DNA of 64,000 bases. It comes from Acetomicrobium flavidum. Its GTDB lineage: Bacteria > Synergistota > Synergistia > Synergistales > Acetomicrobiaceae. Made by a program: the position numbers and the translations under genes. Every line of letters starts with the position of its first letter. Within the stretch, counting starts at the first letter, position 1. Below, in pieces: positions 1 through 64,000 of this stretch. Below the pieces are notes generated by a model. It was not told the DNA's origin, did not search any database, and saw only the letters and a program-made list of their open reading frames with translations. The stretch covers positions 1,450,001-1,514,000 of the forward strand of contig NZ_FSQZ01000001.1 of the NCBI RefSeq assembly GCF_900129645.1. Direction: 5' to 3'.

Positions 1-1963
<1,963 letters not shown>

Positions 1964-2014
1964 TAATGAACTTTCCTCTTTCCCTTGTAGTTTTTGAGTA
2001 AAAGGCTTGAAACA

Positions 2015-2137
2015 GGCACATGGTGGCCATAGCGGAGGGGAAACACCCGGATCCATGCCGAACCCGGCAGTTAAGCCCTCCAGCGCCGATGGTACTACGG
2101 GGGGTACCCGCGGGAGAGTAGGTCGCTGCCATGTGCC
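2015..2137 (+). rRNA. 5S ribosomal RNA
   Basis: It lies about 50 bases after the 23S 3' end, with no tRNA between. The terminal stem pairs GGCACATGG (2015-2023) with CCATGTGCC (2129-2137). The internal CCATGCCGAACCCGG and GCGCCGATGGTACT blocks are typical of 5S rRNA loops B/C and E. A run of eight T residues follows directly (2140-2147), so the terminal stem plus T-run may help end the rRNA transcript. Ends are estimated from the stem and could shift by 1-3 bases. Confidence 0.93.
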
Positions 2138-2181
2138 TGTTTTTTTTATTTTGATGCCGGTTATTTTGATATGTCGCAAGG

Positions 2182-2225
2182 AACACAAAGGCAGGAAGCA
2201 CAGCTGTGCTTCCTGCCTTTGTGTT
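2182..2225. terminator. 44-nt perfect palindrome between convergent units
   Basis: Arms 2182-2203 and 2204-2225 are exact reverse complements with no unpaired centre. It sits between the rRNA operon (+) and the chemoreceptor gene (-), where a bidirectional terminator is expected. There is no clear T-run on either side, so termination is inferred from position and stem strength. Confidence 0.55.
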
Positions 2226-2231
2226 GGGAAG

Positions 2232-3068
2232 TTAAAGGGAGATGGTTTTTAAGTTGTTTTGAGCTTTGACAATTGAAGAAATGATGTTGCTCATAGCCTC
2301 AAAGCGCTGTTGTGCCTGGGATAGTATCTCTACCGAGTTGGTCATCTGCAAAGAGCTGCTTTGAAGTTCTTCTTCGGATTGGTAAATGAACTTTGACAGG
2401 TTTTCCAAAAAAGATTTATTCATGTTCAAAAAATTCAAGAAACTTTGTAAAGAGCTTTGTAGGACATTGAACATTTGGCTTATCTTCGATATGCTTTGCA
2501 TTGACTCCTCGACTGAATGCGAAATGCTTTCGATTCTTTGCGAAATGCCCTCTGATGCGCTTTTGGATTCGCTTGCCAGTTTTTGGACCTCACTGGCGAC
2601 CACCGCAAACCCTCGTCCGTGTTCTCCAGCCCTTGCTGCTTCGATGGAGGCATTTAAGGCCAGCAGGTTTGTCTGTTTCGCAATCCTCTGTATTTCCTTC
2701 GATATTTGTTGGATCTCTAAGAATGAGTTTAAGGTGGCGTATGTTGTGTCTATGGTCTCTTTGACCTTTTTGTTCATGGATTCTAGATCTGTTCCAGATT
2801 TTTGAAGATCCGTAGTTAATTCATCGTTCATTTTTTGTATAGTGGAGACGTTTTTATCCGCCTCTTGTCTGCTTATTGCGAATTGCTCGACCATGTCCTT
2901 GAATTGAGAGCTTAAGTTCGAGAATTGGTTGGCGATGCCCGCAAGCTCTTGTTTGGTGTGTTCGACACGCCTTACCAGTACTTCGTCCATTTGGCTCATG
3001 AATGAATGCATGAGCATAAAACTAAAATGAGAGGAAGATAAGCTCTTAATAACATCCCGTTGTGCCAT
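2232..3068 (-). CDS. Soluble methyl-accepting chemotaxis protein
   Basis: 278 residues with no membrane segment, almost entirely predicted coiled coil. The conserved hairpin tip of the chemoreceptor signalling domain is clear around residues 125-165 ([19 protein letters not shown] followed by [15 protein letters not shown]), the surface that binds CheA and CheW. The N-terminal ~60 residues carry no recognisable PAS, Cache or 4HB sensor, so it probably receives its signal from a partner protein. It starts 20 bases after the end of the upstream diiron-protein gene on the same strand, with SD AGGTGAAAG, so the two are likely co-transcribed. A cytoplasmic receptor is expected to report internal redox, oxygen or metabolic state. 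The receptor class is secure; the ligand is inferred. Confidence 0.9.
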
Positions 3069-3088
3069 AGTCTTTCACCTGCGCTTTT

Positions 3089-3892
3089 TTAATTTCGCGA
3101 GGAGAGCGCCCTTCTCCCCCCAGTGGAATAAATTTCGTTTATGATATCCACACCGCACTTGAGATTTCCAAACCAATTTAGAAAGTCTTTTACCATGTCT
3201 TTGCCCCTAATTACAGCGCCGTGTTGGGGAGCGATTGCCTCTATATCTTTGCCGCTAACCAAGTTAACCCAAGCTCGACACGCTTGATTGGAGGCCATGT
3301 ACCTCACGTGAAAGCCCTTCATATAATTAACGTGGCTTTCAAAGTTTTCTACAATTGGATATCTTTTACCAGGCGGGAACACGGCTGCTCCTATATCGCC
3401 CGAGAAAAGTATCTTGGACACGGGGTCGTATAGCGTTGCCTGGCCGGTTGAGTGCAGAAAATGAGCAGGTAACATCTCCAGTCTATGGCCATTTTTGAGC
3501 ACCAACTCGCCCCCGCCGTCAGGTATGGGCGATACCATTCGCTGGTCGTAAACGCCGAAGTGCGGCAAAAACCTGATCCACAGACCAGGTATGTGCACAT
3601 TGACCTTATTTATCATGGAAAGCCATAGAATTACCCCCGAAGATACATCGGGATCTTGGTGGGAGTAGAATATATGAGTTATCTTGTTTATGTTAATAAT
3701 CTCAGAGACATTTGCTAAAACCCTTGGAAATACGTGAGCGCCACCCGGATCCATTAGGACGGCCTCATCGCCGCTTATCAACAAATATTGGTTAGTCTGC
3801 ACAGAACCCTCGTCTTCCGTCTCTTCCCATCCCAGCAGATAAAAAATTACCTTTCCATCATCATATAGCTTGAATGAACTTGTTTGTGGCAT
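3089..3892 (-). CDS. MBL-fold diiron protein, ODP-like oxygen sensor
   Basis: 267 residues with a metallo-beta-lactamase fold resembling flavodiiron proteins but without a flavodoxin domain. Candidate metal ligands are H78-x-D80-x-D82, H144 or H147, D166 and H224. Compared with the flavodiiron pattern HxExDH, the glutamate is Asp and the second histidine is Val83. This resembles the ODP family (oxygen-binding diiron proteins) known to work beside chemoreceptors in Treponema. It is the first gene of a two-gene unit with the soluble chemoreceptor, which supports a sensory rather than detoxifying role. ATG 3892 has a GGGGG Shine-Dalgarno site 7 bases upstream. A simple hydrolase is the alternative reading. 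Confidence 0.8.
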   Translation of the reverse strand: MPQTSSFKLYDDGKVIFYLLGWEETEDEGSVQTNQYLLISGDEAVLMDPGGAHVFPRVLANVSEIININKITHIFYSHQDPDVSSGVILWLSMINKVNVHIPGLWIRFLPHFGVYDQRMVSPIPDGGGELVLKNGHRLEMLPAHFLHSTGQATLYDPVSKILFSGDIGAAVFPPGKRYPIVENFESHVNYMKGFHVRYMASNQACRAWVNLVSGKDIEAIAPQHGAVIRGKDMVKDFLNWFGNLKCGVDIINEIYSTGGRRALSSRN

Positions 3893-4021
3893 TCATGTTC
3901 CCCCTTTACGAGGCGTGTTATAAATATCAGAATATTATGATACACTCTTTATATAAAAAATGTAATGATTTTGCTTTTATGATCATCCTCGAAAGGCAAG
4001 TAGGGGAGGAGGCGCACTGTC

Positions 4022-5038
4022 TTGAGAGTTTTGCTCTTTGGATGTGGAAGAGTTGGAAGGTCCTTTTGTGAGTTGCTAAGCAGAAAAAGAAATATCACAG
4101 CAAGCGCTTCGATTTCGCTAGTGGGGGTGGCAACGAGGAGTCGAGGCTGTATATATAATCCCTATGGTATCGATGTGGATAATTTGCTGAAATGGGAGGC
4201 CTTGACGGGAAGGTTAGATGCCTTATTGCATGAAGGCGGCTTGATCTTAAATGATGCTGACGAAATGTTGGAAGACCTGGATTATGACGTATTAGTTGAG
4301 TGCACTCCCTCGGATTTTGAGCTTGGGGAACCGGCGCGAACCATCATAAAAAAAGCCCTTGAGAGGGGAAAGCATGTAGTTACGGCAAACACCGGAGCAA
4401 TGAGCTTATACTACGATGAACTAATGGAGGGATCGCTTCAAAGGGGAGTAAGCTTATTATATGAGGCAACGGTATTGTCCGGTACGCCCCTCTTCTCCCT
4501 TGTCCGAGAGGGCCTTCCCGGTTGTCACGTCAAAAGGTTTGAGGGGATACTTAATGGCACTTGCAACTATATTTTGAGCGTAATGGGGATGGGAAGCAGT
4601 TTCGATGAGGCCATGTTGGAGGCCCAAAGGCGTGGCCTTTCTGAACAAAATCCATGGTTCGATATCGATGGCCTGGAGGCTGCTGCCAAGACTGTGATAG
4701 TGGCAAAGAGCATGATGTCTTTGGATATCGATATAAAACAGGTGTCCATCAACGGGATTCGAAACGTGACGATGCAAAATATCGAGGAAGCAAAAAGAAA
4801 AGGCGGCAAGCTGAAGCTAGTGTCGAGAATTGAAATCAATTCCGATGGATTAGACATTTCCGTTGGACCTGAGATCCTATCTTTGAATCATCCATTAGCT
4901 TATTTGGAAGGCTTTTCTATAGGAGCGTTGCTTTTGACCGATATTATAGGAGAAGTGTGCATAAGCGGCTCCAGCTCTGGACCTAAAGAAACAGCATATT
5001 CCCTTTTAAGGGATGTATTATCCATCAAGAGAGGTTAG
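4022..5038 (+). CDS. hom: Homoserine dehydrogenase-like oxidoreductase
   Basis: 338 residues, a monofunctional form without aspartokinase or ACT domain. The N-terminal Rossmann fold shows GCGRVG at 7-12, the signature NGTCNYIL is at 178-185, and a D-x-x-G-x-E-A-A-x-K segment follows. The family reduces aspartate semialdehyde to homoserine for threonine and methionine synthesis. One oddity: the usual lysine after TAN (TANK), implicated in catalysis, is threonine here (TANTGAM, 122-128), so activity or substrate could differ. The start is TTG 4022, preceded by GGGGAGGAGG. It heads a long + strand operon, 7 bases before the phosphodiesterase gene. Confidence 0.82.
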   Translation: MRVLLFGCGRVGRSFCELLSRKRNITASASISLVGVATRSRGCIYNPYGIDVDNLLKWEALTGRLDALLHEGGLILNDADEMLEDLDYDVLVECTPSDFELGEPARTIIKKALERGKHVVTANTGAMSLYYDELMEGSLQRGVSLLYEATVLSGTPLFSLVREGLPGCHVKRFEGILNGTCNYILSVMGMGSSFDEAMLEAQRRGLSEQNPWFDIDGLEAAAKTVIVAKSMMSLDIDIKQVSINGIRNVTMQNIEEAKRKGGKLKLVSRIEINSDGLDISVGPEILSLNHPLAYLEGFSIGALLLTDIIGEVCISGSSSGPKETAYSLLRDVLSIKRG

Positions 5039-5044
5039 GTAATT

Positions 5045-5599
5045 ATGTCCTCCAAAATTGCTGTAATCTCTGATACTCATGGAAGTGTAACGGCCTGGAG
5101 GAAGGCGAGACAGATTTGGAAAGGATCAAATATGATCGTTCATCTTGGCGACGTGTTGTATCACGGGCCTCGAAATCCCCTTCCCGAAGGCTATATGCCG
5201 AAAGAACTGGCAGAAGAGATCAATGATTCGGATATTCCAGTCATGATTGTGCGGGGAAATTGTGATGCAGATATCGACGCTGTTATGTTGAAATGGCCAA
5301 TAGCGAACCCCTATTTGGTCATGTGGTGGAACAATAAACTCATACTTGCCTCTCATGGCACGGATTTTGAAAGAGATAGAAGTCTAGCATTGTCATTTGG
5401 AGCAGATTTGATGTTGATGGGTCATACTCATGTGTGTTCGTTAGCGCGTGACGGAAGGACAATTTTTTTAAATCCAGGATCGGTCAGTTTGCCCAAAGGC
5501 AAAGACCCTGCTTCTTTAGCTTTGATCGATGAGGAAGCAATTAGCATCCTCTCATTGGATGGAATGGTGTTTCATCAAGAATCTTGGGATCTAAGATAA
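5045..5599 (+). CDS. YfcE/MJ0936-type metallophosphoesterase
   Basis: 184 residues of the small calcineurin-like phosphodiesterase family. Metal-binding blocks are visible in order: the D-x-H motif (SDTHGS) at 9-14, GDV near 37, RGNCD near 75, then ASHG near 104 and GHTH near 126. YfcE-type enzymes hydrolyse artificial phosphodiesters in vitro, and the natural substrate is usually unknown. It sits 6 bases after the homoserine dehydrogenase-like gene and 15 before cheW, so it is probably co-transcribed with both without an obvious shared function. Confidence 0.88.
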   Translation: MSSKIAVISDTHGSVTAWRKARQIWKGSNMIVHLGDVLYHGPRNPLPEGYMPKELAEEINDSDIPVMIVRGNCDADIDAVMLKWPIANPYLVMWWNNKLILASHGTDFERDRSLALSFGADLMLMGHTHVCSLARDGRTIFLNPGSVSLPKGKDPASLALIDEEAISILSLDGMVFHQESWDLR

Positions 5600-5614
5600 G
5601 GGGAGACGAGGAAA

Positions 5615-6115
5615 ATGGCAGTCAAAGAAAGTACTTCTACAGTTGAGGATACCTCTCAAGAAACCAAGAACGGCAAGGAGAAAACCTTATTGGTCTTCGA
5701 TCTTTTTGAGGAACATTACGCCATCGAGGTTTCTAAGATCAAGGAGATTGTACGTATTCCGGAAAGCATCACTAGGGTTCCAAATGCGCCGGCCTATGTA
5801 TGTGGGGTTATAAATTTGAGAGGCACAGTAATTCCCGTGATGGATATTGCAGTGAAGATGAACCGAGGAAAAATTGAACGTCGCGGCGAGTCGAGGATAG
5901 TCGTTATCGAGGAGGAGGATATCGTATTTGGTATCCTTGTCGATTCTGTTCGTGAAGTTAGAACTGTTAACGTAGATCAGATCGAAAGTGCGGAATCAAT
6001 TGATTCTGCAATCTCTAAAGAATACCTTCAAGGTATCATTAGAACTAAAGAAGGAGATTTAATAGTTCTTTTGGATGTAGCTTCCATATTTGATATCAGA
6101 AGTTATCTTGATTGA
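5615..6115 (+). CDS. cheW: Chemotaxis coupling protein CheW
   Basis: 166 residues. After a charged 25-residue N-terminal tail comes one CheW domain with the typical features VFDLFEEHYAIEV, IVRIPESITRVPNAP and GVINLRGTVIPVMDI. CheW links chemoreceptors to the kinase CheA on the inner face of the membrane or in cytoplasmic arrays. No cheA or other che gene occurs in this window. The soluble chemoreceptor at 2232-3068 is the nearest likely partner. SD GGGGAGACGAGG precedes ATG 5615. The next gene begins at the base after its stop. Confidence 0.94.
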   Translation: MAVKESTSTVEDTSQETKNGKEKTLLVFDLFEEHYAIEVSKIKEIVRIPESITRVPNAPAYVCGVINLRGTVIPVMDIAVKMNRGKIERRGESRIVVIEEEDIVFGILVDSVREVRTVNVDQIESAESIDSAISKEYLQGIIRTKEGDLIVLLDVASIFDIRSYLD

Positions 6116-7033
6116 ATGGGAATGCTGATCGATCTGCACGTTCATTCCACTGCCTCCGACGGAACACTATCCCCTTCGGATCTAGTATCAATGGCAAGGG
6201 CAACGGGTATATCCTTGTTGTCGCTTACCGATCACGATACCACAAATGGCCTTGTGGAATTTGAGCAGGCCTGTTTTATTGGTGGCGTTGCCGGATTGCG
6301 CGGTATAGAGCTCTCGGCAGAGTATTACTGCAGTGTTCACATATTGGGCTATGGTATAGATTATGAGAACTCATCTTTTCAAAACACTTTGGTAAGGATA
6401 AGAAAATACCGAGACGAGAGAAACGCCGCAATCTGCGAGAAGCTGAGGTCGTTGGGGCTAGAGATAACCCTGGATGATATTGAGGTCGAATCCAAAGGTG
6501 AAGTGATAGCTAGGCCCCATATAGCCAAGGCATTGTTAAAGAAGGGATATGTATCTAGCGTCAAAGAGGCCTTCGAAAAATATCTTGGCAGAGGAGCTCC
6601 TGCTTATGTCCCAAGAAAAACACTTACACCAGAAGATTGTATAACATTGATCCGCCAGGTAAACGGATTGCCCGTTTTAGCACATCCTGGCGAAATGTAT
6701 TTGAGCCCTGAAAGCTTTGAATTATTGCTAAAGAAGCTTAAAGATATTGGACTGTGGGGGCTTGAGTGTTATTCGAGCCATCATAGGGCAGATGAGATTT
6801 TTAATTTTTTGAGGATAGCAGCAAAGTTCAAGCTGAAGCCGACAGCGGGAAGCGACTTTCATGGATCGATGAGGCCTGAGGTAAAACTGGGCATCGACGT
6901 ACCGGATGACATAATACCCGAAGAATTATTTTTCCTAGCCGGCAGGAGGACGATAATGCCGACGAAGACCCGTGGCGAAAAATCCTATTTTGAGGGGAGA
7001 ATGAATCATGACGTTTATCGATTTGAGAAGTGA
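6116..7033 (+). CDS. PHP-domain phosphoesterase (TrpH/YciV-like)
   Basis: 305 residues. The polymerase-and-histidinol-phosphatase fold shows its metal motifs in order: HVHST near 9, LTDHDT near 39, LAHPG near 190 and GSDFHG near 245. Characterised relatives are 3',5'-nucleoside bisphosphate phosphatases or RNase AM, removing nucleotides from RNA 5' ends. The substrate here is inferred only. ATG 6116 follows the cheW TGA directly. ATG 6122 (starting MLIDLHVHST) is an alternative giving a more usual N-terminus. Its 3' end overlaps the threonine aldolase gene by 26 bases. Confidence 0.87.
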   Translation: MGMLIDLHVHSTASDGTLSPSDLVSMARATGISLLSLTDHDTTNGLVEFEQACFIGGVAGLRGIELSAEYYCSVHILGYGIDYENSSFQNTLVRIRKYRDERNAAICEKLRSLGLEITLDDIEVESKGEVIARPHIAKALLKKGYVSSVKEAFEKYLGRGAPAYVPRKTLTPEDCITLIRQVNGLPVLAHPGEMYLSPESFELLLKKLKDIGLWGLECYSSHHRADEIFNFLRIAAKFKLKPTAGSDFHGSMRPEVKLGIDVPDDIIPEELFFLAGRRTIMPTKTRGEKSYFEGRMNHDVYRFEK

Positions 7034-8030
7034 TACCGTAACTAAACCTTCTGCCGAGATGAGGAAGGCAATGGCGGAGGCCGAAGTGGGAGATGACGTT
7101 TATCAGGAGGATCCAACGGTCATTGAGCTGGAAAGGCTTGCGGCCGAGATGATGGGACATGAAGCGGCTCTGTTTGTCTGTTCCGGAACCATGGGAAACT
7201 TGGTTTCGCTGCTTACCCATTGTACGCGTGGTGATGGAGTCATACTTGGACTGAATAGCCATATTTACGTTAATGAAGGCGGCGGGCTGTCCGCCCTGGG
7301 AGGACTTGTGCCTCTCTGTGTTAACGATGACGAGGGGATTCCTAAACCTCAGGAAGTATTATCTTTTTGTAGGCCGAAAAATGTCCACTATGCTCCCGCA
7401 AAACTGCTGTGTTTGGAAAATACTCACAACGCGTGCGGAGGGGTTGCTATATCTCCCGAAATCTTTGCCTCTATGGTTGATTTGGCAAAAAGCAAAGGGC
7501 TTTTTGTGCACCTTGATGGAGCCAGGATGTTCAATGCAGCCATAGCGTGGGATGTTGCGCCGGCAACTTACGCCAAACTTGTCGATTCCGTTCAATTTTG
7601 CTTATCGAAGGGATTGGGGGCTCCTATGGGATCTGTAATATGCGGCAATAAAAGCTATATAGAAAGGGCAAGGCATTGGCGGAAACGTGTTGGAGGGGGG
7701 CTGCGCCAGGTTGGAGTTGTTGCCGCTGCAGGCATAGTTGCATTGAAAGGATATCCTGATTTGGCCAAAGATCATGAAAAAGCCAGGATATTAAGGGATA
7801 GGTTAGCTGATGGAGGCGTTAAGATAGCGGAGGTATCGAAGCCAACAAATATGGTATATTTCGAAGTAAAAGACACTATAGATGTCGCCTTTCTGGCAGA
7901 AAGATGCAAGCAAAGGGGCGTTTTATTCAATCCGACCCCGAAGAAGATAAGGCTGGTTACACATCGCGACGTGAGCTTTGAGGATGTCGAAAGGGCTGCA
8001 AAGGTCATATTGGAGGAATTGCATAAATGA
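7008..8030 (+). CDS. ltaE: Low-specificity L-threonine aldolase
   Basis: 340 residues, a fold-type I PLP enzyme that cleaves L-threonine or allo-threonine to glycine and acetaldehyde. The N-terminus FIDLRSDTVTKPSAEMR is a hallmark. H84 should stack on the cofactor, D170 (HLDGAR) contacts the pyridine nitrogen and K201 (CLSKGLGAP) is the Schiff-base lysine. SD GGGGAGA lies inside the end of the preceding PHP gene. It overlaps that gene by 26 bases and the pmbA-like gene by 4, so translation is likely coupled. It may serve amino-acid fermentation. Confidence 0.93.
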   Translation: MTFIDLRSDTVTKPSAEMRKAMAEAEVGDDVYQEDPTVIELERLAAEMMGHEAALFVCSGTMGNLVSLLTHCTRGDGVILGLNSHIYVNEGGGLSALGGLVPLCVNDDEGIPKPQEVLSFCRPKNVHYAPAKLLCLENTHNACGGVAISPEIFASMVDLAKSKGLFVHLDGARMFNAAIAWDVAPATYAKLVDSVQFCLSKGLGAPMGSVICGNKSYIERARHWRKRVGGGLRQVGVVAAAGIVALKGYPDLAKDHEKARILRDRLADGGVKIAEVSKPTNMVYFEVKDTIDVAFLAERCKQRGVLFNPTPKKIRLVTHRDVSFEDVERAAKVILEELHK

Positions 8031-9394
8031 TGGGTTTGCCTGAAAGGGATTTGGTGGAATCTGCTGCCTTTTGGACTTTAGACCAGTTGAAGGGCCATAA
8101 ATATATAACAGGAGCCGACATATTATATAAAGCTGATGTCTCGTCTTTGCTGTCCTTCATCGACGGCAACTTGGAAGAAGATTCCAGGGGTAAGGCTGTT
8201 TCCCTGGGATTGCGCGTCATCGATGAAGAAGGCAGGCAGGGCATTGCTTACTGCAACTTGTTGGCTAAAGAAGCATTATCCAAGGTTGTTAAATGGGCTG
8301 TTCATAATAGCAAAAACAACGATCCAAATCCTTATGTAGAACTGAATCGCAATCAAGGTGTTCCCTTTGAGGACAGAGATATATTTGATCCGTTCATAGC
8401 CGAGGGCTTGAGCTTTGATCGGGGATCAAAGATATGCGCCTGCTTAACGGAGGAAGCACGTAATACTGATAAACGCGTCAAATCCGTAAGGGAAGCTTTT
8501 TATGGAGAAGGTTACGAGGAGACATTTTATTTATCCAGCGAAGGTTTTTGTGAGTGGCAAAAGGAAACAGTGGCAAGATGCGATGTCGTAGTGATAATGA
8601 GTGATGGCGATGAGATGGAAATGGGAGGCTTTGGAGATGAACGACGCTATGCCCTCGATCTGGATTACCTTAACATAGCCAGACAAGCAGTTTGTAGAAC
8701 TCGCATGACTTTAGGCGGCAAGCATTTGAAGACCGCTAAGTATGTTTTGGTGTTGGATAGTATGGCATCGGCATCTTTCGTGTCTTTGCTGGAAGATTGC
8801 TTTTTGGCTGATAACGTTCATAAGGGCAGGTCATTGCTTTCCGGCAAACTGGGTCGTCAAATAGCTTCAAACGTAGTCAACTTGATTGATGATGCAACCC
8901 TAAATAGAGGTATGGGAAGTTACATCTTCGATGGCGAAGGCACCCCGGGCCAGAGGACAACCCTGCTTTCAGGTGGTGTCCTAAATGGTTTTTTATATAA
9001 TATAGAACATGCAAAGATGGATGGAGTGCCTTCGACTGGCAACTGCGTTCGAGGTACTGCTTCGTTGCCCAGCGTAGGAGCTTCTAATCTATTCATCTTG
9101 CCGGGGACACAAGACTTGCAGTGCCTTTTGAATAAAGTTGATTCCGGCATCTATGTTACAGACTTACTCGGACTACATACGTTTGATCCTGTAAGCGGCG
9201 ATTTTTCTCTGGGCATTAAGGGAGCTTACATTAGGAAGGGTGCGCTCGAAAATCCCGTGTCAGGAATGACGATAGCGGGTAATCTTTATGATGTCCTTTT
9301 TCACGTGATAGAAGTCGGAAATGACATAAAATTTTATGGGAGTGTGGGATCTCCTTCTTTGGTGATTGAAGATGTTACAGCGGCAGGTGTATAG
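8027..9394 (+). CDS. pmbA: PmbA/TldE-family protein
   Basis: 455 residues of the TldD/PmbA family. The HExxxH zinc motif that marks TldD is not visible, so this is the TldE (PmbA) partner type. In other bacteria the TldD-TldE pair is a metalloprotease that degrades unfolded peptides and processes microcin B17. The C-terminal part has the expected GEGTPGQRTTLLSGGVLNG and GNCVRG segments. No tldD gene is in the window. It starts with ATGA overlapping the ltaE stop, and its end overlaps the amidase gene by about 29 bases. Confidence 0.88.
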   Translation: MMGLPERDLVESAAFWTLDQLKGHKYITGADILYKADVSSLLSFIDGNLEEDSRGKAVSLGLRVIDEEGRQGIAYCNLLAKEALSKVVKWAVHNSKNNDPNPYVELNRNQGVPFEDRDIFDPFIAEGLSFDRGSKICACLTEEARNTDKRVKSVREAFYGEGYEETFYLSSEGFCEWQKETVARCDVVVIMSDGDEMEMGGFGDERRYALDLDYLNIARQAVCRTRMTLGGKHLKTAKYVLVLDSMASASFVSLLEDCFLADNVHKGRSLLSGKLGRQIASNVVNLIDDATLNRGMGSYIFDGEGTPGQRTTLLSGGVLNGFLYNIEHAKMDGVPSTGNCVRGTASLPSVGASNLFILPGTQDLQCLLNKVDSGIYVTDLLGLHTFDPVSGDFSLGIKGAYIRKGALENPVSGMTIAGNLYDVLFHVIEVGNDIKFYGSVGSPSLVIEDVTAAGV

Positions 9395-10991
9395 TAGCAT
9401 TAAAAAGTTGTTTCTTTTTGCAATCCTTCTTTTCGCAGTTATATGTGTTAATGACAGTTGTAATGCCAGCGAAAAGTGGATCCTCTGGCATGGTGTTGAA
9501 AATCTTGGCGGCGTTACGGTTTTAAATGAGGATGGACATAATTTGGTTCCCATAGATGACGTTGCAACCATGCTTAAGCTGGAGATCAACTCCGATGCAA
9601 AGCATTTTCTTGCCAAAAAGGGAAGCAATACCCTGGAATTGGTGCCGAATGCCGCAGTGGCCAAGAGGAATGGGCACGATATAGTCCCCCTGCCATTCAT
9701 TCCTGTTTATAAAGATGGCCATTGGTGGATGGAAGCGAATACGACGTTGAAAATATTGAAGCCTATTGTTAACGACGGTAAAACACTGAAGTGGGCGGGT
9801 AAGGCCAATGCATCTGCAGATAAGCCCGCTGTATCCGCTAATGAAATGACCGTTCAAAGTAGCGCTAGCACCTTTGCCGATAAGGGGAACATCAAGACTG
9901 CTGCGAGTAAGATAGTTGGGCTAAGGTGGGGTAAATGGGACGATAGAATTAGGCTTGTCATAGATTTGTCAAATAATATAACTCCTTCAGTTGATAAAAA
10001 TCCTGGGGAGTTAGTGCTAAAGTTTGATGGTGCTGTCTTAGGGGATCAAGTCAAAAATATTGAGCAGAATGCGTCATTTCCAGCTGTTTCGGTAAGCCAA
10101 AAAGATGGAGCGGCAATAATTAATATAAAACATCAGGCTGAAAAAATTGCTTATTTTAGCTTGCCCTCACCGCCTAGATATGTTGTTGACTTTTTTGGAA
10201 ATGGTAATGGCCTGAAAAATGACGTAATTGCAAAAAAAGACGATAGCAACGATGTACCCTTGCCCAGTAACCCCCAGGGCAGTTCTAATGTAACTACGTC
10301 TAGGGGGACAAAACCGCGATTGGTGGTAATAGATCCTGGTCACGGAGGGAAAGATCCTGGTGCTAGGGGCAACGGTGTTGTTGAAAAGAATATCAATCTG
10401 AGGATGGGCCAGCTCCTTGCCAATGTCCTGGAAAGTCGTGGCATTAAGACAAGAATGACACGTTCGCAGGATATATATCTGCGACTTGATGAAAGGACAA
10501 AACTTGCCAACGATTGGGATGGAGATTTATTCGTGAGCCTGCATTGCAATGCCTTGCCCGCAGGTCGAAGCGCAAAAGGGGTAGAGATTTATATAATGGC
10601 TTTACCAAGCGATAAAGATGCAATGCAATTGGCGTTGATAGAAAACAGAGAATTGGGCGAGGGGGCAGAAGATGTAAATAGCATCGCAGACAAACGGACC
10701 AAGCTTTTGCTCAAGATCTTGGGCGATATGGAGCAAAACGTGAAGATTGAACAAAGCATGTCCTTTGCGGAGGTCCTATACAAAGCTGGTAGCAATAGGG
10801 GATTAAATATGCGACGGGTAGCTCAAGCTCCCTTTTTTGTCCTTAGAGGAGCAGCTATGCCTGCAGTGCTGGTCGAGATGGGTTTTTTGACCGATAAAGC
10901 TGAGGCTTCCCTTTTGGCTAATCCAACGTATCAGAAAAAGCTTGCCGAAAGCCTGGCAGATGGTATAGAGTCATATTTGCGCAACATGTAG
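9366..10991 (+). CDS. N-acetylmuramoyl-L-alanine amidase with AMIN domain
   Basis: 541 residues, exported. Residues 1-36 form a signal peptide (KKLFLFAILLFAVICVNDS core). Next comes a copper-amine-oxidase-N-like domain (~40-130), an AMIN domain (~180-275) that would localise it to peptidoglycan, a linker, and a zinc Amidase_3 domain from ~315 with VVIDPGHGGKDPGA, SLHCNA and AVLVEMGFLTD. It cleaves the amide bond between MurNAc and the stem peptide during cell separation. The start is TTG 9366 or ATG 9372, both inside the preceding gene. It is followed by a GerMN gene, a common arrangement. Confidence 0.92.
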   Translation: MKMLQRQVYSSIKKLFLFAILLFAVICVNDSCNASEKWILWHGVENLGGVTVLNEDGHNLVPIDDVATMLKLEINSDAKHFLAKKGSNTLELVPNAAVAKRNGHDIVPLPFIPVYKDGHWWMEANTTLKILKPIVNDGKTLKWAGKANASADKPAVSANEMTVQSSASTFADKGNIKTAASKIVGLRWGKWDDRIRLVIDLSNNITPSVDKNPGELVLKFDGAVLGDQVKNIEQNASFPAVSVSQKDGAAIINIKHQAEKIAYFSLPSPPRYVVDFFGNGNGLKNDVIAKKDDSNDVPLPSNPQGSSNVTTSRGTKPRLVVIDPGHGGKDPGARGNGVVEKNINLRMGQLLANVLESRGIKTRMTRSQDIYLRLDERTKLANDWDGDLFVSLHCNALPAGRSAKGVEIYIMALPSDKDAMQLALIENRELGEGAEDVNSIADKRTKLLLKILGDMEQNVKIEQSMSFAEVLYKAGSNRGLNMRRVAQAPFFVLRGAAMPAVLVEMGFLTDKAEASLLANPTYQKKLAESLADGIESYLRNM

Positions 10992-11022
10992 GGAGATTGT
11001 TGTTTTGGAGGGATCATTTCCC

Positions 11023-11658
11023 ATGGAAAAACGCAGCGAGTTGCCGCGAAGGCGAGACAAGGAGCAAAATAAAACTCCCCAAAAAGCACCATTGCCATAT
11101 CGTATTATCGCTTGGGCTTGTTTAATTGCTATATTATTTGGGTTGGGATATTATGGGTCAGGATTAATCCTTAAACTGATCGGCAAAAAATTTAACATTT
11201 CAGGAGAGATGTCCACTCAAGTTGAGAGCACCCAGGTAGTCCCTGTCTCTAATATGCGCTACATAAATGAAGTGAAAGTCTTTTTGCCCGAAGATGGTTC
11301 CTTGAGCGTTACCGGTTATAAATTAGTGCCCGGCATAATGGAAGAAAATATTAGTGCCACCTTAGAGCAGTGGATATCGTTCATGGCTTCAAAAGGCTTT
11401 GTAGACGGAAATAGCCGTGTGCTCCATGTCTTTCGTAATGGTGAGATGTTGTATCTTGACATGAATGCATCATTTTATTCTTCTTTGCAAAAACTTGACA
11501 GAGATAGGGCTTTGCTTTTCATGACAGCCCTACTTCGCACCGTCATAGAAAATTTTGATCCAATAAAAGAAGTCAAGTTTTTAGCAGAGGGCAAAGATGC
11601 CACATTGACTAAGCCTGTTGATTTGACGGTTTCTTGGAGATTGGCACCCAAGTCATGA
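11023..11658 (+). CDS. GerMN-domain envelope protein
   Basis: About 211 residues from ATG 11023, chosen because GGAGGG (11007-11012) lies 10 bases upstream. A TTG start at 11005 would add 6 residues. A basic N-terminal tail of ~25 residues precedes one transmembrane helix (IIAWACLIAILFGLGYYGSGLIL). The rest is a GerMN (sporulation/spore germination) domain with EVKVFLPEDGSLSV and LYLDMNASFYSSL. In non-sporulating bacteria this domain accompanies amidases and is thought to act on or bind cell wall. It immediately follows the amidase gene. Confidence 0.8.
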   Translation: MEKRSELPRRRDKEQNKTPQKAPLPYRIIAWACLIAILFGLGYYGSGLILKLIGKKFNISGEMSTQVESTQVVPVSNMRYINEVKVFLPEDGSLSVTGYKLVPGIMEENISATLEQWISFMASKGFVDGNSRVLHVFRNGEMLYLDMNASFYSSLQKLDRDRALLFMTALLRTVIENFDPIKEVKFLAEGKDATLTKPVDLTVSWRLAPKS

Positions 11659-11686
11659 CATATGTATGTATGAAAGGAAACTTCAA

Positions 11687-12280
11687 TTGTCGAAGATCAA
11701 AGTTGTTTTTGCAAGTAAAAATAGGGACAAATATCTGGAGATAGTTACCCAGTTTAAGGGAACTTCCGTGGATTTAATTTTTGGCCCTGAAGTTGAACAT
11801 ATAAATGTTCAAGAGACGGGGACCTCTTACTTTGAAAACGCTTTGCTTAAAGCCCTAGCGTGGAGTAAGGCACTTCATATGCCTGCTTTGGCCGACGATA
11901 GCGGGCTTGAGGTGCCGGCCTTAGGTGGCTGGCCCGGTATTTATTCTGCCAGGATAGCAGGTGATGATGAATCTAGGATTGGCTTGGTATTGGATAGATT
12001 AAAGGGAATAAAAGATCGTGGCGCACGTTTCGTAGCCTCAATGGCCTTGGTTTTGCCCAATATGTCTCAAGTGTGGCTTACAGAGGGCATATGTTACGGG
12101 AGGATAGCTGAAACTAGAAGGGGATGTAATGGTTTTGGTTATGATCCAATCTTTATGCCTTGTGGTTGTGACAAAACTTTCGCCGAGATGGATATTGAAG
12201 AAAAAAACGGCCTGTCGCACAGGCACATCGCGATAAAAGCTCTTTGCGATATGCTTAAGAGTCAAAATGTGTTAAAATAG
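11687..12280 (+). CDS. rdgB: Non-canonical purine NTP pyrophosphatase (RdgB/HAM1)
   Basis: 197 residues. The family converts ITP, dITP and XTP to monophosphates and pyrophosphate, keeping deaminated purines out of nucleic acids. Conserved blocks are FASKNRDKYLEI at the N-terminus, ADDSGLEVPALGGWPGIYSAR and the C-terminal GFGYDPIF, EKNGLSHR. TTG 11687 is preferred because it yields the standard N-terminus (MSKIKVVFASKN) and has AAAGGAAA 6 bases upstream. ATG 11666 would add seven residues. Confidence 0.92.
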   Translation: MSKIKVVFASKNRDKYLEIVTQFKGTSVDLIFGPEVEHINVQETGTSYFENALLKALAWSKALHMPALADDSGLEVPALGGWPGIYSARIAGDDESRIGLVLDRLKGIKDRGARFVASMALVLPNMSQVWLTEGICYGRIAETRRGCNGFGYDPIFMPCGCDKTFAEMDIEEKNGLSHRHIAIKALCDMLKSQNVLK

Positions 12281-12388
12281 CTTTCCGAGTATGTCTCATG
12301 TCCGCTTGCAGGCTGTGTCAAGTCTGGCCTTTTTGTAAAAAGTAGACTGCAGATTTTAAATAATTGAACTTAATGGGAGGCACGAGGA

Positions 12389-12622
12389 ATGTTTGTGGTC
12401 ATAGCTTGCCTGCATCTTTTAGTTTCTGTGGCCTTGATGGGAGTTATAATGTTACAGCGTCGGAAACAAAGCGGCTTTGCCGGCGTCTTTGGTGGTGGGA
12501 CGCAGGCAGACATGTCCTCCGGTCAATGGCAGCGCTTATCTGGATTGAGCAAGATAACCGTTCTTTTACTATCGTTGTTCATGATTACGTCTTTAGTATT
12601 GGTGCTCATGAGCGCTAGGTGA
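12389..12622 (+). CDS. secG: Preprotein translocase subunit SecG
   Basis: 77 residues with two hydrophobic helices (VVIACLHLLVSVALMGVIML and ITVLLLSLFMITSLVLVLM) around a polar loop containing GFAGVFGGGTQ, the SecG pattern. SecG joins SecYE in the inner membrane and aids SecA-driven export. SD GGGAGG lies before ATG 12389. A 108-base gap separates it from rdgB; this gap contains a small hairpin CTTTTTgtAAAAAG but no clear terminator. The GTGA overlap with the next gene indicates coupled translation. Confidence 0.9.
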   Translation: MFVVIACLHLLVSVALMGVIMLQRRKQSGFAGVFGGGTQADMSSGQWQRLSGLSKITVLLLSLFMITSLVLVLMSAR

Positions 12623-13662
12623 TAAAAATGAAAAATATCGAATACTTTGATGATGTGACATCTTTGCAGTTGCTCCCAAGGAAGTTCTATAGCGCAAATC
12701 ATGATGAAATTATGGCCGGATATACTACCGATATTTATTTTGTGAAGACCAGAGACTTGCTCAAGGAAAACGGAAGCCTTGATGTCCCCGTCGTGGCTGA
12801 GATCTTTTCCAAGGAAGCAGGCGTCTTTGCTGGATTGCCAGAAGTGTTGTCCTTGCTCAAGGACAAAGGCGTGAAAGTGTACGCTCTTGAAGAGGGCATG
12901 TCCTTCTCGCCAAAAGAGGTAGTATGCAGAATCCATGGACCCTATGGTGCTTTTGGGATGTACGAAACCGTCATCCTGGGTTTTTTGGCAAGTTCGAGTG
13001 GATGGGCTACAGCTGCAAGGGAATGTGTTAAGGCTGCGAATGGAAAGCCTGTGTTGTGTTTCGGTGCTCGTCATGTTCATCCTGCGGTTGCGCCTGTCAT
13101 GGAAAGGGTTGCCTTGGTCGCAGGAGGTTGTACGGGCGCTAGCTGTATACTAGGAGCCAAGTTAGCCGGAGCTGAGCCCCAGGGCACCATCCCTCATGCT
13201 GCCGTGCTCATAATAGGTGATACCGTTAAGACTGCCATTTTATACGATAGCGTTTTGCCGGAGCAAGAGTCCAGAATAATATTGGTCGATACTTTCAAGG
13301 ATGAAGCGGAAGAATCACTTTTAGTGGCAAGGGCTTTAAGGAAAAAGCTTGACGGCGTGCGCCTGGATACTCCAGGTGAAAGAGGAGGGGTGTCTCCCTC
13401 TCTAGTTCAGGAGGTCCGTTGGAGGCTAGATATGGAAGGCTTTTCCCATGTTCGTATTGTAGCCTCTGGTGGTCTTAACCCAGAGAAAATAAGATTGCTT
13501 TCCCAGGCTGGTGCAGATATATTTGGCGTTGGAAGCTATATAGCCCATGCAACTCCCAGGGATATGACCATGGACCTTAAGGTCATCGATGGAACTCCTA
13601 TAGCAAAAAGGGGTAGGTTGCCCGGCATAGAGGAAAATCCTAGGCTTAAGAGGTTTCTGTAA
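12619..13662 (+). CDS. pncB: Nicotinate phosphoribosyltransferase
   Basis: 347 residues. It makes nicotinate mononucleotide from nicotinate and PRPP, a salvage route to NAD. The sequence matches the short NAPRTase class: EIMAGYTTDIYF at the N-terminus, ARHVHPA mid-protein, PQGTIPHAAVLIIGD, and the phosphate-binding strand IVASGGLNPEKI near the C-terminus. The start is GTG 12619 overlapping the secG stop, or ATG 12628. NAD salvage fits the NAD-linked hydrogenase metabolism elsewhere in the window, but no direct link is shown. Confidence 0.88.
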   Translation: MIKMKNIEYFDDVTSLQLLPRKFYSANHDEIMAGYTTDIYFVKTRDLLKENGSLDVPVVAEIFSKEAGVFAGLPEVLSLLKDKGVKVYALEEGMSFSPKEVVCRIHGPYGAFGMYETVILGFLASSSGWATAARECVKAANGKPVLCFGARHVHPAVAPVMERVALVAGGCTGASCILGAKLAGAEPQGTIPHAAVLIIGDTVKTAILYDSVLPEQESRIILVDTFKDEAEESLLVARALRKKLDGVRLDTPGERGGVSPSLVQEVRWRLDMEGFSHVRIVASGGLNPEKIRLLSQAGADIFGVGSYIAHATPRDMTMDLKVIDGTPIAKRGRLPGIEENPRLKRFL

Positions 13663-13684
13663 TTGTGTAAAATGTGCATCTTTC

Positions 13685-13712
13685 TTGACATCGATGGATG
13701 AGGTTGTATAGA
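13685..13712 (+). promoter_or_regulatory. Sigma70-type promoter for rplM-rpsI
   Basis: TTGACA (13685-13690) and TATAGA (13707-13712) are separated by 16 bases, about 80 bases before rplM. The leader contains a short GC-rich hairpin near 13720-13738 that could be an autoregulatory L13 site. That role is speculative. Confidence 0.55.
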
Positions 13713-13793
13713 ATAACTCCGCTGCCCGAAAGTCGGACATTGTTTATATGCTATGTGTTCTTTACCATGAATGTAATCGAAGGAGGAACTTAG

Positions 13794-14231
13794 ATGCAGG
13801 GATATAAAACTTTTATGGCAAGGCCGAAGGACGTAGAACAACAGCGAAAGTGGTATCTCGTCGATGCTACTGACATTCCTTTGGGTAGGCTTGCTGCGCG
13901 CGTGGCTCATGTGTTGATGGGAAAACATAAGCCGGAATATACCCCACACGTTGATACGGGGGATTTTGTGATCATAATTAATGCTGCCAACGTGAAGCTG
14001 ACGGGCAAGAAGATCGATCAGTCTGTAATACATAGCTATAGCGGGTATAAAGGTGGCCTTAAATCTGTTCCCTACCGCGTTATGTTGGAAAAAAGCCCGG
14101 AACGTCTCGTGGAGATCGTGGTCAAGGGTATGTTGCCGCGCAACAAGTTGAAATATGCCAGAAAATTAAAGGTATACGCAGGGCCTGATCATCCTCACGA
14201 GGCTCAGAAGCCAGAGATTTTAGATATTTAG
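13794..14231 (+). CDS. rplM: 50S ribosomal protein L13
   Basis: 145 residues, full length for L13. Hallmarks are [36 protein letters not shown] and GMLPRNKL. L13 binds 23S rRNA early in large-subunit assembly. AAGGAGGA lies 8 bases before ATG 13794. A second ATG at 13815 (MARPKDV) is possible. It is followed 79 bases later by rpsI, the usual rplM-rpsI pair. Confidence 0.97.
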
Positions 14232-14310
14232 TCACCGTATATTTATGTGACGATGATTGGCTTTAAACGTCGTACGAGATAAATTTTGATATAAAGGGGG
14301 GAAGAATTCT

Positions 14311-14706
14311 TTGCCGTCATCAATATATTACTGGGGCACAGGCAGGAGGAAGGAATCCATTGCTAGGGTACGGATTCGTCCGGGCGAAGGGCAAGTTTCA
14401 ATAAATGGGCGAAGCGTTGAAGAGTATTTTCCAAGGCAGGTGTGGCAACTTCATGCCTTGGAGCCTCTTAAGGTATCCGGGATGGAAGGTAAGCTTGATG
14501 TTATCGTTAAAGCAGAAGGTGGAGGTTTAAGCGGCCAAGCTGGAGCTGTACGGCTTGGAATAGCAAGGGCGTTGCTTGCTTTAGATCCGGAAATTAGGCC
14601 GGTTTTAAAGAAAGCAGATTTGTTAGCACGAGACCCGAGGATGGTGGAAAGAAAGAAGTTTGGCAGAAGGAAGGCAAGGGCCCTTTATCAGTACTCTAAA
14701 CGATAA
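14311..14706 (+). CDS. rpsI: 30S ribosomal protein S9
   Basis: 131 residues. It has the S9 signature near the middle ([19 protein letters not shown]), [16 protein letters not shown] at the N-terminus and the basic tail ending KR that reaches the P-site tRNA. The start is TTG 14311 with GGGGGGAAG upstream. It is the second gene of the rplM-rpsI operon, which ends in the hairpin at 14748-14775. Confidence 0.97.
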
Positions 14707-14747
14707 TTCCTTAGCCTTTTGAGCTTTAAACAAAAGCGGTAATAGTT

Positions 14748-14775
14748 AAAGGCGGAGGCTTTTGCCTCCGTCTTT
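14748..14775 (+). terminator. Terminator after rpsI
   Basis: The stem AAAGGCGGAGGC pairs with GCCTCCGTCTTT (one G-T pair) around a TTTT loop. An imperfect T-rich tail follows (CGTTTTGG). It lies 41 bases after the rpsI stop. Confidence 0.75.
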
Positions 14776-14917
14776 CGTTTTGGTCAAACTTATAATTGGC
14801 TTTTTGATTAAATTTTTTTAAATGTTTTGAAATTGGAAACTCCGTATTTGCATCTTTACAAAATGGAGCAAAACATTTATCCTTACTTTCTAGACTGAAT
14901 GGTCGGGAGGTTAATAG

Positions 14918-15481
14918 GTGAAAGATACCAAAGAAAGTATTATTAAGGCAGCACGACACTTGTTTGCGCAATATGGTTATCATGGAACGAGCGTAGACTC
15001 CATTGCTAAAGACGCTGGAGTTAGCAAGGGATCTCTGTATTGGCATTTTAGCGATAAATTTGAGCTTTATCGGACCGTCTTAATTCTGGAGGTAGAAAGA
15101 GTTAAGGAGCTTTTTAAATCTGAGACTTATGATGTGACAGATGCAGCAGAGTTCTTTCGCAAAAGGGGAAATTTAATACTCGACGTTTTTGATAAAGACC
15201 CCGAGAGCACGCTCATATGGATGGATTTGCTTATTCAGGCTAAAAGAGGACGCGAAGAATTCAAGAGGATTGCCAAAGACCTCACTTCTTACTACATGAA
15301 AATATCAATGGACGAAGGTTCGCGCTTGAATCTAGATAAAGGAGAGATGGATTCGATATGTCTGTTACTACGTCTAACGATGCTCGGTATTTTATCATGT
15401 CAGGGTAGTGTGATGGATACTCAAGAAGCAAAGGAATGTTGGGAGCATATAGTCGATTTGGTTATGAAAGGAGATGACTAG
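14918..15481 (+). CDS. TetR/AcrR-family repressor of the efflux operon
   Basis: 187 residues. The N-terminal TetR helix-turn-helix is clear: IIKAARHLFAQYGYHGTSV then IAKDAGVSKGSLYWHFSDK. The C-terminal ligand domain is family-variable. The start is GTG 14918 with GGGAGG upstream. It is the first gene of a unit continuing with tolC, the adaptor and the pump gene, 5 bases from tolC, so it most likely represses its own operon and is released by a pump substrate. A candidate operator, GACtgaatgGTC at 14893-14904, lies just upstream but is weak evidence. Confidence 0.9.
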   Translation: MKDTKESIIKAARHLFAQYGYHGTSVDSIAKDAGVSKGSLYWHFSDKFELYRTVLILEVERVKELFKSETYDVTDAAEFFRKRGNLILDVFDKDPESTLIWMDLLIQAKRGREEFKRIAKDLTSYYMKISMDEGSRLNLDKGEMDSICLLLRLTMLGILSCQGSVMDTQEAKECWEHIVDLVMKGDD

Positions 15482-15486
15482 ATAAA

Positions 15487-16854
15487 TTGCCAAATGTCAT
15501 TGTAAGACGATTTATGTTTATGATTGCTTTATGCTGTTTATTATTTCTGGTGCTTGCCTTGGATAAAAGCGTCTGGGGAGAGGAAGTTAAGTCCGACGTT
15601 CAATATAGCCTTGCAGACTTAATCGCCATTGCTGAGGCGCAGAATCCTCTGTTAAAAGCTGCCCAGGAACAGGTTAATCAGGCCCGCGCTCGTGAGCTTC
15701 AAAGTGCTTCTCAATTGGCACCCAAGCTCGATTCAAGTTTGACCTATCTGCATGATTATAGCGGAGGTCTTAGTGAACCTAAGTTTCGCGATACGTATAA
15801 AGCCGCCTTGACGTTTACGCATACGCTATATAGCGGCGATAGCTTTGAGGCCTCATTGAGAGCTGCCACTTTAAATCGTAAGGCATTGGAAGCCGATCTG
15901 CTTCGCACCAGACAGTCCGTCGAAAATGATGTCAGAAAATCTTACTATGATCTGCAAAGGGCGAGGGCACAACTTAGGGTGGCCCAGGAAAGCTATGATT
16001 TGGCTTTGGAGCACTTAAAGCAAGCGAAGTCACTTTATAACCAAGGAGTCATAGCTATAAACGAAGTTTTAAGGACTCAGGTAGATGTGTCGACAGCTGA
16101 GCTGAACTTGATTCAAGCCCAAAATGGCACTCGCGTGGCTTTAAATACGCTGGAAAAAGCTGTAGGCGTGTCCCTTTCCTTTTCGCAGGTTCCTGAAATT
16201 ACTCCCAAGGAAGAAGCGCGTCTGTCGTTGCCCCAGATAGATCCTTATGCAACAGCATTGCAAAAGCGCCCGGAGATAGTTTCGCTTGATGACTCCAGAA
16301 AGGCAGCAGAGGAGTTAGCCAAAGCTGCAGCTGGGCAAGCAAGGCCCAATATATATATTCAGGGAGAGACTTCCTATTACGAAGATGAATTCTTCCCGAA
16401 TAAAGACGACTGGAACTTGTCCGTTATAGCTTCATGGAGGCTGTACGATAGAGGAGAAATAAAGAACAAAATAGAAGAGAACAAGGCAATGGCCAGAGAG
16501 TTGCTTGCAAGAATAGATGACCTTAGAAATCAAATTCGCCTGGAGGTTTCCACTGCGTGGCAGAACATGGAATCGGCCTTGCAAAGGGTACATGTTGCCG
16601 AAGATCAGGTTAAAACGGCCGAAGAAGACTATCGCATGGCCTTGAGGCGATATGTCGAACAAGTCGGCACCAATATAGATGTCTTAGATGCCAGAACTGC
16701 TCTCACGGATGCCAATACTAGTTTCGTCAATGCGGTGTACGATGCCTACGCAGCCTATAGCGATCTCATTTATTCCATTGGTGCTTCAGAGGAAGATTTT
16801 ATGCCAAGCGACCAAGAAAGCAGTGTTGATAAAGGCGAGGAGGGAAGTAGATGA
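15487..16854 (+). CDS. tolC: TolC-family outer membrane efflux channel
   Basis: 455 residues with a signal peptide (MFMIALCCLLFLVLALDKSVWG). Two tandem OEP repeats follow, each with long coiled-coil helices (for example QARARELQSASQLAPKLDSS and LARIDDLRNQIRLEVSTAWQ). TolC trimers form the outer membrane exit duct and periplasmic tunnel of tripartite pumps, so the cell is diderm. The start is TTG 15487, 5 bases after tetR. Its end overlaps the adaptor gene by 4 bases. Confidence 0.92.
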   Translation: MPNVIVRRFMFMIALCCLLFLVLALDKSVWGEEVKSDVQYSLADLIAIAEAQNPLLKAAQEQVNQARARELQSASQLAPKLDSSLTYLHDYSGGLSEPKFRDTYKAALTFTHTLYSGDSFEASLRAATLNRKALEADLLRTRQSVENDVRKSYYDLQRARAQLRVAQESYDLALEHLKQAKSLYNQGVIAINEVLRTQVDVSTAELNLIQAQNGTRVALNTLEKAVGVSLSFSQVPEITPKEEARLSLPQIDPYATALQKRPEIVSLDDSRKAAEELAKAAAGQARPNIYIQGETSYYEDEFFPNKDDWNLSVIASWRLYDRGEIKNKIEENKAMARELLARIDDLRNQIRLEVSTAWQNMESALQRVHVAEDQVKTAEEDYRMALRRYVEQVGTNIDVLDARTALTDANTSFVNAVYDAYAAYSDLIYSIGASEEDFMPSDQESSVDKGEEGSR

Positions 16855-18002
16855 AGACCAAAACAATCGTCATAGTGGCTGTCGCTCTGGCTGTCGTAGC
16901 GATAGTAGGTACGAGTCTATTCAACAAAAATAAGGCTAAGGATCAAAGTGGTGTTATAAAACCTCAAGAGAGCATAAAGGTCTCGGTAGTAAGACCGACT
17001 GTTATGAAATTCGAGGATATAGTTACCTTCGTTGGTGGGGTCGAGCCTAAGGAAGCGGCAATCGTGGCTTCTAAAGTTACTAGCAATGTGACTGTACTGG
17101 ATGTTTTTGTAGACATCGGTGATCAGGTAAAACAAGGTCAGCTATTGGCAAGGCTTGACAATAGCTTGACTCGCAGGCAGATCGAGGAAGCAAAGGCTGC
17201 GGTTGCTGCGGCAAAAGCTTCCATATCTCAAGCAAAAAGTCAACTTCAAACTACCGAGAAGGATTACGTCCGTTACAAAAATTTATATCAAGAGCAAGTT
17301 ATAAGTCGCCAACAACTGGACCAAATAGAAGGACAATACGAAGTTGACAAGGCCAAATTAGATCAGTCTCAAAGGCAGCTGGAACAAGCAGAAGCTCAAT
17401 TGAGACAATTACAGGTCATGATGAGCTACCACGATATAGTTTCACCAGTTAATGGTGTGATAGCGGAAAGGAATATAGATCCTGGTGATACCGTCGGCCC
17501 TGGAAGTGCATGTTTTGTAATTTCACGACAGGAAACAGTAAAAATTAAGGGAACGATTACGGAAAATGACTATCCCAAGGTCAGACTTGGTCAGTTGGCA
17601 CATGTTAAAGTTGATGCATTTCCGAACGTTTCGTTTGATGGAAGCGTGAGCAGGCTCAGCCCGACGCTCGATGCTACTACGAGGACTGCAGACCTTGAGG
17701 TGTGGCTGCCCTCAAAGGGGATGTTAAAGCCGGGGATGTTTGCGAGAGTTGAAGTTATCGTAGGAAAACATGACGGAATAGCCCTTCCCAGGGAAGCGGT
17801 CAAACAATTGGCCGGAACGGGAGAGTGGTATTGTTTTATCGTTGGTTCCGATGGAAAGGCAAAACAGGTTTTCGTAAAACGTGGAATAGAAAGCGGCAAT
17901 CTCGTAGAGATAGTTGAAGGCGTTGCCGAGAGCGATAGCGTCATATCGCCTGTAGTTCAGGCATTAGGCGACGGTATGCCCGTGGAGGTGGTCAGTCAAT
18001 GA
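16851..18002 (+). CDS. RND efflux periplasmic adaptor (HlyD/MFP family)
   Basis: 383 residues. An N-terminal hydrophobic anchor (IVIVAVALAVVAIVGTSLF) is followed by a lipoyl half-motif (VFVDIGDQVKQGQLLARLD), a coiled-coil hairpin (~95-175), the second lipoyl half (IVSPVNGVIAERNIDPGDTV), then beta-barrel and membrane-proximal domains. The adaptor bridges the inner-membrane pump and TolC. It overlaps the genes before and after by 4 bases each (ATGA), giving coupled translation of the three pump components. Confidence 0.94.
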   Translation: MKTKTIVIVAVALAVVAIVGTSLFNKNKAKDQSGVIKPQESIKVSVVRPTVMKFEDIVTFVGGVEPKEAAIVASKVTSNVTVLDVFVDIGDQVKQGQLLARLDNSLTRRQIEEAKAAVAAAKASISQAKSQLQTTEKDYVRYKNLYQEQVISRQQLDQIEGQYEVDKAKLDQSQRQLEQAEAQLRQLQVMMSYHDIVSPVNGVIAERNIDPGDTVGPGSACFVISRQETVKIKGTITENDYPKVRLGQLAHVKVDAFPNVSFDGSVSRLSPTLDATTRTADLEVWLPSKGMLKPGMFARVEVIVGKHDGIALPREAVKQLAGTGEWYCFIVGSDGKAKQVFVKRGIESGNLVEIVEGVAESDSVISPVVQALGDGMPVEVVSQ

Positions 18003-21000
18003 CTCCGTGGGAATTTGCCGTAAAGAAGCCAATCACTACGCTGATGATATTTCTTGCGGTACTGCTTATCGGAGGCGTGTCATTAATTGGCATAAGAGTT
18101 GATCTTTTGCCGGAATATGAGCCGCCCATTATACTTGCCATCACGACTTGGCAAGGAGCTGCTGCTAGCGACGTCGAACAGGAGGTCACGAAAGAGGTTG
18201 AAGATCGCATGGCAACTATCCAGGGGCTTGACAAGCTGACCTCTACGTCCAGCGACGGTGTCTCTGCAGTGGTCCTTCGCTTTAAATGGGGGGAAGATTT
18301 GGATGCGAGGATGGGCGATGCTCGCGACCAGATAAATGTCATACGCAGAAACTTACCTGACGATGCTGATGACCCCATACTCATCAAGGTCAGCTCAAGC
18401 GCGATGCCCATAATGTTGGTGATCTTCAAAGCTGGACCAACTTTCCCTGGTTTGTATCACTTGGTTGACAATGACGTTACTAAACAGGTTCAACAGGTTC
18501 CAGGTGTGGGAAGCGTCTCGGTCTTCGGCGGGGAGCGCCGCGAGATCCAAATATTGTTTGATGCAGAGAAGCTTAAAGCGTTCAACCTTTCGCCTCAGCA
18601 GATATATTCCATATTACAACAAGAACACTACAATTTGCCGGCAGGTAGTTTTAAAGAAGGGTTGATGGAATACCAGATACGTGTGCCTGGAAGGTTTAAG
18701 CTTCCTAGCGATATGGGTTATACGATCGTTGGGACCTTCAACGGCAAACCCATTTACCTTAAGGATGTAGCTAAAGTCGTGGATGGCTATCAGGAGCCAA
18801 CCACCTTTGGATGGTCTGACGGTGCTCGTTCCGTGGTCATGATGGTGACAAAAAATACCGATGCCAATACCGTTCAGGTTATCAACGGGGTAAAAACTCG
18901 TCTTCAGGAGATAAAAAGCACCATTTTACCTCCTGATGTCGATTACTTTATAGGCTATGATCAGTCGAAGTTTATCTTAAACTCATTGTCCCAGTTAGCT
19001 TCAACCCTGTTATATGGAATAATCCTGGTATTCATAGTTACATACGTGTTTTTGCGCAGGATGCCGGGTACCCTTGCCATATGTGGTGCTATACCCTTTT
19101 CGCTGATCGCTACATTTATCGTTATGCGATTAATGGGATACACAGTTAATTTGATGACTCTATCGGCACTTACCGTTGCCAGCGGGATGGTTGTCGATAA
19201 TGCCATAGTTGCGACAGATCAAGTTATCTATCATATAGAGCAAGGAGAGAAGCGTGAGATCGCTTCCGTGCTTGGAGCCGGTGAGGTTGGCGGTGCCCTG
19301 ATGGGATCTACCTTGACTACTCTGGCGGTTTTGATTCCGCTAATTTTCATTACAGGGTTAGTTGGCATATTCTTTTCTTCGTTGTCAGTGGTCATGTCGC
19401 TTTCCATTGCCCTGTCTTGGGTTGTATCTCTGACCTTTATACCTATGGTAGGAAGCAAGACCTTTAAAACGCGCGAGGATAAGTTCTTTATACATCGCTA
19501 TACTAAGCGCTACTTGGCAATCCTTGAGCATTATTACGCTTTAACTATCGATTGGGCTTTGCGCAACAGGAAGAAAGTAATAGCTTTGGCAGGGCTTTGC
19601 GTATTTTTTACCATTTGGGCATTTTCCGTAATCGGTACGGAATTGGTGCCGAAATCGGATACCGGAAGCATCAGGGTAAGTTTCCGTTTGCCCGAAGGCA
19701 CCAGGGTGGAGGAAACGGAAAGGGTTGCTAAGGAATTAATGACCTATGCTATGAACAATATCCCGGAGCTTGAAAACGTATTTATATACGGAGGAAGTTC
19801 GGGAAGCGGAATAGGCGCTTTACGCGGTGAATCGTCAAACACTGGAAACGTTGGGATTGAACTGATTCCAAAGGGAGAAAGGAAACGGTCCGGCTTCCAA
19901 GTGGCATCCCAGGTCAGGGAGTACTTGAACAATAAACCCGGCTTTGAAGCTGTAAGCTCCGGCTTAAGTTCACCAATAATGACTGGCGGAAGCTCCAAAC
20001 CCATTGTCATTGAGCTTTATGGTGACGATATAAACGAGCTTCTTCAAATTGGGGATATGGTGAAAAAGAAAATAGAACAAATTCCTGGAGCTGTCGATGT
20101 CGAAGTCGCTCAAAAGACGAGCAGGCCTGAGGTTTGGGTTGATGTGGACAAACAAAGAGCCGCATTACTGGGCGTTAGGACGAGCGATATAGCCCATGCC
20201 TTGAGAGACTATTACTATGGTGTTCAACTCGACGAAGACTATTGGCAGGGAGCGGACAATTACGAAGTATGGCTTAGACTTGATCCCGAACAGAGACATT
20301 CGTGGGATACGCTAAATAAGTTGCTTGTGCCTTCTGTAAGCGGGGAGATGATACGGCTTACAAACGTAGCTAAGCTAAGCGAAGAGGCCGGTCCTCCGGA
20401 AATTCACAGAAAGAACAGACAGCGATATATCACCATAGAGTTGGATACGGAAGGCAGGTCTTTAGGCCAAGTTGCTGGTGACGTCCAAAACGTCCTTAAA
20501 GAACTTAATCTTCCGATTAGAACGGATATAAGCGGTGACGTGGAGGACTTGCGTGACACCTTTAGACAGATGGCATTCTTGATATTGCTTGGCATGATCT
20601 TGGTCTACATGGTCATGTCCGGGCAGTATGAGGCCTTTTTGGACCCCTTTGTCATCATGTTCAGTGTGCCCTTCGCTTTAACGGGCGCAGTTGGAGGGTT
20701 GTTGTTGACTGGCCAATATCTATCGCTAATGGGGTTGCTTGGTATAATAATGTTGATCGGGACAGTGGTCAATAATGCCATCGTGCTTGTCGATTACGTA
20801 AACCTTCTTCGTGCAAGGGGGTACACTATGTATCAGGCCCTGGTTGAAGGTGGAGAACGAAGGTTGCGCCCTATATTGATGACCACTCTAACCACCATAT
20901 TTGGTATGCTTCCCATGGCAATAAGCCGAGGCGAAGGCGCCGAGATATGGAGGCCATTGGCTATTTCGGTGTCTGGCGGCTTATGCTTTTCCACGTTAGT

Positions 21001-21097
21001 TACCCTGATACTGGTGCCCGTGGTATATAGCCTAGTCGAAGAGAAGATACGCCGCAAACCCAGGTTTGCCGAAGCAAAGGGAGGATTGTCCCGATGA
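17999..21097 (+). CDS. RND-family multidrug efflux permease (AcrB/HAE-like)
   Basis: 1032 residues, full length. The typical RND plan is present: TM1 at the N-terminus (PITTLMIFLAVLLIGGVSLIG), the first periplasmic porter loop, a TM2-6 cluster around residues 325-480 with VASGMVVDNAIVATDQV in TM4, the second porter loop, and a C-terminal TM cluster with GTVVNNAIVLVDYVN. The TM4 aspartates needed for proton relay appear present. It pumps hydrophobic substrates from membrane or periplasm using the proton (or sodium) gradient. Substrate is unknown. Confidence 0.95.
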   Translation: MTPWEFAVKKPITTLMIFLAVLLIGGVSLIGIRVDLLPEYEPPIILAITTWQGAAASDVEQEVTKEVEDRMATIQGLDKLTSTSSDGVSAVVLRFKWGEDLDARMGDARDQINVIRRNLPDDADDPILIKVSSSAMPIMLVIFKAGPTFPGLYHLVDNDVTKQVQQVPGVGSVSVFGGERREIQILFDAEKLKAFNLSPQQIYSILQQEHYNLPAGSFKEGLMEYQIRVPGRFKLPSDMGYTIVGTFNGKPIYLKDVAKVVDGYQEPTTFGWSDGARSVVMMVTKNTDANTVQVINGVKTRLQEIKSTILPPDVDYFIGYDQSKFILNSLSQLASTLLYGIILVFIVTYVFLRRMPGTLAICGAIPFSLIATFIVMRLMGYTVNLMTLSALTVASGMVVDNAIVATDQVIYHIEQGEKREIASVLGAGEVGGALMGSTLTTLAVLIPLIFITGLVGIFFSSLSVVMSLSIALSWVVSLTFIPMVGSKTFKTREDKFFIHRYTKRYLAILEHYYALTIDWALRNRKKVIALAGLCVFFTIWAFSVIGTELVPKSDTGSIRVSFRLPEGTRVEETERVAKELMTYAMNNIPELENVFIYGGSSGSGIGALRGESSNTGNVGIELIPKGERKRSGFQVASQVREYLNNKPGFEAVSSGLSSPIMTGGSSKPIVIELYGDDINELLQIGDMVKKKIEQIPGAVDVEVAQKTSRPEVWVDVDKQRAALLGVRTSDIAHALRDYYYGVQLDEDYWQGADNYEVWLRLDPEQRHSWDTLNKLLVPSVSGEMIRLTNVAKLSEEAGPPEIHRKNRQRYITIELDTEGRSLGQVAGDVQNVLKELNLPIRTDISGDVEDLRDTFRQMAFLILLGMILVYMVMSGQYEAFLDPFVIMFSVPFALTGAVGGLLLTGQYLSLMGLLGIIMLIGTVVNNAIVLVDYVNLLRARGYTMYQALVEGGERRLRPILMTTLTTIFGMLPMAISRGEGAEIWRPLAISVSGGLCFSTLVTLILVPVVYSLVEEKIRRKPRFAEAKGGLSR

Positions 21098-21390
21098 AAT
21101 TCATTTGGATATTTTGTAACCAAAGCATTGCGCCTGAAATCCTTGATCTGCTCGATAGCTTAGGGGTAGATGGATATACTGTTTGGAGGCACGTACTGGG
21201 CCATCATCGCGGCTGTCGTACCCATTGGGGCGATGCGGTTTGGCCCGGAGAGAACTGGGCCATATTGGTCGTAGATAACGCTGACAAGGCGTGGTATGTG
21301 GTTGAGGAGCTAAAAAAGATGAAACAGCGTCGTGCAATACATAATGCAGGTTTGCGTGCTTTCGTGCAAGACGGGGAGCTTATGGTATAA
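21094..21390 (+). CDS. PG0541-like small protein of RND operon
   Basis: 98 residues. It resembles the transporter-associated PG0541 family, small soluble proteins with a ferredoxin-like, PII-related fold that often follow RND pump genes. Visible features are IFCNQSIAPEILDLLDSLGV at the start and a central GHHRGCRTHWGD segment rich in His and Cys that could bind metal or ligand. It overlaps the pump gene by 4 bases (ATGA), so expression is coupled. A sensory or gating role is an inference from fold and location. tRNA-Thr starts 14 bases after its stop. Confidence 0.7.
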   Translation: MKFIWIFCNQSIAPEILDLLDSLGVDGYTVWRHVLGHHRGCRTHWGDAVWPGENWAILVVDNADKAWYVVEELKKMKQRRAIHNAGLRAFVQDGELMV

Positions 21391-21404
21391 TCTAACTTGC
21401 CAGT

Positions 21405-21480
21405 GCCGGTGTAGCTCAACAGGCAGAGCAGCTGACTTGTAATCAGCAGGTTGGCGGTTCAAGTCCGCCCGCCGGCTCCA
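21405..21480 (+). tRNA. tRNA-Thr (anticodon TGT)
   Basis: The acceptor stem GCCGGTG pairs with CGCCGGC (one G-T pair). The anticodon stem-loop CTGACTTGTAATCAG carries TGT, and the T-arm is GGCGGTTCAAGTCCGCC. CCA is encoded. It lies 14 bases after the RND operon. Confidence 0.95.
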
Positions 21481-21493
21481 ATATGTAAGAAAG

Positions 21494-21527
21494 CGGGAGA
21501 TAAGCTTGGCTATCTCCCGTTTGTTTT
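21494..21527 (+). terminator. Terminator after tRNA-Thr
   Basis: CGGGAGATA (21494-21502) pairs with TATCTCCCG (21511-21519) across an 8-base loop and is followed by TTTGTTTTT. A standard intrinsic terminator. Confidence 0.85.
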
Positions 21528-21550
21528 TAATGTAGGTTTAGAATCGAATA

Positions 21551-21613
21551 TTGGAATTATAATCGAAAAAGGGTTATAGTTTAGGTGTACGCTGTACCAT
21601 ATGGTACCATATG
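21551..21613 (+). promoter_or_regulatory. Promoter plus 16-bp palindromic operator
   Basis: A promoter TTGGAA (21551-21556), 18 bases, TATAGT (21575-21580) precedes the aminotransferase gene. Just downstream is the exact palindrome CATATGGTACCATATG (21598-21613), between the expected transcription start and the SD. A GGT-ACC core is typical of some GntR-family operators. The regulator is not identified. Confidence 0.5.
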
Positions 21614-21632
21614 CGAAGGAGGTAGAAACAGC

Positions 21633-22802
21633 ATGCTTAAGCCACACAAGCTTGTGATGATACCGGGGCCTACGCCAGTGGTACGATCCATTCAAGATCA
21701 GATGGGAAGAGAGACGATAGCCTTCGGAGATGCCCAATTTATTGAGGATTTTAGAAGCGTCGTGAAGGATTTAAAGGAGCTTTGGCGGTGCGATGGCCAG
21801 GCATTTGTCATCGCAGGTTCGGGGACTCTGGCCATGGAAATGGCCATGGCTAACATATCTAAGCCAGGCGATTCAGTGCTAGTATGTTCGAACGGCTTTT
21901 TTGGCGACAGGTACGTGGACATATGCAGGCGTCGCGGATTGCAAGTAGATGTCATCAGCGCTCCATGGGGAAAGTCGGTAACGCCCGAGGATGTAGAAGG
22001 TAAATTGTCTAAGAAAAAATACGATATCGTAACGGCAACCCATGTCGAGACTTCGACCGGCGTCATGGCTCCTATAGCTGAGATAGGAAAAATTACGAAA
22101 GAACATGATGCCCTTTTTGTCGTCGATGGCGTAGCAGCGACTGGTGGCGCAGAAGAATACTTGGATACCATGGGAATTGACGTATTGATCAGCTGTTCCC
22201 AGAAGGCCTTTGGGGTGGCTCCAGGGCTGGCCTTGCTTTGGGCTTCCAAGAAAGCTTTGGACAAACGTAAATCCCTTGGAACCATCGTAGATTCCTACAT
22301 GGATTTCGAGAAGTGGTTGCCGGTCATGGAAGATCCGTCTAAATATTGGGGTACGCCTCCCATTAATTTAATATGGGCATTGAAACAATCTTTAGAGATA
22401 ATAAAGGAAGAAGGCCTCGAAGAAAGATATGCTCGCCATAAGAAGCAAGCTGCTGTGGTCGACGAAGCCGTCTCATCCATGGGATTTTCCGTGCTTGCCG
22501 ATAAAGCCTTTAGGGCCCCGACCTTGGCGGTATATTTATATCCCGAAGAGGCAGGCATTGATGATGCCAAATTTAGAGCCATAGCGGCTGACGAAGGAAT
22601 TTATATAGCTGGCTGTCTTGGAAATTATGCAGGCAAAGGCTTTAGGATGGGCCATATGGGAAATATAGATAAACACATATTGATATCAGCTGTTGCAGCT
22701 ATAGAAAGGACTGCGGTGCGAAATGGAATTAAGTTGGAGCTAGGTAGGGCATTGGGCATTTTGCAAAGGGGTTTGATAGAAGAAAGTATCAATCAGATCT
22801 AG
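21633..22802 (+). CDS. Class V aminotransferase (serine/alanine-glyoxylate type)
   Basis: 389 residues. A fold-type I PLP enzyme of the small-subunit family that includes alanine-glyoxylate and serine-pyruvate aminotransferases and 2-aminoethylphosphonate relatives. Features are the N-terminal PGPTPV, AGSGTLAMEMAMAN near 61-74, D165 (VVDGVAATGG) and the PLP lysine K191 (SCSQKAFGVAPGLA). It probably transfers amino groups between alanine or serine and glyoxylate or pyruvate. ATG 21633 has GAAGGAGG 9 bases upstream. An in-frame extension to 21585 runs through the palindromic operator and is rejected. It is flanked by two tRNA genes. Confidence 0.88.
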   Translation: MLKPHKLVMIPGPTPVVRSIQDQMGRETIAFGDAQFIEDFRSVVKDLKELWRCDGQAFVIAGSGTLAMEMAMANISKPGDSVLVCSNGFFGDRYVDICRRRGLQVDVISAPWGKSVTPEDVEGKLSKKKYDIVTATHVETSTGVMAPIAEIGKITKEHDALFVVDGVAATGGAEEYLDTMGIDVLISCSQKAFGVAPGLALLWASKKALDKRKSLGTIVDSYMDFEKWLPVMEDPSKYWGTPPINLIWALKQSLEIIKEEGLEERYARHKKQAAVVDEAVSSMGFSVLADKAFRAPTLAVYLYPEEAGIDDAKFRAIAADEGIYIAGCLGNYAGKGFRMGHMGNIDKHILISAVAAIERTAVRNGIKLELGRALGILQRGLIEESINQI

Positions 22803-22839
22803 ACGCGCGCTTAATCTTGTGGTATCTTTACTTCGCGAT

Positions 22840-22927
22840 GCCGGGGTGGCGGAACAGGTAGACGCAGTGGACTCAAAATCCACCGGTACTTGGTACTGTG
22901 CGGGTTCGAGTCCCGCCCCCGGCACCA
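22840..22927 (+). tRNA. tRNA-Leu (anticodon CAA)
   Basis: Class II tRNA. The acceptor stem GCCGGGG pairs with CCCCGGC, and the anticodon stem-loop GTGGACTCAAAATCCAC carries CAA. A long variable arm (CGGTACTTGGTACTGT) and the T-arm GCGGGTTCGAGTCCCGC follow. CCA is encoded. Confidence 0.95.
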
Positions 22928-22945
22928 AAGATAAGGTGCTCTTAA

Positions 22946-22981
22946 AAATCTCCCCCTTTACCATTATTAAGGGGGAGATTT
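22946..22981. terminator. Hairpin terminator after tRNA-Leu
   Basis: AAATCTCCCCCTT (22946-22958) pairs exactly with AAGGGGGAGATTT (22969-22981) across a 10-base loop. The following TCTATTTATAT is only moderately T-rich. Confidence 0.7.
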
Positions 22982-23064
22982 CTATTTATATGCAATTCGT
23001 TTTTGGAATTCTACCTAATGTATCCATTTAAGATATCAGAATATATAGACATTATACTATTTGC

Positions 23065-23093
23065 TTGACATTGATCATTTTATCACATACTAT
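23065..23093 (+). promoter_or_regulatory. Sigma70-type promoter for the AGCS symporter
   Basis: TTGACA (23065-23070) is followed after 17 bases by TACTAT (23088-23093), about 47 bases before the GTG start. Only this promoter and the SD stand out in the 158-base gap after the tRNA-Leu terminator. Confidence 0.6.
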
Positions 23094-23139
23094 TTTGTAG
23101 TAAATGTATTATGTATTGTGTATGTAGGAGGTGCGGCAA

Positions 23140-24483
23140 GTGGATGTTCTTGACATCATAAAATTCATCAACAGTATTTTATGGAATTATGTGTTGATCT
23201 TCTTGCTATGTGGAACAGGTATTTATTATACATTTCGTTTAAGATTCGTGCAAGTTCGTTACTTTACAAAAGCATTAAATCAAGTCTTTGGCGGTATTAA
23301 ATTCTTTGGTGAAAAGGCAGGAAAGGAAGGTATGTCTTCGTTTCAGTCTCTTGCAACTGCAATTGCTGCCCAGGTGGGCACAGGTAATTTGGCTGGGGCA
23401 GCGACAGCAATTGTTTCTGGTGGGCCTGGTGCCATTTTATGGATGTGGATGAGCGCCTTCTTTGGAATGGGCACCATATTTGCCGAGGCGATACTTGCGC
23501 AGGTGTATAAGAAAAAGGATTTGGATGGCCAAGTGGTCGGAGGGCCTGCCTATTATATAAGCAGCGGATTTGGAAGCAGAAAGCTTGCCGTGTTTTTCTC
23601 CGTTGCCATAATTGTAGCTCTAGGTTTCATAGGCAATATGGTGCAGTCAAATTCAATAAGTGATGCCTTTGAAAAGGCCTTTAACATTCCTAGCCTGTAT
23701 GTGGGAATAGGTTTAGCCATACTGGGCGGCCTGATATTTTTTGGAGGAATTGGTCGAATTGTTTCTTTTACGGAAAAAATAGTTCCTATAATGGCTGTAC
23801 TGTATATTGTTGGGGGACTCTGTGTATTATTTATGAACCTGGATATGATCATTCCGGCATTTAAGATGATCTTCGTCGGTGCCTTTAATCCCAGGGCTGC
23901 CACAGGAGGCTTGATAGGTGCGACTGTCAAAGAAGCTGTAAGATACGGGGTGGCCAGAGGCCTATTTTCCAACGAAGCAGGAATGGGTTCTACGCCACAT
24001 GCTCACGCGGTAGCGAAGGTGCGTTATCCTGCCGAGCAGGGTCTGGCCGCTATGATTGGCGTATTTGTGGCTACGTTCATTGTAGTAAATATGACAGTGT
24101 TCGTCATTCTTGCTACAGGCGTACTCGACGGACAAACAACGGGTATAGCCCTCACGCAGAAGGCCTTTACGAGTGCCTTCGGTGCCTTTGGCGACACCTT
24201 TGTGGCTATATGTTTATTTTTCTTTGCCTTTTCTACTGTCGTGGGGTGGTATTACTTTGGTGAGGCAAACATACGCTACCTTTTTAAGCTAAAAGGTCTC
24301 ACGCCTTATAGGATTTTAGTCATGCTTTTTATAGTTTTGGGTGCTACTTTGAAGGTGGAACTGGTATGGGAGTTGGCCGATACTTTTAATGGTTTGATGG
24401 TCATACCTAACCTTATTGCGTTGTTGGGATTGGCTAAAGTCGTTTCCAGAGAGCTTGAAAAATTCTCTGAATGTGAAAAATAA
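23140..24483 (+). CDS. Sodium:alanine/glycine symporter (AGCS family)
   Basis: 447 residues with about 10-11 hydrophobic helices. Family signatures include FQSLATAIAAQVGTGNLAGAATA and SNEAGMGSTPHAHA. AGCS carriers import alanine or glycine with Na+ (or H+) across the inner membrane. The start is taken as GTG 23140 (MDVLDIIKF) with AGGAGGTG ending 6 bases upstream, rather than the in-frame GTG 23131, which lies within that SD. It is monocistronic, bounded by a promoter at 23065 and a long hairpin at 24551. Amino-acid uptake fits a peptide-fermenting lifestyle. Confidence 0.94.
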   Translation: MDVLDIIKFINSILWNYVLIFLLCGTGIYYTFRLRFVQVRYFTKALNQVFGGIKFFGEKAGKEGMSSFQSLATAIAAQVGTGNLAGAATAIVSGGPGAILWMWMSAFFGMGTIFAEAILAQVYKKKDLDGQVVGGPAYYISSGFGSRKLAVFFSVAIIVALGFIGNMVQSNSISDAFEKAFNIPSLYVGIGLAILGGLIFFGGIGRIVSFTEKIVPIMAVLYIVGGLCVLFMNLDMIIPAFKMIFVGAFNPRAATGGLIGATVKEAVRYGVARGLFSNEAGMGSTPHAHAVAKVRYPAEQGLAAMIGVFVATFIVVNMTVFVILATGVLDGQTTGIALTQKAFTSAFGAFGDTFVAICLFFFAFSTVVGWYYFGEANIRYLFKLKGLTPYRILVMLFIVLGATLKVELVWELADTFNGLMVIPNLIALLGLAKVVSRELEKFSECEK

Positions 24484-24550
24484 ATTGTTGATGAGGCTAC
24501 TGTAGAAAGGTGTATATGGATTAAATTGGTCCTTTATGTCGCGATAGCAG

Positions 24551-24597
24551 TAATATTTAAGCAGGAAAGACGTAACGTCTTTCCTGCTTAAATATTA
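24551..24597. terminator. Long near-perfect palindrome after the symporter gene
   Basis: Arms 24551-24573 and 24575-24597 (23 bases each) are exact reverse complements around one central A. It lies 67 bases after the symporter stop. It is probably a strong transcription terminator, although the downstream sequence is AT-rich rather than a clean T-run. Confidence 0.6.
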
Positions 24598-24688
24598 TCC
24601 TAAGACCGTGGGATCTTTAAAGGGTAGTGGATAGGATTTCCCGAAGCAGTTATACTTATAATCAAGAAAAAAGAAAGGGGTTTTATTC

Positions 24689-25639
24689 ATGTCTACCATT
24701 TTAGTAACGGGGGGAGCTGGCTTTATTGGATCTCATATTTCAGATGCTCTTATCGACGATGGACATAAGGTCGTTGTGGTAGATGACCTTTCACAGGGCA
24801 ACCTTAAGAATCTTAACCCAAATGCTGTATTTTACAGACTCGATATATGTGATCCTTCTTTAGAGTTAGTATTTGAGAAAGAGCGTCCAGAGTATGTGTG
24901 TCATCACGCAGCTCAAATTGACGTTCGAAAATCAGTTGTTGACCCAATGTATGACGCCAGGGTCAATATAAATGGTTTTCTCAATATCCTGTCCTGTTCG
25001 GTAAAAAGAGGAGTTAAGGGGGTAATATTCGCATCATCTGGCGGTGTCGTTTACGGCGAACCTGAGGTCTTGCCGGTGCCGGAAGTTCATCCTAAAGGTC
25101 CCCTTTCGCCCTACGGCGTGAGTAAACTGTCATCTGAGTATTATTTATACTACTACAACAAGGTTTTTGGACTTCCCTATATAGCCCTCAGATACGCCAA
25201 TGTATATGGCCCCAGGCAGGATCCGCTTGGAGAAGCCGGTGTCGTTGCAATATTTTCTAATAAAATGTTGCGGGGTGAAGTTCCTACAATATATGGCGAT
25301 GGCAATCAAGTTAGAGATTACGTTTATGTGGGCGATGTGGCAAGAGCAAACCTTCTTTCTCTGCGACAATTGGATAGCATTTCTCTTCCTTCCTCCATAG
25401 ACGATCATGCCTTCAATATAGGCACATCGGTGGGAACTTCAGTCAATGAATTGTATTCGTTGTTAAGCAGCATAATCGGCTTTAAAGAAAGAGCTATACA
25501 CGACGAGCCGAGAAAAGGAGAGCTATACAGGACTTTTTTGAACATCGATAAAGCCAAGGACAAGTTGGGGTTTAAACCTTCCGTTTCTTTACGCGATGGC
25601 TTAGAAATGACAGTAAATTATTTCAGAGCGATGAAGTAA
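24689..25639 (+). CDS. galE: NAD-dependent sugar epimerase (UDP-glucose 4-epimerase-like)
   Basis: 316 residues, an extended short-chain dehydrogenase. It has the Rossmann motif VTGGAGFIGSH near residues 6-16, the catalytic YGVSK (Y-x-x-x-K) near 148 preceded by ASSGGVVYGE, and ALRYANVYGPRQDP. Such enzymes interconvert UDP-glucose and UDP-galactose or related sugars for envelope polysaccharide. The exact nucleotide sugar cannot be read from sequence alone, so the symbol is provisional. SD AAAGGGG precedes ATG 24689. It has its own upstream region after the long hairpin. Confidence 0.82.
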   Translation: MSTILVTGGAGFIGSHISDALIDDGHKVVVVDDLSQGNLKNLNPNAVFYRLDICDPSLELVFEKERPEYVCHHAAQIDVRKSVVDPMYDARVNINGFLNILSCSVKRGVKGVIFASSGGVVYGEPEVLPVPEVHPKGPLSPYGVSKLSSEYYLYYYNKVFGLPYIALRYANVYGPRQDPLGEAGVVAIFSNKMLRGEVPTIYGDGNQVRDYVYVGDVARANLLSLRQLDSISLPSSIDDHAFNIGTSVGTSVNELYSLLSSIIGFKERAIHDEPRKGELYRTFLNIDKAKDKLGFKPSVSLRDGLEMTVNYFRAMK

Positions 25640-25663
25640 ACCTGAACTTAGGGGTGGATTTAA

Positions 25664-26002
25664 ATGACTATGCAAGGAATAAAAAAAGATCTTGCCAAAA
25701 GGGCTGCCAAGGCAATGGTGCCGCGTTTGAGGGAGGAATTTTTAAGTAAGGGTGGCCTCATTGAAGAATTCGACGAGGAGCTGGCAACAAGGAGAGTATG
25801 TAATTTTTTTGAGTCCCAGCCCCCCGTATTTTGGGATCAAATTGCCATCAATGAAAGCGCTTCTTTAGACGACGTTGCGCAGGATATTGCCGACAGCCTG
25901 GAAGAGGCAATTTATCTGGAGGAGATGTCGGCACAGGATATCATCCAAATGCTCGAGGATGAAGAAGGTATATCGCAAAGGCTAAAGAGCGTTAAACGTT
26001 GA
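25664..26002 (+). CDS. Uncharacterised acidic helical protein
   Basis: 112 residues; no family recognised. It looks cytosolic: no signal peptide or membrane segment, a basic N-terminal third (KKDLAKRAAKAMVPRLREE) and a strongly acidic C-terminal half (SLEEAIYLEEMSAQDIIQMLEDEEG), mostly helical in appearance with a single cysteine. SD GGGGTGG precedes ATG 25664. It lies 24 bases after the epimerase gene and is probably co-transcribed. It faces the Usp gene convergently with a 20-base gap. Confidence 0.7.
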   Translation: MTMQGIKKDLAKRAAKAMVPRLREEFLSKGGLIEEFDEELATRRVCNFFESQPPVFWDQIAINESASLDDVAQDIADSLEEAIYLEEMSAQDIIQMLEDEEGISQRLKSVKR

Positions 26003-26022
26003 CATGTTAAGCTACTAGGCAA

Positions 26023-26484
26023 TTACATTATCTCAAAACCAGGACGATAAATAAGAACTGAACATGGAGCATGGCGAGCAATGGTTGTCGTGGTGCTTCC
26101 AATTAAGATGTGCTCCATCGTGCTATGTCCCTTATATGCAACGATGATGAGAGAAACGTTCTCTTCCTTCGCCTTTTGAATTATGACTTCCCCGGGAGAA
26201 CCTTCTTCTATCAGGATCTTGTGCTCATGTACAGGTAGATCTTTGAACTGATCCTCTGCCTTCTGAATCCAATAAGATATCTTTTTGTGAGCTATTTGTT
26301 TAACTTCATCTCCAATTTGGGGCGGGATCCAGGGCTCATAACCCCTCCATAGAGAAGAAAGACGTGGCAGTACGTGAATATATATCACTTCATCATTAAG
26401 TCGATGTGCTATGCTGTGGGAATAGGCTATCAATGATTCCGACATCTTGCTTAAATCAACGCCGACAAGGATCTTTCTCGCCAT
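26023..26484 (-). CDS. Universal stress protein, UspA family
   Basis: 153 residues from the ATG at 26484 (MARKILVGVDLSK), chosen because GGGGTGA lies 8 bases upstream. An in-frame extension to 26517 has no SD. The Usp fold shows the N-terminal ILVGVDLSKMSESLIAYS strand-loop-helix and, near the C-terminus, the G-x2-G-x9-G-(S/T) nucleotide-binding pattern (YKGHSTMEHILIGSTTTTI), so ATP binding is plausible. Usp proteins accumulate under starvation and stress. It is downstream of glnN on the same strand, 111 bases away. Confidence 0.88.
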   Translation of the reverse strand: MARKILVGVDLSKMSESLIAYSHSIAHRLNDEVIYIHVLPRLSSLWRGYEPWIPPQIGDEVKQIAHKKISYWIQKAEDQFKDLPVHEHKILIEEGSPGEVIIQKAKEENVSLIIVAYKGHSTMEHILIGSTTTTIARHAPCSVLIYRPGFEIM

Positions 26485-26595
26485 CTGTATCATCACCCCG
26501 CTTTTTAGTATTTTCATACATTCTCCTCACGGAATATTTTAAAATCTAATGCATGAAAGAAGCGAAAAACAGTAATACATATTTAATACCTAAAT

Positions 26596-28707
26596 CTATT
26601 GTATCACAAGTAAATCCCTGTACGGCGGATATGGTTGAATGTCATCGCTTATCCATGCCTCCGCTGCGTCGCTTAGGGCACGAATTTCATTCATCAGCTT
26701 TAAACCGTCATGTGTCATCAGCGATGCACTTTCATCGAGGTTTGTCTCTGAGATCTTCTTACGAAATTGACCCAGTTCTTTTAGTTTTTTAATTAATTGC
26801 TCTTTGGTTTCACATAGAGACCTTATTTGTCCTCTCCAACACTCGAAGTCTTCATCGTATAAGCTTATTGCCCTTTCGAAAGCATTACCCTCCTGGGTGA
26901 TTTGTTTGGATATGCTGGGCAATATTCCTCTACGTATCATATCTTCCATAACGGCCATTTCTACGTCGACGGTCTTTATGTATTGCTCGAGGCGTGTCTC
27001 GTAGTAGGCGGTGATCTCTCTGTCCGTCATTATCCCCAAATTCGAAAGAAGTTCTCTGTTTTCCGGGATCAGGTAATATGATAACGCCTCCGGCGTCGTA
27101 TTTGCGATGGGAAGTCCTCTCCGGACAGCCTCTTCATGCCATGATTCGTCATAACAATTCCCTTCAAATCGTACATTGGCGCTTTCTTTCGCTACACCAC
27201 GTAGGACATCAAGGGTAGCGTCAGTGATATCGCTGCTGCCAAGTCGACTTTCGATCCTGTTTGTTATCTCTTCAATGCCCCAAGCCCATATGGCAAGTAG
27301 CATAGTAAGTGGCCCTGCGATGGATTGGGATGCCCCCGTTGCACGAAATTCGAACTTGTTGCCGGTAAATGCAAGCGGAGCAGTGCGGTTTCGATCGGAG
27401 TTTTCCTTTTTAATGGACGGCAGTTTGTTTAATCCCAAATCCATCATCCCGCTCGTCGGGATCTCTTCGGGAAAGCCCTCCTCTAAGCGGTCTAAAACGT
27501 CTGTGAGGGTATTTCCGAGATAGATGCTCATTATCGCGGGAGGTGCTTCAAATCCGCCCAATCTGTGCATATTGCCGGGGGAAGCGACAGATGCCCTAAG
27601 CAGGGAGCTATATTTTGATACCCCCAAGATCAAGGCTCCCAAAAAAGCAAGAAATTGCACATTTCTGCGTTGATTATTTGATGGCTCTAATAAATTAAAA
27701 CCTTCGCTGTCCAAAAGCGATACGTTTGTATGTTTGCCGCTGCCGTTTATTCCGGCAAAGGGCTTTTCGTGTAACAGCAAACGCAAATTGTGATGGCGAG
27801 CTATCCTTTTCATTAGAGTCATCATTATTTGGTTTTGGTCAGTTGCTAGATTTGCCTCGGTAAATTGTGGCGCAAATTCGAACTGACATGGTGCAGTTTC
27901 GTCATGCCTTGTCTTCACGGCTATACCGAGCTTATGCATTTCTATTTCCACATCGTCCATGTAGGCCAATACCCTGGGATGGATTGCACCAAAATAATGA
28001 TCTTCCAATTGTTGGCCCTTTGGAGGAGGGCAACCCAAAATCGTACGGCCACACAGGACTATATCTGGACGTCTCCTGGCCAATGTCTCGTCTATCAAAA
28101 AAAACTCCTGCTCAGCGCCTACGGTGACCTTAACCCATCGCACGCCTCTGTTGCCAAAGAGTCGCATTAATTTCAGGGATCTCTCCTCTATGGCCGTTAT
28201 TGCCTTTAAAAGTGGCATTTTCATGTCCAACGGGGTGCCATCCCAGGAAAGGAATATAGAGGGAATACAAAGCGTCCCGCCTTTTTCGGTCGGTATTATG
28301 AAAGCCGGGCTTGTGGGATCCCATGCCGTATAACCTCGTGCTTCGAAGGTGCTTCTCATACCTCCTGACGGAAGAGACGATGCATCAGGTTCACCCTGAA
28401 TGAGTTCACTTCCAGTGAAGGTTTCTAGGGGTGTTCCTTTCTCATCGACAGATAGAAACGCCATATGTTTTTCGGCAGTCAGTTCTGTTCTTGGATGAAA
28501 CCAATGAGCATAGTGCGTTGCACCAAGCGATGTCGCCCATTCCTTCATTGCCGCGGCGACTACGTCGGCTATTCGAATGTTTAATTTTTGCGGCCCTCCG
28601 TTTAGAGCATTGGTGAGCTGTTCAAATACATTTTTGGGCAAGCGTTCTCGCATTACCTTTTCACTGAATACGTAACGCCCAAAATAAGATGTGGGCCTGT
28701 CCAACAT
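26596..28707 (-). CDS. glnN: Glutamine synthetase type III
   Basis: 703 residues, the length of GSIII, far longer than GSI or GSII. It forms glutamine from glutamate, ammonia and ATP. Visible blocks are the GSIII N-terminal region (PTSYFGRYVFSEKVMRERLP), the ammonium-site segment VGAEQEFFLID, the glutamate-site GINGSGKHTNVSL and RTAPLAFTGNKFEFRA. GSIII is typical of Bacteroidetes, cyanobacteria and some anaerobes. AGGAGGTGGTTC precedes ATG 28707. Upstream on the minus strand are AT-rich -10-like sequences (TATATA near 28741-28755). Confidence 0.95.
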   Translation of the reverse strand: MLDRPTSYFGRYVFSEKVMRERLPKNVFEQLTNALNGGPQKLNIRIADVVAAAMKEWATSLGATHYAHWFHPRTELTAEKHMAFLSVDEKGTPLETFTGSELIQGEPDASSLPSGGMRSTFEARGYTAWDPTSPAFIIPTEKGGTLCIPSIFLSWDGTPLDMKMPLLKAITAIEERSLKLMRLFGNRGVRWVKVTVGAEQEFFLIDETLARRRPDIVLCGRTILGCPPPKGQQLEDHYFGAIHPRVLAYMDDVEIEMHKLGIAVKTRHDETAPCQFEFAPQFTEANLATDQNQIMMTLMKRIARHHNLRLLLHEKPFAGINGSGKHTNVSLLDSEGFNLLEPSNNQRRNVQFLAFLGALILGVSKYSSLLRASVASPGNMHRLGGFEAPPAIMSIYLGNTLTDVLDRLEEGFPEEIPTSGMMDLGLNKLPSIKKENSDRNRTAPLAFTGNKFEFRATGASQSIAGPLTMLLAIWAWGIEEITNRIESRLGSSDITDATLDVLRGVAKESANVRFEGNCYDESWHEEAVRRGLPIANTTPEALSYYLIPENRELLSNLGIMTDREITAYYETRLEQYIKTVDVEMAVMEDMIRRGILPSISKQITQEGNAFERAISLYDEDFECWRGQIRSLCETKEQLIKKLKELGQFRKKISETNLDESASLMTHDGLKLMNEIRALSDAAEAWISDDIQPYPPYRDLLVIQ

Positions 28708-28869
28708 GAACCACCTCCTGCAGGATAACCATAAAGCTGATATATAGCATATATAAGCACCCTAGCGCAAGATGTCTAAAAGACTTTTGCCATTGATCGT
28801 CGAAAATATTTTTAATGTATCAATCTATTTTTGTATAATGAAAATAAGATAGAGTCAATATATGGTTCA

Positions 28870-28897
28870 TTGACTTTAGAACGCCATGGAGTATAAT
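28870..28897 (+). promoter_or_regulatory. Strong sigma70-type promoter
   Basis: TTGACT (28870-28875) and a perfect TATAAT (28892-28897) are separated by 16 bases and lie 37 bases before the PQQ-propeller ATG. The intergenic region to glnN (28708-28933) also holds a short GTCTaaaAGAC hairpin near 28774. Confidence 0.75.
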
Positions 28898-28933
28898 TTA
28901 AATTGATTATTAATCAAAGGAGGGGAATCAATC

Positions 28934-30028
28934 ATGAAAAGATCAAGATCTTTGATGATTATGATGCTGTGCATCTCTTTATTTTTTGTATTAAGTTGTG
29001 CTGCCAGCGCCTTTGCATATCCGGCAAGGGGTGATTTGCAAAACACCGGCAATTTTCCAATAAAGACATTGCCACGTGGTATATTTGCTTGGAAATTCGA
29101 TACGGGATCAAAGGTGACGGGTGCCCCGATCGTGGATGAGAACATGGTTTATGCGGCAAATCATAACGGAGAGGTTTACGCTTTGAGCATATCAAACGGA
29201 AGCGTGAAGTGGAAATTTCAGTGCGACGGATCTATTTTGGGTTCTGTTGCCGTAGATAAAGACAGGGTTTACGTAGGGACCTTTGCTCAAAGGGTGTATG
29301 CTCTGGACAAGCGCACGGGATCGGCGATTTGGAGCACTAAAGTCGATGGTCCGATACTTGCGGGGCTTGCGATTTCCGACAATACGGTATATGTAGGTTG
29401 CAATGACGGCAGCTTTTACGCGATAAACGCTAAAGACGGCAAACATAAATGGCAGGTAAAGGCCTATAGGGGATTTCAAAACATGCCGGCCTTTGCTGAA
29501 GGGTTTGTATTTGTCGGAAGCTTTGGCGGTCGATTTCATGCTCTTGATCCAAAAAGCGGTAGCGAACGATGGGGAGGCAATACAGAGGGTCCTATGAGAG
29601 GAGCTCCTTTATACGCTAACGGAAGGGTTTATTACGTTACGGATAATGGTTATGTGCATGCGGTCAAACTTAAAGGTGTTATACCAATATGGCATAAAAA
29701 TGTAGGCGCTCCATTGGGCTCCTCTCCTGCATATGTGGATAAGGTACTTTACATTGGCGGACAGGACGGCAAGTTGTACGCAGTAAATGCAGACTCAGGA
29801 AATGTCATTTGGAGTTTTGAAGCTGGCGGTCCAATAGGTTCATCGCCGGTCCATGCAGGAGGAGTGCTTTATTTTGGTAGCAATGATGCTAATCTATATG
29901 CCGTTGACTTAAAGGGAAATTTACTTTGGAAATATGAGTCTAACGGTGATATAGTAGCCGATCCGGCTTTAGGCGAGGGTATGGTCGTTTTTGCAACTAT
30001 GCGTGGTAGCGTATATGCCATAAAGTGA
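28934..30028 (+). CDS. Exported PQQ-like beta-propeller repeat protein
   Basis: 364 residues. A signal peptide (MIMMLCISLFFVLSCAASAFA) is followed by about eight ~40-residue repeats of the pattern V-Y-x-G-x-x-D-G-x-x-Y-A-L/V-x-x-x-x-G-x-x-x-W, a PQQ/WD-like beta-propeller. The repeats lack visible calcium and PQQ-contact residues of quinoprotein dehydrogenases, so it is more likely a binding or scaffold protein similar to BamB than an enzyme. SD GGAGGGG precedes ATG 28934, with a strong promoter above. The cysteine before the signal cleavage region could also make it a lipoprotein. Confidence 0.83.
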   Translation: MKRSRSLMIMMLCISLFFVLSCAASAFAYPARGDLQNTGNFPIKTLPRGIFAWKFDTGSKVTGAPIVDENMVYAANHNGEVYALSISNGSVKWKFQCDGSILGSVAVDKDRVYVGTFAQRVYALDKRTGSAIWSTKVDGPILAGLAISDNTVYVGCNDGSFYAINAKDGKHKWQVKAYRGFQNMPAFAEGFVFVGSFGGRFHALDPKSGSERWGGNTEGPMRGAPLYANGRVYYVTDNGYVHAVKLKGVIPIWHKNVGAPLGSSPAYVDKVLYIGGQDGKLYAVNADSGNVIWSFEAGGPIGSSPVHAGGVLYFGSNDANLYAVDLKGNLLWKYESNGDIVADPALGEGMVVFATMRGSVYAIK

Positions 30029-30094
30029 TCTGATTCATTTGCTCATGAGGCATTATTCTTGCCTTGCATCACGAATTGAAACGGTGAAGATTAA

Positions 30095-30868
30095 ATGCTG
30101 GCTTTTAATTTGCTAAGCTTAGTGCTAGGTATGGCGCTTGGTTCTTTTTTAAACGTCGTAGCTACGAGAACTATACAAGGCAAACGGTGGTGGGGAAAGG
30201 AGCGTTCTGTGTGTGATTCTTGCGGCAGGACGCTCCAGCTTATTGATCTCATCCCTGTCTTTTCTTATCTAATGTTTAAAGGAAAATGCAGGGTATGCAA
30301 GGCTCCTATTAAAATAAGCTATCTTCTGGTTGAAGTCATAATGGGTGTGTCGCTGTTTGCAGCATCAGTGATTCATGGGCCAAGTTTTTCGTTTCTTTTA
30401 TCCTCCATAGCGCTATGCTGTTTACTGATTTCTTCGCTGACCGATATATACTCTGGTTATATTTACGATTGGTTGGTTTTCCCCTTTTTGGCTCTAGGAT
30501 TAGCTCTTAGACTTTGCGGGGGCATGCATGCCTTTATAGCTGGCCTGATGGGAGCTTGCGCATGCGGCCTTTTATTGTTGATCATAGCGCTCTTAAGCAA
30601 GGGGGGAATGGGGTCAGGCGACGTGGTAGTCGCGGTTGCCATTGGGGGGATAATGGGCACATGGATGGGGGGTCTTGCTCTCTACCTCGGATTTATGGTT
30701 GGAGGGTTAACAGCCGTAATACTGTTGGCGCGCAAAAGGGTCAAAAGAAAAGACCATCTCCCCCTTGTACCCTTCCTTGCCGCAGGCGTGTTGCTATCCC
30801 TATCCTTTGGAAGAGAAATTCTTACATTTCTGGGCATATTCCCAGGGTGGCCTTGGTTATTTCAGTAA
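30095..30868 (+). CDS. pilD: Type IV prepilin peptidase
   Basis: 257 residues, a polytopic membrane aspartic protease that cleaves type IV prepilin leaders and may N-methylate the new end. The N-terminal part has GSFLNVVATR and two CxxC pairs (CDSCG, CRVCK) for zinc. The catalytic aspartates are in SLTDIYSGYIYDW and the GMGSGDVVVA (G-x-G-D) motif. Pilus or type II secretion genes must lie outside the window. Its last 12 bases overlap the end of the convergent hydrolase gene. Confidence 0.93.
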   Translation: MLAFNLLSLVLGMALGSFLNVVATRTIQGKRWWGKERSVCDSCGRTLQLIDLIPVFSYLMFKGKCRVCKAPIKISYLLVEVIMGVSLFAASVIHGPSFSFLLSSIALCCLLISSLTDIYSGYIYDWLVFPFLALGLALRLCGGMHAFIAGLMGACACGLLLLIIALLSKGGMGSGDVVVAVAIGGIMGTWMGGLALYLGFMVGGLTAVILLARKRVKRKDHLPLVPFLAAGVLLSLSFGREILTFLGIFPGWPWLFQ

Positions 30869-31672
30869 ATGCGGCCTTATGTAATTTACCATATCTACCA
30901 GCGGAGCGATTGACGGCACTCCGTTTATGCTTCTAAAGGAGTGGTCCGCTCCCTTTAGGACGATGAAATTCCTCTTTGTCGGAGCGAGGTCGAACAGTCG
31001 CCTGCATGCCTCTTCGCTGAATGTTTCATCCATGCTCCCGTAGAAGGCGAATACATTTTTTGCCCTGGTATTCCTGGCTGCCTCTAAGAGCATATGTCTT
31101 TCTGGGAGAGAGTTGAGTATGGGCTCGCTTATGGCCGTTTCGTTTTCCGGACGTATCTCATCACCGCTTCCGGAAAGTATCAACCCCTGGATGTCGGGAA
31201 GCTCGGGCAGAGGGTTTTTCATGTTAGCGTTTCTCAAAATTTCATCGTGCTTATTGCCTGCTATTATTAAAAAATGTAATCCACCAAGTGAAAACCCCCA
31301 TAGCCAAAGTTGAGTTTTACCTATGTTGTGATTAATAAACGAAATGGCGCTTGCAACGTCAAATAAATCCATGGCATAAGTCTTGCCATCAAAGGCCTCC
31401 CTAACCCACCTGCCCCTGTCGTCTCCAAAGCGCTCCCTGTCTCTTATTTTTCTGCTTGTCTCCAAGACGAGGACATTAATGGATTTCTCCGCTAACAATC
31501 GTGCCAATGTGGCGTACTTGTTTCCTTCGGACAAATTGGCACAACCATGTACACCATGTAGTAAAACGACAAGCGGTGCTGCATCCGAGACGATATACCC
31601 CTGGATTAACACTTTGCCATCCCCAAAGCTTCCCGGAATGCTTTCTGATATCTTTTTTATGCCTTTGTTCAT
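30857..31672 (-). CDS. Alpha/beta hydrolase
   Basis: 271 residues, serine-hydrolase fold. The nucleophile elbow G-F-S-L-G-G is near residue 130, an oxyanion-type LHGVHGC segment near 37-43, a likely acid in FYGSMDETFSE and the catalytic histidine in LKGADHSF. It resembles dienelactone hydrolase or acyl-peptidase-like enzymes. The substrate is not predictable. Its ATG overlaps the ptsI stop (ATGA), so it is translated with PtsI. The reason for that pairing is unknown. Confidence 0.82.
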   Translation of the reverse strand: MNKGIKKISESIPGSFGDGKVLIQGYIVSDAAPLVVLLHGVHGCANLSEGNKYATLARLLAEKSINVLVLETSRKIRDRERFGDDRGRWVREAFDGKTYAMDLFDVASAISFINHNIGKTQLWLWGFSLGGLHFLIIAGNKHDEILRNANMKNPLPELPDIQGLILSGSGDEIRPENETAISEPILNSLPERHMLLEAARNTRAKNVFAFYGSMDETFSEEACRRLFDLAPTKRNFIVLKGADHSFRSINGVPSIAPLVDMVNYIRPHLLK

Positions 31673-33390
31673 AGCTTTGCCATCACCTCATTCAGGTATT
31701 GACGAACTTCATCTGCGTCTTTCATTGAAAGCGCCATTTGTGCGACTTGTTTAGCCCTTTCTGCTTGAAATTTTCGCACTAACCTTTTAATCTTTGGAAT
31801 TGCAGGAGGCGACATGGATAGTTCATCGAACCCAAGCCCCAGCAAGACGGGAAGGGCAAAGGGGTCTCCTGCCATCTCTCCGCATATGCCGAGCTCTATC
31901 TTTTGTGTCTTCGCAGCCTTAGATGTCATGGCAATTAGCTTTAAGACCGCAGGATGCAAGTGATCATACCATTGTGAGACTTTGGAGTTTCCCCTATCTA
32001 CCGCTAATGTATACTGTGTCAGGTCATTAGTTCCTATGGAGAAAAAGTCCACTTCCTTGGCAAGCTCTTCTGCCATAATGGCCGCAGAAGGTATTTCGAT
32101 CATTATGCCGACCTTAAACTTTCCATATCTCATTCCTTTATCGTCTAGCTGGCTTGCTGCCTTTTGGATTAATGTTTTAGCTCTTCGTATTTCCCACAGG
32201 GAGGAAATCATAGGAAACATTATGTAAAGATTCCCGCAGATTGAACTTCTGATTAAAGCTTTAAGTTGGGTTATCAACAGCTGTTCTTCCGTTAAACCGA
32301 TACGTATTGCGCGATATCCCAAGAAGGGGTTATCCTCCTTTGGAATGTTCAGGTAGGGTATCTCCTTGTCTCCTCCGGCATCTAGGGTCCTTATAACGAC
32401 TGGGTGTGGTTTCATCTCGTCTAAAACCTTGCGATAAGCTTCAAATTGTTCGTCCTCGCTGGGAGGTGTGTTTCTATTCATAAATAGAAACTCTGTTCTG
32501 AAAAGGCCTATTCCGCTTCCTCCTGATGACAATACCGCACTGGCCTCATCGGGATGGGCAATATTTCCCCACAGCTCTATACTTAGTCCATCTGGCGTTA
32601 CAGCTGGGAGATCTTTCAAGCTTAATGCTTCTTCCTGCTCACGTTGCAGTTTCTCAATGTTATTTTTGGTCTGCATGAGCACATCGGAAGAAGGATTAAT
32701 CGTTATCTCTCCCCTTATTCCGTCAACGATCAACAGACAGTTATCCGATATTAAGCTTATATCGATTCCTGATACGGCAGGCAGGTTCAATGATTTAGCG
32801 ATTATGGCCATGTGAGAAGTTGGGCCGCCCTGCGACAACACAAGACCTACCACGTTATTCTCGGAAATGGCTATTAGCTCTGAAGCCGCAAGATCATTGG
32901 CAACGACAATTATCGGTTCATTGGTATCTAATTGTGCAATATCCTTACCTCCAAGTAGGGTTCTATACAATCTGCTTCCCACATCTTTTACGTCTGCTGC
33001 CCTTTCGCGCAAGTAAGGGTCAGGGATTGTCTCGAACATTTCTTTGATTTTTTCTGTGGCAGTGAATACGGCGTCCTCGGCAGAGTTCCCCTCTTCTATT
33101 GCCTTTTTTATCTCATCTACAAACATTGGGTCTTCTAGCATAAGCATATGCGCTTCAAGGATGCCTGCCTTTTCTTCGCCTAGGCGTCGTCTTACGCTGT
33201 CCTTGAGTTTTTGAAGCGACTCCTTTGTTTTCTTTAGGGCTTCTTTTAAACGGTCGAGCTCTTTTTCGACATCTTCCTTTTTGATCTTTATATTCCTCTG
33301 CATAAAGGGTATTGTTTCATATAAGAAAGAACGACCCCATGCAAGGCCTGGAGAAAGAGGTTTGCCCTTTAATGCCCTTTGTTCTGACAT
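31669..33390 (-). CDS. ptsI: PTS enzyme I (phosphoenolpyruvate-protein phosphotransferase)
   Basis: About 573 residues from the ATG at 33390 (MSEQRALKGKPLSPG), chosen for GGGAGGG 6 bases upstream. The frame stays open to 33444. The domains are a HPr-binding helical N-terminal domain, the phosphohistidine domain with GGPTSHMAIIAKSL, and the PEP-binding TIM barrel with RTEFLFMNR, MFPMISSLWEIR and the C-terminal GICGEMAGDP. It transfers phosphate from PEP to HPr. No HPr, enzyme II or PTS sugar gene is visible here, so sugar uptake or a regulatory PTS would have to be encoded elsewhere. Confidence 0.94.
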   Translation of the reverse strand: MSEQRALKGKPLSPGLAWGRSFLYETIPFMQRNIKIKKEDVEKELDRLKEALKKTKESLQKLKDSVRRRLGEEKAGILEAHMLMLEDPMFVDEIKKAIEEGNSAEDAVFTATEKIKEMFETIPDPYLRERAADVKDVGSRLYRTLLGGKDIAQLDTNEPIIVVANDLAASELIAISENNVVGLVLSQGGPTSHMAIIAKSLNLPAVSGIDISLISDNCLLIVDGIRGEITINPSSDVLMQTKNNIEKLQREQEEALSLKDLPAVTPDGLSIELWGNIAHPDEASAVLSSGGSGIGLFRTEFLFMNRNTPPSEDEQFEAYRKVLDEMKPHPVVIRTLDAGGDKEIPYLNIPKEDNPFLGYRAIRIGLTEEQLLITQLKALIRSSICGNLYIMFPMISSLWEIRRAKTLIQKAASQLDDKGMRYGKFKVGIMIEIPSAAIMAEELAKEVDFFSIGTNDLTQYTLAVDRGNSKVSQWYDHLHPAVLKLIAMTSKAAKTQKIELGICGEMAGDPFALPVLLGLGFDELSMSPPAIPKIKRLVRKFQAERAKQVAQMALSMKDADEVRQYLNEVMAKL

Positions 33391-33485
33391 AGATTGCCCT
33401 CCCAGTATTAATATTCTTTTTATGCTAATTGTATCATGTTCCAAAGGATGACAAAATAAATATGAAAGTGAAGAGGAGGGAGATG

Positions 33486-34214
33486 ATGGTTGTTAAATTG
33501 ATTGTCATGCTTAGCCCGTCTGGAGAGCTTGAACATGTCGATGCCTGGATTGTGGTAGATGTGCTTCGTGCTACTACAATGATGACGGCCTTTTTTGAGC
33601 GCGGCGGGAAAATGATCCTTCCTGTAAAAGAGGTTGAGGAAGCATATTCCCTCAAAAAAATGCTCGGCAAAAATTGGCTTTTAATGGGAGAGCGCAATAG
33701 CCTTCCACCGCCCTGCTTTGATTGCGGGAATTCCCCTTTCGAGTTATCCCGTTATTGCCTTGAGACTTACGATGGGGCCATCATGACGACTACCAATGGT
33801 ACCAAAGCTTTAATTTATGCATCATCATACTCTAATAATGTCTTCATAGGTTGTGCAAGAAATGCGACTGCGGCATTGAAGGCGGCGTTGCGCTGCGGCA
33901 ATAACATAGGTATCCTATGTGCAGGAAGGCATAATAGGGTCATGGTAGACGATACTGCTTGCGCTGGCCTAATGGTAAATGCAATGAAAGAGATGACAGA
34001 AAGGATCGACTTGAACGACGGAGGAAAGATAGCCTGGGCAATTTGGAAGCATTATCATTGCGACCTGCTTGAGGCATTTAAGGATGCTGAGCATGCGCGA
34101 AGGCTTGAAGAGTTGGGACTGTGGAATGACGTAGTGTATGCGTCATGTCAGAATAAAAGCGAAGTTGTGCCAAGGCTAACTCTGTGGAACGGCCTAAAGG
34201 CTGTTATTGTATGA
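33486..34214 (+). CDS. comB: 2-phosphosulfolactate phosphatase
   Basis: 242 residues from ATG 33486 (MVVKLIVML), which follows GGAGGG at 5-base spacing. The frame is open from 33429 but without an SD. The ComB family has the N-terminal VDAWIVVDVLRATTMM, LLMGERNSLPPPCFDCGNSP and MTTTNGTKAL segments and removes phosphate from 2-phosphosulfolactate, a step of coenzyme M or sulfolactate synthesis. No other CoM gene is nearby, so its role here could be sulfolactate metabolism or a related phosphatase activity. It is divergent from ptsI with about 95 bases between starts. Confidence 0.87.
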   Translation: MVVKLIVMLSPSGELEHVDAWIVVDVLRATTMMTAFFERGGKMILPVKEVEEAYSLKKMLGKNWLLMGERNSLPPPCFDCGNSPFELSRYCLETYDGAIMTTTNGTKALIYASSYSNNVFIGCARNATAALKAALRCGNNIGILCAGRHNRVMVDDTACAGLMVNAMKEMTERIDLNDGGKIAWAIWKHYHCDLLEAFKDAEHARRLEELGLWNDVVYASCQNKSEVVPRLTLWNGLKAVIV

Positions 34215-34227
34215 ATATAAACCTTAA

Positions 34228-34268
34228 AAATATCCCCTCTTAGACATCATGTCTAAGAGGGGATATTT
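34228..34268. terminator. Bidirectional terminator hairpin (19-bp stem)
   Basis: AAATATCCCCTCTTAGACA (34228-34246) pairs exactly with 34250-34268 across the 3-base loop TCA. It lies between the convergent comB (+) and TPR (-) genes, and A/T-rich flanks occur on both sides. Confidence 0.75.
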
Positions 34269-34299
34269 GCTTGGATATTTTATTTATTTCTATGCTTTA

Positions 34300-35208
34300 T
34301 TACATCCGGAATGACTCAAATACCACTTTATCCATGTCAGACAGGTCCTCGTCATTTGCCATTTTCAACTTTATCAGTTTGTTAAGGGTAGCCTTGGCTT
34401 CATTGAGCTTTTCTTGGATTTGAGGACCATCTTCGCTGGATTCCAAGTAATCCAGGAATTCGTCAGAAAGCCGTTCGGTAAGAAAACCGAAGACGATCGT
34501 CATATGGCTGAGCCAGTCGATCAACTTGTCCGATTTGGACCAGGGTTCCACTATATAAAGAGCCGTTAACATGGAATCGATCTCGCTCTCGTCAGGTTCC
34601 TCTGGTTCTTCCCAGATGCCCAGGGCGTAGAAGGGAGCATCAGGATCAGCCTCAATTGCATCGATCAAGGCTTCGTAGGAATTTGAGCTTATTCCGTCTA
34701 GTGAATATAATGCTATCGCTTTAGCGTGCAATGCAACGGGGGTATGTGTACGCTCGCTGCATATCATTTCCAGAACTTCTCTATAACGATCCAACATGAG
34801 TAATGAACGATAGATTATGTCTTTGGCAGCGGTCTGTTCCTCTGTATCGATCTCCAGTAACTTTTGCGCGACAGATAAAGCCTCCTCATGGCGATCGTCA
34901 AAGGAAAGCGAGAAGGCCATTCTCTCTAAAGCTGAGACGTAAATGTCGCTAACAGGGCTGTCTTTGTGCACATCTCCATACTTTGTTTCACATTCAGTGA
35001 TGATTTGACCTAAGTATTTACGGTTTGTTTCCATATCACCGTTGGATATTGCGACGTCAGCTAAAATTAATTTGGCTTCCATATTGGATGGATCGATTTC
35101 CAGGATCTCACGTGCCAACTTTTCTGCCTCTACATCGTCCTCCGTAGCGCTGGCCATATCCAAAAGTAGTTTTACCTCATCGTTTCGATCATGTTTCTCC
35201 TTCGACAT
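34300..35208 (-). CDS. TPR-like acidic protein, function unknown
   Basis: 302 residues, cytosolic, rich in Glu and Asp. Several degenerate ~34-residue helical repeats resemble tetratricopeptide repeats (for example AEKLAREILEIDPSNMEAKL and HEEALSVAQKLLEIDTEEQT), so it probably mediates protein contacts. The C-terminal third (from about residue 210) has no recognised motif. AGGAGGAAG precedes ATG 35208. It is last in the minus-strand glycogen cluster, about 40 bases after glgC, and may be co-transcribed with it. A link to glycogen metabolism is only positional. Confidence 0.7.
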   Translation of the reverse strand: MSKEKHDRNDEVKLLLDMASATEDDVEAEKLAREILEIDPSNMEAKLILADVAISNGDMETNRKYLGQIITECETKYGDVHKDSPVSDIYVSALERMAFSLSFDDRHEEALSVAQKLLEIDTEEQTAAKDIIYRSLLMLDRYREVLEMICSERTHTPVALHAKAIALYSLDGISSNSYEALIDAIEADPDAPFYALGIWEEPEEPDESEIDSMLTALYIVEPWSKSDKLIDWLSHMTIVFGFLTERLSDEFLDYLESSEDGPQIQEKLNEAKATLNKLIKLKMANDEDLSDMDKVVFESFRM

Positions 35209-35249
35209 GCGTCTTCCTCCTATAAAAATTTTGACCCAAATAGTTTACA

Positions 35250-36524
35250 CTAAATTCCAGAATCTGGGTAGGGGAAACTTACCTTTGCCCTAAGTTGTAT
35301 TGCCGGCATCGGCACTATAACTATCCCAGAAGGATCTACATGATATTTTGCTCGATCCTCAGCTTCGTTAAAACCTATTTGCGTATCGGGAGGAATAACG
35401 TTTTGAGCGTCTACAATGACTCTCCTTAATTTACATCTTTCTCCCACGATCACGCTTCGGCCTATTATGCATTCCTCTACAACAGCTCCGGGTTTTATGA
35501 TGCAGTTTCTGGATAATATAGACTTTTTTATCGTGGCACCTAAAACTTGGCTTCCCTCTGCACGAAGGGTGCTTTCTATGTGGCTGGAGCAGTCGTTAAC
35601 GGAGAACGTAAACCCGGGAGGGTCAGCGTAAGAGACAGTTCTGATTGGCCACTGAGGATTAAATAAGTTTAAATCGGCTTCCGCCTTTAATAAGTCCATG
35701 TGTGCCTGCCAATAAGCTTTTATCGTTCCAACGTCTCTCCAATAGGGCCTATCGTTTCCGGGAATAACGTTGCTTTGAAAATCGTAGGCAAATACCTTAT
35801 GGCTTTTGTGGAGTTTTGGCAATATGTCCTTACCGAAATCGTGGCTGCTGTTTGGATCGTTTGCGTCCTCGACTAATGCCTCTTCCAGTACTTCTCTCTC
35901 AAATATGTAATTTCCCATTGAAATAAAGCTAAATCCAGGTTTACTTGGTATCTCCGGCGGGTTTTTGGGTTTTTCAAGAAATTGAGTGACGAATCCTAGC
36001 TTATCCGTCTCAAGACAACCAAAAGAGGACGCCTCCGATGAAGGGACTTCATAGGCAGCCACCGTACAATCGGCCTTTTGTTCCATGTGTTTTTGCATCA
36101 TCTGTTCTATGTCCATCTTATATACGTGATCGGCAGCAAATATGCATATGCGATCGGCATTGTAAATGGTAATTAGGTGTAAATTTTGGAATACGGCATC
36201 AGCTGTTCCCTTATACCAGTGTTCACCGGTCCACATTTGTGCAGGTACGACTGTTATGAAGAAATCCCTCCCCCTGAGCGCTCCTCCGAATTGCCAACCC
36301 CTCTCGATGTGTTCGTTCAACGATTGGCTGCGAAATTGGACAAGGACATAGATGGAAAATACGCCGCTATTGACCAAATTGGACAAGGCGAAGTCTATAA
36401 TTCGGTATTTGGCGGCAAAATGTACGGCTGGCTTAGCCCGATGTCTGGTCAATGGAGAAAGTCGTTGCCCCCGACCTCCCGCAAGAACAATGCCCAGCAC
36501 TCTTCCATACTTGCCATAGATCAA
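35250..36524 (-). CDS. glgC: Glucose-1-phosphate adenylyltransferase
   Basis: 424 residues from TTG 36524, preceded by GGAGGTGA with 6-base spacing, giving [17 protein letters not shown]. The open frame to 36593 has no SD. The nucleotidyltransferase domain has [22 protein letters not shown], the substrate site FLEKPKNPP and SMGNYIF. A left-handed beta-helix follows (for example [20 protein letters not shown]). The enzyme makes ADP-glucose for glycogen synthase, normally under allosteric control. It is third in the order glgP-glgA-glgC on the minus strand. Confidence 0.94.
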
Positions 36525-36697
36525 AAAAGTCACCTCCGCTGACTTAGTTTGATTAATAATCCTAATTATATTTGAAAATAACACAGCATTCAACTAAACA
36601 ATAAAACCAAAACTACAATTTATTGGCCTGTATGAACGATTTTACAACCCATGAGAGATGATTGCCTTATGCATAAATATCTATTAGCGGTTGAACA

Positions 36698-38173
36698 TCA
36701 GAAACTTCTGAAGTCCGATACTCCCAACAACTCTAGGTATAATTTGGCATATTCCCTGGAGGATCTTGACCATGAGAAATCTGCACTCATGCAGTTTCGC
36801 ACTATTTGGTTCCATAGTTCGGGGGAATTCCAGGCACCAAGGGCCCTGCCTATGGCATGCAAAAGGGCCTCACTGCTGTAATGGCTGAACAAAAAGCCTG
36901 TTCCGTCATGGGCGGTATCGGCATCTATGACCGTATCGGCAAGTCCGCCGACGGCTCGACATATTGGAACTGTACCGTACCTCATGGCTATAAGTTGAAT
37001 TAACCCGCAGGGTTCAAAATATGAGGGCATTATCAACATGTCACCACCGGCGTACATGAGATGGGCTAATTCTTCGTCATATCCGATCTTAACGAACACA
37101 TTGGCAGGGAACTGTGCGGAAGCCTCTTTCAAGGATTGCTCATAAACTTCATTTCCCTCTCCAACTACTATCAGCCTACATCCATGGCCAACAATGGATT
37201 CGATGGAGTAGAGTAGCAAATCAATCCCCTTTTGCTCTACTAATCTGCCTATATAAATCAAGACGGGGAGATGGTCTTCACCCCATCCGCACCGGGCAAG
37301 GAGCGCCTTTCGACATTCCTTTTTGGGGGATATGTTGTCTATATCGTAATGAGCGGGAAGGAACGGATCTGTCATGGGATTCCAATAGGAATAATCGATG
37401 CCGTTTAATATTCCCCTTAACTTGCTGTTGTATTTCTTCAAAACTCCATCCAAGCCCATTCCATATTCTTTCGTCTGAATCTCCCAGGAATACCTTGGAG
37501 ACACGGTCGTAATGGCATCAGATGCTATTATGCCACCCTTTAAAAGGTTGATCATCCCGTAATACTCCAGTCCGTCAATGGAGAAAGCTTCCTTGGATAT
37601 TCCCCAAGGCATTAGGTCAGTCTCCTGTATGATTCCCTGATGGGCTAAGTTGTGAATGGTTAAGACCGTATCGTATGATTTGGAAAAGGATGAGTAATAC
37701 ATATGCCATTTTAAAGCTATCGCCACTTGTGACGTCGGCCAATCGTGAAGGTGAAAAATTTGAGGATGCCACCTCGCTGATTTTTCAAGCTCCAGTGCGG
37801 CTAGCGAAAAGAGAAAGAAAGGCTTTATCGTGTTTAGATTCAAATTGCTTGGATATACATCAGCCGGAAATGGCACCCCTTCGATCTCGAGCAGGTATAC
37901 GGGTACTCCTTGGACATCGGTCTTCCACAGGAACGCTGGAAACACTCGCCATTCCAACGGTAGGTATAGCTTGTAAGGCATCCTTTTAAAAGTTCTTTTG
38001 ACGTTTTCATCTATGCTGGGGTACATCGGCAAGAACACTCTGCTGTCAATGCCCAGCTCTCTTAGCGCCTTGGGCAGGGAGCCGACTACATCTCCCAATC
38101 CGCCTTTTTTGACAATCGGGTGCATCTCTGAAGCGATATGAAGAACCTTGATCTTGTCAATAGGCAAGCTCAT
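36698..38173 (-). CDS. glgA: Glycogen synthase (ADP-glucose)
   Basis: About 491 residues, glycosyltransferase family 5. The N-terminus has the ADP-glucose-binding KKGGLGDVVGSLPKAL, the C-terminal Rossmann half has YIGRLVEQKGIDLL and the acid-loop EPCGLIQLIAMRYGTVPI. It elongates alpha-1,4-glucan from ADP-glucose made by GlgC. The ATG at 38173 (MSLPIDKIK) has GGTGAT 8 bases upstream. The upstream in-frame ATG 38188 has no SD. It lies just downstream of the phosphorylase gene. No branching enzyme gene is in the window. Confidence 0.94.
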   Translation of the reverse strand: MSLPIDKIKVLHIASEMHPIVKKGGLGDVVGSLPKALRELGIDSRVFLPMYPSIDENVKRTFKRMPYKLYLPLEWRVFPAFLWKTDVQGVPVYLLEIEGVPFPADVYPSNLNLNTIKPFFLFSLAALELEKSARWHPQIFHLHDWPTSQVAIALKWHMYYSSFSKSYDTVLTIHNLAHQGIIQETDLMPWGISKEAFSIDGLEYYGMINLLKGGIIASDAITTVSPRYSWEIQTKEYGMGLDGVLKKYNSKLRGILNGIDYSYWNPMTDPFLPAHYDIDNISPKKECRKALLARCGWGEDHLPVLIYIGRLVEQKGIDLLLYSIESIVGHGCRLIVVGEGNEVYEQSLKEASAQFPANVFVKIGYDEELAHLMYAGGDMLIMPSYFEPCGLIQLIAMRYGTVPICRAVGGLADTVIDADTAHDGTGFLFSHYSSEALLHAIGRALGAWNSPELWNQIVRNCMSADFSWSRSSREYAKLYLELLGVSDFRSF

Positions 38174-38203
38174 TATCGAGATCACCATTTAATAATTTGA
38201 CGT

Positions 38204-39967
38204 TTAGTAATATTTTTGGTACACCTTGTAGGCTCTTTCGCAATATTCCCTCACGACCCGGTGGGTATTGAAGTAACTTGCATTTAAGGCAATGCTATTT
38301 TTCATCATAGAGATCCATCTATCACGATGTTGATAGTACAGCGGAATGACCTTTTCTTCAAGGGTCTTGTATAAGGCTTCAGCATCCTTTGATTCGTCGT
38401 AATGCGTGAGCTCTACCTCCGTGGGCTCAGGCCCTATCGCCCACCCAGTTACGTCTTCTATCCATCCTTCTACCCACCAGCCATCCAATATGGAGAGATT
38501 GAGCACCCCGTTGTGAGCGCACTTCATTCCGCTTGTGCCTGAGGCCTCACGAGGCCTTAAGGGCGTATTTAACCATACATCGACTCCTGCCGTGAGCAAA
38601 CCTGCCAGCTCCATATCGTAGTTTTCAAGAAAGATGACGGGTATTTTGCCGGATAATTCTTTAGAGAAATTTATGACGCGCTGTATCATGGCCTTTCCTT
38701 CTTCGTCGGAAGGATGGGCTTTCCCTGAGAAGATCAACTGAACTTTGCCTGAACAAATGTCTATTAACCTATTTATATCCTTAAAGAGAAGGTCTGCGCG
38801 TTTATAAGCCACTGCTCTGCGAGCAAAGCCTATGGTTAAGATTTCGGCATCAAGCTCAACTCCGGTCCTTTCCAAGATCTTCGAGAAGAGGAACATTTTA
38901 TTTGCCTGGTGTTCTTTCCATAGTTCGTCGTCCTTTAACTTCATCGCCATAACCAACCTTGAAGGGTCGTTTCTCCATCCAGGCATGTGCTCGTCGAAGA
39001 GCTTCTGAATGTTCGAGGATGTCCAACTCGCAGAATGCACACCATTTGTGATGTAATCGATGCTTTCCGTATTATAAAGCTTCTTACTTACTTCTCTATG
39101 CTTTTTCGATACGGCATTAATGAACCTGCTGTATTTAAGGCCAAAATCTACCATCGAAACCCCGCCGTTCGGCATCATTTGCTTCAAGTAATCTACGAAT
39201 ACGGGCGACATCGTCTTTTCTATTAGCTCAAAGGGAAAATAATCGTGACCTGCCGGCACCGGGGTATGAGATGTAAATACTACTTGCTCCTTGATCTTAG
39301 CGAAGTCCACATATCCCTGTTCTCTTAAAAGTTCTAGCGCTAGAAATCCGGCATGTCCTTCATTGAGATGAAAGGTATTTATATTATTGTAGCCGAGGTC
39401 TCGCAGAATTCTAAGGCCTCCTATCCCCAGGATCATCTCCTGACATAGCCTGTACCTCAAGTCTCCACCATAAAGGTACCAAGAAAAGGTTCTATCCTCT
39501 GGAGTGTTTTTGTCGTAATCCGTATCGAGAAAGTATATAGGAACAATATACCCCGATTGACCTACTATTTCGTAAACCCATACCCGAACATGGACAGGTC
39601 TGCCCTCTATTTCTACGTTGACCTCGTTGGGAAGCAGCGTCAATTTTTCCTCTGGGTTCCATTGATAGGGCTCTTCCACTTGCCTTCCATTTTCGTCTAT
39701 ACGCTGTTTAAAATATCCATGCTTGTAGAGGAGGGTAATGCCAACTATTGGAACACCTAAGTCTGCAGAACTTTTAAGGACATCACCGGCTAGAATGCCC
39801 AGCCCACCGGCATAGGTGGGGATGTCGCTTTCTACCCCTATTTCCATGGAAAAGTAAGCTATGGTCCTGTATTTTGGATCCATTTCCATGAGCTTTATGA
39901 GAGATGAACCAACGCCTATATTATAATTCATTAAAGAGCCCTTGTCATGCAGGTTGCTCATTTTCAT
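38204..39967 (-). CDS. glgP: Alpha-glucan phosphorylase (short form)
   Basis: 587 residues, GT35 family, the short type seen in Thermotoga and other anaerobes rather than the ~800-residue E. coli form. Features are IAYFSMEIGVESDIPTYAGG near the N-terminus, FHLNEGHAGFLALE, FTSHTPVPAGHD, FARRAVAYKRADLL and the PLP/phosphate region RPREASGTSGMK. It releases glucose-1-phosphate from glycogen or maltodextrin. AAGGAG is 6 bases before ATG 39967. It is the first gene of the glycogen operon, so synthesis and breakdown genes are expressed together. Confidence 0.93.
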   Translation of the reverse strand: MKMSNLHDKGSLMNYNIGVGSSLIKLMEMDPKYRTIAYFSMEIGVESDIPTYAGGLGILAGDVLKSSADLGVPIVGITLLYKHGYFKQRIDENGRQVEEPYQWNPEEKLTLLPNEVNVEIEGRPVHVRVWVYEIVGQSGYIVPIYFLDTDYDKNTPEDRTFSWYLYGGDLRYRLCQEMILGIGGLRILRDLGYNNINTFHLNEGHAGFLALELLREQGYVDFAKIKEQVVFTSHTPVPAGHDYFPFELIEKTMSPVFVDYLKQMMPNGGVSMVDFGLKYSRFINAVSKKHREVSKKLYNTESIDYITNGVHSASWTSSNIQKLFDEHMPGWRNDPSRLVMAMKLKDDELWKEHQANKMFLFSKILERTGVELDAEILTIGFARRAVAYKRADLLFKDINRLIDICSGKVQLIFSGKAHPSDEEGKAMIQRVINFSKELSGKIPVIFLENYDMELAGLLTAGVDVWLNTPLRPREASGTSGMKCAHNGVLNLSILDGWWVEGWIEDVTGWAIGPEPTEVELTHYDESKDAEALYKTLEEKVIPLYYQHRDRWISMMKNSIALNASYFNTHRVVREYCERAYKVYQKYY

Positions 39968-40141
39968 TCTCGCTCCTTCACTCCATCTAAAGTTTAAATT
40001 CTAAATTATAAACACTTCCTCATTGCCAACCAATTTTTAATTATATCATGTGGCATCCTAAATCCTACATGCCGTTCATCAGGCTCTTATGCAAGAACAT
40101 CTTTCGAGAAAAATTAATACCAATGCTTGCAATGGATATGG

Positions 40142-40160
40142 TATAGTTATTAACGTAACT
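40142..40160 (+). promoter_or_regulatory. Possible operator overlapping a -10 element
   Basis: AGTTA (40145-40149) and TAACT (40156-40160) form an inverted repeat with 6-base spacing, overlapping a -10-like TATAGT (40142-40147). The rest of the 223-base gap 39968-40190 shows only AT-rich sequence. Weak evidence, noted because it precedes the hydrogenase-linked genes. Confidence 0.25.
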
Positions 40161-40190
40161 TTGTTATCGACCTTCAGGGGGTTAAATATA

Positions 40191-40556
40191 ATGAAGATGT
40201 CCGAGATAGAGGCCATTTTGAAAGCGCGTAGACTGTTCGATACAGCGTCCATAGAAAAAGAAGTTGAATATGCCTTTGCATCGGATCTGATGAGCGATGT
40301 ACTTGCCTTTGCCCTTGCCGGCGCTCTTTTGATAACCGGTTTGACGAATATTCAAATAATCAGGACAGCTACAATGCTGGACATGACCGGGATCGTCTTT
40401 GTAAGGAATAAACGTCCCTTGGAAGAGGCAGTTACCCTTGCCAAAAAACTGGATATTCCGGTTTTGCTTTGCCAAATGAGCATGTTTGAGACTTGCGGGG
40501 TACTTTATCAGGCGGGATTAAAGCCCTGTCCTATAGTTCACGAGGAGTCGAATTAA
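40191..40556 (+). CDS. DRTGG-domain protein 1 of hydrogenase-linked cassette
   Basis: 121 residues from ATG 40191, with CAGGGGG 9 bases upstream. An ORF extension to 40089 reads through the likely promoter. It is a small alpha/beta DRTGG domain (family PF07085) of unknown biochemical role, often found next to phosphotransacetylase, CBS domains or hydrogenase regulators. Sequence features are ALAGALLITGLTNIQIIRTA and the C-terminal MFETCGVLYQAGL. It is the first gene of a tight + strand series leading into the hydrogenase operon. A second DRTGG gene with the same C-terminal pattern is at 42314. Confidence 0.78.
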   Translation: MKMSEIEAILKARRLFDTASIEKEVEYAFASDLMSDVLAFALAGALLITGLTNIQIIRTATMLDMTGIVFVRNKRPLEEAVTLAKKLDIPVLLCQMSMFETCGVLYQAGLKPCPIVHEESN

Positions 40557-40557
40557 A

Positions 40558-40992
40558 TTGAGCGAACCACTGGTTTTGGAATTACAAGTTAAGCCTCTCG
40601 ATTTTTTGGCAGCCGGCGAGACGGCAACACAATTTAAGGAAACCCTTAAGTCTTTGGGTTTGGCTCCCGAGATATGCCGGAGGGCGGCAGTTGTGGTTTA
40701 TGAAGCCGAGATGAACATAGTAATCCATGGCGGTGGTGGGGTGATGCGCCTGCAGGTCGAGGAGGACAAGGTGACCATTATGGCGGAAGATGAAGGTCCC
40801 GGAATTGAAAACCTGGAATTAGCCATGCAGGAGGGATATTCTTCAGCGCCTGACTATATAAGAGAGATGGGCTTTGGTGCAGGCATGGGATTGCCAAACA
40901 TCAAGAGAAATTCGGATGAATTATATATCGATACTGCCCCAGGGAAGGGCACTAAGCTGCGCGCGGTGATATACCTCAATAAAGGACGGTGA
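40558..40992 (+). CDS. RsbT/RsbW-like ATP-binding regulator
   Basis: 144 residues, a stand-alone GHKL ATPase domain of the anti-sigma-factor kinase type. The N-box is VVYEAEMNIVIHGGGG, the G1 box AEDEGPGIEN and the G2 region GFGAGMGLPNIKR. Such proteins phosphorylate serine residues on partner proteins or bind sigma factors. The partner here is unknown. The start is TTG 40558, one base after the DRTGG gene stop. GTGA overlap joins it to the next gene. The position between DRTGG and iron-sulfur genes suggests that one of these is its partner. Confidence 0.82.
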   Translation: MSEPLVLELQVKPLDFLAAGETATQFKETLKSLGLAPEICRRAAVVVYEAEMNIVIHGGGGVMRLQVEEDKVTIMAEDEGPGIENLELAMQEGYSSAPDYIREMGFGAGMGLPNIKRNSDELYIDTAPGKGTKLRAVIYLNKGR

Positions 40993-42317
40993 GTTTCTTG
41001 GCTCACGGGGTTAAAATAATGGAACCCTCATGCAGGGGGTGCGTAAATTGTATTAAATCGTGCCCTACAGAAGCGATGAGGGTGATAGAGGGCAAGGTGC
41101 GCATCCTGAGCGAAATTTGCATCGCTTGCGGCGAGTGCATCAGGCGGTGTCCCCATAGGGCCTTACTGTTGGAAGAAGATGAATGGGATTATGTATTGAG
41201 CAAACGTCCAATGGTGGTGGTGACAGACCCTTCCTTTTGCGCCCAGTTTTCATGGCCGCCGGTCCCCGAGCTAACGGCACAGGCGTTGTTCGAACTGGGA
41301 TTTGAACCCATATTTGATGAATATGAGGCGGCATACGATGTGACAGCCTTGGCTGAGGCGAGGGCTATATGCAGCTTGCCCGATACGGCAAAACCGCTAA
41401 TTTCGACCTATTGTCCGGCCGTAGTCCGGTTGATTCAAATTAAGTTCCATGAGCTAATACCGCATTTGGTACCTGTCGAATCTCCGTTAGAGACCAGTAT
41501 AGATTTGTGGAGAGCGCGGACAAGAAGGCGCGACCCCGTTACCCTGGTATCGTCCTGTCCGGCCCGCATTGCTATGGTGCGTTCGCCGGTAGGAAGGGAC
41601 ATAAGCTCTGCGGAGTTTGCCATTTCCACATCCAAGCTCGCTCGAGAAGTCCTGATCGGATCGGGAGATCCTTCAAAGAAGGTGACGATCAATCTTCCCC
41701 TACAGGCTCCGCGTTGGGTTGTGTGGGCAAAGACGGGTGGGGAGTCAATGCATGTACGAAACTTTTCAAGCAGGCCGATAAAGACGCTTGAAGTAGATGG
41801 CCTACGCAATGTCATTAACCTCTTTCAGGAGATGGAGCTGGGGAAGCTCAAAGGCATTGATTATGTCGAGGCCAGAGCATGCGATTTAGGGTGCATCGGT
41901 GGAATCGGCAATGCCGAATCGAGATTTTTGAGCCGCATAAAGATCGACAACATCAAGGTTTCCTTCGATATGAATGAGGAGTATCAAAATAAATTGGAGT
42001 CCATATATGAAGCTAAGATATGGTCTTTGCGGGAATGCATAGTTCCCATTGAGCAGATGCCCTTGGGAGAGGACTTGGCGAGGGCCATGGAAAGGTTAAA
42101 ACAATTGCATGCCGTTTATGCGGAACTCCCTCACCTAGATTGCGGTACTTGCGGCCGGCCTTCCTGCAGGGTTATGGCCGAGGACATAATAAGAGGAGAA
42201 GGTTCGCCTGATGACTGTATATTTAGGCTAAAGGAACGTATTGCCGATTTGTCCAAGGAAATTTATGAGCTTTCCAAGAGGCTGGTACATACGATGACTT
42301 CGGAGGGAAAATCATGA
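40989..42317 (+). CDS. Sensor-like [FeFe]-hydrogenase-related Fe-S protein
   Basis: 442 residues. Two N-terminal [4Fe-4S] sites are C15/C18/C21/C25 and C44/C47/C50/C54. The middle is an [FeFe]-hydrogenase large-subunit domain in which the four H-cluster cubane cysteines seem kept: C142 (STYCP), C190 (SSCPAR), C298 and C302 (RACDLGC). The neighbouring proton-relay cysteine of catalytic enzymes (TSCCP) is Tyr141, and the motif-2 lysine is Arg193. A C-terminal Fe-S domain has CGTCGRPSCR and a distal Cys. The design fits a redox or H2 sensor rather than a turnover enzyme. GTG 40989 overlaps the previous stop. Confidence 0.82.
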   Translation: MSFLAHGVKIMEPSCRGCVNCIKSCPTEAMRVIEGKVRILSEICIACGECIRRCPHRALLLEEDEWDYVLSKRPMVVVTDPSFCAQFSWPPVPELTAQALFELGFEPIFDEYEAAYDVTALAEARAICSLPDTAKPLISTYCPAVVRLIQIKFHELIPHLVPVESPLETSIDLWRARTRRRDPVTLVSSCPARIAMVRSPVGRDISSAEFAISTSKLAREVLIGSGDPSKKVTINLPLQAPRWVVWAKTGGESMHVRNFSSRPIKTLEVDGLRNVINLFQEMELGKLKGIDYVEARACDLGCIGGIGNAESRFLSRIKIDNIKVSFDMNEEYQNKLESIYEAKIWSLRECIVPIEQMPLGEDLARAMERLKQLHAVYAELPHLDCGTCGRPSCRVMAEDIIRGEGSPDDCIFRLKERIADLSKEIYELSKRLVHTMTSEGKS

Positions 42318-42649
42318 AGGTCAAAGAAATATGCGAGAAGTTGGGATTGACGGTTTACGTAGAGGGCAATGGAGACCAGGAAGTCGAAAGGGGGGTCGTG
42401 GGCGATCTGTTAAGCTTCATAATGAGAACCGCTCCTGATGGGGCAGTATGGGTTACCATTCAAAATCACGTCAACGTGGCAGCCGTAGCCGTATTGAAGG
42501 ATATTACGTTTGTTATATTGGCGTCGGGAAGAGAGCCCCTTCAGGAGCTCATCGACAGCTGTTCAAAGGAAAATATCACACTGGCCTCTTCGCAATTGGA
42601 CGCCTTTAAGCTATGCGGAAAGCTGTACGAGCTTGGTCTAAATAAATAA
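42314..42649 (+). CDS. DRTGG-domain protein 2 of hydrogenase-linked cassette
   Basis: 111 residues with the same fold and C-terminal pattern (DAFKLCGKLYELGL) as the DRTGG protein at 40191, so the two are paralogues flanking the ATPase and sensor-like genes. The N-terminus, MKVKEICEKLGLTVYVEG, resembles the ligand-facing part of DRTGG domains. No enzymatic motif is visible. Its ATG overlaps the previous stop by 4 bases, and the PHP gene follows after 5 bases. Confidence 0.75.
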   Translation: MKVKEICEKLGLTVYVEGNGDQEVERGVVGDLLSFIMRTAPDGAVWVTIQNHVNVAAVAVLKDITFVILASGREPLQELIDSCSKENITLASSQLDAFKLCGKLYELGLNK

Positions 42650-42654
42650 AAGAT

Positions 42655-43404
42655 ATGCAACTTTATTGGATGGATCTGCATATTCATACCGTGCTGTCTC
42701 CATGTGCAGAGCTTGAAATGGGCGCCAAGGAGATAGTCGAAAAGTGCCTAGCAGAGGGGGTAGATATAATAGCCATCTCCGATCATAATGCTACAGCAAA
42801 TTCGCTGGCCGTGATCGAAGCGGCTAAGGGTAAACCTTTAACGGTGCTGCCTGCTTTGGAGGTTCAATCGCGCGAGGACATACATACTGTCAGTTTGTTT
42901 CCTGGTTTTGAGGAAGCATCACTTTTTCAGGAGTGGGTATGGGAAAGGCTTGCTCCAATAAAAAACGATCCTGATTTATTCGGTTTTCAGATGATAATTG
43001 ATGAAGATAATAATATACTAAATGAAGTAGATACGCTTTTGATACAAGGCATAGACGCATCTGTGGATGATATCATTGAAGAAGTGAGGAGAAGGGGCGG
43101 AATGTCCATTTTAGCGCATATAGATAGGCAGGCTTATTCGTATCTGGCTGTCTTGGGAATAATTCCCCCCGATCTAAAGATCGATGCTGTGGAGTTATCG
43201 GCTAGGCTGACCTCTGAGGAGGCTCTGTTTTGGAAAAAGCAAGCTTTGAACTATACGATTATTCGATCCTCAGATGCACATCGTTTAAGCGACATAAAGA
43301 GGCAACACGCAACTGCGGTCCTTTTAAAGAGGCCTTCTTTCGACGAAATTGCCTTAGCGCTTCATTCGCAAGACAAAAGGATGGTGATGTGGCCCTGGTC
43401 GTGA
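42655..43404 (+). CDS. PHP-domain metal-dependent phosphoesterase
   Basis: 249 residues. PHP metal motifs are DLHIHTVLSPC at 7-17, ISDHNATANS near 42, SILAHIDRQAYS mid-protein and SSDAHR near the C-terminus. The second paralogue in the window, at 6116, has a different arrangement (TrpH type). The substrate is unknown; related genes accompany hydrogenase clusters in other anaerobes. It ends the cassette. An 87-base gap then leads to hydC, with no clear terminator, so read-through into the hydrogenase operon is possible. Confidence 0.8.
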   Translation: MQLYWMDLHIHTVLSPCAELEMGAKEIVEKCLAEGVDIIAISDHNATANSLAVIEAAKGKPLTVLPALEVQSREDIHTVSLFPGFEEASLFQEWVWERLAPIKNDPDLFGFQMIIDEDNNILNEVDTLLIQGIDASVDDIIEEVRRRGGMSILAHIDRQAYSYLAVLGIIPPDLKIDAVELSARLTSEEALFWKKQALNYTIIRSSDAHRLSDIKRQHATAVLLKRPSFDEIALALHSQDKRMVMWPWS

Positions 43405-43491
43405 CAGATTGCTCTTGACTCTTTTTTGGGAATATGATATCCATCACAAAATGGAAGGGAAGAAATTTATAGTTGTCATAAATATTCCTTA

Positions 43492-43977
43492 ATGGTGGTG
43501 ATGATCGTGGCTTTGAGCACTGTGGATGTGGTTGAAAAGGTTAAAGAGATAGTGGCTCCATGGAAGGGCAAACAGGGAGGTTTGATCCCCATATTGCAGG
43601 AGGTCCAAAGGGAGCTCGGTTATTTGCCGGAAGAGGCGTTGCTCACGATATCTAGAGAGCTGAAAATGCCTAAGGCCGAAGTTTATGGGGTAGCTACGTT
43701 TTATGCCCAGTTTCATTTGAAGCCAAGGGGACGCCATGTCATACGGGTTTGTCGTGGGACTGCCTGTCACGTCAGGGGTAGCTTGCAGATACTCGAAAAG
43801 GTTAAGCAGATGCTTGGCATCGAAGAAAACGAGACCACTGATGACCTGCGTTTTACCCTAGAGCCGGTGGCCTGTTTGGGTGCCTGTGGCCTTGCGCCGG
43901 TCATGATGGTGGATGAGGACACCCATGGACGAATGACTCCCGACAAGATCCAGGCGATCTTGGACAAATATCAATAA
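43492..43977 (+). CDS. hydC: Bifurcating [NiFe] hydrogenase subunit HydC (NuoE-like)
   Basis: 161 residues, a thioredoxin-like [2Fe-2S] protein of the NuoE/HoxE family. The cluster ligands are in RVCRGTACHVRG (C-x4-C) and VACLGACGLAP (C-x3-C). It passes electrons within the NADH-dehydrogenase-like module with HydB. The upstream helical part (YLPEEALLTISRELKMPKAEVYGVATFYAQF) is standard. Start may be ATG 43492 or a later ATG (43498, 43501). It is the first structural gene of the hydrogenase operon. Confidence 0.93.
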   Translation: MVVMIVALSTVDVVEKVKEIVAPWKGKQGGLIPILQEVQRELGYLPEEALLTISRELKMPKAEVYGVATFYAQFHLKPRGRHVIRVCRGTACHVRGSLQILEKVKQMLGIEENETTDDLRFTLEPVACLGACGLAPVMMVDEDTHGRMTPDKIQAILDKYQ

Positions 43978-43983
43978 TTTTCT

Positions 43984-44556
43984 ATGCTTGAAGACCTTTC
44001 TCAGTATATTTTGGACATAGCCGAGAACTCGGCCAAGGCTAAAGCCCGCCAGGTTCTCGTAGAGCTTAAAATTGACAACAGCAAGAAGTTAATAGTTTTA
44101 CGTGTCTCGGATGATGGTTTCGGAATGGATGAAGATCTGTTGAAAAAGGTGGAAGATCCTTTCACTACCACTCGAAAGGAACGCAGGGTAGGTTTAGGGA
44201 TTCCCTTTTTGAAACAGGCGGCCCTTGCATGTGAGGGTTTTTTTAAAATTACATCCGAAAGAGGGAAAGGCACCATTGTCGAAGCAGGATTCAGGAAGGA
44301 TCATATTGATTGCCCACCCCTTGGAGACATAGCGTCTACGATCGCTACATTGATAATGGGGTGGCCTCAGTGCCGATGGATATTTCGTTATGAGGTCGAT
44401 GATAGATCATTCACTTTAGATCTCGCAGACTTGTTGGGATATCTAGAAGACAGAGAACTGCTTAAGTCGCCAAAGGTTGTGTTGTGGATTAAAGAATATA
44501 TTCAAGAAAATATAAGCTTGTTGCATGGGAAAGAGGGGGGCGATGGTATTGCCTAA
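43984..44556 (+). CDS. Stand-alone histidine-kinase-type ATPase domain
   Basis: 190 residues. The GHKL ATPase fold shows an N-box (YILDIAENSAKAKA), G1 (VSDDGFGMDED), an F-box-like DPFTTT and G2 (RVGLGIPFLKQA). There is no phospho-acceptor histidine helix, transmembrane segment or sensor domain. The C-terminal ~80 residues are unrecognised. It is embedded between the structural genes hydC and the small ferredoxin gene, which argues for a job tied to the hydrogenase complex, such as regulation or phosphorylation of a neighbour. That job is inferred from position only. Confidence 0.82.
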   Translation: MLEDLSQYILDIAENSAKAKARQVLVELKIDNSKKLIVLRVSDDGFGMDEDLLKKVEDPFTTTRKERRVGLGIPFLKQAALACEGFFKITSERGKGTIVEAGFRKDHIDCPPLGDIASTIATLIMGWPQCRWIFRYEVDDRSFTLDLADLLGYLEDRELLKSPKVVLWIKEYIQENISLLHGKEGGDGIA

Positions 44557-44920
44557 GATCAGAAATCTGGAGGATCTCAGGAAACTGAAAGAAGAGGCTA
44601 AGGATCTTACTTCAGCACGGTCAGGCGGTAAGAAAAAGATAATAGTGGGGATGGGTACCTGTGGGATAGCAGCAGGTGCCAGAGAAGTATTGACTGCCAT
44701 TTTAAACGAACTCGATAAGCGTGGGATTAAAGACGTAGCTGTCGAAACGACGGGTTGTATAGGTATGTGTCAGTACGAACCCCTTGTCGACATAATAAGG
44801 CCCGGGGAACCTAGAGTGACTTATGGCAACGTTAAACCTGAAGATGTGTCGCGCATTATCGCTGAGCACTTGATTAATGGCAACATCGTTTGGGAAAAAG
44901 TCATTGGAAGAACGGATTAG
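44543..44920 (+). CDS. Thioredoxin-like [2Fe-2S] ferredoxin (HndB-like)
   Basis: About 125 residues. A [2Fe-2S] thioredoxin-fold domain has GMGTCGIAAGAREV (first cysteine pair region) and TTGCIGMCQYEPLVDI (C-x3-C). It resembles HndB, the small subunit accompanying NADP-reducing hydrogenases, and the N-terminal domain of HydB. Possible starts are ATG 44525, ATG 44543 or TTG 44549; the G-rich SD (GAGGGGGG) best fits the last two. It overlaps the ATPase gene and lies 6 bases before hydB. Whether it is part of the purified hydrogenase or an accessory electron carrier cannot be told here. Confidence 0.85.
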   Translation: MVLPKIRNLEDLRKLKEEAKDLTSARSGGKKKIIVGMGTCGIAAGAREVLTAILNELDKRGIKDVAVETTGCIGMCQYEPLVDIIRPGEPRVTYGNVKPEDVSRIIAEHLINGNIVWEKVIGRTD

Positions 44921-44926
44921 GGGGAG

Positions 44927-46726
44927 TTGATCATGGCTATATATCGTGCTCATGTATTGGTTTGTAGGGGAACTGGGTGCACTGCCAGCGGCGCACCGGG
45001 CGTCATGAAAGCCTTTAAGGAAGAGTTGGCCAAGAAAGGCTTGGACAGGGAAGTCATGTTGGTTGAGACCGGTTGTCATGGCATGTGCGAAATGGGTCCG
45101 GTTGTAGTGGTATATCCCGAAGGTGCCTTTTACTGCAGGGTTACTCCGGAAGATGTGCCCGAGATAGTGGAAGAGCATCTCTATAAGGGACGCATAGTGC
45201 AACGCCTTCTTTATACCGTGCCTGAGGACATGGAAAAGGTTCCTTATTACAAGGACATTCCTTTCTATAGTAAGCAGCATCGTATTGTATTGAGCAACTG
45301 CGGATATATAGATCCCGAGAAGATCGAAGAGTACATAGCTCGAGATGGCTATATGGCATTGGGCAAGGCGCTTCTTGAGATGACCCCTGAAGAAGTTCTC
45401 GAGGAAGTCAAAAAATCAGGTTTGAGAGGAAGAGGAGGGGCAGGTTTCCCGACTGGATTGAAATGGGAATTTGCCAAAAAGGCTTCCGGCGACAAGAAAT
45501 ATGTGATATGCAATGCCGACGAAGGAGACCCTGGTGCCTTCATGGACAGGTCCACTCTCGAGGGAGATCCACATTCCGTCATAGAGGGTATGACGATCGG
45601 GGCTTATGTCATAGGGGCTGACGAGGGATACATTTACTGCAGGGCCGAATATCCTCTTGCCATAAAGAGGCTGAAAATAGCTATCGCTCAAGCAGAAGAA
45701 ATGGGGCTACTTGGCGACCATATAATGGGGACGAATTTTTCGTTCCATTTGCATCTGAAGGAAGGTGCGGGCGCATTCGTGTGCGGGGAAGAGACCGCCT
45801 TGATGGCGTCGATAGAGGGCAGACGCGGCATGCCTCGTCCAAGGCCGCCATTTCCGGCACAGCATGGCCTGTGGGGCAAGCCCACGAACATAAATAATGT
45901 CGAGACGTGGGCCAACGTTCCAAGGATTATATTGAACGGGGCAGATTGGTTTGCCTCCATGGGAACAGAAAAATCGAAGGGCACCAAGATCTTTGCCTTG
46001 ACGGGTAAAATTACCAACACCGGCCTTATCGAAGTACCAATGGGAATCACGATCCGTGAAATAATATACGAGCTTGGTGGAGGGATATTGAACGGAAAGG
46101 AATTTAAGGCCGTTCAAATCGGTGGCCCATCGGGCGGCTGTCTTACCAAGGAGCATTTGGATCTGCCGATAGATTATGAATCCCTTACTGCTGCAGGCGC
46201 CATCATGGGCTCCGGTGGTTTGGTCGTAATGGATGAGGACACCTGCATGGTTGACGTTGCCAAGTTCTTCCTCGAATTCACTCAACGCGAATCTTGTGGA
46301 AAGTGCGTTCCCTGTAGAGAGGGCACTAAACAAATGTTGTTGATGCTGCAGAAGATATGTAACGGTGAAGGCACGATGGATGACTTGAGCAAATTGGAAG
46401 AGCTGGCCCATATGGTGAAGGAGACTTCGCTTTGCGGATTGGGACAGACTGCACCTAACCCGGTAATTACGACCATCCGTTACTTCCGAGACGAATATGT
46501 AGCTCACATAAAAGACAAGCGTTGTCCAGCGAAAATTTGTCCGGCATTGATCAAGTACGTAGTGGATCCCGAAAAATGTCGAAAGTGCGGCTTATGCGCC
46601 AGGAACTGCCCAGTTAAATGCATTAGCGGCGATCGACAGACGCCATATTTGATCAACCAAGAAAAATGCATCAAATGCGGGACTTGCATGCAAGTATGCC
46701 CATTTGGTGCAATCGGAAAAGTATAA
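44927..46726 (+). CDS. hydB: Bifurcating [NiFe] hydrogenase subunit HydB (NuoF-like, FMN)
   Basis: 599 residues in three parts. Residues ~8-100 are a [2Fe-2S] thioredoxin-like domain ([21 protein letters not shown]). Residues ~130-520 are the NuoF core with the NADH/FMN site ([18 protein letters not shown]), [13 protein letters not shown] and the [4Fe-4S] site [15 protein letters not shown]. The C-terminus carries two ferredoxin clusters ([22 protein letters not shown]). The extra terminal clusters distinguish it from cyanobacterial HoxF and match HydB-type flavin-bifurcating subunits. It would exchange electrons with NAD and ferredoxin. SD GGGGGAG precedes ATG near 44933 (TTG/ATG options). 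Confidence 0.95.
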
Positions 46727-46748
46727 GCCGGCGGAGGAGGATATTGGC

Positions 46749-55887: not shown

Positions 55888-55906
55888 GAATTGACCCCCA
55901 TTTGGT

Positions 55907-55946
55907 TATAATGATTACAAATTGCATCAGGATATTAATCATTATA
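55907..55946. promoter_or_regulatory. 11-bp inverted repeat in the thioesterase promoter region
   Basis: TATAATGATTA (55907-55917) and TAATCATTATA (55936-55946) are exact inverted copies 18 bases apart. Each arm includes a -10-like TATAAT, one per strand. The minus-strand copy at 55941-55946 is well placed for the thioesterase gene. It may be a repressor site or a symmetric promoter pair. Confidence 0.35.
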
Positions 55947-56025
55947 GCGCCAAGTTTAACACCAACACATAAGGCAGTTTTATACAGTTTCACTGATTTT
56001 GGCAGTATTTCTTGGCCCATTGTTG

Positions 56026-56031
56026 TATAAT
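56026..56031 (+). promoter_or_regulatory. -10 element of the typA promoter
   Basis: A perfect TATAAT, about 66 bases before the typA start, with no convincing -35 at the standard distance. Confidence 0.4.
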
Positions 56032-56096
56032 ATCCTTCTGTTCGAACCGATGGGGTCGGACATAGACTGTTTTGGGAAGAAGGAATGAATTGCACC

Positions 56097-57968
56097 ATGA
56101 ACGATATTTCCAAGATACGCAATGTGGCCATTGTAGCTCACATTGACCACGGCAAGACAACCTTGTTGGACTCGGTATTTCGGGCGACCAGATTGTTCAG
56201 AGAAAATGCAAAAGTCGAAGAACGCATCATGGATAGCGACGAATTAGAGCGAGAACGCGGCATAACGATACGATCTAAGCATTGTTCTGTCCAATGGAAC
56301 GGATACTTGATAAACATCATAGACACTCCCGGGCATGCGGATTTTTCAGGAGAGGTGGAACGCATTCTTTATATGGTCGATTCTGTTTTGCTTTTGGTAG
56401 ACGCAAACGAGGGCCCAATGCCGCAGACCAGGTATGTATTGATGCGAGCACTAAAGGCAGGCCTTAAGCCCATAGTAGTGTTAAACAAGGTAGATAGGCC
56501 GAATGCGAACGTGCAGGAGGCGCTTAATGCGACCTTTGACCTGTTTTTGGAGCTCGGCGCCACCGATGAGCAGGCAGACTTTCCGGTTCTTTACGGTTCC
56601 GGTCTTGATGGATGGTTCGTTAAAGACCTTGAACATGACAAACGAGAAGGCATGGACGCTTTGTTTGAGACGATAATAAGTTATGTTCCTGCACCTGTTG
56701 GCGACATCCGAAAGCCGTTTCTCATGCAGGCCACAACGCTTACGTGGAACAATTACATAGGTCGCGTAGGGTGTGGAAGGATCCTTCAGGGGAAGATCAA
56801 AAAAGGCGACTTAATTGTAAGGACGAGCACTGCTTGGCTTGACAGAAATAAGGGAGAATGGAATGTAACCGGACAGGAGATCGCGAAGGTAAGCCATCTT
56901 TGGATGATGCAGGGGTTAAAGCCGGTTGAGGTTGATGAGGCATCGGCCGGAGACGTGGTTTGGATTTCAGGCCCGGAGGACATATTGATTGGAGATACCT
57001 TGTCTGCTGAGGAAAACTCTGATGTAGCACTTGCACCTTTGGACATAGAAGAACCAACGGTATCGATGTTTTTTCTGGTAAACAATGGGCCCTTTGCCGG
57101 CAAGGAGGGGAAACCCGTCACGTTAAGGCAGATAAAGGACAGGTTAATTCAGGAGGCAAGGGTCAACGTTGCCCTTAAGGTTGAGGACATCGGACGACCA
57201 GATGGCCTCAAGGTCTCGGGCAGAGGCGAGCTACACCTTGCAATCTTGATAGAGGAGATGCGCCGTGAGGGTATGGAATTTTGCGTCTCGCGGCCCGAGG
57301 TGATAACCAAGTACGATGAAGAACACAACCTGCTGGAACCCGTAGAGCAGCTGATCATAGATATTCCTGAAGAGTATCAAGGCGTTGTCATAGAAAAGAT
57401 CTCAAGGAGAAAGGGCGAATTCGTGAGCGTTCAAAACTTGGGGACTGGTCTTTTGCGCCTCGAGTTCAACATCCCTACAAGAGGGCTCATAGGTTATCGC
57501 ACAGAATTTTTGACTGATACCAGAGGTCTTGGAATAATGTCGTCCCGCTTCATAGGTTATGATCTTTGGCGAGGAGAGATAACGGGGCGAAACCGTGGAT
57601 CTATGGTGAGCATGGATACTGGTGAAGCTACAAGCTATCAACTTGACAGCCTGCAGCATAGAGGTACACTGTTTATATCTCCAATGGACGAAGTTTACGA
57701 GGGCATGGTAATAGGCGAGCATTCTCGCCCAAATGACCTGCCCTGCAATCCAACGAAGAAGAAGCATGTGACCAATCATCGCTCCGCATCTAAGGATACA
57801 CCCATCATCCTTGATGTTCCTAGGAAACTGACGTTAGATGCCGCACTTGAATGGATAGCCGAAGACGAGTTGGTCGAGGTTACTCCTCTTTCCGTGAGGG
57901 TGAGAAAGAGCATCCTACGTCAGGATGAGCGCAAGAAAGCCGCTAAAAAAGTTCTAGCTAACTGTTAA
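56097..57968 (+). CDS. typA: Ribosome-associated GTPase TypA/BipA
   Basis: About 623 residues, a translational GTPase related to EF-G. G1 is AHIDHGKTTLLDS, the switch region carries RGITIRSKH, G3 is DTPGHADFSGEV and G4 NKVDRPNA. Later domains include the BipA-specific GRGELHLAILIEEMRREG and the C-terminal EYQGVVIEKISRRKGE and KHVTNHRSA. It aids ribosome assembly at suboptimal temperature and stress. ATG 56085 and 56097 are both possible. AGAAGGA sits directly on the first, which favours the second. Confidence 0.95.
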   Translation: MNDISKIRNVAIVAHIDHGKTTLLDSVFRATRLFRENAKVEERIMDSDELERERGITIRSKHCSVQWNGYLINIIDTPGHADFSGEVERILYMVDSVLLLVDANEGPMPQTRYVLMRALKAGLKPIVVLNKVDRPNANVQEALNATFDLFLELGATDEQADFPVLYGSGLDGWFVKDLEHDKREGMDALFETIISYVPAPVGDIRKPFLMQATTLTWNNYIGRVGCGRILQGKIKKGDLIVRTSTAWLDRNKGEWNVTGQEIAKVSHLWMMQGLKPVEVDEASAGDVVWISGPEDILIGDTLSAEENSDVALAPLDIEEPTVSMFFLVNNGPFAGKEGKPVTLRQIKDRLIQEARVNVALKVEDIGRPDGLKVSGRGELHLAILIEEMRREGMEFCVSRPEVITKYDEEHNLLEPVEQLIIDIPEEYQGVVIEKISRRKGEFVSVQNLGTGLLRLEFNIPTRGLIGYRTEFLTDTRGLGIMSSRFIGYDLWRGEITGRNRGSMVSMDTGEATSYQLDSLQHRGTLFISPMDEVYEGMVIGEHSRPNDLPCNPTKKKHVTNHRSASKDTPIILDVPRKLTLDAALEWIAEDELVEVTPLSVRVRKSILRQDERKKAAKKVLANC

Positions 57969-58035
57969 ATACCGTTGGATATGTTTGGATAAAGCCGGGC
58001 AGATAATTTGTTAGATGTTTGGAGGCTATGTGCGT

Positions 58036-58284
58036 ATGAAGGGTAAAATCAGTGCTTCCCTTCTTGCCCAGTATGCTTATTGTCCAAGGTCGGCATGGTA
58101 TCGTGCGCACGGTATTGTGCCAAAGGGCAATGGAAGCAGCAAGCTTTTAAAAAAGGGGAAGAGGGCGCATAAGTTTTTTGGAATTTTTGAAAGATTTTAC
58201 GGCTTATGGAGCTTGATATGGAGGGCCGCTTTTCTCGCACTGGTTGGAGGAATAGCGCTTTGGGTGTATCAAAGATTGAAATGA
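58036..58284 (+). CDS. Cas4-like nuclease, N-terminal half with tail anchor
   Basis: 82 residues from ATG 58036, with GGAGG 10 bases upstream (GTG 58030 is an alternative). It begins like Cas4/DUF83 proteins: SASLLAQYAYCPRSAWYRA holds the first Fe-S cysteine (C16). KKGKRAHKFF (H45) resembles the RecB-nuclease motif I histidine. The chain then runs into one hydrophobic helix (IWRAAFLALVGGIALWVYQ, ~62-80) and stops. The missing Asp, Glu-Lys and three cysteines are in the next gene, whose ATG overlaps this stop (ATGA). The two look like one split nuclease, or a recent frameshift. Confidence 0.65.
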   Translation: MKGKISASLLAQYAYCPRSAWYRAHGIVPKGNGSSKLLKKGKRAHKFFGIFERFYGLWSLIWRAAFLALVGGIALWVYQRLK

Positions 58285-58721
58285 TACTTTTAATGTTGGT
58301 GCTCTGCGGCATTGGGGTTTATGTTTGGTGGATGAGGGAGATTCCGATGAGCATAGACTCAAAAGTATGGAGCGGCAAGCTGTTTACGGGCAGGCCAGAT
58401 GCAGTGATAAAAAAAGGCCCCCGGATCATACCGGTTGAGTTTAAGAGCGCCAATCACGAAGAACCTATGGAAAGTCATAAAGTACAGCTTTTGTGTTACT
58501 GTTTCCTTTTGGAAGAAAATGGTTATAACGTACCTTATGGAATATTACGATATCGAGGAAAAAAGTTCAAAATACATTGGAATAGCAAAGCAAAGCGATA
58601 TTTAATGAAGATAGCCGAAGAAGCGATCCAGAGCCTCTCCAAGAATGAGCCTCCACTTCCTCTAGCGGAAAACGATAATAGATGTTATAAATGTCCTTAT
58701 CGCTTTATCTGTAAACAATAA
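58281..58721 (+). CDS. Cas4-like nuclease, C-terminal half with N-terminal anchor
   Basis: 146 residues from ATG 58281. One hydrophobic helix (ILLMLVLCGIGVYVWWM, 2-18) is followed by the catalytic core: D40 (TGRPDAV), E53-x-K55 (VEFKS), Q69-x3-Y73 and a C-terminal C135-x2-C138-x5-C144, matching the last three Fe-S cysteines of Cas4. With the upstream protein it would supply a complete Cas4-like PD-(D/E)XK exonuclease held at the membrane by two helices. No CRISPR array or other cas gene is nearby. Its frame extends back to 58206, inside the first gene, but the ATGA overlap is the natural start. Confidence 0.7.
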   Translation: MILLMLVLCGIGVYVWWMREIPMSIDSKVWSGKLFTGRPDAVIKKGPRIIPVEFKSANHEEPMESHKVQLLCYCFLLEENGYNVPYGILRYRGKKFKIHWNSKAKRYLMKIAEEAIQSLSKNEPPLPLAENDNRCYKCPYRFICKQ

Positions 58722-58740
58722 GATGAGGGGGATGATTTAG

Positions 58741-59886
58741 TTGCGCATAGAACAGTTTGGCGTAGAGGAGTGGATGAATGCCTACGAGATGACGGCAAAG
58801 TACAACATTGCCGAGACGTGCGTGGAATCGCTCACAGTCGAGGAACTTCTGAGCTTATCGGGCAATATCGAAGGTTCTTTGGATGAGATATGTAGCATCA
58901 AGCTGACATATGGGGAGATTCCTGGGTCGGCTGAGTTGCGTAGATATATTGCCTCACTTTACGGACGCATGAATGAAGAACATATATTGGTAACTCAGGG
59001 AGGAATAGGCGCAAACTTTTTAGCGCAGTTTTCTTTGATAGAACCACAAGACAGCGTGATTTCCGTATACCCTACTTATCAACAGCTTTATAGCGTTCCC
59101 AAGGCATTTGGGGCGCAGGTTTACTTGTGGCAGTTAAGGCCGGAAAATGGATTTCTGCCCGATGTGGAAGAGCTTAAAGCTATAGCTAAGTCCGCAAAGA
59201 ACCTCAAGATGATTTGCCTGAACAACCCCAATAACCCCACGGGTGCTTTGATGGATGAAAAGTTTATAAAAGAGGTTATAGAGATCGCCGATAGCTTTGG
59301 TGCCTACGTGCTCTGCGATGAGGTATATCGTGGTCTTGAACATGAAACAGGTAATATTACCCCTTCCATAGTTGACCTCTACGAAAGGGGCATAAGCACT
59401 GGAAGCATGTCTAAAGTCTTTTCGCTTGCCGGACTTAGGTTGGGATGGATAGCGGGACCTATTGAAGTCATAAGAGAATGCTTTCTTCATAGGGACTACA
59501 CCACCATAAGTTGCGGACGTATCGATGATTATCTTGGCGTCGTTGCCCTTAAAAATCGAGATCGAATATTGGAAAGAAACCGAAAAATCATCCAAGAGAA
59601 CTTGGCCATATTGACCTCGTGGATCGAAAAAGAGGATCACGTCAGCTGGGTTCCTCCAAAGGCGGGAACTACGGCTTTTCTAAACTTCGGCGAATATGAC
59701 ATTTCCTCAAGAGACTTTTGTAGAAGATTGTTGAATGAAACGGGAGCTTTTTTGGTCCCGGGAAGCGCCTTCGGTCCGGAGTTCGAAGGCTGGGCGAGGA
59801 TTGGCTTTGCATGTGACTCTGAAGTTTTAAGGAAGGGGCTGGATTGTATATCCGCCTTTCTGAGAAAACTTGAAGGAGAATATTAA
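58741..59886 (+). CDS. PLP-dependent class I/II aminotransferase
   Basis: 381 residues, fold-type I. The N-terminal helix region is short. Key blocks are QGGIGANFL (cofactor phosphate cup), the NPNNPTGALM loop, CDEVYRG (Asp contacting the pyridine N) and GSMSKVFSLAGLRLGW, with the Schiff-base lysine in SMSK. R in GWARIGFAC binds the substrate carboxylate. It probably transaminates an amino acid to feed fermentation. It has some similarity to capreomycidine-synthase or aspartate-type aminotransferases, and specificity is unknown. The start is TTG 58741 with GAGGGGGA upstream. IlvD begins at the base after its stop. Confidence 0.88.
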   Translation: MRIEQFGVEEWMNAYEMTAKYNIAETCVESLTVEELLSLSGNIEGSLDEICSIKLTYGEIPGSAELRRYIASLYGRMNEEHILVTQGGIGANFLAQFSLIEPQDSVISVYPTYQQLYSVPKAFGAQVYLWQLRPENGFLPDVEELKAIAKSAKNLKMICLNNPNNPTGALMDEKFIKEVIEIADSFGAYVLCDEVYRGLEHETGNITPSIVDLYERGISTGSMSKVFSLAGLRLGWIAGPIEVIRECFLHRDYTTISCGRIDDYLGVVALKNRDRILERNRKIIQENLAILTSWIEKEDHVSWVPPKAGTTAFLNFGEYDISSRDFCRRLLNETGAFLVPGSAFGPEFEGWARIGFACDSEVLRKGLDCISAFLRKLEGEY

Positions 59887-61554
59887 ATGAGAAGCGATAA
59901 GATAAAAAAAGGCATCTCCAGGGCTCCCCATAGGTCATTGCTCATGGCCGATGGATATGAGAAATGGGAAATAGAGAGGCCATGGGTTGGCATAGCTAAC
60001 GCTTATAATTCGATAATTCCAGGCCATATGCACCTTAGATCCTTGGTGGAGGCCGTTAAGGCGGGGATTTATGCTGCCGGGGGACTACCGCTTGAATTTC
60101 CCACCATAGGGGTATGCGACGGTCTGGCCATGAATCATGAAGGGATGAGGTATTCTCTTGCAAGCAGGGAACATATAATGGATTCCATCGAGATAATGGC
60201 TAAAGCACACGGATTTGATGCCCTTGTCCTGGTGCCTAATTGCGATAAGATTGTGCCCGGTATGGCAATGGCAGCAGCTCGGTTGAATATTCCTGCTATT
60301 ATCCTAAGTGGAGGGCCCATGTTGGCCGGCAGAGATGTCGATAAAAACGTTGTAGATCTATCTTCGATGTTTGAGGCTGTTGGTAAGTGCGCTGCCGGGG
60401 TAATAACGGAAGATGAGCTTGGCAAATTGGAAAGTATTGCCTGTCCCACATGCGGGTCCTGTTCTGGAATGTTTACGGCAAACACGATGAACTGCATGAT
60501 GGAAGCCTTAGGGTTGGCGCTTCCAGGCAATGGAACTATTCCGGCAGTCTTTTCCGAGAGAATTCGCTTAGCCAAAGCGACAGGTCGGGCAATTATGCAG
60601 CTTCTCGATAAAGGAATAACTCCACGTACTATATTGACTAAGGTGGCCTTCATCAATGCTATTGCAGTAGACATGGCCCTTGGCGGTTCGACGAATACTG
60701 CCCTGCATCTTCCAGCCATCGCGTGGGCAGCCGGTTTAGACCTTCCCCTTTCGCTTTTTGACCAAATGAGTCGACGGTGCCCCCATATATGCAGCATGAG
60801 CCCTGGCGGTCGTTATCATATCGAAGACCTTTTCTTTGCAGGAGGAGTGCAGGGCGTCATGAGCAGATTGCTTGAGGCTGGGTTAATTGACGGAGATTTG
60901 ATCACCGTGACTGGCAAAACAGTGGCTGAAAACCTGGCGGAAGTTAGGGTTTTAGATGATGAAGTAATACGACCCGTTGACAGGCCCTATCATGCAGAAG
61001 GGGGCTTGGCAGTTCTTTACGGACGGCTTGCTCCGGACGGGGCTGTCGTAAAACAGTCTGCTGTATCCCCGGAGATGATGATACACACTGGCCCTGCTAG
61101 GATCTTTGACTCTGAAGAGGAAGCTACTGAAGCCATTTTTTCCGGCAAGATCAAGGCGGGCGATGTGGTTATCATAAGATACGAAGGTCCCAAGGGAGGG
61201 CCTGGTATGCGCGAGATGCTTGGTCCGACCTCAGCCTTGGCAGGAATGGGACTCGATAAATGCGTCGCTTTGATAACGGATGGCAGGTTCAGTGGAGCGA
61301 CCAGGGGAGCGTCCATAGGCCATGTCTCGCCCGAGGCTGCTGAGGGTGGGCCCATAGGATTGCTCAAGGATGGTGATCTGATCGTAATAGACATTCCAGC
61401 CCGTAAGCTTGATGTCGAGGTTAGTGACGAAGAGCTTTCATTGAGAAGGAAGCAGTGGAAGCCGATCTTGCGGAAGCTCGATAGCCCGTTTCTGGAAAGA
61501 TATCGGGCATTTGTGACTTCCGGAGCAAAAGGAGCAGTCTTGGAGGTGAAATGA
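59887..61554 (+). CDS. ilvD: Dihydroxy-acid dehydratase
   Basis: 555 residues, full length. It removes water from 2,3-dihydroxy-isovalerate or -methylvalerate, making the keto acids for valine, leucine, isoleucine and pantothenate. Hallmarks are [31 protein letters not shown], the Fe-S motif [32 protein letters not shown] and [15 protein letters not shown]. It directly follows the aminotransferase (TAAATG junction) and is followed by the pantothenate transporter pair. Other ilv genes are outside the window. Confidence 0.95.
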
Positions 61555-61555
61555 A

Positions 61556-61849
61556 GTGGATATCAATGAAGATCCACGGTATAAGTTAGCCAACAAGGAA
61601 GCTTTTTACTCTCTGCTGCTGACGCTGTTGTACTTTTTTTGGTGGTACGGTTTTGCCTATGGGTTGGGTTCAAAGCCCGTAACAAGTTACTCATTTATTA
61701 TGGGATTTCCAAGTTGGTTTTTCTGGAGTTGTATCATGGGGTTTGTGGTGTTTTCTTTCGCCTCCTGGGCCATGGTGAAGTTTTTCTTTAAGGACATACC
61801 GTTGGATAGCGATGGAAAAGGCACAGTCCCGGAAGGTGAAGAAGGATGA
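61556..61849 (+). CDS. YhdT-like small membrane protein (DUF997)
   Basis: 97 residues with two transmembrane helices (LLLTLLYFFWWYGFAYGLG and FWSCIMGFVVFSFASWAMVKFF) and a cytosolic polar tail. The family regularly precedes the sodium/pantothenate symporter PanF and is thought to be its small partner. GTG 61556 is one base past the ilvD stop, with GGAGGTGA inside the ilvD end. ATGA overlap joins it to panF. Confidence 0.85.
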   Translation: MDINEDPRYKLANKEAFYSLLLTLLYFFWWYGFAYGLGSKPVTSYSFIMGFPSWFFWSCIMGFVVFSFASWAMVKFFFKDIPLDSDGKGTVPEGEEG

Positions 61850-63300
61850 ACTTCCAGGTAGCAATCCCCATAGTTCTATATCTTGCTATAGTATTTTATA
61901 TTGGTTACTTGGCCAACAGAAGCATTGCAAAGACAAAGGCATCCTTTTTGAACGAATACTTCATAGGCAATCGCTCCATGGGTGGGTTTGTATTGGCCAT
62001 GACGTTGGTTGCCACTTATGTCAGCGCAAGCAGCTTCATTGGCGGGCCTGGCATGGCTTACAAGGTTGGCTTGGGCTGGGTCTTGCTTGCAATGGTACAG
62101 GTACCTACTGCTTATCTTACATTGGGTTTTTTGGGCAAGAAGTTTGCCATAGTAGCTCGAAAGATTAATGCCATTACCATTAACGATTTTTTGAGGGTCA
62201 GGTATGAAAATGCTGCAGTCGTGGTGATAGCTTCGGTTAGCCTGCTAATATTTTTTACCGCTGCTATAGTGGCCCAATTTATAGGAGGCGCAAGGCTTTT
62301 TGAGGCAATAGGTGTTCCGTATAAGGTCGGCCTCTTTATTTTTGCCTTAACAGTCGTATTTTATACCGCCATTGGCGGATTTAGGGCTGTCGTATTGACC
62401 GATGCATTTCAAGGGATAGTGATGGTATGCGGAACCTTTGCCTTGCTCTTTGGGATAATAAGGGCCGGAGGAGGCATGGAGGCCATTAGCGCGAGGATAA
62501 TGGCACAAGATCCTGCATTGCTTACCCCCTTTGGAGCGGGGGGTTTTGTGACAAAACCCTTCATATTGTCCTTCTGGATATTGGTATGTCTTGGGGTAAT
62601 AGGGCTACCCCATACGGCGGTGCGATGTATGGGGTATAAGGATTCGAGATCTATGCATAGGGCCATTGTAATAGGTACGTTCGTGACCGGCTTTTTGATG
62701 TTGGGCATGCATCTGGCCGGCGCTCTCGGCAGGGGGGCCTTGCCGGGCATTGAGGTTGTAGATTCCGTCATTCCGACGCTGACGATTAAAATTTTGCCTC
62801 CAATCTTTGCAGGCATATTTTTGGCCGGACCCATGGTCTCGATCATGTCTACTGTAGATTCTCAACTGCTGTTGGCGTCAGCGGCAATTATCAACGACTT
62901 ATATGTGGGATATATCAACCCCGATGCAGCGCATAACGACTCTAAGGTTAGGCGCATTAGTTTTATAGTCACTGCCTTAATAGGGGTCATCGTATTTCTG
63001 GTTGCATTAAATCCGCCCAGTTTGATAGTATGGATAAACCTTTTTGCCTTCGGTGGTCTCGAGGCTGTCTTTTTCTGGCCCATAGTGATGGGTCTATATT
63101 GGAAACGTGCCACCGCTTCCGGCGCATTGGCTTCAATGATAGTCGGGGTTGTCTTTTTTATATTGCTCAGCCAATATTCTTCAATACTTCATGGTGTACA
63201 CCCAATTGTTCCCACCTTTGTTGTGACTTTCGTAGCCTTTGTGATTGGGAGTTACATGTCTCGTCCGTCTGTCGATGCCGTGAAGAAGGTGTGGGAGTAA
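61846..63300 (+). CDS. panF: Sodium/pantothenate symporter
   Basis: 484 residues, a solute:sodium symporter family member with about 13 hydrophobic helices. Typical segments are FLNEYFIGNRSMGGFVLAMT, ATYVSASSFIGGPGMAY, YTAIGGFRAVVLTDAFQG and MSTVDSQLLLASAAI. The YhdT-PanF pairing and the neighbouring ilvD, which makes a pantothenate precursor, support pantothenate as substrate. It is translated directly after yhdT and is last gene of the unit. Confidence 0.9.
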   Translation: MNFQVAIPIVLYLAIVFYIGYLANRSIAKTKASFLNEYFIGNRSMGGFVLAMTLVATYVSASSFIGGPGMAYKVGLGWVLLAMVQVPTAYLTLGFLGKKFAIVARKINAITINDFLRVRYENAAVVVIASVSLLIFFTAAIVAQFIGGARLFEAIGVPYKVGLFIFALTVVFYTAIGGFRAVVLTDAFQGIVMVCGTFALLFGIIRAGGGMEAISARIMAQDPALLTPFGAGGFVTKPFILSFWILVCLGVIGLPHTAVRCMGYKDSRSMHRAIVIGTFVTGFLMLGMHLAGALGRGALPGIEVVDSVIPTLTIKILPPIFAGIFLAGPMVSIMSTVDSQLLLASAAIINDLYVGYINPDAAHNDSKVRRISFIVTALIGVIVFLVALNPPSLIVWINLFAFGGLEAVFFWPIVMGLYWKRATASGALASMIVGVVFFILLSQYSSILHGVHPIVPTFVVTFVAFVIGSYMSRPSVDAVKKVWE

Positions 63301-63310
63301 GTAGATCGAT

Positions 63311-63339
63311 TTGACATTTAAGAGGCTGCTTAGTATTAT
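63311..63339 (+). promoter_or_regulatory. Sigma70-type promoter for the tupA transcript
   Basis: TTGACA (63311-63316), 17 bases, TATTAT (63334-63339). Transcription would begin near 63346, leaving a leader of about 225 bases before tupA. Confidence 0.7.
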
Positions 63340-63385
63340 TAGTTTTAGCAGTGCGTCATCGTAATTTGAGATGTAAAAATTAAAT

Positions 63386-63480
63386 GCCTCCGAATCAATG
63401 TATCTAAGGGCATATTGCCTATGAGCATTGATCGATAGGGTCTTTTTGGAAACGAAAAGGCCTCCCGTCTGGAAAGGAGG
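63386..63480 (+). promoter_or_regulatory. Putative Moco/Tuco-type riboswitch aptamer
   Basis: The outer stem pairs CCTCC (63387-63391) with GGAGG (63476-63480). Inside are a stem ATCAATG (63394-63400) with CATTGAT (63426-63432), capped by GGGCA/TGCCT, and a 9-bp stem from 63438-63446 to 63455-63463. The CTCCGA start and GGAAAGGAGG end recall the Moco RNA motif from memory. The gene below binds tungstate, a known target class of that RNA. The assignment rests on visible pairing and context, not on a covariance-model match. Confidence 0.6.
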
Positions 63481-63489
63481 AAGAGCTTT

Positions 63490-63523
63490 AAAACCTCTTT
63501 CCTAACGGGAAGGGGTTTTATTT
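63490..63523 (+). terminator. Riboswitch-controlled terminator before tupA
   Basis: A 13-bp stem, 63490-63502 against 63507-63519 with two G-T pairs and loop TAAC, runs into TTTTATTT. Its left arm CCTCTTTCC (63494-63502) can instead pair with GGAAAGGAGG (63471-63480), the closing strand of the aptamer, giving an antiterminator. Ligand binding would therefore favour termination (OFF switch). Confidence 0.75.
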
Positions 63524-63571
63524 ATGAGGATTTACCAAAAATCTACTATACCAGGCTAAGGAGGGATTTGC

Positions 63572-64000
63572 ATGAAGACGTTCGTCAAAAGGATATTGCC
63601 AATTTTTATCATATCCTTGCTGTGCCTATCTTTCGTTCAGGGTATAGCTCGCGCAGATGAACAGGTGCTTTTAATGGCCACCACCACGAGCACTGATGAT
63701 ACGGGGTTGCTCGATTACCTGGCACCGCTTTTCAAGGCCGATACCGGCATAACCCTTCAGTGGACTGCAACCGGTACGGGTAAGGCTTTGAAATTGGGCG
63801 AGAATTGCGACGTAGATGTCTTGCTGGTTCACGATCCAGATTCTGAAAAGAAGTTTGTGGAGGCGGGATTTGGCATCGACAGAACTCAGGTGATGTATAA
63901 CGACTTCATCATCATCGGTCCCAAAGAGGATCCAGCTGGAATAAAGGGATTAACATCGACCGAGGCATTCAAAAAGATTGCCGAGAAAAAGGCCGTTTTC
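63572..64000 (+). CDS. tupA: Tungstate ABC transporter substrate-binding protein (partial)
   Basis: The first 143 residues; the gene runs off the window. A signal peptide (ILPIFIISLLCLSFVQGIARA) leads into LLMATTTSTDDTGLLDYLAPLF and ATGTGKALKLGENCDVDVLLVHDP, the oxyanion-binding start of TupA proteins (the TTTS motif), distinct from molybdate-specific ModA. The protein delivers tungstate to a TupBC permease. AAGGAGGGA precedes ATG 63572. The structured leader with terminator argues for feedback control by tungsten or molybdenum cofactor. TupA versus a related phosphate-type binder is the only real alternative. Confidence 0.9.
   Translation, partial: MKTFVKRILPIFIISLLCLSFVQGIARADEQVLLMATTTSTDDTGLLDYLAPLFKADTGITLQWTATGTGKALKLGENCDVDVLLVHDPDSEKKFVEAGFGIDRTQVMYNDFIIIGPKEDPAGIKGLTSTEAFKKIAEKKAVF

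Follow-up and report, generated by a model that had tools for sequence, protein, structure and literature searches.

The window analyzed here, a stretch of 64,000 nucleotides from Acetomicrobium flavidum, carries on its forward strand a gene of the [FeFe]-hydrogenase family as the third member of a five-gene cassette, which is followed by the genes of the electron-bifurcating [NiFe] hydrogenase NiFe-HydABCSL (Table 1). The cassette runs in the order DRTGG-A, RsbW-like ATPase, putative sensor, DRTGG-B and PHP. Several of its genes overlap by a few bases, the gaps within it do not exceed 5 bases, and 87 bases separate the PHP gene from hydC; these short distances are consistent with one long operon of cassette and hyd genes. 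Consensus matches for internal promoters and terminators in the operon were no more common than in shuffled sequences.

Table 1. Genes and features of the cassette, the putative sensor and the downstream [NiFe] operon (positions in the window).
Feature	Position	Strand	Evidence
DRTGG-domain protein A, first cassette gene	40089..40556	+	Pfam DRTGG 1.4e-4, 22.1 bits, just below cut-off 25.2
RsbW/SpoIIAB-like HATPase (putative serine kinase)	40558..40992	+	HATPase_c 1.5e-8
Group D-like [FeFe]-hydrogenase-family protein (putative sensor)	40989..42317	+	GTG start, 442 aa
Two N-terminal [4Fe-4S] motifs, C15-C25 and C44-C54	41031..41150	+	Fer4 matches
H-domain, residues 74-305, cubane ligands C142, C190, C298, C302	41208..41903	+	PF02906
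D80 = CpI A230	41226..41228	+	Asp in 77/77 Synergistota-clade sequences
Y141 at relay C299 position	41409..41411	+	Tyr in 78/78 Synergistota
R193 at K358 position	41565..41567	+	K358 replaced in 15/32 maturase-less vs 0/29 maturase-containing genomes
R296 at M497 position	41874..41876	+	Arg in 79/79 Synergistota
C-terminal Fe-S domain, Cx2Cx4Cx16C (C385, C388, C393, C410)	42126..42224	+	PF04060; motif read in sequence
DRTGG-domain protein B	42314..42649	+	DRTGG 3.3e-4, 20.9 bits, below cut-off 25.2
PHP-domain phosphoesterase	42655..43404	+	PHP 5.4e-6
HydC (NuoE-like) of NiFe-HydABCSL	43492..43977	+	family match; PMC8880783
Second HATPase ('HisK' in A. mobile)	43984..44556	+	HATPase_c 8.2e-13; PMC8880783
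HydD, [2Fe-2S] thioredoxin-like	44525..44920	+	family match
HydB (NuoF-like)	44927..46726	+	family match
NiFe-type HydA (NuoG-like, without H-domain)	46704..48827	+	family match; PMC8880783
[NiFe] hydrogenase small subunit (HydS in A. mobile)	48814..49395	+	VhuG-like
[NiFe] hydrogenase large subunit HydL	49410..50843	+	VhuA-like
Hydrogenase maturation protease HydP	50850..51302	+	TIGR00072 60.8 bits, above cut-off

Pfam searches of the third gene product returned Fe_hyd_lg_C (PF02906; 4.6e-19, 69.5 bits against a cut-off of 22.1), PF04060 for the C-terminal Fe-S domain (5.3e-12) and two N-terminal Fer4 matches. The eight cysteines of the N-terminal motifs were invariant among the aligned homologues. 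The motifs STYCP, SSCPAR and RACDLGC reported in a first-pass annotation were found in this reading frame, within ISTYCP, SSCPAR and ARACDLGC. An AF2 model of the protein (pLDDT 92, pTM 0.89) aligned with solved [FeFe]-hydrogenases over approximately 270–360 residues at Z 22–31, indicating homology rather than a chance motif match, and Foldseek with the model of an orthologue led to the same families. The protein thus combines a Pfam score above the cut-off, the four cubane cysteines and the H-domain fold. It is the only Fe_hyd_lg_C protein of its genome, and no relatives were found in a search of viral contigs (viral_contigs).

By its sequence, the protein is homologous to the sensory [FeFe]-hydrogenases of group D (M2e, TamHydS-type). 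It shows the group D layout of two [4Fe-4S] motifs, an H-domain and a Cx2Cx4Cx16C motif; the PAS domain of group C is absent, and the protein ends approximately 30 residues past the C-terminal cluster (Pfam). In a quick tree from which the variable pocket columns were left out, the Synergistota proteins formed one clade (SH-aLRT 99) that was sister to the other group D sequences (95), and both together were separated from groups C and A (98). A collection scan gave homologues from Firmicutes (among them Thermoanaerobacter wiegelii), Spirochaetes, Deltaproteobacteria, Coprothermobacter, Sumerlaeota and others, which matched the query orthologue at 33–39% identity along almost the entire length. 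The kinship with HydS-type sensory enzymes proposed in the first-pass annotation therefore holds, and domain layout and tree narrow it to group D. The annotation also stated that sensory HydS types lose the relay cysteine. Group D enzymes do generally lack it, but the loss is uninformative by itself, because TamHydS of Thermoanaerobacter mathranii has no relay cysteine and is catalytically active (PMC8163306). For the same reason, we rejected the equation of relay cysteine loss with loss of activity.

The residues of the active-site pocket were mapped in an alignment of 52 group A, 11 group C and 62 non-Synergistota group D sequences. Residues D80, Y141, C142, S188 and C190 of the window protein correspond to A230, C299, C300, M353 and C355 of CpI, and R193, R296, C298 and C302 correspond to K358, M497, C499 and C503. 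K358 is the lysine that contacts cyanide. Four claims of the first-pass annotation were borne out here: the four cubane ligands are kept, these cysteines are homologous to H-cluster ligands, the relay cysteine has become tyrosine, and the motif 2 lysine has become arginine. The cubane ligand columns hold cysteine in all group D sequences that have a residue at these positions, all Synergistota included. The changes of A230 to Asp and M497 to Arg are additional to those described before, and together with C299 to Tyr they occur without exception in 77–79 Synergistota sequences, so that Tyr299 is common to the whole clade and not peculiar to the window protein. In the 62 other group D sequences, the A230 position holds A, G, S or P (mostly Ala), the C299 position mostly Ala or Ser, and the M497 position mostly Q, L, M or N (chiefly Gln or Leu), while K358 is lysine in 61. 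At the group A residues C299, M353, K358 and M497, the window protein reads Y, S, R and R, and it also carries P354S.

Several side observations were made. Among the group A HydA proteins of the fetched loci, 45 of the 51 bifurcating-type sequences read TSCSP, with serine at the position of the cubane ligand C300. Two group C-like HydS proteins (L103 and L104, genomes G024 and G025) come from genomes without HydF or HydG and have arginine for K358 (PCIAR); HydE is absent from G024 as well, and their situation parallels that of the window protein. In locus L134, one gene of group D and one of group C-like type stand in tandem (9979–11284 and 11385–13299).

In the genome check proposed in the first-pass annotation, HydE, HydF and HydG were all absent from the window genome (2.02 Mb, 99.9% complete). 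HydG and HydF were found in none of the six members of the genus Acetomicrobium searched. In the three near-complete genus genomes tested, including that of the window, no HydE was found over the cut-off, and HydG searches at a laxer setting were also empty; the best result of the HydE search in the window genome was a weak radical-SAM match of 19.8 bits. Without HydEFG, no [2Fe] subsite is made. Genomic evidence thus speaks against a functional H-cluster in this protein. Across Synergistota, the orthologue was present in 92 of 188 genomes, 42 of which lacked both HydF and HydG (26 of high quality, defined by a completeness of 90% or more and a contamination of 5% or less), and a further 58 genomes had HydF or HydG without the orthologue. 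The presence of the protein is thus not tied to the capacity for building an H-cluster. A connection with H2 metabolism persists, since all 42 maturase-less genomes contained a match to the [NiFe] large subunit.

Two other maturase patterns were noticed. In five near-complete Synergistota genomes (G108, G116, G123, G169 and G172), HydE and HydF were over the cut-off and HydG was not found; G116, G123, G169 and G172 have a clear HydA, and the Fe_hyd_lg_C matches of G108 are all weaker. These genomes may have a maturation route that does without HydG, or a HydG of divergent sequence. In the isolate Papillibacter cinnamivorans DSM 12816 (L166), HydA and a group D gene share one locus, and searches of the genome gave no HydG and no HydF above the cut-off.

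Among the 61 orthologues of known maturase status, K358 was kept in 29 of 29 from maturase-containing genomes and replaced in 15 of 32 from maturase-less genomes (Fisher p 9e-6, ignoring kinship and resting on few independent clades). P354 behaved similarly, varying in maturase-less genomes only, and Arg358 is a sub-clade trait of families f1, f9 and f10. The changes at K358 and P354, confined to few clades, would fit relaxed constraint after loss of the [2Fe] subcluster. The pattern of D80, Y141 and R296 was identical in maturase-containing Synergistota relatives, so that it is no proof of [2Fe] loss in itself. Two ideas were discarded on these data. One was that the three substitutions follow maturase loss; they are invariant in HydF/HydG genomes too, and only K358 and P354 track the loss. 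The other was that Tyr299 arose with the [NiFe] operon, which its invariance in Synergistota, HydF/HydG genomes included, contradicts. As a further caution, E252 and E289, the glutamates of the group D proton relay (TamHydS numbering), show no variation in the clade, suggesting that the [2Fe] site has been remodeled and not simply dismantled. The full relay set of group D is present in the window protein as E252, E294, T249 and D270 (E252, E289, S249 and D265 of TamHydS); elsewhere in the Synergistota clade, the positions of S249 and D265 are variable. Tyr299 and Arg497 recur together in three Bacillota group D proteins (L136, L145 and L147), which are nested within classical group D in the tree and come from genomes with HydF and HydG. 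This joint recurrence suggests that the two residues are coupled.

The genes around the putative sensor are conserved with it. Residues conserved in at least 95% of sequences include D66-L67-x-S69 of DRTGG-A (129 loci), the N-box E49/N53, D78xGxG82 and GFGAGMGL of the RsbW-like HATPase (137 loci), D31-x-L-S34 of DRTGG-B (130 loci), and the HxH, DH, E, H, H and DxH metal-site residues of the PHP protein (121 loci); a D-x-x-S motif is therefore conserved in both DRTGG proteins. The HATPase has the kinase motifs of an RsbW-type partner switch, and its best NCBIfam match was the anti-sigma F factor SpoIIAB (50 bits, below the cut-off of 135). No STAS protein, the anti-anti-sigma partner of RsbW-type kinases, was matched in the window genome by a search that was positive in 10 of 14 controls, and the SigB/F/G model gave sub-cut-off sigma-factor matches only. 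Since a STAS protein is missing from this genome, the kinase may have the DRTGG proteins as its substrates.

The order of the cassette was kept in nearly all loci across the phyla examined, except at contig ends and in a few loci without DRTGG or PHP genes. In Firmicutes, it lies mostly upstream of FeFe-HydABC, and in families f1, f9 and part of f10 upstream of NiFe-HydABCSL. Three other f10 loci (L079–L081) have the cassette, then hydC/hisK/hydD/hydB, and then a different large subunit. In L079 and L081, this subunit is a formate dehydrogenase containing selenocysteine, with the in-frame TGA at HCxxL-U-H. In a Bacillota locus (L126), the cassette is likewise followed by hydB-type genes and then by such an enzyme with its in-frame TGA. 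These arrangements suggest regulation of bifurcating formate dehydrogenases by the cassette. For most of families f2–f8, no HydABC operon was found in the fetched flanks, and the cassette is on its own. The first-pass annotation had called a position before a [NiFe] hydrogenase operon unusual. NiFe-HydABCSL is indeed encoded downstream, but the placement is not a one-off, since this operon was first described in A. mobile (PMC8880783) and the cassette also precedes FeFe-HydABC and formate dehydrogenase genes.

We propose the following model from these comparisons. The protein very probably lacks the [2Fe] subcluster. The first-pass annotation had left its signal as redox or H2; because HydE, HydF and HydG are absent, H2 binding is very unlikely and a redox signal is favored. 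Regulation by redox is fairly probable, and a [4Fe-4S] redox sensor is likelier than an H2 sensor for the adjoining [NiFe] hydrogenase. The H-domain would hold a plain four-cysteine [4Fe-4S] cubane, as an apo H-domain can do in apo-TamHydS (PMC8163306), and Nar1 provides a precedent for an H-domain protein without [2Fe] (PMC12621388). The former [2Fe] site is predicted to be a remodeled pocket with Asp80, Tyr141, Arg296 and Glu252, with two ferredoxin-type clusters and the C-terminal cluster retained. Through its [4Fe-4S] clusters, the protein would read the redox state of ferredoxin or NAD(H), not H2, and control the RsbW-like kinase. Tentatively, this kinase may phosphorylate the DRTGG proteins, the candidate phospho-acceptors, at the conserved serine of D-x-x-S, with the PHP protein as phosphatase of the relay. 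The output would tune expression or activity of NiFe-HydABCSL. As a whole, a group D-type sensor that has lost [2Fe], reads redox and signals through the cassette to NiFe-HydABCSL is the model towards which we lean by a little.

It is unlikely that the pocket holds another cofactor, such as a Nar1-like [2Fe-2S] cluster, making the protein a redox/O2 sensor or Fe-S carrier. Nar1 binds [2Fe-2S] without maturases, proposedly in the vacated cavity (PMC12621388), and the bridging cysteine (C302) is kept in the window protein; however, the Asp, Tyr and Arg that are invariant in the pocket suggest that it is filled or spanned by a polar network. An accessory of the hydrogenase with an electron-transfer or structural role would be Fe-S-rich and encoded within the hydrogenase operon, as this protein is. 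Such a role is quite unlikely, for the purified A. mobile complex contained the A, B, C, S and L subunits only (PMC8880783), the cassette stands without HydABC in the fetched flanks in most Synergistota families examined, and the protein travels with a kinase-like ATPase and usually also with PHP and DRTGG genes. Still less likely is that the protein senses H2 as an ordinary enzyme of group D, its H-cluster completed through an unrecognized maturation route. Architecture, E252/E289 relay and the four ligand cysteines match TamHydS (PMC8163306, PMC10407848), whose apo form readily takes up synthetic [2Fe] (PMC8163306); the missing maturases and the pocket altered by K358R, P354S, C299Y, A230D and M497R argue against it.

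Within the genus, the putative sensor is 84–89% identical with all cysteines kept, and its dN of 0.07–0.10 with saturated dS is similar to that of adjacent hydrogenase subunits, indicating purifying selection. Against A. hydrogeniformans, whose protein is 88% identical (L121, NZ_ACJX03000001.1), dN was 0.073 for this gene, 0.083 for hydL and 0.081 for hydA, again with saturated dS. The loss of maturases and catalytic residues might suggest that the gene is the remnant of an earlier [FeFe] hydrogenase operon in decay. This reading is scarcely credible for a gene under such selection that is kept in 42 maturase-less genomes, and it was rejected.

Group D sensors, NiFe-HydABCSL and Nar1 are already known; a maturase-independent sister clade of group D and a signaling cassette that swaps modules were not found in the open-licence literature searched. 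A probably cofactor-free clade in the same cassette offers a direct test of H2 against redox sensing in group D: should its members still act as regulators, H2 binding would be dispensable and redox sensing within the reach of the family. For the signaling route of PAS-less group D proteins, the kinase, DRTGG and PHP genes conserved in the cassette supply concrete candidates, and the exchange of downstream modules points to a regulator that serves bifurcating enzymes generally. A broader proposal, which we consider doubtful, joins these points: the cofactor-free H-domain would be a [4Fe-4S]-only redox sensor in a non-STAS partner switch (RsbW-like kinase, two DRTGG phospho-acceptors and PHP phosphatase), and the cassette a general regulator of bifurcating complexes that has been transferred as a unit among modules for [FeFe] hydrogenase, [NiFe] hydrogenase and formate dehydrogenase.

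The closest known system is TamHydS, which shares the domain layout without PAS (PMC8163306, PMC10407848, PMC13104023), the missing relay cysteine and the kept E252 and E289. Its gene lies upstream of a bifurcating HydABC operon and adjoins a histidine-kinase-like ATPase, and in T. wiegelii the homologue (L161) is part of the five-gene cassette seen in the window. Group D proteins of this type outside Synergistota, the sister clade, are approximately 30–40% identical to the window protein. The window protein differs from TamHydS at A230D, C299Y, M497R, K358R and P354S, in a genome without HydEFG and in an operon encoding a [NiFe] enzyme. TmHydS (group C/M2f) is likewise a putative sensor with a lost relay cysteine and a C-terminal [4Fe-4S] cluster, but has a PAS domain, which the window protein lacks, and lies on a separate branch of the tree. 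RsbW/SpoIIAB partner-switching kinases share the HATPase domain with N, G1 and G2 boxes; the window HATPase differs in scoring far below their equivalog cut-off and in the lack of a STAS partner in its genome. We know of no kinase cassette for yeast Nar1/CIAO3. This protein, likened here by description, also has an H-domain with the [4Fe-4S]H ligands kept and no hydrogenase maturases, but is a eukaryotic cytosolic Fe-S assembly factor with two [4Fe-4S] sites reported (PMC12621388). The downstream operon of the window encodes the same enzyme as that of A. mobile, in the order hydC-hisK-hydD-hydB-hydA-S-L-P; the accessible part of the A. mobile account deals with HydD, HydP and HisK, and not with the upstream five-gene cassette or a group D-like protein (PMC8880783).

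Follow-up and report, generated by a model that had tools for sequence, protein, structure and literature searches.

The closest described relatives of the locus reported here are the solo Cas4 nucleases (PF01930/TIGR00372), among them Pcal_0546 (PDB 4R5Q) and SSO0001 (PDB 4IC1), which are encoded outside CRISPR loci and are single soluble chains with one N-terminal and three C-terminal cysteines. Text searches of the open-access literature brought up no description of a Cas4 that is either split or anchored in the membrane, and a keyword check of the main text of a phylogenomic survey of the family returned no mention of either splitting or membrane anchoring (PMC5704561).

We analyzed a 64,000-nucleotide stretch of the Acetomicrobium flavidum genome (the window, to which positions refer unless another contig or locus is named), in which two overlapping genes, here called A and B, carry the motifs of one Cas4 between them. 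The original prediction described them as two open reading frames with divided Cas4 motifs and one hydrophobic helix each, and both the translations and the profile matches agree with this description. Judging from the sequence comparisons presented below, a two-chain, membrane-anchored, Cas4-like architecture is highly probable, and the best overall explanation of the locus is that A and B probably constitute a two-subunit solo Cas4-family nuclease, likely of the [4Fe-4S] type.

Division of Cas4 motifs between two genes

Gene A (58036..58284, forward strand; 82 amino acids) corresponds to the N-terminal half of a Cas4-family nuclease, as identified from its translation, its profile match, its orthologs, and its helix. 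The translation contains AYCPRSAWY with Cys16 and GKRAH (G-x-R-x-H) with the motif-I histidine, His45, and its C-terminal part consists of a hydrophobic helix at approximately residues 59-77 followed by a short basic tail. Gene B, the C-terminal half, lies on the same strand at 58260..58721 if its probable TTG start is used, and was identified from its translation, matches to two profiles, a comparison of start sites, and its orthologs. An N-terminal hydrophobic helix is followed in the B translation by GRPD, EFK, Q-x3-Y, and C-x2-C-x5-C, in that order, and the key residues, counted from the TTG at 58260, are Asp47, Glu60, Lys62, Gln76, and Tyr80.

Profile searches showed that the resemblance to Cas4 exceeds chance, with matches of different strength for the two halves. 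B passed the cut-off of PF01930 (Pfam Cas_Cas4; E = 1.4e-14, 55 bits against 22.7) and matched positions 67-179 of NCBIfam TIGR00372 (E = 7.2e-18) with a borderline score (65.0 against a cut-off of 65, and 63.5 in the genome search); its match to TIGR03491 was weak (E = 0.002, with a score of 17.2 against a cut-off of 97.45). A matched positions 1-40 of TIGR00372 (E = 3.7e-06), and taken alone it scores under the cut-offs of both PF01930 and TIGR00372. Because the two matches are collinear on TIGR00372, A and B are the two ends of one Cas4.

Alignment with single-chain Cas4s places the cut, together with the two helices, between the histidine motif and the strand that leads to G-x-x-D. When the two chains are added together, His and Asp are 81-99 residues apart, compared with 20-36 in the five single-chain Cas4s that were correctly parsed (a sixth value, taken from a wrong motif, was left out), and the extra length thus corresponds to roughly two helices. 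Every pair examined has a hydrophobic helix at the C-terminus of A and at the N-terminus of B, with 19-residue Kyte-Doolittle peaks of 1.5-2.6 (1.83 for A and 2.12 for B in A. flavidum); the least pronounced is the A helix of G020, a genome from another family of the order, which is borderline at 1.53. Single-chain Cas4s are without such helices at the cut position, as judged by alignment and hydropathy, and the highest peak among them, 1.7, comes from a single Cas4/Cas1 protein, in the core helix that bears Q-x3-Y. With one hydrophobic helix in each chain, A and B are both predicted by hydropathy to be integral membrane proteins, and the basic charge found before the helix of A and after the helix of B favors a cytoplasmic location of the putative nuclease.

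The motif-I histidine, G-x-x-D, E-x-K, and Q-x3-Y are all present and are invariant in the alignments. Catalytic residues and cysteines are conserved in Acetomicrobium, in G020, and, at low overall identity, in pairs on plasmids of Paludisphaera and Singulisphaera; this includes Cys16 of A and the C-x2-C-x5-C of every complete B (in one fragmentary assembly the C-terminus of B lies on another contig). These conserved motifs lead naturally to the inference that a single cluster and a single active site would form between the chains, and in our judgment the two chains probably do form one active nuclease. Members of the Cas4 family are single chains, whereas every pair found consists of two open reading frames, and we have filed A-B as a putative Cas4-derived two-chain variant and not as an ordinary Cas4.

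Structure prediction was of limited resolving power, with AlphaFold mean pLDDT values of 57 and 66 for the separately modeled halves. The low-confidence model of A has a continuous helix at 37-81, and that of B, likewise of low confidence, has its elements in a PD-(D/E)XK-like order. Foldseek searches with the weak B model returned top matches that all belong to the Cas4 family or Dna2 (7mi4, 8d3l, 5eax, 9iac, 4r5q; best E-value 2.9e-03), and a profile of A gave no relevant match among solved structures.

Conservation of the split and of the A/B junction

The pair is rare in the phylum, occurring in seven of 188 Synergistota genomes: six from Acetomicrobium, including that of A. flavidum, and G020. 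B shares ~70% identity with its counterparts in the five other Acetomicrobium genomes and ~41-42% with that of G020, and A, whose orthologs occur in the same genomes, lies directly before B in all seven. Weak A-profile matches in two further genomes (G037 and G152) had no B-like frame after them and were dropped, while a scan of genome contigs gave no match with B alone and only Acetomicrobium-type loci with an alignment. In Acetomicrobium the gene order is kept as thioesterase (divergent), A, B, aminotransferase, and ilvD, and in G020, too, the thioesterase and GntR are neighbors of the pair. In A. flavidum a TypA/BipA gene (56085-57968) lies between the thioesterase and A; the remaining Acetomicrobium loci have the thioesterase adjoining A (at 74 nt in locus L030).

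The original prediction had named as its competing view a frameshift of a one-chain ancestor, and the -1 relation of two frames that jointly make up one Cas4 chain is in keeping with a single-chain gene broken by frameshift mutation or by faulty assembly. We consider this explanation extremely improbable. First, the same split is found in the six Acetomicrobium genomes, in G020, and on two Planctomycetota plasmids, with helices on both sides of it and separate frames without internal stops, and single-chain Cas4s have no such helices at this place. Second, among the four closest genomes dN/dS (NG86) ranges from 0.12 to 0.42 in A and from 0.05 to 0.25 in B, which indicates that both genes are under purifying selection (in deeper comparisons dS was saturated or undefined). 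Since the split, the anchors, and the division of motifs are conserved both in Synergistota and on the Planctomycetota plasmids, we reject a frameshift of recent origin as well as an error of sequencing. The search of Synergistota that the original prediction had proposed thus showed the split itself to be conserved; it turned up no fused A-B form, and none was found elsewhere in plasmids, phages, viral contigs, or genome contigs scanned with a narrow pattern.

The exact form of the junction is less constant than the split. B had originally been read from an ATG (58281-58721, 146 amino acids, in the -1 frame relative to A), giving an ATGA overlap at 58281..58284. This overlap is present in A. 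flavidum but is specific to this species within Acetomicrobium, as the other species either have no ATG at the site or, in one metagenome-assembled genome, have it three bases further on. All Acetomicrobium compared do carry a TTG at -22 from the stop codon of A, 9 nt after a GGAGG that lies inside A (58246..58250 here, forward strand) and is the probable ribosome-binding site of B; the G020 junction has a GTG at -19. Since GGAGG-N9-TTG is conserved across the compared Acetomicrobium and the ATGA is not, B probably starts at the TTG (58260), which gives a 25-nt overlap with A (58260..58284, forward strand) in a -1 frame relation. The GGAGG is encoded by a Gly-Gly pair in the helix of A, and its conservation may consequently serve the protein, initiation, or both.

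A conserved -1 relation also raises the alternative that one chain with a membrane hairpin is made by programmed -1 ribosomal frameshifting. The seven Synergistota loci compared all show this relation, as do the plasmids, the B frame is open upstream of the B start, and G020 has a GGGGGGC in the right phase. However, GGGGGGC occurs only in G020 and the orthologs have no slippery heptamer in common, the start of B in Acetomicrobium is both well placed and conserved, and the stop-start overlaps of the plasmid pairs, which are of the ATGA type, are typical of translational coupling. We regard frameshifting as unlikely and continue with the reading of A and B as two chains.

Plasmid-borne pairs and the host CRISPR locus

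A tblastn search of plasmids with B recovered two pairs from Planctomycetota, on PALBO2 of Paludisphaera borealis and pSINAC03 of Singulisphaera acidiphila, with lengths of 91+169 and 88+169 amino acids, respectively, and an ATGA overlap between the first gene and the second. In translation, the first gene, labeled as a hypothetical protein in both plasmid records, has a cysteine, G-x-R-H-H, and a C-terminal helix, and the second, a PD-(D/E)XK gene, has an N-terminal helix followed by GRPD, EEWK, Q, Y, and C-x2-C-x5-C. When A was used as the query against plasmids, the Paludisphaera sequence found only these two plasmids and the G020 sequence found none; no relatives of the pair were detected in the viral contigs scanned, or in phage records searched with three B queries. 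In phylogenetic analysis with the helices removed, a single clade of all split pairs had an AU p-value of 0.52 and appeared in 34% of bootstrap trees. A third plasmid, pPL62-2 of Planctomyces sp. SH-PL62, carries a frame-broken B remnant with an N-terminal helix (L091 3837-4336), situated directly after an IS701 transposase where A would be expected.

The PALBO2 pair has PDC-S54, a PADLOC defense candidate, on one side and a type IIG/MmeI-like enzyme on the other, and the pSINAC03 pair adjoins an N-6 methylase. The PDC-S54 match is a hypothetical protein encoded upstream of the pair in Paludisphaera, at a distance of two genes (L087 949-2172, E = 1e-148).

For A. flavidum, the original prediction stated that no CRISPR genes were nearby, which holds for the region examined around the pair but not at a larger scale, as the genome has a cas locus ~53 kb away (G000:C1:1555000-1570000, L041). 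This locus contains cas3, cas4 (C1:1561553), cas1 (C1:1562042), and cas2 together with a repeat array that shows up as recurring FPSLIGSSKT/FELPMRDGN frames, and its gene order suggests that it is likely type I-B-like. Its Cas4 is an ordinary single chain. Given that six of the seven pair-bearing genomes also have cas1, and that some solo Cas4s participate in adaptation (PMC12538437), the pair could be conceived as a diverged duplicate of the host CRISPR adaptation Cas4 that acts with Cas1-Cas2. Several observations make this very unlikely: the pair is not encoded with cas1 or cas2 and lies, as expected of a solo Cas4, outside the CRISPR-cas locus; one genome (G002, 80% complete) has the pair while cas1 was not found in it; and in a tree built with the helices removed, a sister relationship between the Synergistota pairs and the CRISPR Cas4s of G000, G020, and G158 was rejected (AU p = 0.0004).

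Proposed mechanism and comparison with known nucleases

In the mechanism we propose for a two-subunit solo Cas4, A and B would be co-translated and inserted side by side, each chain by its own helix, A with its N-terminus and B with its C-terminus in the cytoplasm. A two-helix bundle would bring the pair together and the cytoplasmic halves would join, with A giving Cys16 and His45, and B giving Asp47, Glu60, Lys62, Gln76, and three cysteines. Together they would form a single [4Fe-4S] cluster and a single active site, which would depend on metal and lie on the inner side of the membrane. The most speculative step is the last, in which the pair might trim or destroy DNA passing or located at the membrane, for instance incoming phage or plasmid DNA or transformation DNA.

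This last step is suggested by the membrane anchors and the plasmid neighborhood, and we propose only tentatively that the pair acts on incoming DNA or defends against it. All seven pair-bearing genomes have ComEC-like genes, a count that covered pair-bearing genomes only and has no bearing on a link. A function in DNA repair or recombination at the membrane, and not in defense, is a possibility to be taken seriously, albeit one to which we would not give even odds. Repair is a function often anticipated for solo Cas4s (PMC12538437), and in Acetomicrobium the pair is vertically inherited and has housekeeping rather than defense genes as neighbors in all genomes; on the other hand, the plasmid copies lie beside restriction and defense-candidate genes, and a repair role leaves the membrane anchors unexplained. 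Returning to incoming DNA, it is conceivable, but far from established, that these pairs represent a class of Fe-S nucleases not described before, with two subunits tethered to the membrane and with members in at least two bacterial phyla on both plasmids and chromosomes, which would cut DNA at the membrane as a first barrier to incoming DNA or as a step in its processing. If the proposal is correct, a Cas4-family nuclease would have its cluster and active site built from two membrane-anchored chains, DNA cutting would be placed at the point of entry of phage, plasmid, and transformation DNA, and the pair would provide a naturally occurring split nuclease that must assemble to be active.

Several known systems share parts of this design. 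AddB/RecB and the TM0106-type RecB-like nucleases (TIGR03491) have a related PD-(D/E)XK domain but, unlike A-B, are large single-chain proteins. The Argonaute-associated ACE1 (9IAC, 9IAB), which was among the Foldseek matches, has a Cas4-family fold outside CRISPR; it is a single chain of ~268 residues, and inspection of the list of open reading frames around the pair revealed no Argonaute gene. CRISPR Cas4s and Cas4/Cas1 fusions (7MI4, 8D3L) carry the same motifs and are the best Foldseek matches of the weak B model, and by tblastn among plasmids the B of G020 is closest to Cas4/Cas1-type proteins; the pair differs from them in having no adjoining cas1 or cas2, in its two chains and anchors, and in not being sister to the CRISPR Cas4s of its hosts. 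The solo Cas4s resemble the pair most fully, in motif order, catalytic residues, arrangement of cysteines, and genomic location, and what sets A-B apart from them is a chain cut in two with an anchor helix on each part. Recurring as it does in other species and in a distant phylum, the two-piece layout looks like a real and unreported enzyme design, and not a broken gene.
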